A stretch of DNA of 64,000 nucleotides from Micromonospora parathelypteridis (lineage in GTDB: Bacteria; Actinomycetota; Actinomycetes; Mycobacteriales; Micromonosporaceae): positions 2,170,001 through 2,234,000 of the forward strand of contig NZ_JACHDP010000001.1 of NCBI RefSeq assembly GCF_014201145.1, read 5' to 3'. Every line of letters starts with the position of its first letter. Positions within the stretch are counted from its first letter, which is position 1. Of this stretch, positions 1 to 64,000 are shown piece by piece. Below the pieces are notes generated by a model, which saw nothing but the letters and a program-made list of their open reading frames with translations, was not told the origin of the DNA and ran no database searches. A program made the translations under genes and the position numbers.

Positions 1-82
1 GCGGAGCGTGACGGGGAACGGGGCCGAGTCGATGGTCACGCGCGCCACGATACCCGGGCTACCGAGAGGTACAGTGCCGCCC

Positions 83-1033
83 ATGCGGGCCGTCCTGGTG
101 GTCAATCCAAAGGCCACCACCACCAGCGAACGCAGCCGGGACGTGCTTGTCCGGGCGCTGCGCAGCGAAGTCGACCTCAGCGTGCGCTACACCCGCCGGC
201 GCGGGCACGCCATGGCGTTGGCCCGGGAGGCCGCTGCGGAGGGTGTCGACCTGGTCGTCACCCTGGGTGGCGACGGCACCGTGAACGAGGTGGTGAACGG
301 TCTGATGACGGCCGACCCGCCGCTGGGCGCCGACGATGCCACGATGGCCGAGCGGCTGCCCGCGCTGGCGACCGTGCCGGGCGGCTCGACCAACGTGTTC
401 GCCCGTGCGCTGGGCCTGCCCCGGGAGTGGCCGGAGGCGACCAGCATGATCCTCGAAGGGTTGCGGCTGGGCCGGAGCCGAACGGTTGGGCTGGGCCGCG
501 CGGACGACCGCTACTTCACCTTCTGCGCGGGGTTCGGCCTGGATGCGGCCGTGATCCACCGGGTGGAGCAGGCCCGGCGCAAGGGTCGGGTGTCCACACC
601 GACGCTCTATCTGCGCTCGATCATGAGCCAGTACTTCTTCGCATCGGACCGGCGGCATCCGGCGATCGTCCTGGAACGTCCGGACGAGCCGGCGGAGACC
701 GAGCTCGCCACCGTCATCATCCAGAACACGGCGCCATGGACGTACCTGGGTGACCGGGAGGTCAACCCGAACCCGGCGGCGTCGTTCGACCTCGGGCTGG
801 ATGTGCTGGCGTTGCGTCAGCTCCGGGTGGCTAGCACAACACGGACAGTGACGCAGTTCCTGTCCCGGCAACCGGATCCGCGAGGTCGTCAGGTGTTACG
901 ACTCCATGACACTGCGGAGTTCACGCTGGTCTCCAGTCGCCCACAGGCGTTCCAGCTCGACGGCGACTATCTCGGCGAGCGGGAGAAAGTCAGATTCACC
1001 TCCGTTCCCGCCGCACTGAGAGTAATCTGCTAG
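83..1033 (+). CDS. Diacylglycerol kinase-like lipid kinase
   Basis: A 316-residue protein of the DagK/YegS lipid kinase family, which phosphorylates diacylglycerol or a related lipid at the inner membrane face. The start MRAVLVVNPKA is the usual beginning of the family. The nucleotide-binding motif LGGDGTVNEVVNGL follows near residue 65, and PGGSTNVFARALGLP near residue 105 is the second conserved block. The ATG at 83 has no good Shine-Dalgarno; TACAGT at 70-75 lies 7 nt before it, so the mRNA may be leaderless. A GTG at 74 and an in-frame start at 8 are alternatives. The exact lipid substrate cannot be told. Confidence 0.85.
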   Translation: MRAVLVVNPKATTTSERSRDVLVRALRSEVDLSVRYTRRRGHAMALAREAAAEGVDLVVTLGGDGTVNEVVNGLMTADPPLGADDATMAERLPALATVPGGSTNVFARALGLPREWPEATSMILEGLRLGRSRTVGLGRADDRYFTFCAGFGLDAAVIHRVEQARRKGRVSTPTLYLRSIMSQYFFASDRRHPAIVLERPDEPAETELATVIIQNTAPWTYLGDREVNPNPAASFDLGLDVLALRQLRVASTTRTVTQFLSRQPDPRGRQVLRLHDTAEFTLVSSRPQAFQLDGDYLGEREKVRFTSVPAALRVIC

Positions 1034-1483
1034 GTCTCGGGTACTGCCCTTGGTCGACACGGTGACCGCGACCGCCTCGGCCGGTCACCGCCACACCGAG
1101 GGGCAGGTGCCGGAAATGTCAGCAATGTCACGCGGACTGTACTATATTGATCCTCGACTGTGGCACGGCGGGTAACCAGGAAAGCACTGGAACCCGGACA
1201 AATGGGTTGTGGGCTTGCTCACCGCCCGGAGTTTTTCCGAGCGTCACCCTTGACATCACGACTGTTCGTGAAAGTATTCACAAGCGAACTTGAGTTACCG
1301 GGACATTGCCTGGATATGCTCGTCAGGTTGAGCTGTTCCAGCAGGTCCCCGGGCGCTAACCGCCTGCTCACGCACTGCCGAATGGACGAACGCTAACTGT
1401 CACCATCGGCACTGCGGATGCATATAGGAAAAGCACGACCAAGCAATTGTTGCCACCCATCCAGAATGAGGAGTGTTGCCGCC
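1034..1483 (+). promoter_or_regulatory. Long whiB1 upstream region
   Basis: About 450 bases separate the lipid kinase from whiB1. A 78-codon frame at 1160-1396 is open but has no ribosome site or recognisable product, so I do not call it a gene. The region holds a CRP-like palindrome at 1267-1282. A possible promoter lies just downstream: TTGAGT at 1290-1295 and TATGCT at 1315-1320, with a rather long 19-nt spacer. This looks like a regulatory leader for whiB1. Confidence 0.5.
1267..1282. promoter_or_regulatory. CRP/FNR-type operator upstream of whiB1
   Basis: CGTGAAAGTATTCACA has the CRP half-site layout GTGA-N6-TCAC with perfectly complementary cores. It lies about 200 bases before the whiB1 start and about 20-35 bases before the proposed promoter. 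In M. tuberculosis, whiB1 transcription is controlled by the cAMP receptor protein Rv3676, so a CRP site here fits known biology. Binding itself is inferred. Confidence 0.6.
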
Positions 1484-1741
1484 ATGGACTGGCGTCACCA
1501 TGCTGTCTGCCGCGACGAGGACCCGGAACTGTTCTTCCCGATCGGGACGTCCGGACCGGCTCTCCTGCAGGTCGAGCAGGCCAAGGCCGTCTGCAGGCGC
1601 TGCTCCGTGACCGACCAGTGCCTGCAGTGGGCACTCGAGTCTGGTCAGGACGCCGGCGTCTGGGGCGGAATGAGCGAGGAGGAGCGGCGCGCTGTCAAGC
1701 GGCGCGGCGGCCTCCGGGTGCTGCGCGCTCACTCCGCCTGA
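1484..1741 (+). CDS. whiB1: WhiB1/WblE iron-sulfur transcription factor
   Basis: An 85-residue WhiB-family regulator that binds a 4Fe-4S cluster and, in M. tuberculosis, partners with the primary sigma factor and senses nitric oxide. The N-terminus MDWRHHAVCRDEDPELFFP is almost identical to WhiB1/WblE. Cluster ligands are C9, C37, C40 and C46, followed by the turn GVWGG at 58-62 and a basic tail. The ATG has GAGGAG at 1468-1473. A PdtaS-type kinase gene lies nearby at 9122, as in the mycobacterial whiB1-pdtaS order, although other genes intervene here. Confidence 0.96.
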   Translation: MDWRHHAVCRDEDPELFFPIGTSGPALLQVEQAKAVCRRCSVTDQCLQWALESGQDAGVWGGMSEEERRAVKRRGGLRVLRAHSA

Positions 1742-1760
1742 TCCCCAACGACACAGCTGC

Positions 1761-1790
1761 ACGCCCCGGTGGGTCCGCCCGCCGGGGCGT
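1761..1790. terminator. Convergent terminator after whiB1
   Basis: Inverted repeat ACGCCCCGGTGGG / CCCGCCGGGGCGT around a 4-base loop, with one G-T pair. It sits between whiB1 (plus) and the chelatase gene (minus), so it can stop transcription from both sides. There is no long T run. Confidence 0.65.
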
Positions 1791-1821
1791 TCCGCTGTCC
1801 GACACACGAATCAGCGCGCCG

Positions 1822-2634
1822 TCACCACGCCGGTGTCACCACGCGCCCGCCGGGCTGGTCATCGACCCGGCGCAACACCAACCCGACCAACTCCGGTGCG
1901 TCGGTCAACGGCGCGGCGACCGCCACCGCGCCCGCCGCGCGGGCAGCCTCGGTCACCGCATCATGGAACAGGCCCGGCGCCAGGAAGTACGCGGACACCG
2001 CGACCCGGCGCGCGCCGGCCGCGCGTAGCCCGGACACCGCCACGCCGGCCGCCGGAGGAGCCGCCGAGGCGTACGCCACCCGGCAGGGCACCCCGAACTC
2101 CACACCGAGCGCATCCGCGACCCGGCCCACCGAACGACGTGCCCGCGCGTCCCTGGCGCCCGCGGCGGCCAGCACCAGCGCGTCGAAACGGCCCGGCTGT
2201 GCCTCACCGAGTCGACGGCGCAGCCCGGCCAGCAGCCCCGGGTCGACCGTTCCGTCCGCCGGGCCGAGCACGTCGGTCACCCGTACCGCCAGCGGTGGCC
2301 CGGCCTGCGCCGCTGCGGCGACCGCCGCCGGAATGTCCACCCGACGGTGGTACGCGGCGGTCAGCAACAGCGGCACCAGCACCGCCCGACGGTGGCCGGC
2401 CACCGCCAGGTCGCGCAGCACCTCGGTCGGCCCCGGCTCGGTGTGATCCAGCCAGCTCGCCCACACCGGTGTGCCCGGCCGGGCGGCCGACACGGCCCGG
2501 GCCAGCGCCCGGGTGGCATCTGCCGCTCGTGGATCACGGCTGCCGTGCGCGACCAGCACCACCGGATCCGCCCCGCCGGCCGCCGTGGGGCCGGTGGGGG
2601 TCGTCGCCGGGGAGGTCAGACGTGCAGCCCGCAC
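1822..2634 (-). CDS. Sirohydrochlorin chelatase, CbiX/SirB type
   Basis: A 270-residue protein with the motif VVLVAHGSRDPRA and a second conserved histidine in AAYHRRVDIP. These are the metal-site histidines of the CbiX/SirB chelatases that insert iron (or cobalt) into sirohydrochlorin. The second half repeats the fold but reads LAAAGARDAR where the first half has the histidine, so only the N-terminal half should carry the metal site. The best start is GTG at 2634, inside the end of cysH with a 19-nt overlap, preceded by GAGAAG. As last gene of the sulfite reductase operon it would make the siroheme that enzyme needs. Confidence 0.85.
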   Translation of the reverse strand: MRAARLTSPATTPTGPTAAGGADPVVLVAHGSRDPRAADATRALARAVSAARPGTPVWASWLDHTEPGPTEVLRDLAVAGHRRAVLVPLLLTAAYHRRVDIPAAVAAAAQAGPPLAVRVTDVLGPADGTVDPGLLAGLRRRLGEAQPGRFDALVLAAAGARDARARRSVGRVADALGVEFGVPCRVAYASAAPPAAGVAVSGLRAAGARRVAVSAYFLAPGLFHDAVTEAARAAGAVAVAAPLTDAPELVGLVLRRVDDQPGGRVVTPAW

Positions 2635-3377
2635 TCGGTCTTCTCGAACATGGCCCACCGGCCGGCCCGTGCGTCCTCGCCGGCCTTGGTCTGGCGTGTG
2701 CACGGCCAGCAGCCGATCGAGCCGTAGCCCTGCTTGAACAGCTCGTTGACCGGCACGTTGAAGCGGGCGATGTAGGCGTCCACGTCCCCCTGGGACCACG
2801 CCGCGATCGGATTGACCTTGACCTTGGCGCGCCGCGGGTCGAAGGTCACCACCGGCGTGTTGGCCCGGGTCGGGGACTCGTCCCGACGCAGGCCCGCGGC
2901 CCAGGCGTCGTACCCGGTCAGTGCCCGCTCCAGCGGCTCCACCTTGCGCAGCTGACAGCAGTCGTCCGGCGACTTGTTGAACAGCCGGGGGCCGTACTGG
3001 CCGTCCTGCTGGCCGACGGTGAGCCGGGGCCGGATCGACCGGACGTTCACCGGGAGCGTCCGGGCAACCTCGTCGCGCACCCGTAGCGTCTCGGGGAAGT
3101 GCAGGCCGGTGTCGAGGAAGACCACGTCCACCCCCGGGGCCACCCGGGACACCAGGTGGGCGAGCACGGCATCGGCCATCGAACTGGTGACGCAGAACCG
3201 GTCGCCGAAGGTCTGCGCCGCCCAGCGGGCGATCTCCAGCGCCGGCGCACCCTCCAGGTCCCGAGCCGCCTGCTCGGCAAGCGACCGCAGCTCGTCCGGG
3301 CTGCGCCGGGCCGGGTCGGCCGGCGTCGGACCACCCGGGCCGACCAACCGCAGGCCGGCGGCGGAGACGAGGCTCAT
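2616..3377 (-). CDS. cysH: APS reductase (4Fe-4S type)
   Basis: A 253-residue thioredoxin-dependent reductase that converts adenosine 5'-phosphosulfate to sulfite. The iron-sulfur ligands of APS-type enzymes are present: the cysteine pair C140-C141 and the CxxC C223/C226. The catalytic cysteine is C249 in the C-terminal ECGLHV. Enzymes using PAPS lack the first four cysteines, so I call APS as substrate. The N-terminal substrate-binding signature VTSSMADAV is at about 63-71. The ATG at 3377 overlaps the preceding small gene as ATGA, showing translational coupling. No cysD/N/C genes lie in this operon. Confidence 0.92.
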   Translation of the reverse strand: MSLVSAAGLRLVGPGGPTPADPARRSPDELRSLAEQAARDLEGAPALEIARWAAQTFGDRFCVTSSMADAVLAHLVSRVAPGVDVVFLDTGLHFPETLRVRDEVARTLPVNVRSIRPRLTVGQQDGQYGPRLFNKSPDDCCQLRKVEPLERALTGYDAWAAGLRRDESPTRANTPVVTFDPRRAKVKVNPIAAWSQGDVDAYIARFNVPVNELFKQGYGSIGCWPCTRQTKAGEDARAGRWAMFEKTECGLHV

Positions 3378-3535
3378 CGGGTCACCGCCCGCGAGAGCAG
3401 CCCGGTGAACTTCACCGAGAAGACCCGGGTGCAGGCGTGGCACTCCCAGGCGCCGTGCCCCGCCTCGTGCGGCCGCAGGTCCTCCTCGCCGCAGTACGGG
3501 CAGTACAGAGGTGCCGCTCGGTTCTCGCTGCTCAC
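3374..3535 (-). CDS. Small zinc-ribbon protein of the sulfite reductase operon
   Basis: A 53-residue protein with two CxxC pairs, C12/C15 in YCPYCG and C32/C35 in WECHACTRVF. This spacing is typical of a zinc ribbon or small metal-binding knuckle. It is wedged between sulfite reductase and APS reductase with 4-nt overlaps on both sides (GTGA with sir, ATGA with cysH), so it is made in step with both enzymes. Similar small genes occur at this place in other actinobacterial sulfur operons from memory. A role in electron transfer to, or assembly of, the reductases is possible but not shown. Confidence 0.85.
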   Translation of the reverse strand: MSSENRAAPLYCPYCGEEDLRPHEAGHGAWECHACTRVFSVKFTGLLSRAVTR

Positions 3536-5244
3536 CGCAGTTCCTCCTCGTCGACTCTGATCACCCAGTTGGCGAACGTCTCGCCCTCGCTGCGACCGGC
3601 CAGGTAACGGCGGGCCAGCCGCTCCACGTACTCCGGAAGCTCGTCGGCGGTGGTCTTCAGGCCGCGTAGCTTGCGGCCGAAACCGGAGGTCTGCCCCTGG
3701 GCCATGCCCAGCCCGCCGCCCAGGTGCACCTGGAAGCCCTCCACCTGCCGACCGTCCGGGCCGACCACCAGCTGACCCTTGAGCCCGATGTCGGCCACCT
3801 GGGTGCGCGCGCACGCGTTCGGGCAACCGTTGATGTGGATCGAGATGTCCGCGTCGAAGTCGCGCAGCCGCTGCTCCAGCCGGGCCACCAGCTCCTCACC
3901 GCGGGCCTTCGTCTCGACGATGGCCAACTTGCAGTACTCGATGCCGGTGCAGGCCATCGTGCCGCGCCGCCACGCCGACGGCCGGGCCTCCAGGCCGATC
4001 CCGCGCAGCGCGTCGACCAGCGACTCCGTCCGCTCCGACGGCACGTCGAGCACCAGCAGCTTCTGGTACGGGGTGAGTCGCACCCGGTCACTGCCGTGCG
4101 CCTCGACCACGTCTGCCAGTTGGGTGAGCTGCTTGCCGGAAACCCGCCCGACCACCGGGGCGGCGCCCACGTAGTGCCGCCCGTCGGCCTGCTCGTGCAC
4201 GCCCACGTGGTCGACCGGCTTCGACGGCAGGGTCGGCGCCGGGCCGTCGAGCAACGTGCGGCCGAGATAGTCCTTCTCCAGGACCTCGCGGAAGCGCTCC
4301 ACACCCCAGTCGGCCACCAGGAACTTCAGCCGGGCCCGGTGACGCAGCCGACGGTAGCCGTAGTCGCGGAAGATGCCGACCACCCCGGCCCACACGTCGG
4401 GCACCTCGGCCAGCGGCACCCACACGCCGAGCCGCTGGGCGAGCATCGGGTTGGTGGAGAGACCCCCGCCGACCCAGACGTCGAAGCCGGGGCCGTGCTC
4501 GGGGTGGTCGACGCCGAGGAAGGCGATGTCGTTCGACTCGTACGGGGTGTCCACCAGCCAGGAGATCGACGTCTTGAACTTGCGGGGAAGGTTGGAGAAC
4601 TGCTTGTCCCCGACGTACCGGGCGACGATCTCGTCGACCGCGGGGGTCGGGTCGAGCATCTCGTCGCGGGCCACCCCGGCGACCGGGCTGCCCAGCACGA
4701 TCCGCGGGCAGTCGCCACACGCCTCGGTGGTCTGCAGGCCGACCGACTCCAGCCGGCGCCAGATCTCCGGCATGTCCTCGACCCGGATCCAGTGGAACTG
4801 GATGTTCTGCCGGTCGGTGATGTCGGCGGTGTCCCGCGCGAACTCCCGGGAGATCTCCGCGATCACCCGCAACTGGGCCAGGCTGAGCTGGCCGCCGTCG
4901 ATGCGGACCCGGAGCATGAAGAACTCGTCCTCCAGCTCGTGCGGCTCCAGCACGGCCGTGCGCCCGCCGTCGATGCCCGCCTTGCGCTGGGTGTAGAGGC
5001 CCCACCAGCGGAACCGGCCGCGCAGATCCTGCGGGTCGATCGAGGCGAAGCCGCGGTGGGCGTAGATGGTCTCGATTCGGGCCCGGACGTTCAGCGGGTC
5101 GTCGTCCTTCTTGATCCGCTCGTTGGGGTTGAGCGGCTCGCGGTGGCCGAGCGCCCACTGACCCTCACCCCGTGGGCGGCGCGGGGCCCCCGCCGGGCGG
5201 GCCGTCGGGCCCTCGGGACGGGCCGGGGTGCTGCTGACCGCCAT
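3532..5244 (-). CDS. sir: Ferredoxin-dependent sulfite reductase
   Basis: A 570-residue enzyme of the NirA/Sir family that reduces sulfite to sulfide with six electrons from ferredoxin. The siroheme/4Fe-4S ligands are C432 and C438 (TACTGIEYCKLA) and C474 and C478 (NGCPNACAR). Y84 in WGLYTQR and C176 in EACGDC are 92 residues apart, matching the Tyr-Cys cross-link pair of M. tuberculosis NirA and supporting sulfite over nitrite as substrate. The ATG at 5244 follows GGAGG by 8 nt; a start at 5322 would lack a site. First enzyme gene of the operon, preceded by a leader peptide. Confidence 0.93.
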   Translation of the reverse strand: MAVSSTPARPEGPTARPAGAPRRPRGEGQWALGHREPLNPNERIKKDDDPLNVRARIETIYAHRGFASIDPQDLRGRFRWWGLYTQRKAGIDGGRTAVLEPHELEDEFFMLRVRIDGGQLSLAQLRVIAEISREFARDTADITDRQNIQFHWIRVEDMPEIWRRLESVGLQTTEACGDCPRIVLGSPVAGVARDEMLDPTPAVDEIVARYVGDKQFSNLPRKFKTSISWLVDTPYESNDIAFLGVDHPEHGPGFDVWVGGGLSTNPMLAQRLGVWVPLAEVPDVWAGVVGIFRDYGYRRLRHRARLKFLVADWGVERFREVLEKDYLGRTLLDGPAPTLPSKPVDHVGVHEQADGRHYVGAAPVVGRVSGKQLTQLADVVEAHGSDRVRLTPYQKLLVLDVPSERTESLVDALRGIGLEARPSAWRRGTMACTGIEYCKLAIVETKARGEELVARLEQRLRDFDADISIHINGCPNACARTQVADIGLKGQLVVGPDGRQVEGFQVHLGGGLGMAQGQTSGFGRKLRGLKTTADELPEYVERLARRYLAGRSEGETFANWVIRVDEEELR

Positions 5245-5255
5245 CGGGGCGTCCT

Positions 5256-5325
5256 CCGTTGTCTGCTGTGCCTCGGGGCACGCGCGGAGCGCGGCGGCCG
5301 GCCCGGCGAAGCGGGCGGACAACGG
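5256..5325 (-). promoter_or_regulatory. Possible RBS-masking stem before sir
   Basis: In the transcript, CCGTTGTC (plus positions 5318-5325) is perfectly complementary to GACAACGG (5256-5263). The second arm contains the first two bases of the sir ribosome site GGAGG (5253-5257). Another hairpin, GCCCGA/TCGGGC, lies at 5352-5373, 5 nt after the leader-peptide stop. Together these could switch access to the sir ribosome site according to ribosome position on the leader. The pairing is seen; the regulation is inferred. Confidence 0.4.
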
Positions 5326-5377
5326 TGTCGGAGACAGCCGGCGCGGAGCGCGCCCGAGACGGATTGGTCGGGCGTCG

Positions 5378-5464
5378 TCAGTAGGCCGGACAGATCGCGC
5401 TGAACACGCGGCCGTAGTCGACGTGGCGACGGGCCACGAAGCGGCGGACGACAGCGGCGGTCAT
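5378..5464 (-). CDS. Cysteine-responsive leader peptide (putative)
   Basis: A 28-codon frame ending 133 nt before sir. Its core ARRHVDYGRVFSAIC resembles the short peptides, remembered as having an RRH(V/I)D..R..SA.C pattern, annotated as putative leader peptides upstream of actinobacterial sulfur genes. The single cysteine codon (TGT) is the 25th codon, so ribosome delay on it under cysteine shortage could alter downstream RNA folding. The ATG has no Shine-Dalgarno but CAGCAT at 5472-5477 lies 7 nt upstream, which suits a leaderless message. Confidence 0.7.
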   Translation of the reverse strand: MTAAVVRRFVARRHVDYGRVFSAICPAY

Positions 5465-5537
5465 GGGGCCTATGCTGCCACACCGCATGGGGGCCGGCCA
5501 ATGTCCACGTGCCGGATCCCACATCACGGGCCGAGGG

Positions 5538-6449
5538 CTAGCCGACCAGCTGGTCACCGAGGATAGTTCGGGCATAGCGGACCACCCGCCCCTGCCGCAC
5601 GCCGGCGATCAGGCCGTTGTCCCGCAGCGTGGTGAGGTGGTGCGACGCGGTCGCCGGCGCGAGGCCCAACATCGCGGCCAACTCACCGGTGCTCAGCGGA
5701 GCGTCGAGCACGGACAGCGCCGCCGCCCGCGTACTGCCGAGCAGCGCGCCCAGCGCGGCGCTGGGTGGTGGCGACGTCCACAGCCCGCCCAGGCCCCGGG
5801 GCGGGTAGCAGAGGGCCGGCCCGGCGTCACCCTCCATGATCGCGTGCACCGTCGGCCCGGCGAAGGCGGTGGGCAGCAGCGTCCACGGGCGCCCGTCCAG
5901 ACCGGCCGGCCGGGTCGTGCCGACGGCGACCTGCAGCGCCGCGCCGTCCCAGCGGATCGTCGGGTGCAGCTCGCGGAGCAGCGTGCGACCGCCCTGCTCG
6001 GCGGCGAGCAGGGTCCGCCGCCGGACGTCGGCCAGCGCGAGCGCGCGCAACCGGGGCCAGTCCGGCGCGATCAGCAACGTGAAGTACCGACGGAGCTGCG
6101 CGACCAGCTCGTCCGGGGCCAGCCGGGGCGCGTCGGCCCGGTCCAGTTGCCGCCGAACCCGGGTCGGGTCGGTGCTGGCGACCGCCCGCAACTCGGCCGC
6201 CAGGTTCGGGGCCACTCCGATCGGGGTGAGGAAGTCCGGCACGTACCCGTTGGACGACTTCAGCACCGCCAACAGCGGCTCCAGGCCGGCACCCGGCAGC
6301 AGCCGCTCGGCACGCTCCCGCCACGGACGGTGCATCCAGTACTTCGCAGGCTTGCGCAACGCCCAGGTGCTGGCCACCAGCTCGGCCAGCGGCGAGTGCA
6401 CGAACCGGACCCGACTCAGGTCGTCAGGCGTGAAGTGGACCTCGATCAC
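5538..6449 (-). CDS. ArsR/DUF5937-type winged-helix regulator
   Basis: A 303-residue protein. The last ~75 residues form an ArsR-type winged helix (LSTGELAAMLGLAPATASHH, then DNGLIAGVRQGRVVRY). The long N-terminal part begins VIEVHFTPDDLSRVRFVHSP, a form I associate with DUF5937 regulators. No metal-binding cysteine cluster is visible, so metal sensing is not supported. The GTG at 6449 gives the expected N-terminus; a longer frame to 6497 is less likely. It is divergent from the aldo/keto reductase gene 62 nt away, which may be its target. Confidence 0.8.
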   Translation of the reverse strand: MIEVHFTPDDLSRVRFVHSPLAELVASTWALRKPAKYWMHRPWRERAERLLPGAGLEPLLAVLKSSNGYVPDFLTPIGVAPNLAAELRAVASTDPTRVRRQLDRADAPRLAPDELVAQLRRYFTLLIAPDWPRLRALALADVRRRTLLAAEQGGRTLLRELHPTIRWDGAALQVAVGTTRPAGLDGRPWTLLPTAFAGPTVHAIMEGDAGPALCYPPRGLGGLWTSPPPSAALGALLGSTRAAALSVLDAPLSTGELAAMLGLAPATASHHLTTLRDNGLIAGVRQGRVVRYARTILGDQLVG

Positions 6450-6511
6450 CGACAGATTCGACCACGCTCGAACGGTTCGGCGACAGCGCGCGACCACCGG
6501 ACGATCCGCAC

Positions 6512-7537
6512 ATGGAATACAGGCAACTGGGCCGATCGGGCCTGCGCGTGAGCGCGGTCGCGTACGGCAACTGGGTCACCCACGGCAGCCAGCTCGACGA
6601 CGGGGCGGCGGCCGCCTGCGTGGCCGCCGCCCTGGACGCGGGCATCACCACCTTCGACACGGCGGACCGGTACGCCCAGGGGCGGGCCGAGGAGGCGCTG
6701 GGCAAGGCGCTGAGCGGCGTCCGGCGCAGCTCGATCGAGCTGTGCACGAAGGTGTACCTGCCGGTCGGGCCGGGTGCGAACGACTCCGGCCTGTCCCGCA
6801 AGCACATCATCGAGGGCTGCCACGCCTCGCTGGGCCGGCTGGGCACCGACTACGTCGACCTCTACCAGGCCCACCGGTACGACGACAGCGTGCCGCTGGA
6901 GGAGACGATGCTCGCCTTCGCCGATCTGGTACGCCAGGGCAAGGTGCTCTACGTCGGCGCGTCCGAGTGGACCGCCGCGCAACTGCGGGCGGGCCAGCGG
7001 CTCGCCGCCGACCTGAATGTTCCGTTCATCGCCAACCAGCCGCAGTACTCGATGCTGTGGCGGGTGGTGGAGGCCGAGGTGGTGCCCACCAGCGCCGAAC
7101 TCGGCCTGGGCCAGCTCGCCTGGTCGCCACTCGCGATGGGCGTGCTGACCGGCAAGTACGAGCCCGGCCATCGTCCGCCCGCCGGTTCCCGGGCCACCGA
7201 CGGTTTCGGCGGGTCGTTCATCGCCCGCTACTCCTCGGATCTGCTGCTCTCCCGGGTACGCCAGCTCCGGTCGATCGCCGAGGCCGCCGACTGCACGATG
7301 GCCCAGTTGGCGGTGGCGTGGGTGTTGCGCCGTCCCACCGTGGCCAGTGCGATCGTCGGCGCGTCGCGACCCGAGCAGCTCGCCGAAACGGCAGCGGCCA
7401 CCACGGTCCGGCTGGACGACGAGCTGATGGCACAGATCGACGCCGTGCTCGGCGATCTCGTCGAGCGAGATCCGGCGAAGACCGCCCGACCGAACGACGT
7501 GATGCCCGCCTGGCGTCCACCGCCTGCCGCAAGCTGA
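6512..7537 (+). CDS. Aldo/keto reductase
   Basis: A 341-residue NADPH-dependent oxidoreductase resembling the voltage-gated potassium channel beta-subunit branch of the aldo/keto reductases. The catalytic tetrad is intact: D49, Y54 (FDTADRYAQG), K80 (CTKVYLP) and H121 (YQAHRYD). The C-terminal cofactor block SAIVGASRPEQLAE is present. The start MEYRQLGRSGLRVS is the usual one for the family. It is transcribed away from the ArsR-type regulator. The substrate cannot be predicted. Confidence 0.9.
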   Translation: MEYRQLGRSGLRVSAVAYGNWVTHGSQLDDGAAAACVAAALDAGITTFDTADRYAQGRAEEALGKALSGVRRSSIELCTKVYLPVGPGANDSGLSRKHIIEGCHASLGRLGTDYVDLYQAHRYDDSVPLEETMLAFADLVRQGKVLYVGASEWTAAQLRAGQRLAADLNVPFIANQPQYSMLWRVVEAEVVPTSAELGLGQLAWSPLAMGVLTGKYEPGHRPPAGSRATDGFGGSFIARYSSDLLLSRVRQLRSIAEAADCTMAQLAVAWVLRRPTVASAIVGASRPEQLAETAAATTVRLDDELMAQIDAVLGDLVERDPAKTARPNDVMPAWRPPPAAS

Positions 7538-7573
7538 CACCCGCGACCGGGATGGCCGTGGCAGGCTCGCAAC

Positions 7574-9082
7574 GTGGGCATATTGTCCGAGAAGTCGACC
7601 GGGGCGTCGTGGGACCACCTGCGCGGCGCACCGGTCTGGCTTGCCCCGGCGCTGCTGACCCTGGCGGTGACCCTGACCGGGCTGGGCTCCGCCCAGCTCT
7701 GGCGCGACGAGTTGGCGACCTGGAGCGCGGCCACCCGGTCGCCACACGACCTGGCCCGGTTGGCCGGCACCATCGACGCCGCCACCGGGCCGTACTACCT
7801 GCTGATGCACGGCTGGACCAGGGTCGTCGGCGACTCCACGATCGCCCTCCGCGTACCGGCCGTGCTGGCGATGACCGTGGCCGCCGGGTTGCTCGCCGTG
7901 CTCGGCGCGCGGCTCGTCGACCGCCGAACCGGCCTCTTCGCCGGGCTGCTGTTCGCGGTGCTCCCCGGCACTTCGCGCTACGGGCAGGAGGCCCGCCCGT
8001 ACGCGCTGGCCACCATGCTCGCGGTGCTCGCCACCCTGCTGCTGGTGAGCGCACTGCGCCGGCCCAGCTGGGCCCGTTGGGCCGGGTACGCGGCCGCCGT
8101 CGCCGCGCTCGGACTCATCCATCTGATCGCCCTCACCCTGCTCGCCGCGCACGCGCTGGTCGTCCTGCTCGTCTGGTGGCGCGGTCCGGTCGCGGCCGGC
8201 ATCGCCACCCCGGCTGACGGCGGCGCTGAGCGGGACCGGCGGGTGTGGCGGTGGGTGGTCGCCGTGGTGCCGGTCGTGCTGCTGGTCAGCCCGCTGCTGC
8301 TCAAGGCCCGGGCACAGCGGTCTCGGCAGCTGAACTGGGTCCACCTTGCTCGACTGGACGACCTCACCGCCCTGCCCGGTGGCGTGACCCAGAGCAGCGT
8401 GGTGGGCGGCCTGCTGGTCGGGGTCGCCGCACTGGGCGCGGCCCGGCTCGGGCGGCGCGCCCTGCTGCCGGTGAGCGCGGTGCTGCTGCCCGTGCTGCTG
8501 CTCTTCGCCGCCGGCACTGTCGTCGCGCTGTGGGTGCCCCGGTACCTGGTCTTCGTGGTGCCCCTCGCCTGCCTGCTGGCGGGCGCGGCGCTGGCCGCGG
8601 TGGCCGCGCCGGCCGCGCTCGTCGTGGTGGTCCTGGCCGGGCTGCTCGGCCTGCCCGACCAGACCGCGCTGCGGCGGACCCACGAATGGCCGCGCAGCGC
8701 GCCGGTGGACTACGCGGGCGCGGCGCGGGTGATCGCAGACGGTCAGCGACCGGGCGACGCGGTGGTCTACTCGCCCCGGCAGAGCTGGCTCTTTCTCGAC
8801 CTCGGCATCGAGTACCACCTCGGCGACCCGCCAAGGGACGTGCTGGTCACCGAGGACGAGGTCCGCCGGGGTGACCTGTGGGCCGCCGAGTGCCCCCAAC
8901 CGGCGCAGTGCCTGGTTGGCACGACACGGGTGTGGCTGGTCATTTCCGGCCGACACGCCGAACCGCTGGCGGCCGTGACCGGGGCCAAGGGCGACGCGCT
9001 ACGCGCGGACTTCACCGTCGCCCAGGTCTGGCAGCGCCCCGGCCTGACCGTCGCCCTGCTGACCAGCCGACCCAACCGCTGA
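7574..9082 (+). CDS. Membrane glycosyltransferase, GT-C fold (PMT/ArnT-like)
   Basis: A 502-residue polytopic membrane protein. The N-terminal region after the first membrane helix has WRDELATW, the acidic loop expected of GT-C enzymes of the dolichyl-phosphate-mannose/ArnT group, which use a polyprenyl-phosphate sugar. Roughly ten hydrophobic segments fill residues 20-370. The C-terminal ~130 residues are soluble with YAGAARVIADGQRPGDAVVY and a CPQPAQC cysteine pair, probably an outer domain. The GTG start follows weak CAGGCT at -12. It stands alone between oppositely oriented neighbours; acceptor unknown. Confidence 0.75.
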   Translation: MGILSEKSTGASWDHLRGAPVWLAPALLTLAVTLTGLGSAQLWRDELATWSAATRSPHDLARLAGTIDAATGPYYLLMHGWTRVVGDSTIALRVPAVLAMTVAAGLLAVLGARLVDRRTGLFAGLLFAVLPGTSRYGQEARPYALATMLAVLATLLLVSALRRPSWARWAGYAAAVAALGLIHLIALTLLAAHALVVLLVWWRGPVAAGIATPADGGAERDRRVWRWVVAVVPVVLLVSPLLLKARAQRSRQLNWVHLARLDDLTALPGGVTQSSVVGGLLVGVAALGAARLGRRALLPVSAVLLPVLLLFAAGTVVALWVPRYLVFVVPLACLLAGAALAAVAAPAALVVVVLAGLLGLPDQTALRRTHEWPRSAPVDYAGAARVIADGQRPGDAVVYSPRQSWLFLDLGIEYHLGDPPRDVLVTEDEVRRGDLWAAECPQPAQCLVGTTRVWLVISGRHAEPLAAVTGAKGDALRADFTVAQVWQRPGLTVALLTSRPNR

Positions 9083-9121
9083 CCGGACCGCACCCGGTCG
9101 CCGGCCCGGTCGAACACGACC

Positions 9122-10720
9122 TCAGGCCTGCGAGCGGCCGTCGTGGGCGCTGCGGGCCAGCGGAACGACAAGCATCGCCTCGGTGCCGCCGTTGGCACCG
9201 GCACGCAGCTCGATGGTGCCGCGCAGCTCACCGGTGACCAGGGCTCGGACAATCTGCAGGCCGAGTCGGCTGCCGCGTTCGGCGTCGAAGTCGGGCGGCA
9301 GCCCACGCCCGTTGTCCGTCACCGAAACATGCAACATCTTGCGGAACCGGTGCGCCGACACCACCACCTCCGGCCGCACCGACGGATCGGCCTCCGGCAC
9401 GACGGCCGGCACGAAATCAGGGCCGGCCACGGCGGAGGCGGGCTCGTCGTCCGCCTCCTCGGCCGGCGGGAAGCCGTGCTCGACGGCGTTGAGCAGCAAC
9501 TCGTTGAGGACCATCACCAGCGAGGTCGCGATCTCCGCCGGCAGCACACCGAAGCTGCCCTGCCGACGCATGCCGACGCTCACCTCCGTCGCGGCGACCT
9601 CGGTCGCGGCGCTGGCCACCCGGTCGACGATGCCGTCGAACTCGACCGCCTCGTCGCTGGACATGGAGAGCGTCTCGTGCACCAGCGCGATCGAGGCGAC
9701 CCGGCGGACCGACTCCTCCAGGGCGACCCGAGCCTCCGGCATCGCCACCCGGCGGGCCTGCAACCGCAGCAGCGCGGCAACGGTCTGGAGGTTGTTCTTC
9801 ACCCGGTGGTGGATCTCCCGGATCGTGGCGTCCTTGGTGATCAGTGCCCGATCGCGGCGGCGGACCTCGGTGATGTCCCGCACCAGCACGAGCGCGCCGA
9901 TCGGCACCCCGGCGGGCATCAGTGGCAGCGCCCGGGTGAGCATCGTCGCGCCACGTGCGTCGATCTCCCGTCGGGGCGGCGCCTCACCGCGCAGCGCGGC
10001 CAGGATGCCGTTCGCCGCCTCGGTGCCGTCCAGCGGGTCGCCGGCCAGCCGGCGATGCAGCGCGGCGAGGTCTTCGCCCACCAGGTGGGAGGCGTAACCC
10101 AACCGGCGGTACGCCGACTGCGCGTTCGGGCTCGCGTAGGTGACCTTGCCGCCGGCGTCCAGCCGCACCAGTCCATCACCGACCCGGGGCGCGGAGGTGG
10201 TCTCACCCGGGTGCCGGGGCGGTGGGAAGGTGCCATCCGCGATCATCTGGGCCAGGTCGTCGGCCGTGGTCAGGTAGTTGAGCTCCAGCTGGCTGGGGGT
10301 ACGCGCGGTGGAGAGGTTGGTGTCCCGGCCCACCACGGCGATCACCTCGCCGGCCTCACCCTCGGCCGTCCGCAGACGGACCGGGATCGCCTCGTGCCGG
10401 GCGGGGACGTCGCCGTACCAGACCGGGTCGCCCTCCCGCCAGATCCGGCCCTGGGAGTACGCCACTCCCAGGTGGGCCACCTCCGGCCCGCCGACGATCC
10501 GCCCCACCTGGTCGTCCTGATAGGCGGTGGGTGCGGTGGTCGGGCGGACCTGGGCGACGCAGAGGAACGTGCCGTCGGCGTCGACCGGCACCCAGAGCAG
10601 CAGGTCAGCGAAGGACAGATCGGAGAGCAGCTGCCAGTCGCCGGCGATCCGGTGCAGGTGGTCGATGTCGGCCGGACGGAGATGGGTGTGCTCCTCGGCA
10701 AGGTCGCGCAGCGTGGACAC
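9122..10720 (-). CDS. pdtaS: PdtaS-type sensor histidine kinase
   Basis: A 532-residue soluble kinase with no membrane segment. An N-terminal GAF-like domain (about 20-160) is followed by a PAS-like domain (about 185-290). The HisKA_2 dimerisation box IREIHHRVKNNLQTVAALL places the phosphorylated histidine at about H304. The ATPase domain has an N box in LVMVLNELLLNAVEHGF and a G box in DNGRGLP. M. tuberculosis PdtaS (Rv3220c) has this architecture and sits beside whiB1; the partner PdtaR, an ANTAR RNA-binding regulator, is not in this window. The start codon is GTG, with the SIS gene ending 25 nt upstream. Confidence 0.9.
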   Translation of the reverse strand: MSTLRDLAEEHTHLRPADIDHLHRIAGDWQLLSDLSFADLLLWVPVDADGTFLCVAQVRPTTAPTAYQDDQVGRIVGGPEVAHLGVAYSQGRIWREGDPVWYGDVPARHEAIPVRLRTAEGEAGEVIAVVGRDTNLSTARTPSQLELNYLTTADDLAQMIADGTFPPPRHPGETTSAPRVGDGLVRLDAGGKVTYASPNAQSAYRRLGYASHLVGEDLAALHRRLAGDPLDGTEAANGILAALRGEAPPRREIDARGATMLTRALPLMPAGVPIGALVLVRDITEVRRRDRALITKDATIREIHHRVKNNLQTVAALLRLQARRVAMPEARVALEESVRRVASIALVHETLSMSSDEAVEFDGIVDRVASAATEVAATEVSVGMRRQGSFGVLPAEIATSLVMVLNELLLNAVEHGFPPAEEADDEPASAVAGPDFVPAVVPEADPSVRPEVVVSAHRFRKMLHVSVTDNGRGLPPDFDAERGSRLGLQIVRALVTGELRGTIELRAGANGGTEAMLVVPLARSAHDGRSQA

Positions 10721-10745
10721 GGTGACCAGGGTGCCACGCCGGGCC

Positions 10746-11798
10746 TCACATCGTCGCGGTGACCTTCTTCAACCCGCGCGGCGCGTCCGGGTCCTCACCT
10801 CGCGTGAGCGCCAGGGCCAGCGCCAACCGCTGCAGCGGCAGGATGTCCAGCAGCGGGGCGTACCGCTCGTCGACCTCCGGAACGGCCAGCCGGGTGGCGC
10901 CCGGCACGTCGGCGGAGCCGACCACCACGACGTCGGCGCGGCGTTCGCCGAGGCGGGGCAGCACCTCGCCCATCGACCGTCCACCCGGACCGGAGCCGAC
11001 CAGGGCGAGCACCGGCACCTCCGGGTCGGTCATCGCGAGCGGGCCGTGCAGCAGGTCGGCGCCGGAGAAGGCGAGCGCCGGCAGGTACGAGGTCTCCATC
11101 AGCTTCAACGCGGCCTCCCGGGCGGTCGGGTAGGCGTACCCCCGGCCGGTGGTGACCAGTTGGCGGGCGAACCGGTAACGCGGCGCGAGCTGGGCCGGGG
11201 TGCCGTCGGTCAGGGTGCGGGCGGCCAACTCGGGCAGGGCGTCGAGCGCCTCGCGTTCGGCCGCCGGGAGCACGCCGTCGCCGGCCCGGATGCCCTCCAC
11301 CAGCATCAGCAGGGCGAGCAGTTCGGCGGTGTACGTCTTGGTGGCGGCCACCGCCCGCTCGTGCCCGGCGGCGATGTCGATGCTCAGCTCGGCCACCTCG
11401 GCCAGCGGCGACCCTGGCGCGTTCGTCACCGCGAGGGTCAGCGCCCCGGTGGCTCGGGCGGCGCGCAGCACCTCGGCCAGGTCGGGTGACCCGCCGCTCT
11501 GGCTGACCCCGACGACCAGCGCGTCGGACAGGTCGGGGCGAGCCCCGAAGAGGGTGACCGCGCTCGGCGAGGCGAGCCCGGCGGGTAGGCCGAGCCGGAT
11601 CTCGGTCAGGTACGCCCCGTAGAGGGCCGCATGGTCCGAGGTGCCGCGGGCGGTGAAGACCACGTGCCGCGGGCGACGCTCGGCGATCACCGCCGCCACG
11701 CGGGCGATCTCGGCGGCGTTGGCGGCGGAGAGCAGCCGCGCGTAGCCAGCCGGCTGCTCGTCGATGTCGGCGGCCATCCCAGCCCCTGCACGTGTCAC
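10746..11798 (-). CDS. Double-SIS sugar isomerase-like protein
   Basis: A 350-residue protein with two SIS (sugar isomerase) domains. The phosphosugar-binding blocks are FTARGTSDHAALYG, VGVSQSGGSPDLAEVL and AVAATKTYTAELLAL, followed by YPTAREAALKLMETS. This matches the isomerase half of GlmS but there is no N-terminal glutamine amidotransferase domain, so it is more like an AgaS or amino-sugar deaminase/isomerase. I choose GTG at 11798, 5 nt after GGGGGGAG; GTG at 11804 touches that site. No DasR-like operator (TGGTCTAGACCA) is visible upstream. Confidence 0.82.
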   Translation of the reverse strand: MTRAGAGMAADIDEQPAGYARLLSAANAAEIARVAAVIAERRPRHVVFTARGTSDHAALYGAYLTEIRLGLPAGLASPSAVTLFGARPDLSDALVVGVSQSGGSPDLAEVLRAARATGALTLAVTNAPGSPLAEVAELSIDIAAGHERAVAATKTYTAELLALLMLVEGIRAGDGVLPAAEREALDALPELAARTLTDGTPAQLAPRYRFARQLVTTGRGYAYPTAREAALKLMETSYLPALAFSGADLLHGPLAMTDPEVPVLALVGSGPGGRSMGEVLPRLGERRADVVVVGSADVPGATRLAVPEVDERYAPLLDILPLQRLALALALTRGEDPDAPRGLKKVTATM

Positions 11799-11966
11799 GG
11801 ACACTCCCCCCTTGCGCGATTACCGCGCGATTCCTGCTCAGTCTTGCACTTTTTATCGTATCTCAGCAATCGAACGAGCAGGAGTGCGCAGGCGATCACC
11901 GAATGATCCCAATATCAACTACGCTTGCCCCGCCACACACGGTCTAGGTTGCGACGAGAGGACGAC

Positions 11967-13796
11967 GTGCCCGAGGGAACGGACGACCCCGCGCTCTCCG
12001 CGACGGAGGAGCTGGCGCTGGCCCGGCTGGCACTCGACGAGGGCGACCTGCAGCACGCCGCCGGCCACCTCGCCGGCGCGTTGGCGCAGGCCCCCACCCT
12101 CCCGGAGGTGCACGAGACGCTGGCGCGGCTCGCCACGGCGAGCGGCGGTGGCCTCGACCTCTTCCCGATCAACCACCACACCTTCGTGGGTGCGGTCGTC
12201 GCCCGCGCCCATCTGCTCGCCACCGTCGGCCGCCCCGCCGAAGGGTTGGAGCTGCTGGCCGCGGCGACCGCGTACGCGCCGGGCGTCCAGTGGGCCGGCG
12301 TTCCGTGGGTCACCGCGCCCGAGTTGGCCGAACGGCTGACGCCGGAGCACATCGCCCGCATCCTCATGCAGATCTGCGCCTCGCTGCCCGACCCGGTGCC
12401 GCGGGTCGGCCGGGACGCCCTCACGCCGTACCTCACGCTGGCCCACAACGCGGTCACCGTCCACCCCGAGCACGGTCTGCTGCTGGGCGCGGCGTCCGCG
12501 CTGGCCCGGCGTCTCGGTGAGGCCGCGCTCGCGGTCCGCTGGGCCACCCGAGGGGTACGCGCACAACCGTCGAAGATGGGCGAGGTCTGGCTCGGGTACG
12601 CGTACCGCAGCGCGGGCCGGACCCGCGACGGCCTCGCCGCCCTCGGTCGGGCCGTGGAGCTGGACCCCGACGACCTGGCGATCTACGCGGACATCGCCGG
12701 CACCCTGGCCGAGATCGGCCGGCTGGACGAGGCGCTGGAGTGGACCGAGCGGGCGCTGGCGCGCGACCCGTCGTTCGACTGCGCGGTGCACACCGCCCAC
12801 CGCCTGCGGCACCAGCGCGACGGCGACCTGGCCCACCTGGTCGCGCTCGCCGACTTCGTCCGCGACCACCCCGACGACAGCCACGAGCACGGTGACCTGG
12901 CCCAGTGCTGCCGAGGCCGGCCCTGGCTCGGCCAACTGACCCCGGCCGGCGGTCCACTCGTCGACGCGATGCGCCAGGCGGTGGCCGATGACGACAACGG
13001 TCTCGGCAACGCCGTACGCCTACCCGCCGCCGCCCCGCCGAGCGCCGTCCGGACGGCGACGTCCACTGCTCCCGGGCTGCGGATCGACATCGTCGGAACG
13101 CCGGACCCGGACCCCCGCGAGCCCCGACGGGCGTCCGCCCAGCGGTTGTGGCACTACGCGGACAACGTCCCCACGCCCGCGCTGCCGGCGCCCTCGGCGA
13201 CGGCGGTCGAACGGATCGGGCAGATCGCGCACCCGGCGTGGCCACACCCACCGGCGGCGTACGACGCGGCGGTGGGCCTGGCCGGTCTCGACGTTGCCGA
13301 CCTGCTCGGCCTGCTGGTGCACCCACCGGCGGCGCCGGCCAACGCGGTGGGTCGGCTGCTGGCCGCCCACGACCCGTCGGTCTGGGTCCGTGGTGTGCAG
13401 GTGTGGGCCTGCCTGGGGCTGCTGCACCACCGCACCGACGAGCCGTGGGAGGGGTCGACCCGGCGCCGCGTGCTGCTCGACCTGATCTGGGACGTCGAGG
13501 ACTGGGTCACCGAGGCGGCGTTGTTCGCCCTGGTCACCGCCGCCTGGGTGGACCCCTCGGTACGGTCGGACGTGGCGCGGGTGGTGGCGGATCGGCTCGC
13601 CGACGCGGCCGCCGTGGCTCGGGCCCGACCGGTCCCGATCGCCGTCTCGCTGGCTCACCTGGCGCTTGCCGCCCCCGAGCTGGACCCCGCCACCGCGGCA
13701 CTGGCCACCGAACTGATCGGCACCCGATCCCCTCGACTCCCCCGCCCGCGCAACCCCCTCCGTCGCCTCTGGCAACGCCTCACGCGCCACAACTGA
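11967..13796 (+). CDS. TPR-repeat protein
   Basis: A 609-residue soluble protein. Residues ~20-280 are helical with several tetratricopeptide repeats, the clearest being GEVWLGYAYRSAGRTRDG and the next repeat ending LDEALEWTERALARDPSF. The C-terminal half is rich in W, H and A and shows helical-repeat character without a family I recognise. TPR arrays act as protein-binding scaffolds; the partner is unknown. GTG at 11967 is 5 nt after GAGAGG. A separate TAGGTT at 11945-11950 could be its -10 element. Confidence 0.78.
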   Translation: MPEGTDDPALSATEELALARLALDEGDLQHAAGHLAGALAQAPTLPEVHETLARLATASGGGLDLFPINHHTFVGAVVARAHLLATVGRPAEGLELLAAATAYAPGVQWAGVPWVTAPELAERLTPEHIARILMQICASLPDPVPRVGRDALTPYLTLAHNAVTVHPEHGLLLGAASALARRLGEAALAVRWATRGVRAQPSKMGEVWLGYAYRSAGRTRDGLAALGRAVELDPDDLAIYADIAGTLAEIGRLDEALEWTERALARDPSFDCAVHTAHRLRHQRDGDLAHLVALADFVRDHPDDSHEHGDLAQCCRGRPWLGQLTPAGGPLVDAMRQAVADDDNGLGNAVRLPAAAPPSAVRTATSTAPGLRIDIVGTPDPDPREPRRASAQRLWHYADNVPTPALPAPSATAVERIGQIAHPAWPHPPAAYDAAVGLAGLDVADLLGLLVHPPAAPANAVGRLLAAHDPSVWVRGVQVWACLGLLHHRTDEPWEGSTRRRVLLDLIWDVEDWVTEAALFALVTAAWVDPSVRSDVARVVADRLADAAAVARARPVPIAVSLAHLALAAPELDPATAALATELIGTRSPRLPRPRNPLRRLWQRLTRHN

Positions 13797-13833
13797 CCGC
13801 GCCGCGCCGGCCCGGAGGGCAGACGCGGCGCGG
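13797..13833. terminator. Terminator after the TPR gene
   Basis: Perfect 10-bp stem CCGCGCCGCG / CGCGGCGCGG immediately after the TPR stop codon and 14 nt before the end of the convergent efflux gene. No T run, as is common in this GC-rich background. Confidence 0.55.
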
Positions 13834-13846
13834 CAGGTGTGTCGGG

Positions 13847-15433
13847 TCAGGCGACGGAGGCCTTGCCGAGGGCGATCTCGGCTTCCTCCTCCGGGGTGGC
13901 CTGCGGCGGCGCCTCGTTGGCGGTCCGCAGCGGGATCTCCTTGATGAACCAGGCGAGCACCGGGATCGCGATGGTGAACACCACCGCCCAGAGGAAGACG
14001 TGCGAGATCGCGTCGGAGAGGCCACCGAGCACCAACTCGCGCGCCTGGGCGGGGAGCTCCTTGAGCTTCGCCAGGTCCATTCCGGCGCCGCCGGACTCGC
14101 CGCCGAAGGCCCGTCCGCCCTCGGAGCTGGCCAACCGGTTGGCGAAGATCGCGCCGAACAGCGAGATGCCGAACGAGCCGCCGATCGACCGGAAGAACGT
14201 CGCCGCGCCGCTGGCCGCGCCGAGGTCCTTCTGCTCCACGCTGTTCTGCGCGATCAGCATCGAGGTCTGCATGAGGAAGCCCATGCCGACGCCGAGCACG
14301 ACCATGTACAGCGAGGACATCACCTTGCTGGTGTCGGTGTCGAGCATGGACAGCAGCGCCATGCCCGCGGTCATCACCACACCACCGATGATCGGGTACG
14401 CCCGGTACTTACCGTTCTTGGTGATCGCCCGGCCGATGACCAGCGAGACGACCAGCATGCCGAACATCAGGGGCAGCAGCAGCAGACCACTGTTGGTCGC
14501 CGACGCTCCCTGCACGGTCTGCTGGTAGAGCGGCAGGAAGTTCATCGCGCCGAACATCGCGAAGCCGAGCAGGAAGCCGATCACCGAGATCAGCGCGAAG
14601 TTGCGGTTGGCGAAGAGCGCCAACGGGAGGATCGGCTCCTGGACGCGACGCTCCACCAGGCCGAAGGCCACCAGCGCGAGCACACCCAGCACGGCCAGGC
14701 CGAGGATCTGCGGCGACGTCCAGTCGTACTCGTTGCCACCCCAGGTGGTGATGAGCACGATCGCGGTGATGCCGACCGAGAGCAGCCCGGCGCCGAGCCA
14801 GTCGATCCGGTGCTCGGTGCGGTACTTCGGCAGGTGCATGGTGGTGATCAGCACGAGCAGCGCGACCCCACCCAGCGGCAGGTTCACGTAGAACGCCCAG
14901 CGCCAGGAGAGGTGATCGGTGATGAAGCCACCGGCCAGCGGGCCGGCGACCATGGCGATGGCCATGATGCCGGCGATCATGCCCTGGTAGCGCCCACGCT
15001 CGCGGGGCGGGACCAGGTCACCGATGATCGCCATCACGCCGACCATGAGCCCACCGGCACCGAGGCCCTGCACGGCCCGGAAGGCGATGAGCTGAACCAT
15101 GCCGTCCTGCGGGCCGCCGAGCATCCCGGAGCCGGCCATGCCACAGAGGGCCGAGCCGACGATGAAGACGACGACCGAGGTCAGGAAGACCGACTTGCGG
15201 CCGTAGAGGTCACCGAGCTTGCCCCAGATCGGGGTGGAGACGGTGGTGCCCAGGACGTACGCGGTAACCACCCAGGTGAAGTGGTTGAGGCCGCCGAACT
15301 CGCCGACGATCCGCGGTAGCGCGGTGCTGACGATCATGTTGTCGAGCATCGCGAGCATCATCGCGATCATCAGCCCGAACAGCACGACCCGTATGTTGTT
15401 GGGTCGTACGCCGGTCTGGGTTGCCTGAGTCAT
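13847..15433 (-). CDS. DHA2-family (14-TM) drug efflux transporter
   Basis: A 528-residue proton-driven exporter of the EmrB/QacA branch of the major facilitator superfamily. About 14 membrane helices are evident. Motif A appears as GKLGDLYGRKSVF, the helix-1 block is MLDNMIVSTALPRIV, and the antiporter motif C region is AGPLAGGFITDHLSWRW. The ATG at 15433 is 8 nt downstream of GGGGGAG. It is divergent from a TetR regulator with two palindromic operators between them, so it is very likely repressed by that protein and induced by a drug or metabolite. Confidence 0.92.
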   Translation of the reverse strand: MTQATQTGVRPNNIRVVLFGLMIAMMLAMLDNMIVSTALPRIVGEFGGLNHFTWVVTAYVLGTTVSTPIWGKLGDLYGRKSVFLTSVVVFIVGSALCGMAGSGMLGGPQDGMVQLIAFRAVQGLGAGGLMVGVMAIIGDLVPPRERGRYQGMIAGIMAIAMVAGPLAGGFITDHLSWRWAFYVNLPLGGVALLVLITTMHLPKYRTEHRIDWLGAGLLSVGITAIVLITTWGGNEYDWTSPQILGLAVLGVLALVAFGLVERRVQEPILPLALFANRNFALISVIGFLLGFAMFGAMNFLPLYQQTVQGASATNSGLLLLPLMFGMLVVSLVIGRAITKNGKYRAYPIIGGVVMTAGMALLSMLDTDTSKVMSSLYMVVLGVGMGFLMQTSMLIAQNSVEQKDLGAASGAATFFRSIGGSFGISLFGAIFANRLASSEGGRAFGGESGGAGMDLAKLKELPAQARELVLGGLSDAISHVFLWAVVFTIAIPVLAWFIKEIPLRTANEAPPQATPEEEAEIALGKASVA

Positions 15434-15464
15434 GGGTAAGCTCCCCCCGAGAATTGCCACACTT

Positions 15465-15506
15465 ACTTGCCGCCCGGCTAGTCACCTTACTAGCCGCACG
15501 GTAAGT
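15465..15506. promoter_or_regulatory. Tandem TetR operators
   Basis: Two 18-bp sites, ACTTGCCGCCCGGCTAGT (15465-15482) and ACTAGCCGCACGGTAAGT (15489-15506), are separated by 6 bp. The second is the reverse complement of the first at 15 of 18 positions. The first is itself a palindrome (ACT.GCCG..CGGC.AGT). They lie between the divergent efflux and tetR genes, the expected position for a TetR-family repressor binding as a dimer pair. Confidence 0.8.
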
Positions 15507-15545
15507 TGGGTAACAAGCGACGGTCAAGCCAATTGGGGGGCGTGC

Positions 15546-16163
15546 GTGAGGGAGAGCACAGGCGGGACGCGGGAGCGGATCAAGACCGTCGCGCTCGAAC
15601 TCTTCACCGAGCAGGGGTACGAGAAGACCTCGCTTCGGGAGATCGCCGAACGCCTCAATGTCACCAAGGCCGCGCTCTACTACCACTTCAAGAGCAAGGA
15701 CGACATCGTCGCCAGCTTCGTCGAGGACCGACTGGAGCAGATGGACGCGCTGAACGCCTGGGCCGAGACGCAGCCGGCCACCCTGGCCACCCGGCGCGAG
15801 CTGATCTCCCGGTACGCCGACACGATGTTCGACGGCACCCAGCCGTCGGTGATGCGCTTCTTCGAGCAGAACCAGACCGCGCTCAAGAGCCTCGCCGCCG
15901 GTCAGCAGATGCGCGGTCGGATGATGGAGCTGGCCAACGCGCTCTGCCGGGGCGACAGCTCCCCCGCCGCCCAGCTCCGCGCAGCGCTGTCACTGTTCGC
16001 GGTGCACAGCAGCTGGTTCGCGGTCCGCGCGCCGGGCATCAGCGACGACGATCGCCGCAAGCTCGCCCTGGATGTGGCCGACGAGCTGCTGGCAGCCATC
16101 GGCACCGAGCCCGACGAGGCCGCGGAGCCCGACCGGGGCGCGGCCCCGACCGACCCGGGCTGA
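15546..16163 (+). CDS. TetR-family repressor of the adjacent efflux pump
   Basis: A 205-residue TetR regulator. The N-terminal helix-turn-helix is typical: RERIKTVALELFTEQGYEKT, then SLREIAERLNVTKAALYYHF with K at the YYHFKSKDD boundary. The rest is an all-helical ligand-binding and dimer domain. GTG at 15546 is preceded by GGGGGG and gives the expected short N-terminal arm; a frame open from 15432 runs through the operators. Divergent from the DHA2 exporter, which it should repress together with itself. Confidence 0.92.
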   Translation: MRESTGGTRERIKTVALELFTEQGYEKTSLREIAERLNVTKAALYYHFKSKDDIVASFVEDRLEQMDALNAWAETQPATLATRRELISRYADTMFDGTQPSVMRFFEQNQTALKSLAAGQQMRGRMMELANALCRGDSSPAAQLRAALSLFAVHSSWFAVRAPGISDDDRRKLALDVADELLAAIGTEPDEAAEPDRGAAPTDPG

Positions 16164-16178
16164 TCGGTCGCCGGCGGG

Positions 16179-16688
16179 TCAGACGCGCGTCAGGTCCAGT
16201 CGCAGGCCGAGCAGGTCCACGTCCACCGCCGGCGACCAGTCCTTCTCCGGCGCGCGGACGAACCCGAGCCGCGAGTAGAGCCGGTGCGCCGAATCGGCCA
16301 TCCCGGCCCGGACGCAGATCACGACCGCCGTGCAGCCCAGCTCGGCCGCGCGCTCGACGCACGCCTTGGCCAGCGCGGCACCGACGCCCCGCCCCTGAGC
16401 GCCCGGGTCGACCGCGAGCATCCGGAACTCCGCCTCGCCCGGCCCGGACAACTCGGCGAACGGGGTGCCCGGCAGCACGAAGGTCACCGAGCCGAGCACC
16501 GCGTCGGTCACCTCGTCGACCGCTACCAGCACCTCGCCGCTGCCGGCCCGGGTCGACACGTCGGCCAGCACCGTGCCGTACCCGTGTTCGCCCTTGAGCT
16601 GGCCGTCCGCCTCGTAGGCGGCCACGGTCAGCCGGGCAACCGCCGGGAAGTCGGCCGGCTCGGCAGGACGAACCCGCAGCCCGCTCAA
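16179..16688 (-). CDS. GNAT N-acetyltransferase
   Basis: A 169-residue acetyl-CoA-dependent acetyltransferase. The acetyl-CoA loop is FRMLAVDPGAQGRGVGAAL, with the R/Q-x-x-G-x-G/A signature in QGRGVG. The C-terminal block HRLYSRLGFVRAPEKDW is usual for the family. It starts with TTG at 16688, overlapping the stop of the biotinyl-domain gene as TTGA, so the two are translated together. The substrate (small molecule or protein N-terminus) cannot be told. Confidence 0.88.
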   Translation of the reverse strand: MSGLRVRPAEPADFPAVARLTVAAYEADGQLKGEHGYGTVLADVSTRAGSGEVLVAVDEVTDAVLGSVTFVLPGTPFAELSGPGEAEFRMLAVDPGAQGRGVGAALAKACVERAAELGCTAVVICVRAGMADSAHRLYSRLGFVRAPEKDWSPAVDVDLLGLRLDLTRV

Positions 16689-16900
16689 GCGATCACTGCG
16701 ATCAGGTCGCCGTCCTGCACGACGTCGCCCTCATGCACGGCGAGCTGCTGGATCACGCCATCGGACTCGGCGATGACCGGGATCTCCATCTTCATCGACT
16801 CGAGGATCACCAGGGTGTCGCCCTCGGTCACAGTGTCACCCGCCGTGGCGACGACCTTCCAGACGTTCGCCACCATCTCGGCGCGGATCTCCTCGGCCAT
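16685..16900 (-). CDS. Biotin/lipoyl attachment protein (TB7.3-like)
   Basis: A 71-residue protein that is a single biotinyl domain. The modified lysine is K37 in the motif ESMKMEIPV, flanked by the paired hairpin glycines of the barwin-like fold. It corresponds to M. tuberculosis TB7.3 (Rv3221c), a small biotinylated protein next to rshA and sigH, and the neighbours here are the same. The ATG at 16900 is 8 nt after GGGAGGG. No carboxylase subunit lies nearby, so its carboxylation partner, if any, is elsewhere. Confidence 0.93.
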   Translation of the reverse strand: MAEEIRAEMVANVWKVVATAGDTVTEGDTLVILESMKMEIPVIAESDGVIQQLAVHEGDVVQDGDLIAVIA

Positions 16901-17127
16901 GTCCAGGCCCTCCCTTTTCGCGATGTGCCTGCCGACGTATCCAATCATGCGGCTGCCGGCGATGGACGCGCAGCGGCACGGCCCGGATAGCCGGCCCGCC
17001 CTGGGGAAGGCGGCGGGTGTCGACCGCACTACCATCAGCGGGTCGGACCCGATGCCGGACCGCCGGTGGGCACACCGGCGCCGAGGTCGTCCGCAGAACG
17101 GATCCGACCCATCACGAGGAGGTCAGC

Positions 17128-17202
17128 ATGGCGAAGAAGTCCCGCAAGAAGAAGGCCCGTAAGAAGAGCGCCGCGAACCACGGCAAGCGTCCCAACTCCT
17201 GA
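17128..17202 (+). CDS. Ribosomal protein bL37
   Basis: A 24-residue very basic peptide, MAKKSRKKKARKKSAANHGK plus RPNS. The pattern MAK..RKK.RK.S.ANHGKRPN matches bL37, the small large-subunit protein first seen in mycobacterial ribosome structures. It has a strong ribosome site, GAGGAGG, 7 nt before the ATG. It is divergent from the biotinyl-protein gene and is easily missed because of its size. Identification is from memory of the mycobacterial sequence and the conserved C-terminus. Confidence 0.82.
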   Translation: MAKKSRKKKARKKSAANHGKRPNS

Positions 17203-17261
17203 ACGAGTCGGCGGGCCGGCGGCCCGTCACCGATCAGCTTGACCCGGCCGACGCCGGATAC

Positions 17262-17299
17262 ACCGGTGGCCCGGGTCGACATCGACCCGGGCCACCGGT
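17262..17299. terminator. Perfect 18-bp convergent terminator
   Basis: The arms ACCGGTGGCCCGGGTCGA and TCGACCCGGGCCACCGGT are exact reverse complements around CA. The hairpin lies between bL37 (plus) and rsrA (minus) and should end both transcripts. Confidence 0.75.
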
Positions 17300-17325
17300 C
17301 TTGGTCCGTCAGATACGACCGACGC

Positions 17326-17613
17326 TCAGTCGGCCAGCTCGCGGGAATCACTGGTCTCGAAGACCACCAGCTCGGTGAGCTTGACCCGCAGTCGCTCGCG
17401 CAGCTCGTCCGGCGCGGTCTCGTTGCCGCAGCAACGAGCCACCAGCGCCCGCACCTCCTGCTCGAGCCCGTACTCGCGCAGGCAGGGCCCGCACTCGTCC
17501 AGGTGGTGCCGGATCAGCGAGCGCCGCTCGTCGGCGCACTCCAGATCCAGGTAGAGGTAGACCTCCGCGAGCACTTCGCGGCAATCCGTCTCGTGCGGCT
17601 CCCCACAGCTCAC
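17326..17613 (-). CDS. rsrA: Zinc-binding redox anti-sigma factor RsrA/RshA
   Basis: A 95-residue anti-sigma factor of the ZAS family that holds SigR inactive until oxidised thiols form a disulfide and release zinc. Its N-terminus MSCGEPHETDC is the same as Streptomyces RsrA. The zinc site is C11, H37, C41 and C44 (HHLDECGPC), the same residue numbers as RsrA. GTG at 17613 is 6 nt after GGGAGG and starts one base after the sigR stop, so the two proteins are made together. Confidence 0.95.
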   Translation of the reverse strand: MSCGEPHETDCREVLAEVYLYLDLECADERRSLIRHHLDECGPCLREYGLEQEVRALVARCCGNETAPDELRERLRVKLTELVVFETSDSRELAD

Positions 17614-17614
17614 G

Positions 17615-18442
17615 TCACACCTCCCGGCCGGCAGCGGCGGCAGTCGAGCCCTTCGATGAGCGGGCCGCACTGAAGCCCCGCTCCCCGGCGTAGCGCTCGA
17701 GCAGCTTGCGCAGATTACGACGCCCCCGGTGCAGACGCGACATCACGGTGCCGATCGGCGTACCCATGATGTCCGCGACCTCCTTGTACGAGAAACCCTC
17801 GACATCGGTGAGGTAGACGGCCAGGCGGAACTCCTCCGGCAACTGCTGGAGGGCCTCCTTGACGTCGCTGTCCGGCAGCCGGTCGAGTGCCTCGGTCTCG
17901 GCGGAGCGCAGCCCACTCGAGGTGTGCGACTCGGCCTCGGCGAGCTGCCAGTCGGTGATCTCCTCGGTGGGCGCCTGGATCGGCTGGCGCTGCCGCTTGC
18001 GGTAGGAGTTGATGTAGGTGTTGGTCAGGATCCGGTAGAGCCAGGCCTTCAGGTTCGTGCCCTGCTCGAACTGGTGGAAGGCCGCGTACGCCTTCAGGTA
18101 GGTCTCCTGGACCAGGTCCTCGGCATCCGCCGGGTTGCGCGTCATCCGCAGCCCAGCAGCGTAGAGCTGATCGACGAATGGCATCGCGTCCCGCTCGAAT
18201 CGGGCCCTGCGCTCGTCCGTCTTCTCGGTGGTCAACCGCACATCCCCTCGCGTCGGATGCTTCCCCGCCGAGGATACGCGCACGGACCTGCCCGCAGATT
18301 CACTTCCGGCCGGTGTGCCCGTGCTCACCGCACCCACCCCGCCCGGTCCCGCCGTCGCGGGCCAATCCGGGCCATCCAGCAGTTGCTTCAGCTGCCGGGC
18401 GTCCCGTTCGTCCCGTTCCAGACTCCGTGTCTCGGTCGGCAC
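17615..18442 (-). CDS. sigR: Disulfide-stress sigma factor SigR/SigH
   Basis: A 275-residue ECF sigma factor. Region 2 contains [20 protein letters not shown] and region 4 contains [20 protein letters not shown]. It controls thiol-oxidative stress genes such as thioredoxin and mycothiol functions. The GTG at 18442 gives an N-terminal extension of about 65 residues before [19 protein letters not shown]. Streptomyces makes a similar longer, unstable form from its induced promoter, and here a SigR-type promoter lies only 39-65 nt upstream. A second in-frame GTG at 18241 could give the short form, but its GAGGGG is only 2 nt away. Confidence 0.95.
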
Positions 18443-18480
18443 CGTTCACCCCCCTCGCAGAAAAGTCGTCCGGGGGTTGT

Positions 18481-18507
18481 AACGCGAGATGACCACTTTT
18501 GCATTCC
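18481..18507 (-). promoter_or_regulatory. SigR/SigH-type autoregulatory promoter
   Basis: On the minus strand GGAAT (18507-18503) and GTT (18483-18481) are 19 nt apart, matching the SigR/SigH consensus GGAAT-N18/19-GTT. The expected start of transcription is about 30 nt before the sigR GTG at 18442. This gives the positive feedback loop known for SigR and SigH. Confidence 0.8.
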
Positions 18508-18702
18508 GGCCCACCCTCCCGTTCCTGGTCCCGGCCCCGACGGCGGCCGGCGCTGGGACCAGGAAGGGCCTGGGAGGACTGGTATCGCCTGTCCGGTTCG
18601 GGCCGGCGGCACCAACGGATGCAACGACCCGCGCCCGGCACCGGAAACGGTCGTCCGGGCGAGCCGGGGTCGGCCGGCCGCGGCGCGCCGGAGCGCACCG
18701 GA

Positions 18703-19323
18703 TCAGTCGGGCGCGGCCCAGCCCTGGGCGCGCAGCCAGTCTCGTACGAGGGCAGCGGTGCCGCCCGGATCCCGCCGCAGGTCGTGCGTCTCCCCCGGAC
18801 GGGTCAGCACCTGCACGGCCGGCCCCGGTTGCGGCGTCCCGAACGGGTCCCGGTCGCCGTTGACGACCAGCGTCGGCAGGCCGGTGTCCAGTTCGGCGGC
18901 CCGTGAGCGCTCCGGCCGCCCGGGCGGATGCAGCGGGAAGGCCAACGCGACCACGCCCACCGCGCCCACCGCACGGGCCGTCCGGCAGGCCACCCGTGCG
19001 CCACTGGACCGACCACCCACCAGCACCGTCGGCACGTCGGCGTGCCGGTCACGCAGCACGGCGAGCACCGCCGTCCAGGCCTCGTCGAGATGCCCCGCCG
19101 GTGCCGGCGCACGCCGACCGGCGACCCGGTAGGGCTGGGTCACCCGGACCACCGCCAGGCCGGCCGCGACCGACGCGTCCCGGACCGCGAGCAGGTCGGG
19201 GGCGTCGACGCTGCCGCCCGCGCCGTGCCCGAGCACGAGCAGAGCGGTGGCGGGGCGGGCCGGCAGATCGGTGTCGATCCGCGCCGAACCTCGCGGCGTG
19301 GTGATCTCGTCGCTGGGTAGCAC
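18703..19323 (-). CDS. Small alpha/beta hydrolase (KANL3/Tex30-like)
   Basis: A 206-residue hydrolase. The probable catalytic triad is serine in VGGRSSGARV, aspartate in VNGDRDPFG and histidine in RPGETHDLR. The oxyanion block LVLGHGAGG lies near residue 31. This is the compact form found in dienelactone-hydrolase-like or Tex30 proteins; substrate unknown. The GTG at 19323 lacks a Shine-Dalgarno but has CAGAAT at 19330-19335, 6 nt upstream, so it may be leaderless. Confidence 0.8.
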   Translation of the reverse strand: MLPSDEITTPRGSARIDTDLPARPATALLVLGHGAGGSVDAPDLLAVRDASVAAGLAVVRVTQPYRVAGRRAPAPAGHLDEAWTAVLAVLRDRHADVPTVLVGGRSSGARVACRTARAVGAVGVVALAFPLHPPGRPERSRAAELDTGLPTLVVNGDRDPFGTPQPGPAVQVLTRPGETHDLRRDPGGTAALVRDWLRAQGWAAPD

Positions 19324-19375
19324 CGACCCATTCTGCGCCGCCCGGCCAGGCGACGGGTGCGGACCGGCCCTCCGA

Positions 19376-19768
19376 TCAGCTCAGCGGGACCAGGGTGAGC
19401 AGGCGGTCCCGCACCGGCGGGCCGGCGTCGTCGATGGCGTCCGGGTCCGGTTCGACTTCGCCGCGCCAGGCGACAAGCATCGCCCGCCGCTCCCGGGGCG
19501 TGGTGGCACCCCAGACGCCATGGCAGTCACCGACGTCGAGGGCCCAGGCCAGGCAGGACCCCTGCACGTCACAACTGCGGCACAGCGCGACGGCGGCGTC
19601 GGCCGGCTCGTTCGGTGCCGGAAAGAATGTCTCCGGATCGACCGCCTGGCATGTGCCTCTGGTGCGCCACGCGTCGTCCTGTCGCCGATCGCGGACGGCC
19701 CGCAGCAGTCGCGGATCTCGCCGCGCCGCGGCCACCTCGTGCGGCCGAGGCATACGCGCCCGTGTCAT
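19376..19768 (-). CDS. WhiB-family iron-sulfur regulator
   Basis: A 130-residue WhiB protein with four cluster cysteines C40, C63, C66 and C72 and the turn HGVWGATTPRERR at 83-95. The N-terminus carries a basic 38-residue extension, and there is no AT-hook, so it is not WhiB7. ATG at 19768 is 7 nt after GGGGGAGG. It lies in the redox block beside sigR/rsrA. I cannot assign it to a named WhiB subclass from sequence alone. Confidence 0.88.
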   Translation of the reverse strand: MTRARMPRPHEVAAARRDPRLLRAVRDRRQDDAWRTRGTCQAVDPETFFPAPNEPADAAVALCRSCDVQGSCLAWALDVGDCHGVWGATTPRERRAMLVAWRGEVEPDPDAIDDAGPPVRDRLLTLVPLS

Positions 19769-19966
19769 CCACCCACCTCCCCCGTGGGACCGGCAAGATC
19801 TGTGGACGTCGTCCGCCCCGTGCGAATCGACGACCACTACCGGCGCGCTGTGTTCTATCGCACTTCGCAACACCGGGACAAGGGTCTGCCGGGAACATGA
19901 CTGAACAGCCAGGAGACGAATCGAGCGCAACCCTGGCAAATCGGCACCCGACGATGCGCTTCGACC
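19769..19966. other. Intergenic region upstream of the WhiB gene
   Basis: About 200 bases between the second WhiB gene and the end of the SRAP gene, both on the minus strand. I see no gene, palindrome or clear promoter consensus. It probably holds the whiB promoter. Confidence 0.3.
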
Positions 19967-20668
19967 TCAGAACAGAGTCAACTCCTGTGGAGTCACCGCC
20001 GGCACCCGTGCCGTCAGGTGCGGCCCGTCGTTACGCACATCGCCCACCGCCGCCCCCACCGGGCGAATTTCCAACCCGGCGAGCCACTCCGCCGACGGCG
20101 GGGTGAGCAACCGCTCCGGCTCGTCGGTCGGCGCCAGCCACGACGACCAGCGCTCGGGCGGCAGCAGCACCGGCATCCGGTCGTGCACCTCGGCCAGGTC
20201 GCCGAGCGCCGCGGTGGTCAGCACGCTGAAGGTGAGCCGGGTGTCGGCGTCGGACCCCCAGACCGACCAGATGCCGGCCAGGGCGAGCACCGAGCCGTCG
20301 TTGGGGGTCATGTAATAGGCCTGCCGCCCACCGTCGGGCTGGCGGACCCACTCGTACCAGCCGTCGGCCGGGACCAGACAGCGGCGGCGGGAGAACGACC
20401 CGGCGTACGCCCGGCTGGTGGCCACCGTCTCCGCCCGCGCGTTGATCATGCGGGCTGCCCCGGCGGCGGAGCGGGACCAGTGCGGCAGCAGACCCCAGCG
20501 ACCGACGCAGAGACTGCGATGCCCCTCCGGGCTGACCCGGACCAGCGGCACCGGGTCGGTGGGCGCGACGTTGTGATCCGGTCCGAGCAGGCCGTCCGTG
20601 TCGTCGGACGACTCGAACAGCGCGCTCAGCTCGCCGGAGCTCCGGGTCGTCGCGTACCTGCCGCACAT
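19967..20668 (-). CDS. SOS-response-associated peptidase (SRAP/YedK/HMCES)
   Basis: A 233-residue protein that covalently traps abasic sites in single-stranded DNA. The catalytic cysteine is C2 (MCGRYATT). Other active-site residues are N76 in MINARAE, E106 in GWYEW and H162 in EVHDRMPV. Because C2 must be exposed, the ATG at 20668 is certain. There is no ribosome site, and TAGCGT lies 7 nt upstream (20676-20681), so it is likely leaderless. It is divergent from aroA by 103 nt, as Rv3226c is beside aroA in M. tuberculosis. Confidence 0.95.
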   Translation of the reverse strand: MCGRYATTRSSGELSALFESSDDTDGLLGPDHNVAPTDPVPLVRVSPEGHRSLCVGRWGLLPHWSRSAAGAARMINARAETVATSRAYAGSFSRRRCLVPADGWYEWVRQPDGGRQAYYMTPNDGSVLALAGIWSVWGSDADTRLTFSVLTTAALGDLAEVHDRMPVLLPPERWSSWLAPTDEPERLLTPPSAEWLAGLEIRPVGAAVGDVRNDGPHLTARVPAVTPQELTLF

Positions 20669-20771
20669 GAGCCACACGCTAACGCGTCGGGGACCCCGTC
20701 GGCTGTCCCGCCAACCGGGAGTACGACCGCCGGTTTCCGCCGTCCACCGGCCGACACGGCAGAATGTAACC

Positions 20772-22073
20772 GTGGGGAACCTGATCGCGACCCGGCCGCC
20801 GCAGCCGTGGACCGCACCGACCGCATCCGACCCGGTGACGGCGACGCTGCGTCTGCCCGGCTCCAAATCGATGACCGCGCGCGCCCTGGTGCTCAGCGCG
20901 CTGGCCGCCGGCCCGTCGACGCTGGCCGGGCCGCTACGCGCCCGCGACACCGAGCTGATGGCCTCCGGCCTGCGGGCGATGGGCGCACACGTGTCGATCA
21001 GTGACGACGAGCGCTGGCTGGTCCGGCCGCACCCACTGGTCGGCCCCGCGCACGTCGACGTGGGCCTGGCCGGCACCGTGATGCGGTTCGCGCCGCCGGT
21101 GGCCGGGCTGGCCGACGGGCAGGTCACCTTCGACGGCGACCCCCATGCCCGCACCCGACCCCTCGGCCCGCTGGTCGGTGCGCTGCGCTCGCTTGGCGTC
21201 CGGATCGACGTCACCGGCGCGGGCAGCCTGCCGCTGACCGTGTTCGGCACCGGCCGGGTCACCGGGGGTGAGGTGGTGATCGACGCGTCCGCCTCCAGCC
21301 AGCTCGTCTCCGGGTTGCTGCTGGCCGCCCCGCGCTTCGACCGCGGCGTCGTGGTGCGGCACGTCGGCCCGCCGGTGCCGTCCGCGCCGCACCTTCGGAT
21401 GACGGTGCAGATGTTGCGTGCCGCCGGAGCGGCCGTCGACGACAGCACCCCTGACGTGTGGACCGTCGAGCCGGGCCCGCTCACCGGGCGCGGCTGGGAC
21501 ATCGAACCGGACCTCTCCGGCGCGGTGCCGTTCTTCGCCGCCGCCCTGGTCACCGGCGGCGAGGTGACGCTGCAGGGTTGGCCACACAGCAGCGCGCAGC
21601 CGGTCGAGCAACTCCGCTCGTTGCTGCAACGGATGGGCGGCGAGGTCACCCTCTCCACCAGCGGGCTGACCGTCCGGGGCACCGGTGTGGTGCACGGCCT
21701 GACCGCCGACCTCTCCGACGTCAGCGAGCTGACCCCTGCGCTGACCGCACTGGCCATGCTGGCCGACTCTCCGTCGGTCTTCACCGGCATCGGGCACATC
21801 CGTGGCCACGAGACCGACCGGCTGACCGCGCTCGCGCGCGAGTTCACCGCGCTCGGGGCGGACATCACCGAGGCGCCGGACGGGCTGGAGATCCGGCCCC
21901 GGCCGCTGCGCGGCGGGGTGTTCCGCACCTACCAGGATCACCGGATGGCTCACTCCGCCGCGGTGGCCGGGCTCGCCGTTCCCGGCATCGAGGTGGACGA
22001 CGTGGGGTGTACCTCCAAGACCATGCCCGAGTTCCCGGCACTATGGTCAGCGATGGTGACCGGCAAGAGCTGA
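20772..22073 (+). CDS. aroA: 3-phosphoshikimate 1-carboxyvinyltransferase (EPSP synthase)
   Basis: A 433-residue shikimate-pathway enzyme joining shikimate 3-phosphate and phosphoenolpyruvate. The family blocks are present: LPGSKSMTARALVLSALAAG near the N-terminus, GLAGTVMRFAPPVAGLADG, and the C-terminal YQDHRMAHSAAVAGL. The GTG at 20772 leaves 27 residues before LPGSKS. It has no Shine-Dalgarno; CAGAAT at 20760-20765 is 6 nt upstream, so leaderless translation is likely. rsgA follows 19 nt after the stop. Confidence 0.96.
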   Translation: MGNLIATRPPQPWTAPTASDPVTATLRLPGSKSMTARALVLSALAAGPSTLAGPLRARDTELMASGLRAMGAHVSISDDERWLVRPHPLVGPAHVDVGLAGTVMRFAPPVAGLADGQVTFDGDPHARTRPLGPLVGALRSLGVRIDVTGAGSLPLTVFGTGRVTGGEVVIDASASSQLVSGLLLAAPRFDRGVVVRHVGPPVPSAPHLRMTVQMLRAAGAAVDDSTPDVWTVEPGPLTGRGWDIEPDLSGAVPFFAAALVTGGEVTLQGWPHSSAQPVEQLRSLLQRMGGEVTLSTSGLTVRGTGVVHGLTADLSDVSELTPALTALAMLADSPSVFTGIGHIRGHETDRLTALAREFTALGADITEAPDGLEIRPRPLRGGVFRTYQDHRMAHSAAVAGLAVPGIEVDDVGCTSKTMPEFPALWSAMVTGKS

Positions 22074-22092
22074 CGCGAGAAGAGGACAGGTC

Positions 22093-23205
22093 CTGGCGAC
22101 CAAACGGCGGGAGTACGACGAGGACGACGTACGGGTGCGACCCGGGAAGTCGTCGCGCCCGCGTACGCGCACCCGACCTCAGCACGCCGACGCCGTGGAC
22201 GGTTTCGTCATCGCCGTCGACCGGGGGCGCTACCAGTGCGTGCTGGCCGGGGCCGAACGCGGCGTGGTGGGGGCCGAGCTTCCCACGGTCACCGCGATGC
22301 GGGCCCGTGAGCTGGGCCGCAAGTCGGTGGTGGTCGGCGACCGGGTCAGCCTGGTCGGGGATACGTCCGGGGCGGAGGGCGCCCTCGCCCGCATCGTCCG
22401 GATCGCCGAGCGCCGCTCGGTGCTGCGCCGCACCGCCGACGACGACGAGACCACCGCCGAGGGCCGGCTGGAGCGGGTGGTGGTGGCCAACGCCGACCAG
22501 TTGGTGATCGTCAGCGCGCTGGCCGATCCGCCGCCGCGCACCGGGTTCATCGACCGCTGCCTGGTGGCCGCGTACGACGCGGACGTCGAGCCGCTGCTCT
22601 GCCTCACCAAGGCCGACCTGGCCGGCCCGGAGGAGGTGCTGGGCTACTACACCGAGCTGGAGCTGCCGTACGTGCTCAACCGCCCCGACTCCGACCTGGG
22701 CGCACTGCGCGCGCTGCTCGGCGGCCGGGTGTCGGTGCTGGTCGGGCACTCCGGGGTGGGCAAGTCGACCCTGGTCAACCGCCTCGTCCCGGACGCCCTG
22801 CGCGCCGTCGGCGTGGTCAGCGCGATCGGCCGTGGCCGGCACACCTCCACCAGCGCGGTGGCGCTGCGGTTGCCACCGGTGCCCGGGGTCGACACCGATC
22901 CCGGCTGGATCATCGACACTCCCGGGATCCGCAGCTTCGGGCTGGCGCACGTCTCGGCCGACAGCCTCCTGCACGGCTTCCCGGATCTGGTCGAGGGCAC
23001 CGTCGACTGCCCGCCCAACTGCCAGCACACGGCCGACGAGGCCGCCTGCGGGTTGGATGCCTGGGTGGCCGCCGGCAAGGCGGACCCGCGCCGGCTGGCC
23101 TCGTACCGTCGGTTGCTCGCCTCCCGCGCCGGCGAGGGTGACTCGCGCGGCGAGAGCGACCAGCGCGGGCCCGGCGAGGGTGACCGGCGCGGGCCCGACG
23201 AGTGA
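22093..23205 (+). CDS. rsgA: Ribosome small-subunit GTPase RsgA
   Basis: A circularly permuted GTPase that helps mature the 30S subunit. G4 (LCLTKADLAG) precedes G1 (GHSGVGKSTLVNRL) and G3 (DTPGIRSFGL), and the C-terminal zinc motif is CPPNCQH...C. Actinobacterial relatives begin with a YDEDDVRxRPGK-type sequence, and REYDEDDVRVRPGK is encoded here, but upstream of the first ordinary start (GTG 22135). The only plausible in-frame initiator that includes it is CTG at 22093, preceded by AGAGGAC. I therefore extend the gene to CTG (370 residues); with GTG it would be 356. Confidence 0.9.
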   Translation: MATKRREYDEDDVRVRPGKSSRPRTRTRPQHADAVDGFVIAVDRGRYQCVLAGAERGVVGAELPTVTAMRARELGRKSVVVGDRVSLVGDTSGAEGALARIVRIAERRSVLRRTADDDETTAEGRLERVVVANADQLVIVSALADPPPRTGFIDRCLVAAYDADVEPLLCLTKADLAGPEEVLGYYTELELPYVLNRPDSDLGALRALLGGRVSVLVGHSGVGKSTLVNRLVPDALRAVGVVSAIGRGRHTSTSAVALRLPPVPGVDTDPGWIIDTPGIRSFGLAHVSADSLLHGFPDLVEGTVDCPPNCQHTADEAACGLDAWVAAGKADPRRLASYRRLLASRAGEGDSRGESDQRGPGEGDRRGPDE

Positions 23206-23233
23206 GCCGACGGGCGTCGGCTAGGTTGCCGGC

Positions 23234-24052
23234 ATGACCGGGTACGCCGACGACCTCGCCCTCGCCCACCTGCTCGCCGACCGGGCCGACGCCATCGCCA
23301 CAGCCCGGTTCCGCGCGCTCGACCTGCGGGTCGAGGCGAAGCCCGACCTGACCCCGGTCTCGGACGCGGACACCGCCGTGGAGCGGGAGATCCGCGCCCT
23401 GCTGGCCGAGCACCGGCCGAACGACGGGCTGCTCGGCGAGGAGTACGGGACGCGGCCGGCCAGCGACCCGGACGGCCGTCGTTGGATCATCGACCCGATC
23501 GACGGCACCAAGAACTTCGTCCGAGGTGTGCCGGTCTGGGCCACCCTGATCGCGCTCTACGACGGCGACCGGCCGGCGGTCGGCGTGGTGTCCGCGCCGG
23601 CGCTGGGCCGGCGCTGGTGGGCGAGCGCGGGCGCGGGCGCGTACGCCGGGCCGGGCCCTGCCGACGGTGAGCGGATCGGGGTGTCCGCCGTGCAGCGGAT
23701 CGCCGACGCCAGCTTCTGCTACTCGTCGCTGGACGGGTGGGAACGGACCGGCCGGCTCGACGCGATGCTCGACCTGATGCGCGCCAGCTGGCGCAGCCGG
23801 GCGTACGGCGACTTCTACGGTTACATGCTGCTGGCCGAGGGCGCACTGGACGTGATGGTCGAGCCGGAGCTGTCGCTGTGGGACGTGGCGGCGCTGGTGC
23901 CGATCGTCACCGAGGCGGGTGGCACGGTCACGGATCTGTCCGGTCGACCGGCCCCGGCCGGTGCCCCTGGCACCGACAGCAGCCTGGTGGCCACCAACGG
24001 TGTACTGCACACCGACATCCTCATCCGGCTCGATCCTCCAGCCGAGCGCTGA
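23234..24052 (+). CDS. hisN: Histidinol-phosphatase of the inositol monophosphatase family
   Basis: A 272-residue magnesium-dependent phosphatase. The metal ligands are E in LLGEEYGT, and D residues in WIIDPIDGTKNFVRG, with a C-terminal WDVAALVPIVTEAGG. This form corresponds to actinobacterial HisN (Rv3137-like), which completes histidine synthesis; other inositol-phosphatase substrates cannot be excluded. The ATG at 23234 has TAGGTT at 23222-23227 exactly 6 nt upstream and no Shine-Dalgarno, so it looks leaderless. Confidence 0.88.
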   Translation: MTGYADDLALAHLLADRADAIATARFRALDLRVEAKPDLTPVSDADTAVEREIRALLAEHRPNDGLLGEEYGTRPASDPDGRRWIIDPIDGTKNFVRGVPVWATLIALYDGDRPAVGVVSAPALGRRWWASAGAGAYAGPGPADGERIGVSAVQRIADASFCYSSLDGWERTGRLDAMLDLMRASWRSRAYGDFYGYMLLAEGALDVMVEPELSLWDVAALVPIVTEAGGTVTDLSGRPAPAGAPGTDSSLVATNGVLHTDILIRLDPPAER

Positions 24053-24078
24053 CTGCCGGTTACCTCTATCCTCGCCAG

Positions 24079-24966
24079 GTGGTCTCCTCCGGCTGGTGCT
24101 TCCTCGCGGCGATGATCGTCGCGTACGGCGTCGCCAACCTCCTCCAGTCGGTGGCCGCGGCCCGCACCACGGTCCACCACACCTTCGATCCGGGCCTGCT
24201 GCTGCGCCTCGCCGGGCACCGGACGTACCTGGTCGGTCTGAGCTGCCAGATCGGCGGTTTCGTGCTCGCCTTCCTGGCCCGCCGGGACCTGCCGCTGTTC
24301 CTCGTGCAGGCGAGCGTCGCGGCCGGGCTCGGAGTGACCGCCATCCTCGGCGTGCTGGTGCTCAAGTGGCGGCTACCGGTGGCGGAGGTGGTGCTGCTGG
24401 CCCTGCTCTTCGCCGGGATCACCGCGCTGGTGCTGTCCGCCCGGCCGGCGCCGTCGCGGCAGCTCGGCACCGGTGGGGCGATCGCTCTGCTGGTGGCGCT
24501 CGGCGTCATCGCGGTGCTCGGTGTGTTCGCCGTCCGGCTGCGCGGGGCACCGGGTTCGGTGGCCCTCGGCTCGCTGGCCGGGTTGGCGTTCAGCTCGGCG
24601 GCGGTCGCCGCTCGTCCACTGGCGTCCGCGCCGTCCGCCGAGGCGTTCCTCGCCGACCCGCTGTTCTACCTGCTGATTGCCCACTCGATCGTCGGTCAGC
24701 TCCTGCTCGGTCTGGCCATGCAGCGTGGCTCGACGACAGCCGCGGTCGCCGCCATGGACGCCGCCGGGGCGGTGCCGGCCGCGATCGTCGGCCTGCTGCT
24801 GCTCAACGACAAGATCTGGCCGGGGAGGGAATGGCTGGCCGCGGCCGGTTTCCTGGTCACCCTGGCCGCGGTGATCGGGCTGACCCGGTACGCCGAGCCG
24901 CAGCAACAACGCTCGGTGGCGCGCCGCCGCAGCCAGGCAATGGTCGCCGCCGGCCGGCCCGGCTGA
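24079..24966 (+). CDS. DMT/EamA-like integral membrane protein
   Basis: A 295-residue protein with about nine or ten hydrophobic helices in the layout of the drug/metabolite transporter superfamily (two five-helix halves). The second half contains LFYLLIAHSIVGQLLLGLAM and the conserved-looking AAMDAAGAVPAAIVGLLLLN. GTG at 24079 has TATCCT at 24067-24072, 6 nt upstream, suggesting a leaderless message. No substrate can be assigned. It follows hisN by 26 nt but probably has its own promoter. Confidence 0.75.
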   Translation: MVSSGWCFLAAMIVAYGVANLLQSVAAARTTVHHTFDPGLLLRLAGHRTYLVGLSCQIGGFVLAFLARRDLPLFLVQASVAAGLGVTAILGVLVLKWRLPVAEVVLLALLFAGITALVLSARPAPSRQLGTGGAIALLVALGVIAVLGVFAVRLRGAPGSVALGSLAGLAFSSAAVAARPLASAPSAEAFLADPLFYLLIAHSIVGQLLLGLAMQRGSTTAAVAAMDAAGAVPAAIVGLLLLNDKIWPGREWLAAAGFLVTLAAVIGLTRYAEPQQQRSVARRRSQAMVAAGRPG

Positions 24967-24991
24967 CGGTACGGCCGTCCGACAGCCCGCC

Positions 24992-26191
24992 TCAGGCCTC
25001 GACCGGCTTGCGGCGGCTCACCACCCGCTCGTAGAGGCGTTCCAACGCGCCGGCGGTGCGCTCCCAGGTGTAGCTGCTGCGCACCCGGTCAACGGCGGCG
25101 TGCCCGTACGCGAAACGGCCGGCGTTGTCGGCGAGCAGTCGGCGCAGCGAGACTCCGAGCGCCCGTACGTCGCCGGGGGGCACCAGTCGGCCGGTGACCT
25201 CGTCGACGACGGCGTCCGCCAGGCCGCCCATCGCGTAGCCGATCACTGGCACGCCGCAGGCCATCGCCTCCAGCGAGACCCGTCCGGCCGAGGAGTAGTG
25301 CGGGGTGCAGGCGACCACGTCCGCCGACCGGTACCAGGTGGCCATCTGGTCGTGCGGCACCGCCCCGACGAGCCGTACCTGGTCGATGACACCGACCTGC
25401 TCGGCCAGCTCGCGCAGCCGTCGCGCCTCCGCGTGGTTGACCAACTGGTCGGCCGACGGCCCACCGGCGATCACCAGCTCGGCGTCACCGACCAGACGCA
25501 TCGCCCGGATCAGGTCCTCCTGCCCGTGCCCTGCGGAGAGTGAGCCCACCGAGAGGATGCGGGCCCGTTGTTCGCGCGGCGCCGCCTCGCCGTCGGGCTG
25601 GAACTGCTCGATGTCCACCCCGGCCGGCACCAACGCGACCGAGCTGCGTTGCAGACCCATCCGGGTGAGCTCGTCGACCTCGTCGTTCGACTGGGCCACG
25701 GCGATGTCCACCGCCCGGGTCAACGCGCGTTCCAGGGTGATCCGCTCCCCCGGCCCGTCGTAACCACCGCCCAGGTGGCGCAGCTGCTCGACGCCGAGCG
25801 AGTGGAAGGTCTGCACCACCGGGATGTCGGTCTCCCGGACGGCGTGCGCGGCGGCCAGGCCACCGACCCAGTAGTGCCCGTGCACCACCTCGGGCCGCCA
25901 GGCACCGGACCACTCGTCGGCCAGCCAGCGGCCGAATTCCGTCACGTACGGGATGAGCTCGGCGGTTGGTAGTGGGGTGGGCGGGCCGGCGGGCACCTGG
26001 TGCACCTGGTAGCCGTCCACGTCGACCATCGCCGGCAGCCCGGGGGCGTCCTGGCGATCGTAGAGGCGGACGTCGTGGCCTCGATCGGCCAACTCGGCGG
26101 CGACCCGCGCGATGTGCTGCCGGGTGCCGACCGGTGGACCGTCGGCATGGCGGTACGAGCTGGCGTGCGCGCAGACGAGGCCGACGCGCAT
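24992..26191 (-). CDS. GT4-family glycosyltransferase
   Basis: A 399-residue GT-B enzyme. The N-terminal domain has GTRQHIARVAAELADRGHDV and the VVHGHYWVGG acceptor-side block. The C-terminal sugar-nucleotide domain has SVGSLSAGHGQEDLI and the E-x7-E signature around SSAGRVSLEAMACGVPVIGY. Retaining GT4 enzymes of this kind make mannosylated lipids, sucrose or similar glycosides. ATG at 26191 follows GGGAGGTGACCC. It stands alone; donor and acceptor are not predictable. Confidence 0.88.
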   Translation of the reverse strand: MRVGLVCAHASSYRHADGPPVGTRQHIARVAAELADRGHDVRLYDRQDAPGLPAMVDVDGYQVHQVPAGPPTPLPTAELIPYVTEFGRWLADEWSGAWRPEVVHGHYWVGGLAAAHAVRETDIPVVQTFHSLGVEQLRHLGGGYDGPGERITLERALTRAVDIAVAQSNDEVDELTRMGLQRSSVALVPAGVDIEQFQPDGEAAPREQRARILSVGSLSAGHGQEDLIRAMRLVGDAELVIAGGPSADQLVNHAEARRLRELAEQVGVIDQVRLVGAVPHDQMATWYRSADVVACTPHYSSAGRVSLEAMACGVPVIGYAMGGLADAVVDEVTGRLVPPGDVRALGVSLRRLLADNAGRFAYGHAAVDRVRSSYTWERTAGALERLYERVVSRRKPVEA

Positions 26192-26416
26192 GGGTCACCT
26201 CCCTGCGATCTTTCCTCGGCGGTGGTCCTCCCGTTTCAGAGCGTCCCATTAACCTCGGGACCCGGAGTCGAAACCTGGCAGATCGGGAACAGTCCCCGCA
26301 GGTGCCACCGACGCTTGCGCCACGGCAAGCACAACAGCCACATTTCGCGCCGCTCCCAGAGTGATCAACAATCGGTCCCTGGTATGAGCAGGCCCGGGCG
26401 GGGGTACCGATCAGGA
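26192..26416. other. Divergent promoter region, GT4 / SDR
   Basis: About 225 bases between the divergent glycosyltransferase and dehydrogenase genes. I find no small gene or strong palindrome. An in-frame ATG near 26384 could extend the SDR by 11 residues, but family alignment favours 26417. Confidence 0.3.
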
Positions 26417-27418
26417 ATGCCGCTGACCCGCAGCCTTGACGATTCGACCGTGGTGATCACCGGCGCGTCCAGCGGGATCGGCACGGCGACCGCGTACGCG
26501 TTGGCCCGCCGCGGTGCCGCCGTCGTCCTGGCCGCCCGCAGCGAGGCGGCCCTACGAGAGGTCGCCCAGCGCTGTTGGGAGTTGGGCGGACGGGCACTGG
26601 TCGTGCCGACCGACGTGACCGACCTGGAGTCGGTGCGACGGCTGGCCGATCGGGCAGCGGCCGAGTTCGGGCGGATCGACGCCTGGGTGAACAACGCCGC
26701 GGTGAGCGCGGTGGGCCTGTTCGACGAGATTCCGGTCGCCGAGTTCCGCCGGGTGCTGGAGGTCAACCTGCTCGGGGCGGTGCACGGCATCAAGGCCGCA
26801 CTGCCGTACCTCAGCGCGGCCGGCGGCGGTGTGCTGGTCAACAACGCCTCGGTGCTGGCCGAGGTGGCCATGCCGTACCAGTCGGCGTACAACGCCACCA
26901 AGCACGGCATCCGAGGGCTGGCCGACACGGTCCGGCAGGAGCTGCGGGTCACCGGTCGCGGTCAGATCTCCGTCTGCACCGTGCTGCCCGCCACCATCGA
27001 CACCCCGTTCTTCCGGCACGCGGCCAACTACAGCGGACGTGAGCTGGTGCCACCGCCCCCGATCTACCCGCCGGAGGTGGTCGCCGAGACCATCGTCCGG
27101 TTGCTACGCCGGCCCCGCCGCGAGGCGTACGCCGGTGGCGCGGCCCGGCTGCTCGGCCTGCAGTGGCGGCTGGCGCCCGCGCTGTTCGAGCGCACCCTCG
27201 GCTGGTACGCCCACCGCACCCAGTTCGGTCCGGGCGCTCGGTCGGACAGCAGCGGCAACGTGTTCCACGCCGACGCCCAGGCCCAGCGGGACGGCGGCTG
27301 GCACGGCCGACGGCGTCAGTTGGTGCGGATGACCGCCGCGTTCGGCCTTGCCGCCGCCGGCACCGCGGTCGGCACGATGGCGGCGATCAACCGCCGATCC
27401 CGGTCGGACGGCCGATGA
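26417..27418 (+). CDS. Short-chain dehydrogenase/reductase
   Basis: A 333-residue NAD(P)-dependent oxidoreductase. The cofactor motif is TGASSGIG (about 15-22), the structural motif is VNNAAVS, and the active site is serine in VNNASVLAE with YNATK. The C-terminus is longer than classical SDRs by ~80 residues and ends in a short hydrophobic stretch (MTAAFGLAAAGTAVGTMAAI) that may anchor it to the membrane. Its stop overlaps the next gene as ATGA. Rv3224 in M. tuberculosis, near sigH, is a similar SDR. Confidence 0.88.
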   Translation: MPLTRSLDDSTVVITGASSGIGTATAYALARRGAAVVLAARSEAALREVAQRCWELGGRALVVPTDVTDLESVRRLADRAAAEFGRIDAWVNNAAVSAVGLFDEIPVAEFRRVLEVNLLGAVHGIKAALPYLSAAGGGVLVNNASVLAEVAMPYQSAYNATKHGIRGLADTVRQELRVTGRGQISVCTVLPATIDTPFFRHAANYSGRELVPPPPIYPPEVVAETIVRLLRRPRREAYAGGAARLLGLQWRLAPALFERTLGWYAHRTQFGPGARSDSSGNVFHADAQAQRDGGWHGRRRQLVRMTAAFGLAAAGTAVGTMAAINRRSRSDGR

Positions 27419-28245
27419 CCGACATCGAGCGCCCGAATGCGCGAACTGTCACTGACGCGCACAATGGGGCGATCATGTCGAGCTGCCTCGTGGAGATCGA
27501 CGGTTCGTCGGTGGTGATCCGGCTGACCGGGGTGCTCGACGCTGCCGAAGCCGAGGCGGTGCGCGGCGCGCTGCTGGCCCGACTCTGCGACCGACCGGGC
27601 CCGGTGGTGGCCGACGTGACCGGGCTGCGGGTCGTCGACCCGGCGGGGCGCGGCGTCTTCGGCGAGGTTCGCCGGGAGGTCGCCGACTGGCCTGCCGCGG
27701 ATCTGCTGCTGTGTGACCCTGCGGTGGACGGGCCCGACCAGGCGGACGCGCCGCTGGCCGGTGTGCCGGCCTCGCCGACCATGTTGGCCGGCGTGCCGGC
27801 GTGGCCGACTCTGGACGGCGCGCTGGCCGCGGTCGCGGCGGCGCCGCTGGCGGCGGTGCTCACCGCCGAACTGGCGCCGACGGTGGGAGCGGCTCGGCAG
27901 GCCCGCGAGCTGGTCACCACCGGTTGCCAGTGCTGGGGCCTGTCGGCGCTCATCGACCCGGCGTGCATCGCGATCACCGAGATGGTCAACAACGTGGTGG
28001 CGCACGCCCAGACTCCGATGACGGTGCGGGTGGCTCCCCAGGGCAGCACCCTGCACGTGGCGGTCCGCGACTACTCCCCGCTCCGGCCGACGTTCGCCGG
28101 TCTGTCCCCGCCGACCCGGGTCGGCGGCCGAGGGCTGCTCCTGATCGACACGTTGGCCCGTCGCTGGGGCAGCAGCGCCGTACCGGACGGCAAGGTCGTC
28201 TGGTGCGTGCTGCACCCGGACGACGAGGCCGCGGCATCCGAGTGA
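27415..28245 (+). CDS. STAS-HATPase fusion, RsbW-like anti-sigma kinase
   Basis: A 276-residue protein joining two domains normally found as partners. Residues ~21-115 look like a STAS (anti-anti-sigma) domain: VEIDGSSVVIRLTGVLDAAE and VVADVTGLRVVDPAGRGVF. Residues ~150-270 form an RsbW-type ATPase with N box ITEMVNNVVAHAQ and G2 block GGRGLLLIDTLARRWG. The STAS part lacks an obvious phosphoserine in the usual DxS position. The ATG at 27415 overlaps the SDR stop; ATG at 27475 is an alternative. It may control a sigma factor or a PP2C pathway in cis. Confidence 0.75.
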   Translation: MTDIERPNARTVTDAHNGAIMSSCLVEIDGSSVVIRLTGVLDAAEAEAVRGALLARLCDRPGPVVADVTGLRVVDPAGRGVFGEVRREVADWPAADLLLCDPAVDGPDQADAPLAGVPASPTMLAGVPAWPTLDGALAAVAAAPLAAVLTAELAPTVGAARQARELVTTGCQCWGLSALIDPACIAITEMVNNVVAHAQTPMTVRVAPQGSTLHVAVRDYSPLRPTFAGLSPPTRVGGRGLLLIDTLARRWGSSAVPDGKVVWCVLHPDDEAAASE

Positions 28246-28334
28246 CGGGGCTTTTCGCCTCGGGTGCCGGTTTCGGCAGGGCATGGCCGGCGGCGCTTCG
28301 GTTATGGCGGCAGGGCAGCGGGTAGTGATCAGAC

Positions 28335-28907
28335 ATGCGCGACAACGAGTACCCGACCCCCGTGTCCGACACCGAGGCGCAAGGGCTGCCCGACACCGCC
28401 GATGACGACTCGACCGCCCACGACGATGTGCTCACCGGGCGCGAGGCGGACGGCCCGGACCCGGCCCAACTGCCCGGCGACCGGACGCCGGTGGCGGTGG
28501 ACCGGTTCGGTACGACCGCCGAGGAGCAGCTCGACGGTGAGTCGTTGGACTACAAGCTCGACCGGGAGGTCTACGAGCGTCCGGCGGACGACCCGCTGGC
28601 CGGGACGATCGACCCGAAGATCGCCTTCGAGGCCGACAACCTGGAGGCCGCGGCGGAGGCCCAACTGGACGCCGACGTGATCGACCCCGGGCCCACCTCG
28701 GACCCGAACTCGCCGGTCTCCCTCTACGACCACGGCCAGCTCGGCACGGTCGCCGACGCCACGGTGGGTCGGCTGGTGGAACCGGACGAGGGGTCGCACA
28801 CCGACCAGGAGACCGACTCGGTGGCGTACGACGCCGGTTCCGCTGGTGGCGGGGCGACCGCCGAGGAGCTGGCCATCCACGAGACGGAGCCGCCGCGCTC
28901 GGTCTGA
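28335..28907 (+). CDS. DUF5709 acidic protein
   Basis: A 190-residue strongly acidic, hydrophilic protein with no cysteine, no membrane segment and little predicted order. Blocks such as DYKLDREVYERPADDP, VGRLVEPDEG and HTDQETDSVAYDAG match my memory of DUF5709, an actinobacterial family of unknown role. Its stop codon falls inside the first copy of a 28-bp tandem repeat. I propose no function. Confidence 0.75.
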   Translation: MRDNEYPTPVSDTEAQGLPDTADDDSTAHDDVLTGREADGPDPAQLPGDRTPVAVDRFGTTAEEQLDGESLDYKLDREVYERPADDPLAGTIDPKIAFEADNLEAAAEAQLDADVIDPGPTSDPNSPVSLYDHGQLGTVADATVGRLVEPDEGSHTDQETDSVAYDAGSAGGGATAEELAIHETEPPRSV

Positions 28908-28979
28908 CCCCCGGTCCGTCAGTCGGCTCGGTCTGACCCCGGTCAGTCAGTCAGCTCGGTCTGACCCCCGGGTCAGTCG
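28897..28979. repeat. Three-copy 28-29 bp tandem repeat
   Basis: GCTCGGTCTGACCCC and the following GTCAGTC are repeated three times, starting at 28897, 28926 and 28954. The first copy contains the end and stop codon of the DUF5709 gene, and the third contains the stop of the convergent response regulator. It looks like replication slippage across the gene junction. Confidence 0.8.
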
Positions 28980-29644
28980 TCCAGGCCGCGTTCGATGGCG
29001 TACCGGGTCAGCTCGACGCGGTTGTGCAGTTGCAGCTTGCCCAGGGTGTTCTGCACGTGGTTCTGCACAGTGCGGTGCGACAGCCCGAGCCGCTGCGCGA
29101 TCTGCTTGTAGGACATGCCCTTCGCCACCAGCCGCAGCACCTCGGTCTCCCGGTCGGTGAGCTGGGGCGTTGCGGGTCCCGCGCTGCCGGTCGGGTCGGT
29201 CCCCCGCCCCGGCCCGGCGGCGAGCCGGCGGTACTCGCCGAGGACGAGCCCGGCCAGGCCGGGGGTGAAGACCGCGTTGCCGGCCGCGGTGCGGCGGACC
29301 GCGTCGAGGAACTCGGCGGGGGCGGTCGACTTCATCAGGTAACCGGTGGCCCCCGCCTTGACCGCGTCCAGCACGCTCTGCTGTTCGCCGCTGGCGCTGA
29401 GCATCAGCACCCGCACGTCGGGCAGGGCCGCGCGCAGCCCGAGGATCACCTCGACGCCGGAAATGTCCGGTAGTTGCAGATCGAGGACGACCACGTCGGG
29501 CCGGGCGGCGGCGGCCACCCGGATGGCCTGTCGCCCCTCCCCGCTGGTCGCCACCACCAGGAAGCCCGCCTCGGTCAGGTCCCGGGCCACGCCCTCACGC
29601 CACATCGGATGGTCGTCGACCACCATCACCCGGGTCGGGTTCAC
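28973..29644 (-). CDS. NarL/LuxR-type response regulator
   Basis: A 223-residue two-component regulator. The receiver has DD at 10-11, the phospho-acceptor D55 in VVVLDLQLPD and K near 104 in YLMKST. The C-terminal LuxR helix-turn-helix is LTDRETEVLRLVAKGMSYKQ followed by IAQRLGLSHRTVQNHVQNTL. GTG at 29644 overlaps the kinase stop as GTGA. It pairs with the MacS-type kinase upstream; targets are unknown. Confidence 0.92.
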   Translation of the reverse strand: MNPTRVMVVDDHPMWREGVARDLTEAGFLVVATSGEGRQAIRVAAAARPDVVVLDLQLPDISGVEVILGLRAALPDVRVLMLSASGEQQSVLDAVKAGATGYLMKSTAPAEFLDAVRRTAAGNAVFTPGLAGLVLGEYRRLAAGPGRGTDPTGSAGPATPQLTDRETEVLRLVAKGMSYKQIAQRLGLSHRTVQNHVQNTLGKLQLHNRVELTRYAIERGLDD

Positions 29645-30780
29645 CGCGGTGTCCTCGGCACGGTCAGCTCGATCTCGGTGCCCGCCTCGGGGGCCGACAC
29701 GATTCGCACCGTCCCGCCAAGCTCCGCCACCCGGCCCCGGATCGACTGGGTCACGCCGAGCCGGCCCTGGGCTGCCGCCTCGGCCAGCCGGCCGTCCGGG
29801 ATGCCCGGCCCCTCGTCGCGGATCGACACGGTCACCGTCGCCCCCTCGTCCTCGATCAGCACCCAGGCCCGCCCGCCGGCGTGCCGCCCCACGTTGTCGA
29901 GCGCCGCGCCGGTCGCGGCGGCCAACTCTCCGGCCACCCGCCGAGGCAACGGCACCGGGGTGGCCGGGGCGGAGAGCGCCACCGCCGACGAGGCGTACCG
30001 GCCGAGGAGAGTCCGCAGGTCCACCGCGGCGGCCTCGGGGCCGTCCGGGTTCACGACAGCGGTCGGGTTGCCGCCGGCGATCAACGCCCGCAACGCGACC
30101 TCCTGCTCGCCGGCCAGCCGAGCCAGCTCGCCGGCCTCGCCGGGCAGGTCAGCGCCACGCCGCTGCACCAGCGCCAGCACCTGGAGCACCGAGTCGTGGA
30201 TGCCACGGGCCAGCCGCTCCCGCTCCCGGGTGGCGGCCTCCAGTTCCACCGCGCGCTGCAGCCGTTCCTCGGCGCCCGCCGCGAGCCGGGCCACGTGCCC
30301 GACCACCACTCCGGCGAGCAGCATCAGGATCACCCCGGTGAACGAGGACTGGCCGATCCGCTCCCGGGTGGCCAGGTCCGCGCCGGCCACCAGCAACGCC
30401 GCGATCGTGCCTCGCCGTCGGCCGCCCGAGACGGCCCAGGCCAGCACCGGGCCGGCCATCCAGGCCACCCCCATGGTGGGTACGCCGGTGGCGAGCGCCG
30501 CCCGTCCGACCACCCACGGGGTGGCCAGCACGACGGCCAGCACCACCCCGAGGTCGGCCAGCAGCAGCGGCCAGCGCCGCCAGGCCGGTCGGGCGTACCC
30601 GATCGCGGTCACCCCGGTCCAAATGATCATCAGAAGGAGCAGGGCGCCGACGGCGTACGGGTGGGCGTACCGGTCGGAGTCGCGGATCGCGAGCACACAC
30701 ACGTACGCCAGGGACGCCAGCCGGAAGACCGCGAGCGCGCGCCACAGCGGCACCTCGAATCCACCTGGCGGCGACGGCAT
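29641..30780 (-). CDS. MacS-type sensor histidine kinase (DUF5931)
   Basis: A 379-residue membrane kinase. Residues ~15-155 form five or six membrane helices without a large outer loop, the DUF5931 layout of Streptomyces MacS. The dimerisation box is RLARGIHDSVLQVLALVQRR, with the phosphorylated histidine in GIHDS. The ATPase domain has GAALDNVGRHAGG and RDEGPGIPDGRL. ATG at 30780 gives the expected short N-terminus; the frame is open much further upstream but without coding character. Such kinases are thought to sense an envelope or membrane signal. Confidence 0.88.
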   Translation of the reverse strand: MPSPPGGFEVPLWRALAVFRLASLAYVCVLAIRDSDRYAHPYAVGALLLLMIIWTGVTAIGYARPAWRRWPLLLADLGVVLAVVLATPWVVGRAALATGVPTMGVAWMAGPVLAWAVSGGRRRGTIAALLVAGADLATRERIGQSSFTGVILMLLAGVVVGHVARLAAGAEERLQRAVELEAATRERERLARGIHDSVLQVLALVQRRGADLPGEAGELARLAGEQEVALRALIAGGNPTAVVNPDGPEAAAVDLRTLLGRYASSAVALSAPATPVPLPRRVAGELAAATGAALDNVGRHAGGRAWVLIEDEGATVTVSIRDEGPGIPDGRLAEAAAQGRLGVTQSIRGRVAELGGTVRIVSAPEAGTEIELTVPRTPR

Positions 30781-30900
30781 GGCGGTCAGGATGCCACAAC
30801 CGGGCCAGTGGCACGGCGAGCAGCGAGTGCGGTTCGGGAAACCCTGACGTACGGTGGAAAAGCCGCGAAGTACTCCGAGATCCGCCGCCGGGACGGGCCC

Positions 30901-31356
30901 ATGACGAACGCAGATCCGCACGCACCGCGTACGGTTGTGCCCATCGAACCTGCCCTCCTGATCGCCGATGCCTTCGACCAGGCCCAGGTGACCGAGATTC
31001 GACACTCGGTCACCTCCTGTGCGCACGCGTCCGGGCTCACCGGCCAACGGCTGGACGACTTCGTGCTCGCGATCAACGAGTTGATCACCAACGCGGTGCG
31101 GCACGGCGGGGGCCGCGGATGGCTGCGACTCTGGCACGAGTCGAGCCTGCTGGTGTGTGAGGTCGCCGACCACGGGCACGGGATCAGCCCGCAGCGGCTG
31201 GGCGACCGCACCAGGCCGGCCCCGGACACCGCTGGCGGCTGGGGCCTCTGGCTGGCCCGCGAGCTGACCGACGCCATGGAGGTCGTCACCAGCACCGCCG
31301 GCACCACCGTCCGCGTCACCGCCGGCCTCGTCAGCCACGACCACACCCCGCACTAA
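30901..31356 (+). CDS. RsbW-like ATP-binding protein
   Basis: A 151-residue single-domain GHKL ATPase. The N box is AINELITNAVRHGG, the G1 block is VADHGHGISPQ and the G2 block is GGWGLWLARELTD. This small form acts as an anti-sigma serine kinase or in related partner-switching. It is divergent from the MacS-type kinase, with about 120 nt between. No sigma factor lies beside it. ATG at 30901 has only a weak ribosome site. Confidence 0.85.
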   Translation: MTNADPHAPRTVVPIEPALLIADAFDQAQVTEIRHSVTSCAHASGLTGQRLDDFVLAINELITNAVRHGGGRGWLRLWHESSLLVCEVADHGHGISPQRLGDRTRPAPDTAGGWGLWLARELTDAMEVVTSTAGTTVRVTAGLVSHDHTPH

Positions 31357-31375
31357 CCCACCCCACCCCAGCCCG

Positions 31376-31447
31376 GCGATCTTGCACTTACTGTCTCGAC
31401 GAATTGGGTAAACCCGCTCGTAACGGGGACAGAAACTGCAAGATCGC
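31376..31447. repeat. 72-bp imperfect palindrome
   Basis: GCGATCTTGCA begins the left arm and TGCAAGATCGC ends the right. Matching continues inward as CTGTC/GACAG with a few mismatches around a ~26-base AT-richer loop. It lies between convergent genes (RsbW-like ATPase and prs) and could act as a terminator, but it is longer and less GC-rich than other hairpins here and resembles a dispersed palindromic element. Confidence 0.65.
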
Positions 31448-31467
31448 GGGGCCAGGGCGCGCGGAGG

Positions 31468-32406
31468 TCAGGCGAACAGCGCCGAGACGGATTCCCCGTT
31501 GTGGATCCGGCGCATGGCTTCGGCCAGGGCAGGGGCCACCGACAGAACCTGCAGTTTGGGGACCCGCTTGGCGGCCGGGATGGGCACCGTGTTGGTGCAG
31601 ACGATCTCCAGGACGCCGTCCTGGTCGCTGAGCCGCTGCAAGGCGTCACCGGAGAAGAGCCCGTGCGTGCAGGCGAGGCGGATCGAACGGACCTTCAGGC
31701 CGCGCAGATGCTCCATCAGCTCGACTACCGTGCTGCCCTTGGCGATCTCGTCGTCCAGCACGATGACGTCCCGGTCGGTCACCTCGCCGATCACCGCGCT
31801 GATCTTGACCAGGTCGTCGCTGAACCGCTGCTTTGCCCCGGCCGCGACCGGCGTGCCGAGCAGCCGGGCGAAGGCCGCCGCCTCCTTGGCATTGCCCAGG
31901 TCGGGTGAGACCACCACGGTGTTGCTCAGGTCGTAGCGCCGGAAGTGGGTGGCCAACTCCCGCAGCGCGTGCAGGTGATCCACGGGAACGCTGAAGAAGC
32001 CGTGCACCTGCGGCGAGTGCAGGGTCATCGCGAGCACCCGGTCCGCCCCGGCCGACGTGAGCAGATCGGCGACGAGCCGGGCGCCGATCGAGATTCGCGG
32101 CGCGTCCTTCTTGTCCGAGCGGGCGTACGCGTAGTGCGGCAACACCACGGTGATCCGGCCGGCGGACGCGCCCCGCGCGGCGTCGATCATCAGCAGCAGC
32201 TCGACCAGGTTCTCCTGCACCGGCGGCACCAGCGGCTGGATCAGGAAGACGTCGCGCTCCCGGCAGTTGGCCTGCAACTGCACTTCCAGACAGTCGTTCG
32301 CGAACCGGGACACCCGCACCGGAAGCAGCGGCACCCCCAGGTGGGCGCAGATCTCGGCAGCAAGGTCGGGATGGGCAGTTCCACTGAAAACGGCGATGTC
32401 GCGCAC
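31468..32406 (-). CDS. prs: Ribose-phosphate pyrophosphokinase (PRPP synthase), divergent
   Basis: A 312-residue enzyme of the PRPP synthase family. The family blocks are visible but altered: RFANDCLEVQL replaces the usual RFSDGE region, the PRPP loop is VLDDEIAKGSTVVELMEHL, and ribose-phosphate binding is VSPDLGNAKEAAAFARLL. The HSPQVHGFF region fits. Because of these changes it may be a secondary PRPP synthase rather than the main one. GTG at 32406 has no Shine-Dalgarno; TACGAT (32415-32420 on this strand) is 8 nt upstream. Divergent from glpK. Confidence 0.85.
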   Translation of the reverse strand: MRDIAVFSGTAHPDLAAEICAHLGVPLLPVRVSRFANDCLEVQLQANCRERDVFLIQPLVPPVQENLVELLLMIDAARGASAGRITVVLPHYAYARSDKKDAPRISIGARLVADLLTSAGADRVLAMTLHSPQVHGFFSVPVDHLHALRELATHFRRYDLSNTVVVSPDLGNAKEAAAFARLLGTPVAAGAKQRFSDDLVKISAVIGEVTDRDVIVLDDEIAKGSTVVELMEHLRGLKVRSIRLACTHGLFSGDALQRLSDQDGVLEIVCTNTVPIPAAKRVPKLQVLSVAPALAEAMRRIHNGESVSALFA

Positions 32407-32508
32407 GTTCGCACATCGTAGGCGAACCGGCCGAGGGCGGACGGCGGCGGGCCGAATCCCGCCGTGACGCCTGTCGCACCACGCCGCCGGTCCGGGTACG
32501 GTGCTGCG

Positions 32509-33993
32509 GTGACCCCCCAGTACGTCGCCGCCATCGACCAGGGCACCACCTCCTCGCGGTGCATCGTCTTCGACCGGGCCGGGGAGATCGTCGCCGTGGC
32601 CCAGCGCGAACACCGGCAGATCTTTCCCCAGCCCGGCTGGGTGGAGCACGACGCCGAGGAGATCTGGGACAACGTCCAGCAGGTGGTCTCCGAGGCGCTG
32701 CGGGCCGCTGGCACCGACGCGGCCGGGCTGGCCGCCGTCGGCATCACCAACCAGCGGGAGACCACCGTCGTCTGGGACCGGGCCACCGGCCGTCCGGTGG
32801 CTAACGCCATCGTCTGGCAGGACACCCGCACCGGGCCGCTGCTGCGCGAGCTGGCTTCGGCGTACGGCGAGGAGCGGTTCCGGGCCCGCACCGGCCTGCC
32901 GCTGGCCACCTACTTCGCCGGGCCGAAGCTGCGCTGGCTGCTCGACGAGGTCGACGGCCTGCGCGAGCGCGCGGAGCGCGGCGAGGTGCTCTTCGGCACC
33001 ATGGACAGCTGGCTCATCTGGAAGCTGACCGGCGAGCACGTCACCGACGTGACAAACGCCAGCCGGACCATGCTGATGGACCTCACGACGTTGGACTGGG
33101 ACCCGGAGCTGCTGGACGCGATGGGCGTCCCGGCAGCGATGCTGCCGGAGATCCGCTGCTCCGCCGAGGTGTACGGCCACGCCAGCGGCGTGCTCGCCGG
33201 AACGCCGGTGGCCAGCGCACTCGGCGATCAGCAGGCCGCCCTGTTCGGGCAGACCTGCTTCCAGCCGGGCGAGGCGAAGTGCACCTACGGCACCGGCAGC
33301 TTCCTGCTGCTCAACACCGGCGCCAGCCCGGTCCCGTCCACGCACGGCCTGCTGACCACGGTCGCCTACCGGATCAAGGGCCAACCGCCGGCGTACGCCC
33401 TGGAGGGCGCGATCGCGGTCACCGGCTCGCTGGTGCAGTGGTTGCGGGACAACCTCGGGTTGATCTCCACTGCCGCGGAGGTGGAGGAGTTGGCACGCAC
33501 CGTCGACGACAACGGCGGCTGCTACGTCGTGCCGGCGTTCTCCGGGCTGTTCGCCCCGCACTGGCGCAGCGACGCGCGTGGCGTGATCGCCGGCCTCACC
33601 GGCTACATCACCAAGGGGCACCTGGCGCGGGCGGTGCTGGAGGCGTCGGCATGGCAGACCCGCGAGGTGGTCGACGCGATGGACGCCGACTCGGACGTGG
33701 CGCTGCGCCGGCTCCGGGTGGACGGTGGGATGACCGCCAACGGGCTGCTCATGCAGTTCCTCGCGGACGTGCTCGACGTGCCGGTGGTGCGTTCCCGGAT
33801 CACCGAGACCACCTGCCTGGGCGCCGCGTACGCGGCCGGTCTGGCGGTCGGCTTCTGGCCCGATCTGGCCACCCTGCGGGCCCAGTGGCGCTCCGACGCG
33901 CAGTGGGAGTCGACCATGGCTCCGGAGCTGCGCGACCGGGAGCTGCACAACTGGCGCAAGGCCGTGCAGCGCACCCTCGACTGGGTGGAGTGA
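32509..33993 (+). CDS. glpK: Glycerol kinase
   Basis: A 494-residue FGGY-family kinase that phosphorylates glycerol to glycerol 3-phosphate. N-terminal [33 protein letters not shown] with [18 protein letters not shown] and [11 protein letters not shown] are standard. The C-terminal [19 protein letters not shown] is the second FGGY signature. GTG at 32509 has TACGGT at 32497-32502, exactly 6 nt upstream, and no ribosome site, so a leaderless message is likely. No glpF or glpD is adjacent. Confidence 0.96.
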
Positions 33994-34008
33994 CCGGCGG
34001 CCCGGCGG

Positions 34009-34842
34009 TCACTCCCAGCGGTTGCCGGTGAGCTTCTCGTAGACGTCGACGTAGCGCGCCCGGGTCGCCTCGACCACCTCGGCCGGCATGTCCGGGGCCG
34101 GGCCCTGCTTGTCCCAGCCGCTACCGGTGGCCCAGTCCCGCACGTACTGCTTGTCGTAGGAGAACTGCACCCGGCCCGGCTGGTACGACTCGGCCGGCCA
34201 GAACCGCGACGAGTCGGAGGTGAGCAACTCGTCGGCGAGGACCAGGGTGCCGTCCGGCGCCCAGCCCAGCTCGAGCTTGGTGTCGGCGACCAGGATGCCC
34301 CGGTCGGCGGCCAGCTCGGCACCGCGCCGGTAGACGTCGATGGTGATCTGCCGCAGTCGCTCGGCGGTGGCCTGGCCCACCTTGTCCACCACGTCGTCGT
34401 ACGTGATGGGTTCGTCGTGCTCGCCCATCGGCGCCTTGCTCGACGGTGTGAAGATCGGCTCGGGCAGGATCGACGCCTCGCCGAGCCCTCGCGGCAGTGG
34501 TACGCCGGAGACGTTGCCGGTCTTCTCGTACTCCCGCAGGCCGCCACCGGTGAGGTAGCCGCGAGCGACGCACTCGACCGGGAGCATGTCCAGCCGCTGG
34601 CACCGGATGGCCCGCCCGGCGAACTCGGCAGGCACGTCGGTGGCCGAGATGACGTGGTTTGGCACCAGGTCGGCGAGCTGCTCGAACCACCAGAGCGAGA
34701 GTGCGGTGAGCAGGCGACCCTTGTCCGGGATCGGCGTCGGCAGCGCAACGTCGTAGATCGAGATGCGGTCCGAGGCGACCAGGATCAGATCGTCGCCGTC
34801 GGCGTAGACGTCCCGAACCTTGCCCGAGTGCAGAAGTTCCAC
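34009..34842 (-). CDS. purC: SAICAR synthetase
   Basis: A 277-residue purine-synthesis enzyme condensing CAIR with aspartate. The N-terminus VELLHSGKVRDVYADGDDL, the block LPVECVARGYLTGGGLREY and the metal/ATP site ILVADTKLELGWAPDG with LADELLTSDSSRFW identify it. GTG at 34842 gives the standard N-terminus; the frame to 34887 adds 15 residues unlike the family. No clear Shine-Dalgarno precedes it. It stands apart from other pur genes. Confidence 0.95.
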   Translation of the reverse strand: MELLHSGKVRDVYADGDDLILVASDRISIYDVALPTPIPDKGRLLTALSLWWFEQLADLVPNHVISATDVPAEFAGRAIRCQRLDMLPVECVARGYLTGGGLREYEKTGNVSGVPLPRGLGEASILPEPIFTPSSKAPMGEHDEPITYDDVVDKVGQATAERLRQITIDVYRRGAELAADRGILVADTKLELGWAPDGTLVLADELLTSDSSRFWPAESYQPGRVQFSYDKQYVRDWATGSGWDKQGPAPDMPAEVVEATRARYVDVYEKLTGNRWE

Positions 34843-34979
34843 GCGCGCTAGTACACCATGCGACAGCGGGAGGCCCGAGCCGACCACCCCGCCGGGGGTG
34901 ACCGGACGGACGTTGACACCCTCGTGCGCTGACTGCGTGAATGGTCCGACCGACGACCCCGCAGGTCCAGGAGAGCCCC

Positions 34980-36311
34980 GTGCCCGTTGTTCGACCCCCG
35001 CTCGACCGCCTCGGCGCCGATCCGGGCCGGCGCCGACTGCTCGGCGCGCTGCTCGGTGCGCCCCTGCTCGCGTCCGGTGGGCTGGCAGGGTGCAGTGACG
35101 GCGCCGCCACGTCGACCCAGGACGGGCCGGTCGAGCTGTCGGTCTTCTGGTGGGGTGGCGCCAAGCGGGCCGAGCTCACCGAGAAGGCGCTGCGGCTCTA
35201 CTCGGAGCGGAACCCCCGAGTCACCTTCCGCGTCACCTGGCAGGGTGCCGACGGCTACTACGACCGACTGGCCACCCAGGCGGTCGGTGGGAACGTCCCG
35301 GATCTGATCCAGATCGACGACTCGATGCTGACCGAGTACACCCAGCGGCAGATCATCCTCGACCTCACCGAGCAGGTCGCCGACCACCGCCTGGATCTAC
35401 GAGGCCTGTCGGAGGGTCTGATCCGCTACGGCACGGTGGAGGGGCGGACGATGGCGGTGGCCGGCGGGCAGACCCACGCCGCCGTGGTCTTCAACCGGGA
35501 CCTGCTGCGGGAGCTGCGCGTGCCGGAGCCACGCGGTGGAATGACCTGGGCCGAGTACGTCTCCTGGGCGGAACAGGTCACCGACGCCAGCGACGGCCAA
35601 GTGGCCGGCACCATGGACGCGTCCGGTGACTACCGGGCGCTCTGGCTCTGGCTGCGGTCGCAGGGTGGCGAGTTCTACCGGGGCAACCAGCTCGGTTTCG
35701 GCGCGGACGAGTTGATCGCGTGGTTCGAGCTGTGGCAGCGGGCCCGCAGTGGACGGGCCACACCGGGCGCGGCGCTGGTCGAGCAGGCCGACAGCGGGGA
35801 GCCGGCTCGGCAGCTGGTGGTGACCGGATTGACCGCCGCGTCCTTCGCCTGGTCGCACCAACTGCCGGAGCTGCAACGACTCACCGAGTCCGAGTTGGGC
35901 ATCGTCGGCCTCCCCGGCCCGACGGGCGCACAGTGGGCGCGGGCGTCGATGTACTGGGCGGCGTTCCGGGGCACCCGCCACCCGGACGCCGTCGCCGACG
36001 TGATCAACTTCTTGACCACCAACGGCGAGGCCGGCACCGTCCTCGGCCACGAGCGTGGGCTGAACCCCAGTCTTCCCGTCCGCCGCTACGCCGAGGGCAG
36101 CATCACCGACCCGGCCCAGAAGCGTGTCGCCGCGTTCGGCGCCAGCATCGACGACCTGCTCGGGCCGGCGCCGGCGCCACCGCCCAAGGGGCACCCCAAG
36201 GTGCGCACCCTGCTGGTCACCGCCGCCGAGCGCATTCGCGTCAAGCGCGACGGCACCCGTGAGGCCACCGCGCGCTTTCTGTCCCAAGCCATCGCGGCCC
36301 TCGCGGCGTGA
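34980..36311 (+). CDS. Orphan carbohydrate ABC substrate-binding lipoprotein
   Basis: A 443-residue extracytoplasmic binding protein of the sugar (family 1) type. A long N-region with GRRRLLGALLGAPLLASGGL ends in the lipobox LAGC, and the RRR suggests Tat export. The mature part has ELSVFWWGGAKRAELTEKAL and DLIQIDDSMLTEYT. No permease or ATPase gene lies nearby, so it must dock with a transporter encoded elsewhere. I choose GTG at 34980, 7 nt after AGGAGA; ATG at 34941 lacks a ribosome site. Confidence 0.85.
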   Translation: MPVVRPPLDRLGADPGRRRLLGALLGAPLLASGGLAGCSDGAATSTQDGPVELSVFWWGGAKRAELTEKALRLYSERNPRVTFRVTWQGADGYYDRLATQAVGGNVPDLIQIDDSMLTEYTQRQIILDLTEQVADHRLDLRGLSEGLIRYGTVEGRTMAVAGGQTHAAVVFNRDLLRELRVPEPRGGMTWAEYVSWAEQVTDASDGQVAGTMDASGDYRALWLWLRSQGGEFYRGNQLGFGADELIAWFELWQRARSGRATPGAALVEQADSGEPARQLVVTGLTAASFAWSHQLPELQRLTESELGIVGLPGPTGAQWARASMYWAAFRGTRHPDAVADVINFLTTNGEAGTVLGHERGLNPSLPVRRYAEGSITDPAQKRVAAFGASIDDLLGPAPAPPPKGHPKVRTLLVTAAERIRVKRDGTREATARFLSQAIAALAA

Positions 36312-36312
36312 G

Positions 36313-36345
36313 CACCGGCGGCCGGCCCGGGGCCGGCCGCTGGTG
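36313..36345 (+). terminator. Terminator after the binding-protein gene
   Basis: Near-perfect hairpin CACCGGCGGCCGGCC / GGCCGGCCGCTGGTG with a 3-base loop, starting 2 nt after the stop codon. Confidence 0.65.
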
Positions 36346-36368
36346 ACCTGTCGTTGCCTTCGGCCCGG

Positions 36369-36620
36369 TCAGCGGGGCGGACCGCCCCGACGGTTGCGGG
36401 TCAGACGCAGCACCAGGAACACGATGATCGCGACGACCACCAGGCAGCAGAGCAGGCCGATGAAACCGAAGCCGCTGCTGCCGCGTCGCCGCCGGGCGGC
36501 CTCCACCACCAGCTCGCCGGTGCCCGTGGACGCCCACGCCGCGACGGGCACGAAGACCGCGAGTACGACCGCACCGAGGACGGCGCTCAGCCGGCCCCAC
36601 CACTTACCAAAAGAAGACAT
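36369..36620 (-). CDS. Small membrane protein
   Basis: An 83-residue protein with an N-terminal signal-like helix (WWGRLSAVLGAVVLAVFVPV AAWA region, about 6-28), a short outer segment and a second helix (FIGLLCCLVVVAIIVFLVLR, about 53-72), followed by a basic cytoplasmic tail. No family is recognised. ATG at 36620 has GAGGA 9 nt upstream. Hypothetical, but the ribosome site and topology support it being real. Confidence 0.65.
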   Translation of the reverse strand: MSSFGKWWGRLSAVLGAVVLAVFVPVAAWASTGTGELVVEAARRRRGSSGFGFIGLLCCLVVVAIIVFLVLRLTRNRRGGPPR

Positions 36621-36720
36621 GTGCCCATCCTCGCCGAAGGGCGCAACCTGGGCACGTCGGTCCACACCGAATCATGGGATCGGGAGCTCTGTGCCGGTGA
36701 GCAGACCGCGCCCGGAAAGG

Positions 36721-36760
36721 ATCGAAGCCCCGCCCCCAAATCATGGGGCGGGGCTTCGAT
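36721..36760 (-). terminator. Terminator of the downstream initiator tRNA
   Basis: Perfect 16-bp stem ATCGAAGCCCCGCCCC / GGGGCGGGGCTTCGAT with an 8-base loop, followed on the minus strand by CCTTT. It ends transcription 14 nt after the tRNA at 36775-36848. Confidence 0.8.
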
Positions 36761-36774
36761 CCGCACTGCCTTTG

Positions 36775-36848
36775 TAGCGGGGACAGGATTTGAACCTGCG
36801 ACCTCTGGGTTATGAGCCCAGCGAGCTACCGAGCTGCTCCACCCCGCG
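36775..36848 (-). tRNA. Initiator tRNA-fMet (CAU), copy 1
   Basis: A 74-nt gene starting CGCGGGGTGGAGCAGCTCGG. The anticodon loop is CTCATAA. Initiator features are present: three G-C pairs closing the anticodon stem (CTGGG/CCCAG) and no Watson-Crick pair at positions 1-72 (C against T). The T arm reads GGTTCAAATCC. The 3' CCA is not encoded; CTA is followed by CAAAG. Identical to copy 2. Confidence 0.93.
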
Positions 36849-36951
36849 TCGACTGGTTAACCTTAACCCATCCGTCCCGGCGATGATCAGCGGGGGTCGC
36901 CAACCGCTGCGGACGCCCGTGCCCAGGAATCGCGCGCCGCCAGGAATGTCG

Positions 36952-36984
36952 AAAGCCCGCCTCCGGTAATCCGGAGACGGGCTT
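36952..36984 (-). terminator. Terminator of the upstream initiator tRNA
   Basis: Hairpin AAGCCCGTCTCCGG / CCGGAGGCGGGCTT with a 4-base loop, one mismatch, then TTC on the minus strand. It lies 20 nt downstream of the tRNA at 37004-37077, so each tRNA gene has its own terminator. Confidence 0.7.
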
Positions 36985-37003
36985 CGAACTGATATTTCTC
37001 TCG

Positions 37004-37077
37004 TAGCGGGGACAGGATTTGAACCTGCGACCTCTGGGTTATGAGCCCAGCGAGCTACCGAGCTGCTCCACCCCGCG
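37004..37077 (-). tRNA. Initiator tRNA-fMet (CAU), copy 2
   Basis: Identical in all 74 bases to the copy at 36775-36848, with the same CAU anticodon, G-C-rich anticodon stem and mismatched first pair. CCA is not encoded. The flanking sequences differ, apart from the GTCG just upstream, so this is an old duplication rather than a recent large one. Confidence 0.93.
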
Positions 37078-37161
37078 TCGGCTCGATAACCGTAGCGCAC
37101 CACCCCCGGGCCCCGCAAAACGACATCCGAATCCGCCGGATCGCGGTCCGGCACACCGAGG

Positions 37162-38100
37162 TCACCCAAGCCAGGCCTCGATGGCGGCGACCGCTCGGCG
37201 ACTGTCCGCGTCGACCTGTGTCCGCGGGCTGGACCCGGTCTCCCAGCCGATCTCCCAGAGGACGGTCACGACGTCACCGACCCGGATCACGCGAACCAGC
37301 CGGACCTCGTCCCCGCCGGTCGGGTCGCCGTTGACGTCCAGGTTCGGCTTCCGCGTCTCGAACAGCACCGACTCGTCGCCGTACCCGTCGCTGCCGAGCA
37401 GTCGCTGCCTGCTCACCACCGACGCGTCGCCGGCCGGCGTCTCCTGCTCCGGGCAGTCGCGCACCGCCCGGCGCAGCTCGTCGATCGCATCGTCGGCACG
37501 CCCGGCCCGGTAGATGGTGATGGTGTTCCGGTAGGTGCCATCCTCGCCGACGCTGCCATCCGCTGGGTTCTTGGCCGGAGTTTCCGCCAGCTTGTAGACC
37601 AGGGACCGGGCCCGACGCTGCACGATCGCCGACTCGCTCGGGTAGCGGGCGTCGCACAGGCCCGGCAGCACGTCCCCATTGAGGAACCTCGGGCTGATGG
37701 TGGTCTGGTTCGCCGACGCGAGAGCGAAGAACGCCCGATCCGGGATGCTCACCGGAGTCTCTGGTGGCGACGCGCTGGTGACACGCGGAGACGCGGGAGT
37801 CGTACCCGGGGGTCGGCCGGGCGTGGTCGGCGGGGCGGACGGCGACGCGGCAGTCGCACTGGGTGCGGGGATCGTCGGTGTGTCGGCCGGCGAGGGTGTG
37901 GTTCCCGGCGGCGGCGTGGCGACCACCTGGGTGCCGATCGCCACGCCACCCACCACCAGCGCCACGGCGAGGGTGCCTCCGGCAGCGCGGAGCCGGGCCC
38001 TCCTGTCCGCCCGCCGCCGCAGGACGTCGGGGACGCCCAGGTCGCAGGCGTCGGCGGCGGCGGCGAGGCGCTGATACATCTCAGAGAGTTCACGCGACAT
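37162..38100 (-). CDS. Membrane partner (probable anti-sigma) of the ECF sigma factor
   Basis: A 312-residue single-pass membrane protein. The cytoplasmic N-terminus (about 45 residues, MSRELSEMYQRLAAAADACD) is followed by a membrane helix near 40-58. A Pro/Thr/Ser-rich spacer runs from ~62 to 118, then an outer domain of ~190 residues. No zinc HxxxCxxC motif is seen. Its start overlaps the sigma gene stop by 11 nt, the usual arrangement for a membrane-bound regulator of an ECF sigma factor. The anti-sigma role is inferred from this arrangement. Confidence 0.72.
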   Translation of the reverse strand: MSRELSEMYQRLAAAADACDLGVPDVLRRRADRRARLRAAGGTLAVALVVGGVAIGTQVVATPPPGTTPSPADTPTIPAPSATAASPSAPPTTPGRPPGTTPASPRVTSASPPETPVSIPDRAFFALASANQTTISPRFLNGDVLPGLCDARYPSESAIVQRRARSLVYKLAETPAKNPADGSVGEDGTYRNTITIYRAGRADDAIDELRRAVRDCPEQETPAGDASVVSRQRLLGSDGYGDESVLFETRKPNLDVNGDPTGGDEVRLVRVIRVGDVVTVLWEIGWETGSSPRTQVDADSRRAVAAIEAWLG

Positions 38101-38599
38101 CAGTTGCCTCCAATTCCACGCTGGCGAGATCGGGCAGCAACGCGGCGAGCCGGGATCGGCCGCGGGAGAGCCAGGACTTCACCGTGCCGACGGGTACGCC
38201 GACCTCACGGGCGATCTCCTCCACCGACATGTCGAACAGGTAGTGCAGAGCCAACGCCTGCCGATGGTTGGCCGGCACCTGGCGCAGGGCCTCAAGCAGC
38301 AGCACGCTGTCCTCACTGGGCGGTCCGACCGCCGGTGGGGGCCCCGCCAACCGCAGCGCCCCGCGCAAGCTGCGCAGCCGACGCCAGCGATCGGCCGCCA
38401 AGCGTGACACCACCAGCCGCAACCACGCCTCCGGCGCAGGATGCGCCGACAGCCGCCCCCAGTGCCGCCAGGCCCGGGTGTACGCCTCCTGCACCAGGTC
38501 CTGCGCCTCACTGTGGTCGCCGGCCACCGCATAGCCGTACCTCGCCATCCGCCGCGAAGTGCTGCGGTAGAACTCATCGAAGCTCTGCGCGTCCCGCAC
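38090..38599 (-). CDS. ECF sigma factor, actinobacterial SigE-family (SigM-like)
   Basis: A 169-residue sigma factor. Region 2 is FDEFYRSTSRRMARYGYAVA followed by GDHSEAQDLVQEAYTRAWRH. Region 4 is SVEEIAREVGVPVGTVKSWL followed by SRGRSRL. This short form is abundant in actinomycetes. GTG at 38599 is 8 nt after GAGGGAGA and gives the expected VRDAQSFDEFY start. It is co-transcribed with the membrane protein that overlaps its 3' end. Confidence 0.9.
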   Translation of the reverse strand: MRDAQSFDEFYRSTSRRMARYGYAVAGDHSEAQDLVQEAYTRAWRHWGRLSAHPAPEAWLRLVVSRLAADRWRRLRSLRGALRLAGPPPAVGPPSEDSVLLLEALRQVPANHRQALALHYLFDMSVEEIAREVGVPVGTVKSWLSRGRSRLAALLPDLASVELEATDVA

Positions 38600-38697
38600 G
38601 AATGTTCTCCCTCGTTCCCACCCCGTTGACTTGAGGACGGCGGACCGGTGTCACAGGTTGCGGGTCGGCCGGACCTTTCAGCACGTCCGGACACGGC

Positions 38698-38744
38698 GGA
38701 GCCCCCGCCGTCAGGACCGGGTGCGGTCCGACGACGGGGGCTCC
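38698..38744 (-). terminator. Terminator after the UPF0182 gene
   Basis: A 47-base hairpin: GGAGCCCCCGCCGTC pairs with GACGACGGGGGCTCC (one mismatch), and an inner GGACCG/CGGTCC stem closes the loop. It separates the UPF0182 gene from the sigma-factor operon on the same strand. Confidence 0.75.
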
Positions 38745-38769
38745 AAGAGGAACTCCCAGCGGAGGCGGG

Positions 38770-41700
38770 TCAGCCTCCAGCGCTCGGAGTGACGCTCGGC
38801 GACGAGCCACCGCTGGGCGTACCGCCCTGCTGCGCTTGCTGGAACGCGGTCAGCGCCTCGTCCAGCGCCTTGAGCGCGCGACCGTACCGCTCGAAGTCAC
38901 CGGACGCCTGCGCGGCCCGGACCTCGGTGATCGCGGTCTGCACCCGGTCCGCGGCGGCGGCCACGTCACCGGTCGGCGGCGGGTTGCCGGTGCCGGCGCT
39001 CGGCGTAGCCGTCGGGGTCGGAGTGGGAGTCGGCGTCGTCGGGGTCGTCGGGTTGCCCCCGGTGGTCGGCGGCGGCGACGTGCCCTGCCCGGCCTTCTTG
39101 CCCTGCTCGACCAACTGCTTGATGCCGTCGTTGATGTTGTCGGCGAGCGCCACGAACGAGCCGCCGTCACCGTAGGAGAGCAGCACCTTCTGCAGCAGCG
39201 GGTACGCGTCCTGCTGGTTGCTCTTCACGTAGACCGGCTCGACGTAGAGCATCCCGTCGGCGAAGGGCAACGAGAGCAGGTTGCCGTACTGCACCTGCGC
39301 CTGGTTGCTGGAGAGCAGGTTGAGCTGCTGACGGATGTTCGCGTTGTTGGTCATCTGTTGGTGCACCTGCACCGGGCCGGAGATCCGGGTCTGATCCGGC
39401 AGCTCCAGCACCTCCAGCCGGGGCTTGCCGTCGACGTACGACCCGGAGATCAGCGCGGCGAGGTTCTGCCGGCCGTTCGGAGTGACCGCGGAGGTGAGCT
39501 GGAACCGCGGGCCCTCCTGCCCCGGGAACTGGGTGAAGAGGTAGTACGGGGGCTGCTTCTGGCCGCTGTCCGGAGCGTCCGGCACGTTGGGCACCTGCCA
39601 GAAGTCCTGCGCCGAGTAGAAGTCGCCCGGGTTGGTCACGTGGAACTTGGTGAGCAGGTTGCGCTGCACCTTGAACATGTCCGCCGGGTAGCGCAGGTGC
39701 TCGGTCAGCTCGACCGGGATGTCCGCCTTCGGCAGCACCAGGTCACCGCCGAACGCCTTGTTCCAGGCCTTGAGCACCGGGTCGGTGTCGTCGTACTCGT
39801 AGAGCTTCACGGTGCCGTCGTACGCGTCGACGGTGGCCTTCACCGAGTTCCGCATGTAGTTGACGTTCTCCCGGGCCAGCTGGAAGGTGCCCCGGTTGGT
39901 CAACTCGTCGGTGGTCTCGGTCTGCAGGTTGACCCGCTCGGCGTACGGGTAGGTGGCCGCCGTGGTGTAGCCGTCGACGATCCACTGCACCCGACCGTCG
40001 ACAACTGCCGGGTACGGGTCGCCGTCCAGGGTGAGGAACGGCGCGACCTTCTCCACCCGGTCCCGCGGGTTACGCACGTACAGCAGCCTGGAGTCCTTGT
40101 TGACCGCCTCGGAGAGCAGGAAGTTCGACTCCTGCTCCTTGATGGCGTACAGCAGGCGCCGGGTGAAGGAACCGATCTTGACGCCGCCCTCACCGGTGTA
40201 GGTGTAGGACTCGCCGCCACCCTCACCGACCGGCCGGTCGAACTCGGCCTTCTTGTTCGGGTCGGACTGACCGACGATCGCGTAGTCGTCGGCCGCCATC
40301 CGCTCGCCGTAGTAGATGCGCGGCTGCTTGGCCGGGATCTGCTCGGTCTGCGAGGAGCACGCCTCCTGGGTCTTCTCGCCCAGGAAGCCGGAGACGAAGA
40401 ACGGCTGCCCGCCGCAGACCACCTGGTTGGCCGGGGCGGCCACCAGCCCGTACCCGTGGGTGTAGACGGTGTGCCGGTTGATCCAGGTGTTCTGCTGGTC
40501 GGTCAGCTCGCCGTAGTTGATCTCCCGGACGCCGACCACGTAGTCGGAGACCTTCCCGTTCACCCCGTAGCGATCGATGTCCAGCTTGGGACCGAAGTCG
40601 TAGAAGCCACGCACCTGCTGGAGCTGGGTGTACGTCTCGCTGACCAGCTGCGGGTCGAGCAGCCGCACATTGGACACCACCGAGACGTCGGTGGCCAGGT
40701 TCCCCGGTGGGGTGAGGTTGCTCGCCGCGTACGGGGTCGTCTCGGTGGCTCCCAACCCGAACGCCGCTCGCGTCGCGTCGATGCTGCGCTGGATGTACGG
40801 CGCTTCCTTGTCCTTGGCGCTCGGCTTGACCTCGAAGGTCTGCACCGCCCAGGGGTAGATGCCGCCGATGGCCACCGCGGACACGCCGAGCAGTGCCAGC
40901 GAGATCCCCGGCCAGACCAGGTTCCGCATCCAGGCGTTGGAGAAGACGACGATCGCGATCGCCACCACGATCGAGATGTAGGCCAGGATCTCCTTCGCCG
41001 GCAGCAGCGCGTTGACGTCGGCATAGCCGGCGCCGTACAACTTGGCGCCCTCGTTGTACTCCAGCAACATCGCTCGCCGGTCCAGCACGTACGCGATGGC
41101 CTTCAACAGCACGAAGACCGCGATCAGGCTGCTCAGGTGCGCGCGAGCGGCGTTGCTCATCCGGTCCCCGACGCCCTGCAGGCGGACGCCGCCGAAGAGG
41201 TAGTGCACCGCCAGCGCACCGATCACGGCCAGCACCACCGCGGTGAAGGCGACCCCGAGCAGGTAACGCCAGAACGGCAGTTGGAAGACGTAGAAGCCGA
41301 TGTCCACCCCGAACTCCGGATCCTTGATCCCGAAGTCACCGCCGTTGCGGAAGAGCAGCCACTGGTTCCACCGGTTCTGCGCGGAGAGGCCGGCGAAGAG
41401 CCCGACCACCGCGGCGGTCAGCGCGATCCAGGTGCCGAGTCGCGGGCTGAGCGCGATCCGGTATCGCTCCAGGGTCGCCTGCTCCACGGAGTGCGGACGC
41501 ATTCGCGGGCGCAGACGGTAGGCCAACCACAGGTTGCCACCGACGACCACCGCCATGCCGAGCCCGATGGCGAGGAAGAGCAACAGCCGGGTGAGCAGGA
41601 CACCGGTGAAGACCTCGGTGTAGCGGACCTCGTCGAACCAGAGCCAGTCGGTCCACGCCTGGACACCCCAGCCAAGCAGGGTGAAGAGCACGAACACCCC

Positions 41701-41772
41701 GACCAGGACAGCGATGGTGACGCGCCCGCGCCGGCTCATCCTCGGAAGGGGGCTGCTGCTACGCATGACCAC
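38770..41772 (-). CDS. UPF0182 (COG1615) large membrane protein
   Basis: A 1000-residue protein of the UPF0182 family (M. tuberculosis Rv3193c), function unknown. About seven membrane helices occupy the first ~310 residues, with the family WTDWLWFDEVRYTEVFTGVL after helix 1. A large outer domain follows (320-880), then a Pro/Thr linker and a helical tail rich in A and Q. GTG at 41772 is 6 nt after GGAG; ATG two codons later is an alternative. The PDZ protease and DUF2342 genes next door are the same neighbours as in mycobacteria, hinting at an envelope quality-control role. Confidence 0.92.
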   Translation of the reverse strand: MVMRSSSPLPRMSRRGRVTIAVLVGVFVLFTLLGWGVQAWTDWLWFDEVRYTEVFTGVLLTRLLLFLAIGLGMAVVVGGNLWLAYRLRPRMRPHSVEQATLERYRIALSPRLGTWIALTAAVVGLFAGLSAQNRWNQWLLFRNGGDFGIKDPEFGVDIGFYVFQLPFWRYLLGVAFTAVVLAVIGALAVHYLFGGVRLQGVGDRMSNAARAHLSSLIAVFVLLKAIAYVLDRRAMLLEYNEGAKLYGAGYADVNALLPAKEILAYISIVVAIAIVVFSNAWMRNLVWPGISLALLGVSAVAIGGIYPWAVQTFEVKPSAKDKEAPYIQRSIDATRAAFGLGATETTPYAASNLTPPGNLATDVSVVSNVRLLDPQLVSETYTQLQQVRGFYDFGPKLDIDRYGVNGKVSDYVVGVREINYGELTDQQNTWINRHTVYTHGYGLVAAPANQVVCGGQPFFVSGFLGEKTQEACSSQTEQIPAKQPRIYYGERMAADDYAIVGQSDPNKKAEFDRPVGEGGGESYTYTGEGGVKIGSFTRRLLYAIKEQESNFLLSEAVNKDSRLLYVRNPRDRVEKVAPFLTLDGDPYPAVVDGRVQWIVDGYTTAATYPYAERVNLQTETTDELTNRGTFQLARENVNYMRNSVKATVDAYDGTVKLYEYDDTDPVLKAWNKAFGGDLVLPKADIPVELTEHLRYPADMFKVQRNLLTKFHVTNPGDFYSAQDFWQVPNVPDAPDSGQKQPPYYLFTQFPGQEGPRFQLTSAVTPNGRQNLAALISGSYVDGKPRLEVLELPDQTRISGPVQVHQQMTNNANIRQQLNLLSSNQAQVQYGNLLSLPFADGMLYVEPVYVKSNQQDAYPLLQKVLLSYGDGGSFVALADNINDGIKQLVEQGKKAGQGTSPPPTTGGNPTTPTTPTPTPTPTATPSAGTGNPPPTGDVAAAADRVQTAITEVRAAQASGDFERYGRALKALDEALTAFQQAQQGGTPSGGSSPSVTPSAGG

Positions 41773-41862
41773 TGTTGGCTCCGCACGCTCGATGTGATCG
41801 GCTCCGACCAGGCACCCAGAGTACGGGGTGTTCCTGAGCGTGTCGGGGCACGGTCACACCGG

Positions 41863-42876
41863 TCAACAGCGGGTCGGCTGACCCCCGGTGCGCAACGCCT
41901 CCAGGGCGGTCATCGCTTCGTCCAACGAACCCACCCGGAGCAGCGGCAGACCGGGCTGCGGATTGCGGACCGCCTCGGCGCAGTTGTCCGCCGGCACCAG
42001 GAAGACCTTGGCCCCGGCGCGCTTCGCGCCGACCAGCTTCTGGGCGATTCCGCCGATCGGGCCGACGGTGCCCTCGTCGTCGATGGTGCCGGTGCCGGCG
42101 ATGACCTGGCCGCCGGTGAGATCGGCCGGGGTCAGCTTGTCCACGATCCCCAGGGCGAACATCAGACCGGCGCTCGGCCCACCGATGTCCCCGAGGTCGA
42201 TGCCGAGGGTGAACGGGTGCGGCTGCTGCTGGTCGATCTCGACGCCGATCCGCGGTCGGCCGTCCTGCTCACGACTGGTCACCGTCGCCGTGGCCGGCGC
42301 GCCGTCCCGGGTGTAGGCGATCGTCAACGCCGTCCCGGCCGGCTTGGCCCGGACCAGCTCGGTGACCTTCACGGCCACCGGCACCGGCTGACCGTCGACC
42401 GCGGTGATCACGTCACCGACCTTCAGCAACCCGGCGGCCGGACCATCCCCGGCCACCGTCTTGATCACCACCTGCACCGGAAAGCCCAACTCCCGCAGCG
42501 CGGCAGTCTCCGCGCTGGTCTGCGACGCCTTGAAGTCCTCGGCGTTGCGCTGCTCGACCTGCTCGGTCGACTCCCCCGGCGGGTAGACCAGCTCACGCGG
42601 CACCACCGCCTCGTCGTCGGAGAACCAGCCCGCGATCGCCCCGCGCAGCCGCACCGTCGGCTGCACCCCCACCGTGGTCAGCCGCAACTGGCCGGCTGAG
42701 GTCGAGGTTTCCCGCCCGGAGACCTGGATGACCTCCTTGCCGTCGGCCGTACCCAGGGTGTTGACCGTCGGACCCGGACCGAGCACCACGTACGGGATCG
42801 GCACCCGGAGCACCCCGATGCTCAGCAGAGCGGTGAACAGGGCACCGAGCAGGACCGTCAGGCCACGACGTCTCAT
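41863..42876 (-). CDS. Secreted PDZ / Lon-type (S16) protease, YlbL family
   Basis: A 337-residue membrane-anchored serine protease. One N-terminal helix (about 5-25), a PDZ domain near 125-200 and a Lon proteolytic domain at the end. The catalytic dyad is S235 in GGPSAGLMFAL and K280 in GIAQKLVGAKRAG, 45 residues apart as in Lon. It has no ATPase domain. Corresponds to Rv3194c and lies between UPF0182 and the DUF2342 metalloprotease as in mycobacteria. It starts at ATG 42876. Confidence 0.93.
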   Translation of the reverse strand: MRRRGLTVLLGALFTALLSIGVLRVPIPYVVLGPGPTVNTLGTADGKEVIQVSGRETSTSAGQLRLTTVGVQPTVRLRGAIAGWFSDDEAVVPRELVYPPGESTEQVEQRNAEDFKASQTSAETAALRELGFPVQVVIKTVAGDGPAAGLLKVGDVITAVDGQPVPVAVKVTELVRAKPAGTALTIAYTRDGAPATATVTSREQDGRPRIGVEIDQQQPHPFTLGIDLGDIGGPSAGLMFALGIVDKLTPADLTGGQVIAGTGTIDDEGTVGPIGGIAQKLVGAKRAGAKVFLVPADNCAEAVRNPQPGLPLLRVGSLDEAMTALEALRTGGQPTRC

Positions 42877-42991
42877 GCCGCAGAGCGTACCGACCTGCTG
42901 AGCGCCGTCTGCCGGATGCGTCGCTCGACTTCGCCCTCAGCGCAACGCCAGCGGCGGCGACCTGGGGCGCGGCCCGCGTACCGTAGACGTC

Positions 42992-44293
42992 GTGCCTGAT
43001 ATTCCGTTCGGTTTCGCGCTCCCGGGTGGGCAACCACCAGACCCCAACGATCCCGCGCAGATGCAGCAGTTCATGTCGCAGTTGCAGCACCTGCTCTCCG
43101 CGCCGGGCAGCGGTCCGGTCAACTGGGACCTGGCCCGGCAGGTAGCGGCCAGCCAGCTCGCGGCCGCCGGCGACCCGGCAGTGTCACCGTATGAGCGCAA
43201 CGCGGTCGAGGAAGCGCTGCGCCTGGCCGACCTGTGGTTGGAGCCGGCCTCGGCATGGCCGTCGGGCATCCAGTCCCCGGTCGCCTGGAACCGCAATGAG
43301 TGGATCTTCAAGACGCTGGACGTGTGGCGCAAGCTCTGCGACCCGGTCGCCAGCCGGATGGTCGGCGCGATGGGCGACCTCGTGCCGCCGGAGGCGCGCG
43401 ACCAGCTCGGCCCGATGCAGTCGATGGTGGCCACCCTCGGCGGCGCGCTCTTCGGCGGTCAACTGGGCCAGGCCCTCGGTTCGCTCGCCGCGGAGGTGCT
43501 CTCCGCCGGCGACATCGGGCTGCCGCTCGGCCCGGCCGGCACGGCCGCGCTGATCCCGGCCAACATCCGGGCGTACGGCGAGGGCCTGGAGCTGCCCGAG
43601 GATGAGGTCCGCCTCTACGTGGCGCTGCGCGAGGCCGCTCACCAGCGGCTGTTCCAGCACGTCCCGTGGCTGCGCGGGCATGTGCTCAGCGCGGTCGAGA
43701 TGTACGCCTCGGGCATCCGGGTCAACCGGGAGGCGATCGAGGAGGCGATGGGCCGGGTCGACCCGACCGACCCGGAGTCGATGCAGGCGATCGCCCTGGA
43801 GGGCATCTTCACCCCGGAGGACAGCCCGGCGCAGAAGGCCTCGCTGGCCCGACTGGAGACCGCCCTCGCCCTCGTCGAGGGCTGGGTGTGCCACGTCGTG
43901 GACAACGCCGCCAGCGACCGGCTGCCCAACGTCGTCCGGTTGGGCGAGGCGTTCCGCCGTCGCCGGGCCGCCGGCGGTCCCGCCGAGCAGACCTTCGCCG
44001 CACTGGTCGGCTTGGAACTGCGCCCGCGCCGACTGCGCGAGGCCGCGGCGCTCTGGGCCGCGCTCACCGAGCACCGCGGCATCGAAGGCCGGGACGCCGT
44101 CTGGGGCCACCCGGACCTGCTCCCGTCGGACGACGACTTCGCCGACCCGGTCGCCTTCGCAATGAACGACATGGACCTGAGCGAGCTGGACAGCTTCGAC
44201 TTCACCGCTCCCGGCGGGGCGGTGGAGAAGGCCCCGGGCCAGCCCGACGAGACCGACGGCGAAGGCGACGCCAAGCCTGACACCAGGTCCTGA
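42992..44293 (+). CDS. Zinc-dependent metalloprotease family protein (DUF2342)
   Basis: A 433-residue protein related to Rv3195. The conserved core is LYVALREAAHQRLFQHVPWL, where the family's zincin-like motif lies; it is a degenerate form of HExxH, so activity is uncertain. A Gln- and Pro-rich N-terminus and an acidic tail flank the helical core. GTG at 42992 has TACCGT at 42979-42984, 7 nt upstream, and no ribosome site, so it is likely leaderless. It is divergent from the PDZ/Lon protease. Confidence 0.85.
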   Translation: MPDIPFGFALPGGQPPDPNDPAQMQQFMSQLQHLLSAPGSGPVNWDLARQVAASQLAAAGDPAVSPYERNAVEEALRLADLWLEPASAWPSGIQSPVAWNRNEWIFKTLDVWRKLCDPVASRMVGAMGDLVPPEARDQLGPMQSMVATLGGALFGGQLGQALGSLAAEVLSAGDIGLPLGPAGTAALIPANIRAYGEGLELPEDEVRLYVALREAAHQRLFQHVPWLRGHVLSAVEMYASGIRVNREAIEEAMGRVDPTDPESMQAIALEGIFTPEDSPAQKASLARLETALALVEGWVCHVVDNAASDRLPNVVRLGEAFRRRRAAGGPAEQTFAALVGLELRPRRLREAAALWAALTEHRGIEGRDAVWGHPDLLPSDDDFADPVAFAMNDMDLSELDSFDFTAPGGAVEKAPGQPDETDGEGDAKPDTRS

Positions 44294-44302
44294 CGCCAGT
44301 GC

Positions 44303-44337
44303 CCGGGTGCCCGCTCCGATCGACGGCGGGCGCCCGG
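44303..44337 (+). terminator. Terminator after the DUF2342 gene
   Basis: CCGGGTGCCCGC pairs with GCGGGCGCCCGG (one G-T) around an 11-base loop, 10 nt after the stop codon. Confidence 0.6.
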
Positions 44338-44420
44338 CGTACAGGTGGGGTTCTGCCCAAGGCCCGCCGTGACTGAACCCTGCCCGACAGGTGGCAGATC
44401 AGCCATCGCCTCAGCCCTGA

Positions 44421-44441
44421 CCGGCGCCTAGCTGGCGCCGG
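44421..44441 (-). terminator. Hairpin downstream of the 44.5-kb gene
   Basis: Perfect CCGGCGCC / GGCGCCGG stem with a 5-base loop, about 60 nt beyond the stop of the minus-strand gene at 44503. The region 44294-44502 otherwise holds no gene. Confidence 0.5.
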
Positions 44442-44502
44442 GCACCCGGGCCGGCGCACGGCGCCGGGGTCGGACGTGGCGCCGGTTGGGCCGGTCGGCT
44501 GG

Positions 44503-45099
44503 TCAGGTGGGTCGACCCGATCCCGAAAGAAGAGCGCGGGTCGCATCCCAGCCCTCGAAGGCCGGATCGAGCGTGGCCAGGTCGGCAGGGCCGCGCAGCC
44601 GTCGCCAGCCGGCGGTGACCGCCACGTCCCCCGGTCGAGGGGCACCGGAGCGCGCGTCAGCCGGCATCGCCGTGTCCAGATCCAGCAGCGGCAGCCAGCC
44701 CGGCACGGGCAACCGCACAGCCACCCCGAGCAGGCCTGGGCCGCCACCCTCGACCGGAGCCACCGCGACCGATCGGGTGGTGAGCGGGCGCAGCAGCTTG
44801 CCGACGGTAAGCGCGGGCAGGTCGGGCACGTCGCCCGCGAGCACCGCCGCCTGGTCGTAGCCCTCCAACGCGGCGAACACGGCGTTCGGCGTCGGCTCGG
44901 TCACCTCGTACACGGCCGTGCCGGGCCACACCAGCGCGTCGGCCAGAGCACGATCGGCCGGGGTCACCGCGACCGCGACCTCCACCTCGTTGAGTGTGGC
45001 CAGCAGGTCGATGACGTCTTCTGCGAGAGCCGCTCGCCACTGGGCCCGGTCGACGCCGGGCGGCGACCAGTGGACCGGTCCGAGCAACGCCACCACCAC
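44503..45099 (-). CDS. Nucleotidyltransferase/GT-A-like hypothetical protein
   Basis: A 198-residue soluble protein. The blocks VVVALLGPV at the start, TPADRALADAL and LAGDVPDLPALTVGKLLRPL recall the fold and the D-x-P segment of MobA/CofC-type nucleotidyltransferases or DUF2064 proteins, but the N-terminal GG-S-R-GKxK signature is absent. Function is not assigned. GTG at 45111 touches GGGAGG, so the next GTG, at 45099, is more likely the start. It is transcribed toward the DUF2342 gene. Confidence 0.6.
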   Translation of the reverse strand: MVVALLGPVHWSPPGVDRAQWRAALAEDVIDLLATLNEVEVAVAVTPADRALADALVWPGTAVYEVTEPTPNAVFAALEGYDQAAVLAGDVPDLPALTVGKLLRPLTTRSVAVAPVEGGGPGLLGVAVRLPVPGWLPLLDLDTAMPADARSGAPRPGDVAVTAGWRRLRGPADLATLDPAFEGWDATRALLSGSGRPT

Positions 45100-45286
45100 T
45101 CGTCGTGCCACCTCCCGACCCTAGCGCCCGAGCCGACCTGGCCCTGACCCCGCCCGGCAAGCCCTACTCCGGCCCCACCCCGACCCGGCCCCGACGACCC
45201 ACCCCTGGTCCGCTTTGTCCCGTTTTGGCACGACTCACTTGCCCTCATCCGGCCAGATTGGGCCTGCCCCCACTCAGGCCGAGACG

Positions 45287-45362
45287 TGATCGACTCCGTT
45301 TCGGCGATGTGGGGCTATCCCGGAGCGCGGACACCCCCACATCGGGGAAATGGAGTCGATCA
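45287..45362. repeat. 76-bp palindromic element
   Basis: TGATCGACTCC opens the left arm and GGAGTCGATCA closes the right; CGATGTGGGG and CCCCACATCG form the inner arms. In all, 25 of 28 positions pair, around a 20-base loop. It sits in the 340-base gene-free stretch 45100-45440 and is not a normal short terminator. Confidence 0.75.
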
Positions 45363-45440
45363 AGAAGGTTTCGCCCCTCGGCGCACGGGCGCACGGGCGC
45401 GCGGGCAGGTTGGGGCGCGGGTGCGGCGGGCGAGGTTGGG

Positions 45441-45971
45441 TCAGGGCGCGATCGGAGCGCAGGAGGCGGCGGCAACGCCCTCCAGGTAGCCGCGGGCGCG
45501 TTCCGCCTTGGGGTAGCGGCCGACCAACGCCCAGAACCGGGCGTTGTGGCTGGGCACGATCAGGTGCGCCAGCTCGTGCAGCAGCACGTAGTCGATCACC
45601 CAGTCGGGCATCTCCTGCACGCGGTGCGAGATCCGGATGCTGCGGTCGGCCGGGGTGCAGGAGCCCCACCGGCCGTTCTGGTTGGTGACCCAGCGGACGC
45701 TGGCCGGAACCGCCTTCGTGGGGTACTCGGCGAGGTACAGGTCGATGAGCCGGGTGGCTCGGGCCAGCAGCTCGGCGTCGGAGCGGGCCAGCCGCCCCTC
45801 CCGTGCGGCGAGCCGGGCGAGCATCCGGTCGACCCACTCGCTCTCCTCGGCACGGGAGAACTGGTCCGGGATGAGGACGACGACCCGCTCACCGTCACGG
45901 TACGCAGACACCGTGCGTCGCCGACGCTGACTGCGCCGCACCTCGACGACCGGCTTGCGCGTCCCCGCCAT
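45441..45971 (-). CDS. YgjP-like (M48-type) metallopeptidase
   Basis: A 176-residue zinc metalloprotease domain protein. The motif LLHELAHLIVPSHNARFW provides HExxH plus the downstream histidine, and NGRWGSCTPADRSIRISHR is the typical preceding block of the YgjP/DUF45 family. The N-terminus VVEVRRSQRRRRTVSAYRDG also fits. ATG at 45971 (or GTG three bases earlier) begins the gene; neither has a good ribosome site. The cellular substrate is unknown. Confidence 0.9.
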   Translation of the reverse strand: MAGTRKPVVEVRRSQRRRRTVSAYRDGERVVVLIPDQFSRAEESEWVDRMLARLAAREGRLARSDAELLARATRLIDLYLAEYPTKAVPASVRWVTNQNGRWGSCTPADRSIRISHRVQEMPDWVIDYVLLHELAHLIVPSHNARFWALVGRYPKAERARGYLEGVAAASCAPIAP

Positions 45972-46497
45972 CACTGGCCCGCGCAGCCTCGGCTACGTGT
46001 CACGAAGGAAAGCTAATGCGTACTGACCAGGGGTCCGCAAGAGTCAACCGCACGACACGCGCCCAGAAAATGGTGATTGGTCGCCAGGCGTCCCGAAAAT
46101 TTCTTGACCGCAGCACCGCCTCGGCGCCATCGCGCCATCTCGTCACCCTTGGTGAACACCGAACGGGGCCGGCGCGCGGCACCCCTCCACCGTAGGTGAT
46201 CACCGTCCCGGATGCTGTCGCGGGGGCACCCGCACGGGTGGCTGTGAGGGTTTGGTCGGCGTGTCCCCGCCAAACTGACTTATCCGACCTATTTCGCCAT
46301 GCACACTCTCGACGTCGACTTGCTCACAGTGTCGATGCACAGCTGACATGGAACTGCCCAGACCTGGGTAGGGTCCGCGGACCAGCGGTCATGAAGGTGG
46401 CCGTGGAGTGAGACCCAGCGCCGGCGCCCCGTGTGGCCCGCCGCCGGGCACCCCGCCGGGACGGCATCGAACCGGCGGACGAGACGAGGAGGGCACC
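45972..46497. other. Gene-free region upstream of the DUF5679 gene
   Basis: About 525 bases between the YgjP gene (minus) and the DUF5679 gene (plus). Short frames, for example 46196-46411, lack ribosome sites and coding character. The sequence is less GC-rich in places (46075-46115, 46265-46300). It should carry promoters for both neighbours, but I see no consensus I trust. Confidence 0.35.
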
Positions 46498-46668
46498 GTG
46501 GCCGACCAGGCCCAGACGACCTACAACGGTTACTGCGTGAAGTGCAAGGAGAAGCGGGACTTCGAGGGGCACGTCGAGGTCTCGAAGACCGGAATGAACA
46601 TGGCCAAGGGCAAGTGTCCGGTATGCGGAACAACAGTGAACCGCATCCTGGGCAAGGCCAAGGTCTGA
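46498..46668 (+). CDS. DUF5679 zinc-ribbon protein
   Basis: A 56-residue protein with two zinc knuckles, C13/C16 in YCVKCKEKRDF and C40/C43 in KCPVCGTTVNRILGK. This matches DUF5679, small proteins widespread in actinobacteria and some archaea, role unknown but nucleic-acid-binding in appearance (basic). GTG at 46498 is 4 nt after GAGGAGGG. A strong terminator follows directly, so it is a single-gene transcript. Confidence 0.9.
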   Translation: MADQAQTTYNGYCVKCKEKRDFEGHVEVSKTGMNMAKGKCPVCGTTVNRILGKAKV

Positions 46669-46683
46669 CCCGTACGGGTGGCG

Positions 46684-46714
46684 GGGGTGGGGTGGCCGGT
46701 GGCCACCCCACCCC
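46684..46714 (+). terminator. Terminator of the DUF5679 gene
   Basis: Perfect 14-bp stem GGGGTGGGGTGGCC / GGCCACCCCACCCC with a 3-base loop, followed by GTTGCCGTT. Confidence 0.75.
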
Positions 46715-46788
46715 GTTGCCGTTCGGGATGTCGACGCCCCGCGGGTCGTCGACGGTCTGTCGGGTGACCGACAGCATGTTCGGCGGGC

Positions 46789-46850
46789 TGTGGAGAACCG
46801 GCCAGATCCTGTGGACAACGCAGGACAGGGGCCCGACCGCCTGTGGACAA
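46789..46850 (-). promoter_or_regulatory. DnaA-box cluster
   Basis: Three copies on the minus strand: TTCTCCACA (46789-46797), TTGTCCACA (46810-46818) and TTGTCCACA (46842-46850). TTGTCCACA is the preferred DnaA box of streptomycetes and mycobacteria. The boxes share orientation and lie just upstream of the E1-like gene. The matches are exact; DnaA binding is inferred. Confidence 0.65.
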
Positions 46851-46890
46851 CGATCGACCTAACGCGAGGATGTGGTCACCATTCGTGACC

Positions 46891-48003
46891 ATGAGCCGCA
46901 CCGTAGTGCCCCGCCCCACGCTGCTGCCCGGCCTCAATCGGCTCTGGCGAGACCGACACACCCTGCAGCTCGGCGTCGGCCCCGGGCCTGCCGTGCTGCT
47001 GGAGCTGGCCAACCCCCGCGCCGCCCACCTGCTCGACCTGCTCGACGGCACCCGCAGCGAGCGAGCTGTGCTGGCCCAGGCGGCCACCGCCCGGGTCACC
47101 ACCGACGACGCGCGTACCCTGCTCGACGCCCTGCGGGCGGCCGGCCTGCTGGTACCCGCGCACAGCCTGCTCCCCCGTGACCTGGCCGGCGCGGTCCGTG
47201 CCCGGCTCACGGCCGAGGCCTGCGCCCTGGCCCTGACCGCCGCTCGACTGCCCGGCACCCCTGCCCAGGTCCTCCGTCGGCGGCGGACCGCCCGAGTCGT
47301 GCTCACCGGCGCCGGGGCGCTCGGCGGGCCGCTGACGGTGGCGTTGGCCCAGTCCGGCGTCGGGCAGGTGATCCCGCTGCTCACCGGCCCGGTACGTCCC
47401 GTCGACCTGATCGGCACGGGCATCCCCGCCACCGAGCTCGGCAACCCGCTGGCACCGGCGGTGCGGGCCGCGGTCGACCGCCTCGCACCGGGCACCGGAA
47501 CCCAGCCGAGCCGGACCGGTCGGGTGGACCTGGTACTCCAGCTCGGCACCGACCGGCCGCCCGCGCTGCTCGCCGCGGGTTTCGCTCAGCGCCGGCAGCC
47601 ACACCTGCTGGTCACCCTGCGCGAGGGCGTACCGGTCGTCGGGCCGTTGGTCCGCCCACCCGCGGGGCCCTGCCTGCACTGCGTGGAGCTGCACCGGGCC
47701 GACCGCGACCCGGACTGGCCGCGGCTCGCCGCCCAGCTCGCCGCCGCCGACCCGGTGGCCGCCGGCGCGACCGGCACGCTGCTCGCGGCCATCGGGTACG
47801 CGCTGGCCGAGGCGTTGACACAGCTTGACGGCGGGCAGCCGGAGACACTGGGCGGGGCCATGGAGATCAGTGCTGCCGGCCGTTTCCGTCGCCGGGGTTG
47901 GCCGCCACACCCGGCGTGTGGGTGCTCGCAGGGACGAGTGTCCGCACCAGCCCGGCCGCAGAGCAGCAGCGGGGCCCTCCGGTCGGTAACAATGACCGGG
48001 TGA
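46891..48003 (+). CDS. ThiF/E1-like protein (TOMM-type leader-binding domain homologue)
   Basis: A 370-residue protein. The N-terminal PTLLPGLNRLWRDRHTLQLG resembles the winged-helix, peptide-binding start of TOMM cyclodehydratase partner proteins. A Rossmann loop follows (VVLTGAGALGGPLTVALAQS), then zinc cysteines CLHC and CGC near the end, as in ThiF/MoeB enzymes. The E1 adenylation residues are not evident and the protein is short, so it may bind rather than activate. No precursor peptide or YcaO gene lies in the window. ATG at 46891 directly follows a GGTCAC/GTGACC palindrome; 46870 is an alternative start. It overlaps the ABC1-kinase gene as GTGA. Confidence 0.75.
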   Translation: MSRTVVPRPTLLPGLNRLWRDRHTLQLGVGPGPAVLLELANPRAAHLLDLLDGTRSERAVLAQAATARVTTDDARTLLDALRAAGLLVPAHSLLPRDLAGAVRARLTAEACALALTAARLPGTPAQVLRRRRTARVVLTGAGALGGPLTVALAQSGVGQVIPLLTGPVRPVDLIGTGIPATELGNPLAPAVRAAVDRLAPGTGTQPSRTGRVDLVLQLGTDRPPALLAAGFAQRRQPHLLVTLREGVPVVGPLVRPPAGPCLHCVELHRADRDPDWPRLAAQLAAADPVAAGATGTLLAAIGYALAEALTQLDGGQPETLGGAMEISAAGRFRRRGWPPHPACGCSQGRVSAPARPQSSSGALRSVTMTG

Positions 48004-49346
48004 CCGACATCCCGCGCCGCGCCGTGTCCCGCACCGCCAAGCTCGCCGCCCTGCCGCTCGGCTTCGCCGGCCGGACCGTTCTCGGCATGGGAAAGCGCGT
48101 CACCGGGCTCGCCTCCGACGTGATCTCCGCGGAGATCCAGCAGCGCACCGCCGAACAACTGTTCAGCGTGCTGGGCCAACTCAAGGGCGGGGCGATGAAG
48201 TTCGGCCAGGCGCTGTCGGTCTTCGAGGCGGCGTTGCCGGAGGAGATCGCCGCGCCCTACCGTCAGGCGCTCACGAAGCTCCAGGAGGCGGCGCCACCGC
48301 TACCGGTCGCCAGCGTGCACAAGGTGCTCACCGAGCAGCTCGGCCCGGACTGGCGGGAGCGGTTCGTCGAGTTCAACGACGTCCCGGCCGCCGCCGCCAG
48401 CATCGGTCAGGTCCACCGGGCGCGATGGCGGGAGCCGGGGTTGGACGAGTCGGGCGCGCCGAACAGCCGCGACGTGGCGGTCAAGATCCAGTATCCGGGC
48501 GCCGGGGAGGCGCTGCTCGCCGACCTGAAGCAGCTCTCCCGCCTGGGCGGGATGTTCCGGGCCATCCAGCCCGGTCTGGACGTCAAGCCGCTCCTGGTCG
48601 AGCTGCGCGAGCGGATCACCGAGGAACTGGACTACGAGCTGGAGGCCGAGTCGCAGCGCACCTTCGCGGCGGCGTACGCCGACGACCCGGAGATCTACAT
48701 CCCGAGGGTGGTCCATGCGGCGCCTCGGGTGCTGGTCACCGAGTGGGTGACGGGCACACCGCTGGCTGACATCATCCGCGAGGGCACCGAGGAGGATCGG
48801 GACGAGGCGGGCCGGTTGATGGCCACCCTGCACCTCTCCGCGCCGCAGCGGGCCGGGCTGCTGCACGCCGATCCGCACCCGGGAAACTTCCGGCTGCTGC
48901 CCGACGGCCGACTCGGGGTGATCGACTTCGGTGCGGTGGCCCGGATGCCGGAGGGCACGCCGGAGCCGATCGGTCGCATCGCGGCGCTGGCCCTGAGCGG
49001 TGATGCCGACGAGGTGGTGGCGGGGCTCCGGTCAGAGGGCTTCATCGGCTCGGCGGAGGAGATCGACGCCGAGGGCGTGCTCGACTTCATCCGTCCGATG
49101 CTGGAGCCCATCGCGGCGGACGGGTTCCGGTTCACCCGGGCCTGGCTGCGGGGCGAGGCGGGCCGCCTGGCGAGTCCCCGCTCCCCCACGTACCAGCTGA
49201 GCAGGCAACTCAACCTGCCGCCGTCGTACCTGCTGATCCACCGGGTGACGCTCGGATCGATCGGGGTGCTCTGCCAGTTGGAGGCGAAGGCCCCGTACCG
49301 CAGCATCCTGGAGCGCTGGCTGCCCGGCTTCGCCCCGGTCGCCTGA
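48000..49346 (+). CDS. ABC1/AarF/UbiB-family atypical kinase
   Basis: A 448-residue protein corresponding to Rv3197. The family-specific LGQLKGGAMKFGQALS (KxGQ), ASIGQVHRARW, VAVKIQYPGAG and LHADPHPGNFRLL with GVIDFGAV define it. UbiB-type kinases support quinone or lipid handling; M. tuberculosis Rv3197 has been linked to macrolide tolerance. It is translationally coupled to the E1-like gene. It lies beside whiB7 as in mycobacteria. Confidence 0.92.
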   Translation: MTDIPRRAVSRTAKLAALPLGFAGRTVLGMGKRVTGLASDVISAEIQQRTAEQLFSVLGQLKGGAMKFGQALSVFEAALPEEIAAPYRQALTKLQEAAPPLPVASVHKVLTEQLGPDWRERFVEFNDVPAAAASIGQVHRARWREPGLDESGAPNSRDVAVKIQYPGAGEALLADLKQLSRLGGMFRAIQPGLDVKPLLVELRERITEELDYELEAESQRTFAAAYADDPEIYIPRVVHAAPRVLVTEWVTGTPLADIIREGTEEDRDEAGRLMATLHLSAPQRAGLLHADPHPGNFRLLPDGRLGVIDFGAVARMPEGTPEPIGRIAALALSGDADEVVAGLRSEGFIGSAEEIDAEGVLDFIRPMLEPIAADGFRFTRAWLRGEAGRLASPRSPTYQLSRQLNLPPSYLLIHRVTLGSIGVLCQLEAKAPYRSILERWLPGFAPVA

Positions 49347-49355
49347 AGACGTCAC

Positions 49356-49387
49356 GAAGGGCGGGTGCCGGTCGGCACCCGCCCTTC
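49356..49387. terminator. Convergent terminator, ABC1 kinase / whiB7 side
   Basis: Perfect 15-bp stem GAAGGGCGGGTGCCG / CGGCACCCGCCCTTC with loop GT, followed by TGCG, between the ABC1 kinase (plus) and the small gene at 49402 (minus). Confidence 0.8.
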
Positions 49388-49401
49388 TGCGTGGGGTGGT
49401 A

Positions 49402-49581
49402 CTAGAGAACGCCCAGGTCGCGCGCCGTCTGGTTGCGGCTGTTCATGGCGACGGTACGGGCGGATCGGGCTGCCTCAGTGCTCGTGGTGGTACGACCGGC
49501 CTGAGGCCGGCGCATTCGAGCCCGGGACAACGCTTCGTGGAGTAGTTGCATCTCGAAGGCTCCAGTCGGAACGGTGAACAT
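49402..49581 (-). CDS. Small hypothetical protein downstream of whiB7
   Basis: A 59-residue soluble peptide, MFTVPTGAFEMQLLHEALSR at its start, then a basic, Ser/Thr/Arg-rich tail. The N-terminal ~25 residues could form one amphipathic helix. No family is recognised. ATG at 49581 has GAGAGAGAAG upstream. It begins 58 nt after the whiB7 stop on the same strand and ends at the shared terminator, so it is probably co-transcribed with whiB7 and induced by the same antibiotics. Confidence 0.6.
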   Translation of the reverse strand: MFTVPTGAFEMQLLHEALSRARMRRPQAGRTTTSTEAARSARTVAMNSRNQTARDLGVL

Positions 49582-49639
49582 CGTCTTCTCTCTCACTGCC
49601 GGTATGGCACCGGCGTAGTTGGTACGGGTCGGGAACATG

Positions 49640-50005
49640 TCAGGCTGCCAGCCGGACCGCGCCACGCACCTCGGACAGCCCAGTGGCTGCCAGGCGCGCC
49701 TCGGCCTCGACCCGAAGTGCGGCGTCACGAGCGACGTCCTCCTTGCGCGGACGGCCACGGGGCCGCTTACGCGGGACAACCGCGCCACGCTCGAAGATCT
49801 CGCCGCCCCAGACGCCCCACGGCTCGGCCCGCTCCACCGCCCCGGCAAGGCACTCGACGCGCAGCGGGCAGTCCCCGCAGAGCGACTTGGCCAGCTCGAG
49901 CTCGGCAGGCGAGTCGGAGAACCACAGGTCGGGGTCGAACTTCCGGCAGGGCAGGTTCGCCTCCATTTCGACGCTCACGTCGAGGGGGGCCAACGCCAGA
50001 CTCAT
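49640..50005 (-). CDS. whiB7: WhiB7/WblC antibiotic-resistance regulator
   Basis: A 121-residue WhiB protein with cluster ligands C20, C43, C46 and C52 and the WhiB7 signature EPWGVWGGEIFERGAVV. The AT-hook KRPRGRPRK is at 80-88. It works with the primary sigma factor to activate intrinsic resistance genes when ribosomes are inhibited. The same neighbours (Rv3197-like kinase and uvrD2) confirm orthology. Its leader carries an upstream ORF, antiterminator and intrinsic terminator. The ATG at 50005 has GAGAGG 10 nt upstream. Confidence 0.97.
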   Translation of the reverse strand: MSLALAPLDVSVEMEANLPCRKFDPDLWFSDSPAELELAKSLCGDCPLRVECLAGAVERAEPWGVWGGEIFERGAVVPRKRPRGRPRKEDVARDAALRVEAEARLAATGLSEVRGAVRLAA

Positions 50006-50072
50006 CTCCCGGTCACCTCTCTCTCACTTCGATCTCGTGGATCGCATTCCGACGTACGTACTTACGGCGGGC

Positions 50073-50117
50073 AAAAAACTGAGGCCGCGGATCCCGGTAA
50101 GCGGGTTCCGCGGCCTC
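50073..50117 (-). terminator. Intrinsic attenuator in the whiB7 leader
   Basis: On the minus strand GAGGCCGCGGAACCCG pairs with CGGGATCCGCGGCCTC (one mismatch), loop CTTA, followed by AG and TTTTTT (50078-50073). It is the only hairpin in the window with a true T6 tract and lies about 70 nt before the whiB7 start. Confidence 0.9.
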
Positions 50118-50160
50118 GAGGTGAGCCGGTGTCTGATGGTCAGACCGGTTTACCTCGAGG
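50114..50160 (-). promoter_or_regulatory. Antiterminator alternative to the whiB7 attenuator
   Basis: Self-complementary CCTCGAGG occurs at 50114-50121 and 50153-50160, and between them CCGGTCTGA pairs with TCAGACACCGG (2-nt bulge). The downstream CCTCGAGG shares GAGG with the terminator arm, so the two structures exclude each other. The upstream-ORF stop codon (50140-50142) lies within this structure, so a terminating ribosome would block it. Confidence 0.75.
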
Positions 50161-50388
50161 TGGAACGCCGCGGACATCCATGCGCTTCTTGGCGAGCTGG
50201 ATGCCATTGCCCGTGAAGCCACTGGTCCCCTCGACTCCGACGGGCGCGACGGTCAGGATCAGCTCGGCCTGAACCTGGTGCACCTGCGGAACCGCCGGTC
50301 GTGCGGCCGTGTGGGCCACCCGGACAGCCGACAACGGAGCGCAGACAGACGGCATCGCCGTCAGACGCTCATAGGTGAAGATCTTCAC
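50140..50388 (-). CDS. 82-codon upstream ORF in the whiB7 leader
   Basis: Starts at GTG 50388 after a strong GGGAGGTGG and encodes MKIFTYERLTAMPSVCAPLS followed by a mixed sequence ending RMDVRGVPPRGKPV. No domain, signal or membrane helix is seen. It lies between the whiB7 promoter and the attenuator. Upstream ORFs that sense slowed ribosomes are known for whiB7/wblC genes, and this one fits the role by position. At 82 codons it is long for that purpose and may also make a stable peptide. Confidence 0.75.
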   Translation of the reverse strand: MKIFTYERLTAMPSVCAPLSAVRVAHTAARPAVPQVHQVQAELILTVAPVGVEGTSGFTGNGIQLAKKRMDVRGVPPRGKPV

Positions 50389-50474
50389 GGGTGCCACCTC
50401 CCTCACGTTCCTCGTATCGACCAGACCAACCCCGGTGAGCAGCCGGAATGGCGCCGCTCGCGTGGTGTGTCCTG

Positions 50475-50512
50475 AGGCTATTCCTCGCGCCGGGGCGAGG
50501 GCAAACGAATTT
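50475..50512 (-). promoter_or_regulatory. WhiB7-type promoter of the whiB7 leader
   Basis: On the minus strand AAATT (50512-50508) lies exactly 3 bp before TTGCCC (50504-50499), an 18-bp spacer follows, then TAGCCT (50480-50475). An AT-rich stretch 3 bp upstream of the -35 element is the published mark of WhiB7-activated promoters. It overlaps the last codons of uvrD2. Confidence 0.75.
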
Positions 50513-52676
50513 AGGACGAGATTTCGAAAGTTTTCTCCGGGCAGACGTCGTCCACCCCCGCGCCCCCCACCAACGCCAGCACCGACTCCCCGTAGAGGCC
50601 CAACTTGCGGGGGCCGATACCGGCGATGGCGATCAACTCCTCCGGCCGGCCAGGTCGCCGCTCGGCCAGCGCGATCAGCGTCGCGTCGGTGAAGACCACG
50701 TACGCCGGGACCTTCTGTGCCCCGGCGACCCGCTGCCGCCACTCAGACAGCCGTTCGTGCAGCTCATCGTCGATGTCGGACGGGCAGGTGGGGCAGCGGC
50801 CGAGCTTGCGGTCCGGGCCGGCGAGCAGGGTGGCGCCGCAGATCCGGCAGGAGACGATCTGGGTTCGACGCCGCTCGGGACGGCGGGCCGGACCGGCACC
50901 ACTGACGGCCCGTTCGGTGCCGCCGGAGCGGTCGAGCTGGGGCAGGAACCGCGACGGCCGTCGGGCTCGTCCGCCCGGCGAGCGCGCGGCGGCGTACGAC
51001 AACCAGAGCCACTGCCGGGCGCGGGTGATCCCGACGTAGAGCAGTCGGCGCTCCTCCTCGACCTGCTCGACGGTCTTCGCGTACGTGGTTGGCAGGGTGC
51101 CCTCGGCGAGGCCGACCAGGAAGACCGCGTCCCACTCCAGCCCCTTGGCCGAGTGCAGCGAAGCGAGGGTCACCCCGTCCACGGTCGGTACGTGCTGCTG
51201 GGCGGCACGACGGGCCAACTCCTCGGTGAAGTCGGAGAGGGTGACGGGGCGTTCCACCGACGCGGCCTCACCGATCGGCACGACCTCGGGGGTGGCCGCG
51301 TACTCCTCGGCGAGCTGGACCAGCGCGGACAGCGCCTCCCACCGCTCGCGGGCGGCGCCGCCGGCCGGGGGCGCGTCGGGGGCCCAGCCGACCGCGGTGA
51401 GGGCCTCGACGACGGCGGCCGGCAGCGGCGTCTCCCCGGGGATCGACCGGGTGGCGGCACGCAACGCGACCATGGCCTGGCGCACCTCGGCCCGTTCGAA
51501 GAACCGCTCGGCGCCCTGCACGACGTACGGCACCGCGGCCTCGGTGAGCGCCTTCTCGTACGCCTCGGACTGCGCGTTGATCCGGAACAGCACGGCGATC
51601 TCCTTCGCCGGTGTGCCCGCATCGATCAGCGACCGGCAGCGGGCGGCCACCGCGTTCGCCTCGGCGGGCTCGTCGGTGAAGATCCGCAGATCCGGCTCGG
51701 GCCCGGGTGGGCGTTGCCCGCTCAACTCCAGCCGCAGCCGCGCCTCGGTGCCCCGGGCCTGGGAGATCACCGCGTTGGCGAGCCCGACCACCTGCGGGGT
51801 GGAGCGGTAGTCGCGGACCAGTCGCACGACGGTGGCGCCCCGGTGCCGGCGCGGGAAATCGACCAGGTACGCCGAGGTCGCACCGGTGAACGAGTAGATC
51901 GTCTGGCTGGCGTCGCCGACCACGGTCAGGTCGTTGCGTCCGCCCAGCCAGGCGTCCAGCAACCGCTGCTGGAGTGGGTTGACGTCCTGGTACTCGTCGA
52001 CCACGAAGTGCCGGTACTGGCCACGCACCTGCTCGCCGACATCCGGGTGTTCCTCGATGCCCCACACTGCGGCACGCAGCATGTCCTCGAAATCGATCAC
52101 ACCGTTCGAGCGTTTGAGCTGCTCGTACGCGGTGAACACCTCGGCCACCTTGGCCGGCTCGTGCGGCGTGTCACGCAGTGCTCGGGCTGCGGAGACGACG
52201 TAGTCCGTCGGCTCGACCAACGACGACTTGGCCCACTCGATCTCGCCGGCCAGGTCGCGCGCGGCGGCCCGGTCGGTGCGCAGGCCGACCCGGGCCGCGG
52301 CGAGGGTGACCAGCCGTACCTTGCTGTCCAGCAGCTCGGGCATGGCGCGGCCGGCCAGCAGGCGGGGCGCGAAGTACCGCACCTGGCGCAACGCCGCCGC
52401 GTGGAACGTGCGCGCCTGAACGCCCTTCACCCCGAGTTGGGCGATTCGATGTCGCATCTCGGCGGCGGCGCGGGCGGTGAAGGTGACCGCGAGCACGTGC
52501 CGGGGGGAGATCTCACCGGAAAGCGCCCGATGGGCGATCCGGGAGGTGATCGCCCGGGTCTTGCCGGTGCCGGCGCCGGCCAGGATGCAGACCGGGCCGG
52601 CGGGTGCGGTCACCGCGGAGCGTTGCTCCGGGTCCAGCCCGGCGAGCACCTGTTCCGACGCTGAGTGAACCACCAC
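50511..52676 (-). CDS. uvrD2: UvrD2-type DNA helicase
   Basis: A 721-residue superfamily 1 helicase (Rv3198c-like). Walker A is LAGAGTGKTRAITSRIAHRA, Walker B is FVVDEYQDVNPLQQ, motif III is VGDASQTIYSFTGA and motif VI is LLYVGITRARQWLW. The C-terminus has a tetracysteine motif (CRICG ... CPTC) followed by an HRDC domain, the arrangement specific to mycobacterial and related UvrD2. It begins with GTG at 52676, without a strong ribosome site. Divergent from the mycoredoxin gene. Confidence 0.95.
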   Translation of the reverse strand: MVVHSASEQVLAGLDPEQRSAVTAPAGPVCILAGAGTGKTRAITSRIAHRALSGEISPRHVLAVTFTARAAAEMRHRIAQLGVKGVQARTFHAAALRQVRYFAPRLLAGRAMPELLDSKVRLVTLAAARVGLRTDRAAARDLAGEIEWAKSSLVEPTDYVVSAARALRDTPHEPAKVAEVFTAYEQLKRSNGVIDFEDMLRAAVWGIEEHPDVGEQVRGQYRHFVVDEYQDVNPLQQRLLDAWLGGRNDLTVVGDASQTIYSFTGATSAYLVDFPRRHRGATVVRLVRDYRSTPQVVGLANAVISQARGTEARLRLELSGQRPPGPEPDLRIFTDEPAEANAVAARCRSLIDAGTPAKEIAVLFRINAQSEAYEKALTEAAVPYVVQGAERFFERAEVRQAMVALRAATRSIPGETPLPAAVVEALTAVGWAPDAPPAGGAARERWEALSALVQLAEEYAATPEVVPIGEAASVERPVTLSDFTEELARRAAQQHVPTVDGVTLASLHSAKGLEWDAVFLVGLAEGTLPTTYAKTVEQVEEERRLLYVGITRARQWLWLSYAAARSPGGRARRPSRFLPQLDRSGGTERAVSGAGPARRPERRRTQIVSCRICGATLLAGPDRKLGRCPTCPSDIDDELHERLSEWRQRVAGAQKVPAYVVFTDATLIALAERRPGRPEELIAIAGIGPRKLGLYGESVLALVGGAGVDDVCPEKTFEISS

Positions 52677-52768
52677 AACCAGGAATCATCTCAGCTACTC
52701 CGAGCGTTGCAGCGAACAGCCTCGGCTTGATCGGCAAGCCGCGGCCGGAGGAGTTGGAGGATCCGACC

Positions 52769-53011
52769 ATGCTGACGATGTATTCCACCCCCTGGTGCGG
52801 CTACTGCCACCGGCTGAAGTCGCAGCTCGACCGGGAAGGCATCGGGTACGAGGTGGTCGACATCGAGCAGGACCCGGAGGCCGCGGAGTTCGTGATGAGC
52901 GTCAACGGCGGCAACCAGACGGTGCCGACGCTGCGCTTCACCGACGGCAGCGCCCTGACGAATCCCTCGATCACCCAGGTCAAGCAACACCTGGAGACCC
53001 TCAGCGCCTGA
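52769..53011 (+). CDS. mrx1: Mycoredoxin-1
   Basis: An 80-residue glutaredoxin-like protein that reduces mycothiol mixed disulfides. The active site is C10-G-Y-C13 in STPWCGYCHRLK, with the cis-proline block NQTVPTLRF and the helix ITQVKQHLE. It corresponds to Rv3198A beside uvrD2. ATG at 52769 is 8 nt after GGAGG. The SigR system nearby usually controls such genes, but I see no SigR promoter immediately here. Confidence 0.95.
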   Translation: MLTMYSTPWCGYCHRLKSQLDREGIGYEVVDIEQDPEAAEFVMSVNGGNQTVPTLRFTDGSALTNPSITQVKQHLETLSA

Positions 53012-53025
53012 CCGATTCACTCTCC

Positions 53026-53059
53026 ACGAGCGGTCGCCCCAGTCGGGGCGACCGCTCGT
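53026..53059. terminator. Convergent terminator, mrx1 / MFS
   Basis: Perfect 15-bp stem ACGAGCGGTCGCCCC / GGGGCGACCGCTCGT with a 4-base loop between mrx1 (plus) and the transporter gene (minus). Confidence 0.8.
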
Positions 53060-53074
53060 CGTGTCCGGTATCCG

Positions 53075-54370
53075 TCACCCTCGCGGCGTCCGGCGGGTGC
53101 CGGTCGTCACAGGCCGGTCGGAGTCCTCGACTGGCCGCCGGGGCGCCGGGAGCGTCGGGCGGGTCGGTGGCGTGGGCGGGCGGGTGCCGGGCGGCGCGCT
53201 CAGGTGCCGGCCCCGCCAGAGGTAGCTGCCGGCGGCCAGCGTGGCCACCCCGACCAGCGTGAACAGCACCCGGTAGTCCAGGAAGCCGACCAGCAGGGCG
53301 CCCGCCCCGATGGAGAGCGCCTGCGGCCCGCTGACCACGGCCTGGGTGGCCGCGGCGACCCGGCCGACCAGCGCGGGCGGGGTCCGGCGCTGGATCAGCG
53401 TGTGCAGCCCCACCATCGTCAGCGGCAGCGAGACGCCGGCCAGCAGCACCGCCGCGAACGCGAGCCGGAGATCGGGGTACGCGAGCACGAGCGCGGCCGG
53501 CGAGAAGAAGGCCACCCCCGCGGCCAGGGTGCCGACCTCCCCGAGCCGGCGCACCAGCGCCGGCGAGCAGAGCCCGCCGAGCAGCCCGCCCACACCCTGC
53601 ACGGTGACCAGCACGCCCACGAACGCGGCGTCGCGGTTCAGCCCCTGGTCGACGTAGGCGAAGATGAGCGACTCGCTGAAGCCCATCACCAGCGACCCGA
53701 GCCCGTAGCCGAGCAGGGCCCGACGCAGGGCCGGCTCGCCGGCCAGGTGCCGCAGACCGGCTCCCAACTCGGCGGGCCAGCGCAACCGCATGGTCGGCGG
53801 AACCTGTTGCGGGGTGGGCAGCGCGGCCACCACCGCCGCCGCAGTCAGAAATCCGACCATGCCGATCCCGGCCAGCGCCCACCCGCCGAGCGCCGCGTAG
53901 AGCGCCGCGCCGGCCAGTGGGCCGATCAGCCGCATCCCCTGGCGTACGGTCTGCAGCACGCCGTTCGCCTCGGCCAGCAGTTCGACCGGCACCAACTCCC
54001 GGATGAGCCCACTGAGCGCCGCGCCGAGCGTGATGGACGACAGTCCATACAGGGCCGCCACCAGGTAGACGATCCAGACGTCACCCGCGTCGGCGACGGT
54101 GAACAGCGGGGTGAGCAGGACCGCGGTGACCATGTTCGCCGCGACGAAGAACGGCCGGCGTGGGCAGCGGTCGACGAACCAACCGACCAGCGGCGCCAGC
54201 GTCATCGGGGCGACGACGGCGAAGATGGTGCCGCCGGCGAGCCCGTTGGAGCCGGTCAGATCCTTGACCCAGATGGCGAGCGCCAGCAGCAGGATCGACT
54301 CGGCGGTCATGCTGGCCAGCAGGCCGCCGAAGAGCAGGCGGAAGTCGGGTCGGCGCAGGACGGTGCGCAT
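53075..54370 (-). CDS. MFS transporter (MFS_3/enterobactin-exporter-like)
   Basis: A 431-residue transporter with 12 expected membrane helices. The start MRTVLRRPDFRLLFGGLLAS and the loop 2-3 motif VGWFVDRCPRRPFFVAANM fit the MFS_3/EntS-type group often exporting siderophores or drugs. The middle loop (PTPQQVPPTMRLRWPAELGA) and LQTVRQGMRLIGPLAGAALY also fit. ATG at 54370 is 7 nt after GGAGGG. It is divergent from an XRE regulator, which may control it. Confidence 0.85.
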   Translation of the reverse strand: MRTVLRRPDFRLLFGGLLASMTAESILLLALAIWVKDLTGSNGLAGGTIFAVVAPMTLAPLVGWFVDRCPRRPFFVAANMVTAVLLTPLFTVADAGDVWIVYLVAALYGLSSITLGAALSGLIRELVPVELLAEANGVLQTVRQGMRLIGPLAGAALYAALGGWALAGIGMVGFLTAAAVVAALPTPQQVPPTMRLRWPAELGAGLRHLAGEPALRRALLGYGLGSLVMGFSESLIFAYVDQGLNRDAAFVGVLVTVQGVGGLLGGLCSPALVRRLGEVGTLAAGVAFFSPAALVLAYPDLRLAFAAVLLAGVSLPLTMVGLHTLIQRRTPPALVGRVAAATQAVVSGPQALSIGAGALLVGFLDYRVLFTLVGVATLAAGSYLWRGRHLSAPPGTRPPTPPTRPTLPAPRRPVEDSDRPVTTGTRRTPRG

Positions 54371-54587
54371 GGGGGTCCCTCCGGCGGGATGGCGTGCCCG
54401 GGTGGGCGTGGTCGACGGGGCTGCGACCGCAGGTCCGTCGTCGTCCGGCGTACCTGTGGTCCATTTTTCGCAAGACACGCCCCCGTCGGAACCTCCGACG
54501 CCGGTCGCGCCGTCCATACTGACCGTGGGGGGCGAATTTCATACAGTTACCGTCGCGTCTGCGGCGGTCGACGGGAAAGAGGACACT

Positions 54588-55571
54588 GTGCCTCCTGCCG
54601 CACCCAGCCCGATCATGCGTCGTCGACGGTTGGGCATAGACCTGCGCCGCCTGCGCGAGGCTGCGGGCCTCACCGGTGACCAGGTCATCGAAAGGATCGG
54701 TTGGGCGTCCGCGTCCAAACTGTCCCGCCTGGAGAACGGCCGCAGCCGGCCGGACCCGCAGGACGTCGCCGTTCTGTTGGACCTCTACGGTGCCGACGAG
54801 GCACTGCACGAGGAGCTGCTCGGAATCGCCGGCGAGGCCGGCGACATGCGGGGCTGGTTGAAGAACTTCCCGGTGATGACACAGCAGCAGCGCAGCTGGG
54901 CCGAGCTGGAGGCGGGCTGCACGGAGATCTCCGAGTACAACCCGGTGTTGGTGCCAGGTCTGTTGCAGACACCCGGGTACGCGCAGGTCCGGATCGTCTC
55001 GGCTCGCGAGGTGAGCGCCGGCGCCGGTGAACCGGAGCCTGGCGACGAGCCCGCGACCGAGGTGAAGGCGCGGATGGCCCGCCAGTCGCTGCTCACCCGG
55101 GAGCCTCATGCACCCAGTTACACCGCGGTCCTGGAAGAGGCGGCCCTCGTCGGCCGTCGCGCCGGGCCGCCCGAGGTGCTGCACGAGCAACTGGTCCAGC
55201 TCTGCGATCTGGCTCTACTACCCAACGTGACGTTGCATGTGCTGCTGCGCGACACCCAGGTCGGCAATTGGTACCTTCCGCCGACCGCGTTCTCCGTCTA
55301 CCGGTTCGCCGATCCGCTCGATCCGGAGACATTGGCCATCGAAGGGGGGTTCACCGACGTCATGTCGACCGAGGCAATCACGCTAAATAGCTATAAAGTG
55401 GTGTTCGAGTGGCTATGCACGGCGGCACTTGACGCTTCGGACACCCTCTCTTGGCTGATCGAGGCGACGGGACGGCCGACCGAGGCGGTGCCCCCATCCA
55501 CAGTGGCGTTCGGGCCGGCAACGGCGCCGACCCAACGCCGCTGGGATTCGGGGCGGCTGACGGACCGGTGA
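54588..55571 (+). CDS. XRE-family regulator with DUF5753 domain
   Basis: A 327-residue protein. The N-terminal helix-turn-helix is RRLREAAGLTGDQVIERIGW then ASASKLSRLENGR (about 15-60). The rest is the DUF5753 domain, with EYNPVLVPGLLQTPGYAQVR, RQSLLTREP and FVYRFADPLDPETLA-type blocks. Such genes pair with DUF397 genes in the WhiJ-like systems that repress development or secondary metabolism in Streptomyces. GTG at 54588 has AAAGAGGA 4 nt upstream. DUF397 follows 74 nt downstream. Confidence 0.92.
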   Translation: MPPAAPSPIMRRRRLGIDLRRLREAAGLTGDQVIERIGWASASKLSRLENGRSRPDPQDVAVLLDLYGADEALHEELLGIAGEAGDMRGWLKNFPVMTQQQRSWAELEAGCTEISEYNPVLVPGLLQTPGYAQVRIVSAREVSAGAGEPEPGDEPATEVKARMARQSLLTREPHAPSYTAVLEEAALVGRRAGPPEVLHEQLVQLCDLALLPNVTLHVLLRDTQVGNWYLPPTAFSVYRFADPLDPETLAIEGGFTDVMSTEAITLNSYKVVFEWLCTAALDASDTLSWLIEATGRPTEAVPPSTVAFGPATAPTQRRWDSGRLTDR

Positions 55572-55645
55572 TCCACGGGGGACCCTCCGTCGGGGCGTGC
55601 GGCACCACTCGTCCCATCGGAACGGTTCACATCAGGAGTAGAACC

Positions 55646-55885
55646 ATGAACGACATCCGCACAACGCCGTCCGTCTCCGCCCAATCGTTGGCGGACGCCC
55701 CGTGGCGTACCAGCACGCGCAGCCAGACCTCCAACTGCGTCGAGGTCGCCCCGCTGAGCACCGGCCCGTCGGCGGTCGCGCTGCGCGACAGTAAGGACCG
55801 AGGCGGCCCGGTGCTGCTGTTCAACCGGGCAGGATGGCTCGGCTTCATCACCGGGGCGAAGGGCGGCCAGTTCGATCTGAACTGA
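55646..55885 (+). CDS. DUF397 protein
   Basis: A 79-residue protein with the family signature WRTSTRSQTSNCVEVA, ALRDSKDRGGPVLLFNRAGW and the final F...G.FDL. DUF397 proteins are small partners of XRE-DUF5753 regulators; in the WhiJ system the partner modulates DNA binding. ATG at 55646 is 7 nt after AGGAG. A strong hairpin follows, ending this two-gene unit. Confidence 0.93.
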   Translation: MNDIRTTPSVSAQSLADAPWRTSTRSQTSNCVEVAPLSTGPSAVALRDSKDRGGPVLLFNRAGWLGFITGAKGGQFDLN

Positions 55886-55896
55886 CCGGTGACCGG

Positions 55897-55931
55897 GACG
55901 GGGCCGTCGGCGTACTGCCGGCGGCCCCGTC
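55897..55931 (+). terminator. Terminator after the DUF397 gene
   Basis: GACGGGGCCGTCGGC pairs with GCCGGCGGCCCCGTC (one mismatch) around GTACT, 11 nt after the stop. Confidence 0.75.
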
Positions 55932-56095
55932 GCGTTGTGTACGCAAGGCCTCTGAGCAGGCATCGGATGATCGGATGAGGCTCAGAACCGATAGGCGCGT
56001 TTGCGTTGCTGGAATGAACACGCGGCGTAACATGGCCCTCGAGTACGTGGAACTTCCACACTGGCTCATCCGTCGCGGTTCATCCGGAGACCCTC

Positions 56096-56371
56096 ATGCG
56101 GTTCCTGATCGTTCGCACCGACATCCGCGCCGTCGCCGACGGGGACATCGCCGCCGCCTGGGCGGACGGCCACCGACTTCGCGACGAGACGACCACGCCC
56201 GAGCCGCGACGGCAGATCGTGCACGCCGAGGACCGGGACGCCGCACTGCTGCTGGCCCGTGCCCTGGCCACGGTCGGCGCGGTCCGCGCCGGCAAGCAAC
56301 GGGTCAAGGTCCTGCCGCTGAGCGAGCCCCGACCCGCCTTCCGAAACAGACCAGGCCGCACCGGCCCCTGA
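56096..56371 (+). CDS. Hypothetical protein
   Basis: A 91-residue protein beginning MRFLIVRTDIRAVADGDIAA, with HAEDRDAALLLARALATVGA in the middle and a basic, Pro/Arg-rich tail. The first ~70 residues could form a small alpha/beta domain. No family is recognised. ATG at 56096 is 5 nt after GGAGA. It follows the DUF397 terminator, so it has its own promoter or is read through. Confidence 0.6.
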   Translation: MRFLIVRTDIRAVADGDIAAAWADGHRLRDETTTPEPRRQIVHAEDRDAALLLARALATVGAVRAGKQRVKVLPLSEPRPAFRNRPGRTGP

Positions 56372-56448
56372 TGTCACCGGACGTCCGTCGTGGTCGGACC
56401 GGCTCCCCCGCCGCGTTACTCGCACCCACCGACCACGACGGCCCGTGT

Positions 56449-56492
56449 TCCCGGCCCGTGACCGCCGCGGCAACGGCGGCCACGGGCCGGGA
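56449..56492. terminator. Convergent terminator before nudC
   Basis: TCCCGGCCCGTGACCGCCG pairs with CGGCGGCCACGGGCCGGGA (one mismatch) around CGGCAA. It lies between the 91-residue gene (plus) and nudC (minus). Confidence 0.75.
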
Positions 56493-56498
56493 CCGTGC

Positions 56499-57458
56499 TC
56501 ACCGGTCGGCGTCCACCCAGCCGTCCAGCCAACGGTGGACGAGGAACAGCGCGATCGACGACGGTGGCGGAAGGATCAGCCGGGCCCCGTCGCCCACGTC
56601 CACCGTCTGCCCGGCCAGCGCCGCACCGATCTCCCGGCGTGAGAACCACCGGGCGTACGCGATCTCGGACGGGTCGACCTGCACCGGATCGGTCGGGTCG
56701 GCGGTGGCCAGGAAGCCGAGCATCAGCGAGCCGGGGAAAGGCCACGCCTGACTGCCCACGTACCCGATGCGCTCGACGGCGATGCCCACCTCCTCGCGGA
56801 CCTCGCGCAGCACGGCGGCCTCCGCCGACTCGCCCGGCTCGACATAGCCGGCCAGGCAGGAGTAGCGCCGACCGCCCGGGGTGCCCGGCCAGCTGGCGTT
56901 GTTGCCGAGCAGGCAGCGCCCGTCCGGGCCGTCCACGCCGTCGTGCACCAGCACGATCATCGCCGGATCGGTACGCGGCCAGATCCGGCCACCGTTGCGG
57001 TCCACCCGAGACCAACCGGCCTCGTCCATCGCGGTCGGTGCCCCGCTGCTCGTCGAGTAGCCGTGCCGGGTGTGCCAGTTGACCAGCGCCAACGCGGTGG
57101 TGAAGATGCCGGCCTCGCGGTCGGCGAGCAGGTGGCCCACCTCGCGCAGGTTGACCGCCCGGGTCCCCGGTAGCGCCGGCAGCGGCGCGTCGACCGCGAA
57201 GACCGGCACCCCGTCCGGCTCGACACCGAGGAACATCGCCGTCGACTCGGACCCGGCGGGCACGTCGGCCGAGTCGAACAGCACCAACGCCGGAGGTGTC
57301 GTTCCCGTACGGGCCAGCGTCCGACCCTCGTCGGTCGAGTCGAGCAGCAGCACCCGGCCACGTAGCCACGCCTCGGTCAACCACTGCGCGTCACCCCGCC
57401 GGTGTGCTGCCCGATCGAGCGTGGACCGGGCCAACGGCGGCGCAGCCTCCCCACTCAC
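56499..57458 (-). CDS. nudC: NADH pyrophosphatase-like Nudix hydrolase, zinc-ribbon cysteines lost
   Basis: A 319-residue Nudix enzyme of the NudC group (Rv3199c-like), which cleaves NADH/NAD and in some bacteria removes NAD caps from RNA. The Nudix box is GYVEPGESAEAAVLREVREEVGI in form (G-x5-E-x7-REUXEE), and the NudC-specific SQPWPFP appears as SQAWPFPGS. Where a CxxC zinc ribbon is expected, before the WPRTDP segment, the sequence is GYSTSSGAPT, so the zinc ligands are missing. GTG at 57458 overlaps the M16 peptidase stop as GTGA. Confidence 0.88.
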   Translation of the reverse strand: MSGEAAPPLARSTLDRAAHRRGDAQWLTEAWLRGRVLLLDSTDEGRTLARTGTTPPALVLFDSADVPAGSESTAMFLGVEPDGVPVFAVDAPLPALPGTRAVNLREVGHLLADREAGIFTTALALVNWHTRHGYSTSSGAPTAMDEAGWSRVDRNGGRIWPRTDPAMIVLVHDGVDGPDGRCLLGNNASWPGTPGGRRYSCLAGYVEPGESAEAAVLREVREEVGIAVERIGYVGSQAWPFPGSLMLGFLATADPTDPVQVDPSEIAYARWFSRREIGAALAGQTVDVGDGARLILPPPSSIALFLVHRWLDGWVDADR

Positions 57459-58807
57459 GACACGGGCTCGGTGTGGACCGTGGTCAGCGCGGCCAGCCCT
57501 GGCGTGATCCGCTCTGCGTCGCCGAGCACCACGATCGCCGCACGGGCCGGCGCAAGGTACCGGGCCGCCGCCTGCGCGACGTCGTCGATACTCGCCTTCG
57601 CCAACCTCGCCGCGTACTCGGCGAGGAAATCGAGGCGCAGCCCGTTGCCCGCGTACGCGCTGGTCAACGCCGCCAATCCGGCCTGGGTGGACATGCCGAG
57701 CTGGAGGGTGCCCAGCGCATACTGGCGGGCCTGCTCCAACTCCTCCGGCTTCGGTGGCAGCGATGCCAGCCGACCCAGCTCGTACGTCGTCTCGAGCAAC
57801 GCCGGGCCGGTCACCTCGGTGGCCACCTCGGCGGCGGCGACCAGCACCGACCCGGCGACCGAGTGCTCGATCCCCGAGTGCGGGCCGTACGTGTAGCCCT
57901 TGTCCTCGCGGATGTTCTCCACCCAACGGGAGGAGAAGTAGCCGCCGAAGATCAGGTTGGCCAGTTGCAGCGGGGCGTGGTCGGGGTCCGTGCGGGACAC
58001 CGCCGGAAGCGCGATCCGCAGCGAGGACTGCACCGAGCCGGGCCGGTCGACCAAGAGCAGCGGCCCCGGCTCCAGCGGCGGGGTCGCCGGCAACTCGGCG
58101 GTGCGCCCGGCGCCCGCCCAACCGCCGAGGGCCCGCTCGGCCGCGTCCAGGGCCTTCTCCGGCTGCACGTCGCCGACCAGCACCAACTGCGCGCCGGCCG
58201 GGTGAACACGCTCCGAGTGCAGGGTGCGCAGCGCCGCCGGCCGGACGGCGCGGATCTGGCCGGGCTCCGGGGTCTGGGTCGCGTACGGGTGCCGGCCGTA
58301 GACCCGCTTCAGCAGCGCCTCCCGGGCCAGGTGCGCCGGCTGACTCTGCGCCACCTGGATCCGGTCGACCAGTCGGTCCCGTTCGGTGGACACCTCGTCA
58401 CTGGGATAGCTGGCGCTGGTCAGCACCTCGGCCAACAACTCCAGCATCCGGTCCAGGCCGGTGACCAGGCCGGCGCCGGAGAGCATCAGCCGGTCCGGGT
58501 CGACGCCCGCGGAGAGCCCGCCACCCACCTTCTGCAACTCGGCGGCGATCTGCACGCTGGTCATCGACTCGGTGCCGGACAGCATGGTCTGCGAGAGCAT
58601 CGCGCCACGGGCCAGGTGGACCCGACCGAACGGAACCCAGAGCCGCAGCTCGACCAGGGGCACGGCGGGACGGCGTACGGCGATCACGGTGAGGCCGTTG
58701 CGCAGCGTGCGCTCGGCCTGCTTGGGCACCTTGAGCTTGCGGGTCGGGCCGAGCGGGGGCAGCGTACGCGGCCCGGTAGGAGCGGTGGTGGCGGTAGCAG
58801 GACTCAT
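57455..58807 (-). CDS. M16-family peptidase subunit lacking the zinc motif
   Basis: A 450-residue M16 (pitrilysin/processing-peptidase-like) protein. It has the fold blocks LRNGLTVIAVRRPAVPLVEL and the C-terminal R/Y pair in REDKGYTYGPHSG, but the N-terminal HxxEH is absent, so it is the non-catalytic partner of a heterodimer. Its start overlaps the catalytic subunit as ATGA and its stop overlaps nudC as GTGA. Confidence 0.92.
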   Translation of the reverse strand: MSPATATTAPTGPRTLPPLGPTRKLKVPKQAERTLRNGLTVIAVRRPAVPLVELRLWVPFGRVHLARGAMLSQTMLSGTESMTSVQIAAELQKVGGGLSAGVDPDRLMLSGAGLVTGLDRMLELLAEVLTSASYPSDEVSTERDRLVDRIQVAQSQPAHLAREALLKRVYGRHPYATQTPEPGQIRAVRPAALRTLHSERVHPAGAQLVLVGDVQPEKALDAAERALGGWAGAGRTAELPATPPLEPGPLLLVDRPGSVQSSLRIALPAVSRTDPDHAPLQLANLIFGGYFSSRWVENIREDKGYTYGPHSGIEHSVAGSVLVAAAEVATEVTGPALLETTYELGRLASLPPKPEELEQARQYALGTLQLGMSTQAGLAALTSAYAGNGLRLDFLAEYAARLAKASIDDVAQAAARYLAPARAAIVVLGDAERITPGLAALTTVHTEPVS

Positions 58808-60114
58808 CGGGCACCTCCGGCAATGACCTCGATCGCGGCCCGACGCTCCGGGCGCAGGGTGGCCGCAGCGGCCCGGACCTGCTCCTCGGTGACCTCGCCG
58901 ACCAGCCGGGGCAGTTCGTTGAGCAGGCCCGGTTCGCCGCGTTGCTGCTCCAGCACCGCCATGCGAAGCGCCCGGCCGAGCACCGCATCGGTGTCCCGCA
59001 GCAGGTGGGTCGCCATCCGGGCCTGGGTGCGGGCCAGCTCACCGTCGGTCAGTCCGTCGCTGGCCAGCCGGTCCAGTTCCTCGTCGATGGTGCGCAGCAC
59101 CTTGTCCACGTCACCCCCGGGTGGCAGGTGCGCCTGCAACAGCAGTGCGGTGGGATCACGCACGTCGAACGGGTCGCCCATGAAGCCGAGGTAACCGCCG
59201 AGGCTGGTCACCGTGCGGTCACGCTGCACCAGGCGCTCGACCAGCCGCGACGCGTCGCCGTCGGTGAGAACCTCGGCCAGCACCACGTACGGCAGGTAGC
59301 CGGCGAAGTCGGTGACCGGGTCGGGCACCCGCCAGGCGCCGGCCACCGCCGGCAGCGGTGCCAGGGCATCGGTGTACGAGGTGCGCCGCTCGGCGGTCAG
59401 GTCGGGTTCGGTGAAGTCGGGCCGAACCGGCGCGGGCCGGGCCGGCACGTCACCGAAGTGCCGGTTGACCAGCTCGGTCGCCTCGGCCACGTCGATGTCA
59501 CCGCTGACCGCCAGCACCGCGTTGCCGCTGGCGTAGTAGCGGCGGAAGAAGTCGGCGGCGTCGGCGACGGTCGCCGACTCCAGGTCGTCGAAGGAGCCGT
59601 AGCCGTCGTGCGCGTTCGGGAAGGTGTCGAACATGACCGGCGGCAGGGTCAGCCAGGGGAAGCCGCCGTACGGCCGGTTGAGGACGTTGACCCGGATCTC
59701 CTCTTTGACCACGTCGACCTGGTTGCGCAGGTTCTCCTCGGTCAGCCGGGGCCCGCGCATCCGGTCCGCCTCCAGGAACAGCGCGCGCTCCAGCGCGTTG
59801 CTCGGCAGCGTCTCGAAGTAGTCGGTGTAGTCCAGGTGGGTGGAACCGTTGAAGGTGCCGCCGGCGCCCTGCACATGCCGGAAGTGGGCCAGCTTCTCCA
59901 AGTTTTCCGAGCCCTGGAACATCAGGTGCTCGAAGAGATGGGCGAAGCCGGTGCGCCCCTCCGGCTCGGAGCGGATGCCGACGTCGTAGACGACCGCCAC
60001 CCCGATCACCGGTGCACTGCGATCGGGGGTGAGCACCACCCGCAGGCCGTTGTCGAGGGTGAACCGCTCGACCGGATACTTCGTCGCTGGAATTCTGGAT
60101 CTCCGCGCCGCCAC
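58804..60114 (-). CDS. M16-family zinc peptidase, catalytic subunit
   Basis: A 436-residue metalloprotease. The inverted zinc motif HxxEH is H59-LFE-H63 in GFAHLFEHLMFQGS, with the third ligand glutamate near 138-139 in VVKEEIRVN. M16 pairs like this degrade or process peptides in the cytoplasm or at the envelope; no signal peptide is seen. GTG at 60114 lacks a Shine-Dalgarno and has TAGGGT (60127-60122) 7 nt upstream, so it is likely leaderless. It heads a three-gene overlapping operon with its partner and nudC. Confidence 0.94.
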   Translation of the reverse strand: MAARRSRIPATKYPVERFTLDNGLRVVLTPDRSAPVIGVAVVYDVGIRSEPEGRTGFAHLFEHLMFQGSENLEKLAHFRHVQGAGGTFNGSTHLDYTDYFETLPSNALERALFLEADRMRGPRLTEENLRNQVDVVKEEIRVNVLNRPYGGFPWLTLPPVMFDTFPNAHDGYGSFDDLESATVADAADFFRRYYASGNAVLAVSGDIDVAEATELVNRHFGDVPARPAPVRPDFTEPDLTAERRTSYTDALAPLPAVAGAWRVPDPVTDFAGYLPYVVLAEVLTDGDASRLVERLVQRDRTVTSLGGYLGFMGDPFDVRDPTALLLQAHLPPGGDVDKVLRTIDEELDRLASDGLTDGELARTQARMATHLLRDTDAVLGRALRMAVLEQQRGEPGLLNELPRLVGEVTEEQVRAAAATLRPERRAAIEVIAGGAR

Positions 60115-60124
60115 GTGATCGACC

Positions 60125-61240
60125 CTAGCGCGTCGGCACCCCCGCCACCCGCGACCTCCCCGGAGCCGCCGTCACCGGGGCGGTGACCAGGGGCAGCACC
60201 TCGGCGCCAACCCGCTCGGCCTCCTCCCGGTGCGGCCATCCGGAGAGGATGAACTCGTCGACGCCGAGCGCCGCGTACTCGTCGATGCGGGCCGCGACCT
60301 CGGCGTAGCTGCCGACCAGCGCGGTGCCGGCGCCCTCGCGGACCAGGCCGACGCCGGCCCAGAGATTCGGTGCGACGGTGAGCCCGTCGGTGCGACCGGC
60401 GTTGAGCGCGGCCATCCGGGCCTGGCCGACGGAGTCCATCCGGCGGAATCTGGCCTGGGCGGCGACGATGCGCTCCGGGCTCATCCCGGCCAGCAGTCGG
60501 TCGGCCTCGGCCCACGCCTCGGCGCTGGTGGGTCGGGCGATGACGTGCAGCCGGAGACCCGTGCGCAGGGTGCGGTCGTGCCCAGCGGCGAGTGCCCGGA
60601 TCCGGGCGACCCGGGCGGCGATCGCGGCTGGCGGCTCGCCCCACATCAGGTAGACGTCGGCCTGCCGGGCGGCCACCGCTTCGGCGGCCGGGGACGCGCC
60701 GCCGAAATAGACCGGCGGCGGCTCGGCGAGGGGGGTGGCCAGGCCGCCGCCGTCGACCCGGTAGTGCGTCCCCACGTAGTCGAAGGGTCGTCCGGCCCAG
60801 GCGCCGCGGAGCACGTCGATGAACTCCCCGGTGCGCGCGTAGCGGTCGTCGTGTCCGAGGAAGTCGCCGTACGCCCGCTGCTCGGCCGGGTCGCCACCGG
60901 TCACGATGTTGAGCGACAGCCGGCCAGCGGAGATGGCCTGGAACGCCTCGGCCTGCTGGGCGATCAGGGTGGGCAGCGCGAAGCCGGCCCGCACCGCGAC
61001 CAGCATGCCGAGCCGCTCGGTGTGCTGGGCGACTGCCGCGCAGACGATCCACGGGTCGGGGCAACCGGCGCCGACCGGCGTCAGAACGGCGGTGAAGCCG
61101 TGCGTCTCGGCGGCCCGGCCGACCTCGGTCAGGTACGCCACGGTGGCGGCTCGGTCGTGCCGGGCGGCGCCCGCCGTGACGGTGGCGGCACCGACCTGGT
61201 CGCCGTCGCCGGAGGTGGGCAGGAACCAGTGGAAGGTCAT
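60125..61240 (-). CDS. ssuD: FMNH2-dependent alkanesulfonate monooxygenase
   Basis: A 371-residue flavin-dependent luciferase-family enzyme. HWFLPTSGDGDQVG at the start, AGRLSLNIVTGGDPAEQRAY and YFGGASPAAEAVAARQADVY are diagnostic of SsuD, which splits alkanesulfonates to aldehydes and sulfite. ATG at 61240 is preceded by GAGAGG. Divergent from ssuABC across a 173-bp region with candidate operators. The sulfite released feeds the sulfite reductase at 3532-5244. No dedicated flavin reductase (ssuE) is seen. Confidence 0.93.
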   Translation of the reverse strand: MTFHWFLPTSGDGDQVGAATVTAGAARHDRAATVAYLTEVGRAAETHGFTAVLTPVGAGCPDPWIVCAAVAQHTERLGMLVAVRAGFALPTLIAQQAEAFQAISAGRLSLNIVTGGDPAEQRAYGDFLGHDDRYARTGEFIDVLRGAWAGRPFDYVGTHYRVDGGGLATPLAEPPPVYFGGASPAAEAVAARQADVYLMWGEPPAAIAARVARIRALAAGHDRTLRTGLRLHVIARPTSAEAWAEADRLLAGMSPERIVAAQARFRRMDSVGQARMAALNAGRTDGLTVAPNLWAGVGLVREGAGTALVGSYAEVAARIDEYAALGVDEFILSGWPHREEAERVGAEVLPLVTAPVTAAPGRSRVAGVPTR

Positions 61241-61291
61241 CGCGACGTCGCCTCTCTGCCGGTAACCAAGCGCCGATTACCCTAGCAAGCT

Positions 61292-61393
61292 GGTAGGAAA
61301 TACCGACATATCTGAGACGCGCCTTCCCGGCATATGGACGGGTCTTGACGCTGCCCACCACCTGGCCCACTCTTCCTACCAACTAAGTAGGAA
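61292..61393. promoter_or_regulatory. Candidate ssu promoter and operators
   Basis: TTCCTAC-N7-GTAGGAA forms a perfect palindrome at 61373-61393, and GTAGGAA recurs at 61293-61299 inside GGTAGGAAATACC. A promoter-like TTGACG (61345-61350) with CACTCT 17 bp downstream (61368-61373) abuts the palindrome. This suits repression of ssuA and ssuD by one regulator. No regulator gene lies in the visible part. Confidence 0.55.
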
Positions 61394-61413
61394 TACTGCG
61401 GATTGGACGGACG

Positions 61414-62478
61414 ATGAGACGGCTCCCCCTGCGCCGGTTGGTCACCCTGGCCACCCTCACCGCCCTCGGCGCGGCGACTCTCGGCAGCACGGCCGCGTGC
61501 GGCGACGACAGCGACGGCACGGGTGGCAGCTCCGGCCCGGTGACGCTGCGTCTCGGTTACTTCCCCAACATCACCCACGCGCCGGCGGTCGTCGGCGTGG
61601 AGAAGGGCATCTTCGCCGAGAAGCTCGGTGCCAACGTCAAGCTGGACCCCAAGACCTTCAACGCCGGCCCGGCCGCCATCGAGGCCGTCTTCTCCGGCGC
61701 GCTGGACGCCACCTACATCGGTCCGAACCCGACGGTGAACGCCTTCTCCAAGTCCAAGGGCGAGGCAGTCCGGGTCGTCTCCGGCGCGGCCTCCGGCGGC
61801 GTGGCGCTGGTCGTCAAGCCCGGCATCACGGGCGCGCAGGACCTGAAGGGCAAGAAGATCGCCACCCCGCAGTTGGGCAACACCCAGGACGTGGCGATCC
61901 GCTACTGGCTCAAGCAGCAGGGCCTCACCACCACCAAGGAGGGTGGCGGCGACGTCAAGATCGTGCCGCAGGAGAACGCCCAGACGATCGAGACGTTCAA
62001 CAGCGGCGCGATCGACGGCGCCTGGGTGCCCGAGCCGTTCGTCTCCCGCCTGGTCAACGCCGGCGGCAAGGTGCTCATCGACGAGCGCGACCTGTGGCCG
62101 GACAAGAAGTTCGTCATCACCAACCTGCTGGTCAGCACGAAGTTCCTCAAGGCGCACCCGGACGTGGTGCAGAAGCTGGTCGACGGCCAGGTGGCCGCCA
62201 ACGAGTTCGTCAACACCAAGCCCGAGGAAGCCCAACAGGCCATCTCCGACGCGATCGGCAAGATCACCGGCAAGCCGCTGGAACTCAAGCTGATCAAGCA
62301 GGCGTGGCCGACGTTGGAATTCACCAACGACCCGATCTCCTCCTCCCTCAAGGCCGGGCTCGACCACGCCGTCGAGGTCAAGCTGACCGATCCGGTCGAC
62401 CTCAAGGGCCTGTACGACCTGACGTACCTCAACAACGCGCTCAAGGCGCAGGGCAAGCCCGAGGTCGTCCAACCATGA
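61414..62478 (+). CDS. ssuA: Sulfonate ABC transporter substrate-binding lipoprotein
   Basis: A 354-residue NMT1/SsuA-like binding protein. The signal peptide RRLPLRRLVTLATLTALGA ends at a lipobox TAAC. The mature part has LRLGYFPNITHAPAVVGVEK and ATYIGPNPTVNAFSKS, usual for sulfonate or related anion binders. The stop overlaps the ATG of ssuB as ATGA. With ssuD divergent beside it, alkanesulfonate uptake is the best assignment; taurine or aromatic sulfonates are possible. Confidence 0.9.
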   Translation: MRRLPLRRLVTLATLTALGAATLGSTAACGDDSDGTGGSSGPVTLRLGYFPNITHAPAVVGVEKGIFAEKLGANVKLDPKTFNAGPAAIEAVFSGALDATYIGPNPTVNAFSKSKGEAVRVVSGAASGGVALVVKPGITGAQDLKGKKIATPQLGNTQDVAIRYWLKQQGLTTTKEGGGDVKIVPQENAQTIETFNSGAIDGAWVPEPFVSRLVNAGGKVLIDERDLWPDKKFVITNLLVSTKFLKAHPDVVQKLVDGQVAANEFVNTKPEEAQQAISDAIGKITGKPLELKLIKQAWPTLEFTNDPISSSLKAGLDHAVEVKLTDPVDLKGLYDLTYLNNALKAQGKPEVVQP

Positions 62479-63254
62479 CGTCGACCACGACGACGCCGGG
62501 AAGCGCGACCACTGCGGTCGCGCTCTCCGGCGTGACCAAGGTGTACGGACGCGGGGCGAACGCCGTCCTGGCGCTCGACGGTGTGTCGCTGGACGTCGCG
62601 CCCGGCGAGTTCGTCTGCCTGGTCGGCGCCTCCGGCTGCGGCAAGAGCACCCTGCTCAACCTGGTCGCCGGACTGGACCGGGTCAGTGGTGGGCAGATCA
62701 CCCTGGCCGGCGACGCCAACCCCGGCCTGATGTTCCAGGAGCCGGCGCTCTTTCCGTGGCTGACCGTCGACGCCAACGTGGAGGTGCCGCTGAAGCTGCG
62801 CCGGCTGCCCCGGGCCGAGCGCCGCGAGCGGGTGGCCGAGCTGCTGCGCACGGTGCACCTGGCCGACTTCGGGCGCAAGCGCCCGCACGAACTCTCCGGC
62901 GGAATGCGGCAGCGGGTCGCACTGGCCCGCACGCTGGCCCTGGAAACCCCGGTGCTGCTCATGGACGAGCCGTTCGGCGCCCTGGACGCGATGACCCGCG
63001 ACATCCTGCACGACGAGCTGGAACGGATCTGGTCCGAACGCAAGCTCTCGGTGCTCTTCGTCACGCACAACGTCCGTGAAGCCGCCCGACTGGCCGACCG
63101 GATCATCCTGCTCTCCAGCCGCCCCGGCCGGATCATCTACTCCACCGAGGTGAACATCCCGCGCCCACGGCGGATCGACTCCCCCGAGGTCGCCGCCATC
63201 GCCGCCGAGGTCACCGAGCGACTCCGTACGGAGGTGGGCCGCCATGGCCAGTGA
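62475..63254 (+). CDS. ssuB: Sulfonate ABC transporter ATPase
   Basis: A 259-residue ABC ATPase. Walker A is VGASGCGKSTLL, the Q loop is MFQEPALFPWL, the signature is HELSGGMRQRVALARTLAL and Walker B is VLLMDEPFGALD, followed by the H loop FVTHNV. It energises uptake through SsuC. ATGA overlap with ssuA and an 11-nt overlap with ssuC show one translational unit. Confidence 0.95.
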   Translation: MTSTTTTPGSATTAVALSGVTKVYGRGANAVLALDGVSLDVAPGEFVCLVGASGCGKSTLLNLVAGLDRVSGGQITLAGDANPGLMFQEPALFPWLTVDANVEVPLKLRRLPRAERRERVAELLRTVHLADFGRKRPHELSGGMRQRVALARTLALETPVLLMDEPFGALDAMTRDILHDELERIWSERKLSVLFVTHNVREAARLADRIILLSSRPGRIIYSTEVNIPRPRRIDSPEVAAIAAEVTERLRTEVGRHGQ

Positions 63255-64000
63255 CACCCTCACCAGCTCGGCGCGTACCGACGCGGAGATCTCCGGCCTC
63301 GACGCGCTGGAGATCGCCGGCCGGGACAAGGAGGTCACCCGGGGCGCCCGCTTCTGGGCGGCCACCTGGCCCAAGCTGGCGGCGCTGGCCATCGCCATCG
63401 CAGCCTGGCAGTTGGTGGTCTGGTCGGGCTGGAAGCCGCCGTACTCCCTGCCCGGGCCGCTGGAGGTCAGCCGCGAGCTGATCGCTCAGGCCCAGGGCCC
63501 GCAGCTCTGGGACGGCCTGCTCACGACGCTGCGGCGGGCCGCCGTCGGGTACGTCTTCTCGGTAGCCGTCGGCCTGCTGCTGGGCTTGGCGGTGGCCCGG
63601 TCCACGGTGCTGCGCGCCGCCATCGGCTCGATGATCACGGCGTTGCAGACCATGCCGTCGATCGCCTGGTTCCCGCTGGCCATCCTGCTCTTCGAGCTGA
63701 GCGAGAAGGCGATCTTCTTCGTGGTGGTGCTCGGCGCGGCGCCGTCGATCGCCAACGGCGTGATCTCCGGTGTGGACTACGTGCCGCCGCTGCTGCTGCG
63801 GGCCGGCCGCAACCTGGGCGCCCGAGGGCTCAACCTCTACCGGTACGTCATCGCACCAGCCGCCCTGCCCGCGATCGTCGCCGGGCTGAAGCAGGGATGG
63901 GCGTTCTCCTGGCGCAGCCTGATGGCGGGTGAGCTGCTCGTGGTCGGCATCTCGCAGACCTCGCTCGGCGCCCAGCTGACCTACTCCCGCGAGCTGTCCG
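63244..64000 (+). CDS. ssuC: Sulfonate ABC transporter permease, 3' end cut by window
   Basis: The first ~252 residues of a BPD-type permease. A ~35-residue cytoplasmic arm is followed by a helix near 45-60. Further helices include AAVGYVFSVAVGLLLGLAVA and MPSIAWFPLAILLFELS. The EAA-type loop (RAGRNLGARGLNLYRYVIAP, then AALP) contacts SsuB. ATG at 63244 overlaps ssuB. The frame is open to the window edge, so the stop is not seen. Confidence 0.93.
   Translation, partial: MASDTLTSSARTDAEISGLDALEIAGRDKEVTRGARFWAATWPKLAALAIAIAAWQLVVWSGWKPPYSLPGPLEVSRELIAQAQGPQLWDGLLTTLRRAAVGYVFSVAVGLLLGLAVARSTVLRAAIGSMITALQTMPSIAWFPLAILLFELSEKAIFFVVVLGAAPSIANGVISGVDYVPPLLLRAGRNLGARGLNLYRYVIAPAALPAIVAGLKQGWAFSWRSLMAGELLVVGISQTSLGAQLTYSRELS

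Follow-up and report, generated by a model that had tools for sequence, protein, structure and literature searches.

The whiB7 leader of a Micromonospora genome as a probable uORF-mediated transcription attenuator with a conserved nucleotide box inside its uORF

WhiB7 is a controller of intrinsic drug resistance in actinobacteria. Lee, Lee and Roe (Mol Microbiol, 2022) reportedly described a transcription attenuator of whiB7/wblC in Streptomyces and Mycobacterium that is mediated by an upstream open reading frame (uORF). Passages of two papers citing Lee et al. 2022 present this mechanism as established for whiB7/wblC (PMC11550727, PMC12421871), and a section of another reports uORF attenuation of whiB7 for mycobacteria (PMC4128351). 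The locus described here has in common with these systems, as set out in excerpts of PMC11550727, PMC12421871, and PMC13393426, a uORF, an intrinsic terminator before whiB7, an antiterminator, and a promoter that would be autoactivated. With the amino-acid biosynthesis attenuators (trpL, hisL, and ilvB1 of M. tuberculosis), it would share the principle that the position of the ribosome on a leader ORF selects the terminator or the antiterminator (excerpts of PMC9291695 and PMC13236596); unlike in those leaders, the ORF here is long and, on inspection, without an obvious run of one regulatory codon.

In the window, by which we mean the whole 64,000-nucleotide stretch analysed, the leader lies on the minus strand, and we consider the locus, with a probability of about 0.88, to be the Micromonospora member of the known whiB7/wblC uORF-mediated transcription attenuator. 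The promoter, the uORF with a strong ribosome site, the antiterminator around the stop codon, and the terminator all lie where the preliminary description had placed them, and the uORF length of 82 codons is real. The features, read from the sequence and with any further evidence in brackets, are as follows.

50475..50512, minus strand: promoter, with AAATT at 50512-50508, 3 bases, the -35 element TTGCCC at 50504-50499, 18 bases, and the -10 element TAGCCT at 50480-50475
50395..50401, minus strand: uORF Shine-Dalgarno sequence GGAGGTG, a 7-base match to the anti-SD complement
50140..50388, minus strand: uORF of 82 codons, GTG start at 50388 and TGA stop at 50142-50140 (homologous frames at the equivalent position in the family)
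50215..50232, minus strand: in-frame conserved box GAGGGGACCAGTGGCTTC, the Micromonospora variant of CAGGGGACCRGTGTGTCC (comparison)
50152..50160, minus strand: antiterminator 5' arm CCTCGAGGT, within the last uORF codons (folding, comparison)
50114..50122, minus strand: antiterminator 3' arm ACCTCGAGG, whose GAGG doubles as the base of the terminator 5' arm (folding, comparison)
50081..50117, minus strand: terminator hairpin with the stem GAGGCCGCGGA/TCCGCGGCCTC (folding, family alignment)
50073..50078, minus strand: T6 tract of the terminator
49640..50005, minus strand: whiB7, 121 amino acids with four Cys, GVWGG, and the AT-hook-like RGRPRK (Pfam Whib)

The antiterminator arms are located one on each side of the uORF stop codon. 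The upstream helicase gene ends at 50511, its stop codon being overlapped by the AT-rich promoter box.

The whiB7 product matched Pfam Whib with an E value of 1.1e-13 and AT_hook with an E value of 0.012, a hit too weak for the cut-off of that model; no NCBIfam model matched it. A WhiB7 search at E <= 1e-25 gave one match each in 117 of 121 Micromonosporaceae genomes. By the Pfam match and the family search, the gene directly downstream of the leader is a WhiB7 orthologue, and its neighbours encode a UvrD/HRDC helicase and an ABC1-domain protein.

The leaders compared came from 110 of the 117 Micromonosporaceae genomes with a WhiB7 match, from 40 of the 169 matches in the class, from three further searches (65 loci), and from 80 named loci. 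Three of 168 family loci (L083, L108, and L111) and 4 of 127 others, without an anchor or uORF, were dropped before counting. The per-locus counts contain repeats, some named loci duplicating other genomes in the set, and counts of distinct sequences are preferred below.

The WblC recognition site is given as GAAAWY, 3 nt upstream of the -35 element, in an excerpt of PMC7157823. The window has TAAATT, which agrees at five of the six positions and lies exactly 3 nt from the -35 element. The loose pattern AAWY-N2-4-TTG-N19-23-TANNNT was found upstream of the uORF in 142/148 distinct Micromonosporaceae leaders and 111/115 other distinct leaders, whereas base-shuffled upstream regions yielded it in 0.4 among 165 and 0.3 among 123 loci, respectively. 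By family locus, the loose pattern was present in 158 of 165 and the stricter [AG]AAWY in 92 of 165. We regard the promoter as probably of the WhiB7 type.

All 148 distinct Micromonosporaceae leaders in which a uORF had been identified contained a helix of at least 7 bp using the GG of the terminator, the terminators being located via a motif anchor. Under the same rule, 62 of the 115 distinct leaders from other families had such a helix and 53 lacked it, including six of seven analysable named Mycobacterium loci; the detailed antiterminator pairing, as judged from these sequences, is not universal. When the 3' region of the uORF was shuffled, the helix arose in a mean of 12.7 of 165 loci, near 8%. 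Changes in one arm are compensated in the other (CCTCGAGG/CCTCGAGG, CCTCGAAGT/ACTTCGAGG, and CCTCGAGA/TCTCGAGG, and CCTGGAG/CTCCAGG outside the family); the palindromes in the window are CCTCGAGG, as against CCCTGGAG/CTTCAGGG in loci taken as Streptomyces. Among 50 distinct family leaders, two-sided changes were found in 3 of 13 pairs, one belonging to the 9-bp antiterminator helix and the others to inner helices, with a shuffled mean of 0.4 and 3 of 500 shuffles reaching 3. This two-sided covariation within the family is thin, comprising four cells, and the count of further pair types was equalled in 69 of 500 shuffles. In 28 of the 50 leaders, the antiterminator helix lacked the T-A pair next to its loop, and 99.3% of the cells of the terminator hairpin were paired across these leaders. 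Taken together, the comparison gives strong support for a whiB7 attenuator in Micromonosporaceae, a family including antibiotic producers.

The position of the helicase gene end at 50511, and the ease with which high GC content keeps frames open, would fit a reading in which the hairpin is a mere terminator of the helicase gene and the uORF a chance frame in GC-rich DNA. To this reading we give almost no credence: the promoter conserved in 142/148 distinct family leaders sits between the helicase gene and the hairpin, the helix is tied to the uORF stop codon in every one of the 148, and indels favour the uORF frame. Gaps divisible by three made up 2958 of 5267 (56%) in the uORF, and 337 of 3119 (11%) and 152 of 2224 (7%) in two noncoding stretches of the leader, respectively.

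RNA folding of the attenuator region, proposed in the preliminary description, gave -56.2 kcal/mol, compared with -33.5 +/- 3.9 kcal/mol for shuffled sequences (z -5.8; none of 200 shuffles as low). The antiterminator and the terminator had been described as unable to form together; this holds for the 4 bp of GAGG at the base and fails for the 5 bp further inside the antiterminator, which were present alongside the terminator in the minimum-energy structure. The full antiterminator and terminator states had energies of -48.5 and -50.3 kcal/mol, respectively. Because the two states exclude each other over 4 bp only and differ by 1.8 kcal/mol, the choice must fall during transcription, and the outcome depends on kinetics since the states are nearly isoenergetic. 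In folding of the nascent RNA, the outer antiterminator pair had a probability of 0.97-0.99 at those folded lengths that did not exceed 81 nt of the segment, and of 0.04 after the terminator was completed. When the stretch under a stopped ribosome, whose extent was assumed, was barred from pairing, the terminator formed. In Rfam searches, the 64-kb window yielded two tRNAs only, and positions 49900-50600 yielded twelve hits at E <= 10, none near the gathering score.

We infer transcription start, translation, termination, induction, and drug specificity in the following scheme. Transcription would begin just downstream of 50475, from an autoactivated WhiB7-type promoter. Without stress, a ribosome would traverse the 82 codons and halt at 50140, covering CCTCGAGGT; the antiterminator would then not form, GAGG at the terminator base would be free, and RNA polymerase would stop at T6. 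If translation were slowed or blocked by a ribosome-targeting drug, amino-acid shortage, or failed initiation, the 5' arm would be free, and the antiterminator, forming first because it is made first, would capture GAGG and leave a terminator stem 4 bp shorter with its base shifted off the T tract. With the terminator weakened in that way, whiB7 would be transcribed and WhiB7 would feed back on its own promoter. The proposal of ribosome-sensing attenuation behind a WhiB7-type promoter is supported by the distribution of the pairing in family and other leaders, and the order of folding agrees with it. Control of whiB7 at translation through a sequestered ribosome site, rather than at transcription, has some precedent in resistance leaders that use both levels, such as vmlR (excerpt of PMC9226507). 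The leader, however, contains a complete hairpin followed by T6, kept throughout the family, which makes purely translational control very improbable.

The uORF had been called unusually long. With starts picked by script as the strongest SD match, so that individual lengths may be off, with uORFs lacking a convincing ribosome site omitted, and with the uORF call doubtful in a small number of remote relatives within the family (e.g. L101, L102, and L113), its 82 codons fall below the family median of 94 and are exceeded by 129 of the 145 distinct uORFs in Micromonosporaceae. The uORF has 104-123 codons in 30 loci that we presume to belong to Streptomyces and 49-53 codons in seven named Mycobacterium loci.

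It had also been suggested that the uORF may make a functional peptide, and a small protein with a function of its own, or a peptide that arrests the ribosome in a sequence-specific way, would explain the ORF length. The search for peptide homologues suggested at that stage found them, at a cut-off of E <= 0.001, in 47 of the 121 genomes of the family, 45 of them adjoining WhiB7 (G081 and G088 do not); the uORF end GVPPRG[RK]PV is frequent and varies little, and QGT was the top over-represented short peptide pattern, occurring in 18 of 72 dissimilar uORFs with 1.7 expected. However, the QGT signal is largely at the nucleotide level, with wobble T and GGG kept as amino acids change, the fixed C-terminus falls on the antiterminator arm and the stop region, and uORF length varies from 79 to 95 codons among 28 named Micromonospora loci. 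The dN/dS of the uORF was 0.83, and 0.88 without the last 12 codons; over an almost identical set of species, whiB7 itself gave 0.19 and the small ORF that follows it gave 0.41. Strong peptide-level selection on the uORF is lacking, and a functional peptide is unsupported and unlikely. Frame-keeping indels combined with a dN/dS near 0.85 agree with selection acting on the translation of this ORF more than on the peptide made. Two expectations are corrected by these results, as long uORFs are common and the peptide is close to neutral, which points to the uORF as a runway reporting translation as such. Such a runway would help explain the induction of whiB7 by chemically unrelated ribosome inhibitors and by amino-acid starvation.

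Inside the uORF lies an in-frame box of 18 nt with the consensus CAGGGGACCRGTGTGTCC and a variable place, its logo being inflated by the score-based selection of copies. It is conserved at the nucleotide level: the fourth codon ended in T in 73 of 110 cases, with 18.9 expected, in a test anchored on the peptide whose amino-acid set was picked after the motif had been seen. The box is unevenly distributed: among distinct leaders, 101 of 148 in the family and 56 of 115 outside it scored at least 13/18, as did 9 of 288 base-shuffled regions in any frame. The box was present in 8 of 30 from the order of genome G280 and in none of seven named Mycobacterium loci. A strict 17-mer occurred four times in 394 genomes, always within whiB7 leaders (reversed control, one), the pattern being partly derived from the genomes matched, of which G128 and G374 had been examined earlier (as L155 and L216) and G157 and G218 had not. 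A looser 16-mer gave 39 matches in 36 of 296 genomes, compared with 8 for the reversed pattern; 20 were upstream of a located whiB7 and 19 elsewhere or in genomes without a located whiB7, which restricts leader specificity to the strict form. Taken alone, sliding dN/dS does not set the box apart: the value there was 1.5, and the two windows at the beginning had 1.4 and 1.3.

The consensus elemental pause of RNA polymerase is G-10Y-1G+1 (excerpts of PMC9291695 and PMC6336406). All 22 non-redundant box copies outside the family, chosen by a score that favours those letters, had G-10, Y-1, and G+1, whereas only 12 of 35 family copies did; the window box departs from the consensus, position -1 being G and position +1 being C when it is read in the register fitting the other lineages. 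The alternative register G-10 T-1 G+1 fitted 23 of the 35 family copies and only 8 of the 22 others. The box looks new as part of the whiB7 leader, in a circuit that is otherwise well studied. We tentatively propose, as a possibility less probable than not, that in several actinobacterial families, in and beyond the order of the window, it is a fourth whiB7-leader element that sets the pace of RNA polymerase or of the ribosome, in the simplest case through a programmed pause that gives the first ribosome time to close up before the fate of the terminator is decided, and that the uORF is a translated runway in which this timing signal is embedded and whose peptide is nearly irrelevant.

Other roles for the box were considered and rejected. 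On inspection, a local GGAC/GUCC hairpin is broken by GGGCACC, which is common in loci taken as Streptomyces, and an internal Shine-Dalgarno sequence is lost in such loci (GGGC). For pairing with another leader segment, the best helices in 23 chosen loci averaged about as in shuffled controls. In 37 chosen loci, the two remaining frames showed no shared extent, which speaks against an ORF that overlaps the uORF or is reached by frameshifting. The nucleotide box had been overlooked in the preliminary description of the leader.

Inspection of the sequence located all the elements that the preliminary description had claimed for the leader of whiB7, where it had placed them. The features, including the upstream reading frame (uORF), are as follows.

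50512–50475, minus strand: WhiB7-type promoter
50401–50395, minus strand: strong ribosome site of the uORF
50388–50140, minus strand: uORF, GTG start, 82 codons
50160–50152, minus strand: antiterminator arm CCTCGAGGT, before the uORF stop codon
50122–50114, minus strand: antiterminator arm ACCTCGAGG, past the uORF stop codon
50117–50081, minus strand: terminator
50078–50073, minus strand: T6 tract of the terminator
50005–49640, minus strand: whiB7

The leader fold was much stabler than that of shuffled sequence (z −5.8, with 0 of 200 shuffles as low). The whiB7 leaders compared came from 110 family (Micromonosporaceae) genomes, 40 class genomes, 65 loci from three further searches, and 80 named loci; we infer that the set f1 represents Micromonosporaceae and the set g65 Streptomyces. 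In all 148 distinct leaders of the family for which a uORF was identified, the uORF end could pair over at least 7 bp with a segment including the first bases of the terminator, and the same pairing was possible in 62 of 115 distinct leaders outside the family. When the uORF ends were shuffled, 7-bp pairing occurred on average in 12.7 of 165 loci (family) and 9.2 of 123 loci (others). The antiterminator arms co-varied: CCTCGAAGT occurred with ACTTCGAGG, CCTCGAGA with TCTCGAGG and, in other families, CCTGGAG with CTCCAGG. Among 50 distinct family leaders, 92.3% of cells in the antiterminator and inner helices were paired, and 3 of 13 pairs, one of them in the 9-bp antiterminator helix itself, were changed on both sides, a number reached by 3 of 500 shuffles. 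For the terminator in the same leaders, 99.3% of cells were paired and two pairs were changed on both sides (3 of 500 shuffles).

Folding of the growing RNA predicted that the antiterminator forms first, with a probability of 0.97–0.99 for those folded lengths that did not exceed 81 nt of the segment, and that the terminator takes over once its last bases are made, the outer antiterminator pair then having a probability of 0.04. The full antiterminator and terminator states were 1.8 kcal/mol apart. The terminator formed if the bases beneath a ribosome at the stop codon were barred from pairing, a constraint that we imposed as an assumption. This predicted behavior is what a ribosome-controlled switch needs. 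The two structures had been said to be unable to form together; they are exclusive over 4 bp, and beyond that the outcome of folding depends on kinetics.

Attenuation of whiB7/wblC by a uORF is established, as summarized from Lee, Lee & Roe 2022 in passages of PMC11550727 and PMC12421871, and a passage of PMC4128351 describes it for whiB7 of mycobacteria. The assignment of the window's leader to this already known kind is well supported, and ribosome-sensing attenuation was correctly proposed as far as sequence can tell, given the anatomy, the pairing in 148 of 148 leaders and the order of folding. The Micromonosporaceae switch may be among the antiterminators that the abstract of Lee, Lee & Roe 2022 reportedly describes as conserved in sub-clades of actinomycetes.

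The uORF had also been called unusually long, which does not hold: among the 145 distinct uORFs of the family that have a ribosome site, 129 exceed 82 codons (median 94). The uORFs had 79–95 codons in named Micromonospora (28 loci), 104–123 in g65 (30 loci), and 49–53 in named Mycobacterium (7 loci). Therefore, 82 codons lie at the short end of the family and are ordinary for the genus.

A functional uORF peptide, suggested earlier, was not supported by substitution rates. The dN/dS value was 0.83 for 31 uORFs from Micromonospora and closely related genera and 0.88 without the last 12 codons (30 loci), versus 0.19 for whiB7 (29 sequences) and 0.41 for a small ORF downstream of whiB7 (30 loci); wrong frames of the uORF region gave 0.93–0.94. 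Of 5267 gaps in the uORF body, 2958 had a length divisible by three; for two noncoding parts of these leaders the figures were 337 of 3119 and 152 of 2224. All are pairwise counts and so not independent. Together, the indel and dN/dS results indicate that the frame is selected and the amino acids hardly so. The C-terminus, often GVPPRGRPV, varies little, which RNA pairing can explain because this end of the uORF coincides with the antiterminator arm and the stop region.

With the last 12 residues of each uORF removed, the top short peptide pattern in 72 dissimilar uORFs was QGT (18 occurrences versus 1.7 expected, p = 4e-13; best p in 100 shuffled sets, 4e-7). The codons show that this signal is largely a nucleotide motif, CAGGGGACCRGTGTGTCC, referred to here as the box (18 nt, in frame; window copy 50215–50232, minus strand). 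In 86 non-redundant uORFs anchored on the peptide GT[SGNTARD], the third base of the codon following GT was T in 73 of 110 cases, whereas codon usage for these amino acids in the rest of the uORFs predicted 18.9, and the glycine codon was GGG in 45 of 110 cases versus 57 of 538 elsewhere. The codon following GT was GGT in all 32 distinct motif-bearing g65 uORFs, AGT, AAT or ACT in 35 of 36 motif-bearing Micromonospora uORFs (40 distinct), and ACT or AGT in 20 of 21 of Actinoplanes type (25 distinct). In an any-frame scan, the printed representative copies matching at least 15 of 18 positions were all in frame 0. The exact 17-mer AGGGGACCRGTGTGTCC occurred four times in 394 genomes (reversed control, once), each time upstream of whiB7, although two of these leaders had helped define the motif. 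The window's genome held no second copy of its box version at fewer than three mismatches. At least 13 of 18 positions were matched in 101 of 148 distinct family leaders, 56 of 115 others and 0 of 7 named Mycobacterium leaders, the box being missing or degenerate in many. In 57 non-redundant copies the box lay 36 to 282 nt from the uORF stop, a spread that excludes it from the antiterminator.

A pause signal would explain the free position and nucleotide-level constraint of the box. The elemental pause consensus of RNA polymerase, G-10Y-1G+1, was fitted by 22 of 22 copies outside the family, although a score rewarding those letters had been used to select them; in the family it was fitted by only 12 of 35 copies, and the window's copy did not fit. 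Four other roles of the box were examined and found no support: as a local hairpin, in pairing with another segment of the leader, as part of an overlapping ORF, and as an internal ribosome site. The whiB7/wblC literature searched yielded no mention of the box, which is weak evidence of novelty because the box letters were not used as a query and most subscription papers lay outside the search. The box is the part of the whiB7 leader worth following.

Among the loci L280–L290 (Pseudonocardia and relatives), all nine Pseudonocardia uORFs (L280–L285, L287, L288, L290) had a box variant containing TGV[ST] close to the stop, and the 7-bp antiterminator helix, under the rule used, was absent from 9 of the 11 loci. 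Their switch is perhaps differently built.

The window's genome is a single contig of 7.01 Mb, and the nearest WhiB7 proteins among the named loci listed were those of Micromonospora sp. U21 (99%), M. tarensis and M. lupini (98% each). Two features lie on the other side of whiB7 from its leader.

49402–49581, minus strand: 59-aa ORF immediately 3′ of whiB7
47898–49346, plus strand: ABC1-domain gene, convergent

The 59-aa ORF, which is the small ORF with a dN/dS of 0.41 above, is conserved in position across Micromonosporaceae loci and weakly so in g65; it had no match in Pfam or NCBIfam and is possibly an operon partner of whiB7. The top NCBIfam model for the ABC1-domain protein was the macrolide-binding ATPase MABP-1, below cut-off (507 versus 800 bits). 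The gene adjoining the leader upstream encodes a UvrD-type helicase carrying an HRDC domain; M. tuberculosis has the same neighbors (Rv3197, whiB7, uvrD2). The AT-rich box of the whiB7 promoter shares bases with the TAA stop codon of the helicase gene (50508–50513, minus strand). Just 3′ of the −10 element, close to the expected transcription start, lies CAGGACACACCACGCGAGC (50456–50474, minus strand), a stretch that was alike among the Micromonospora leaders printed from the promoter scan.
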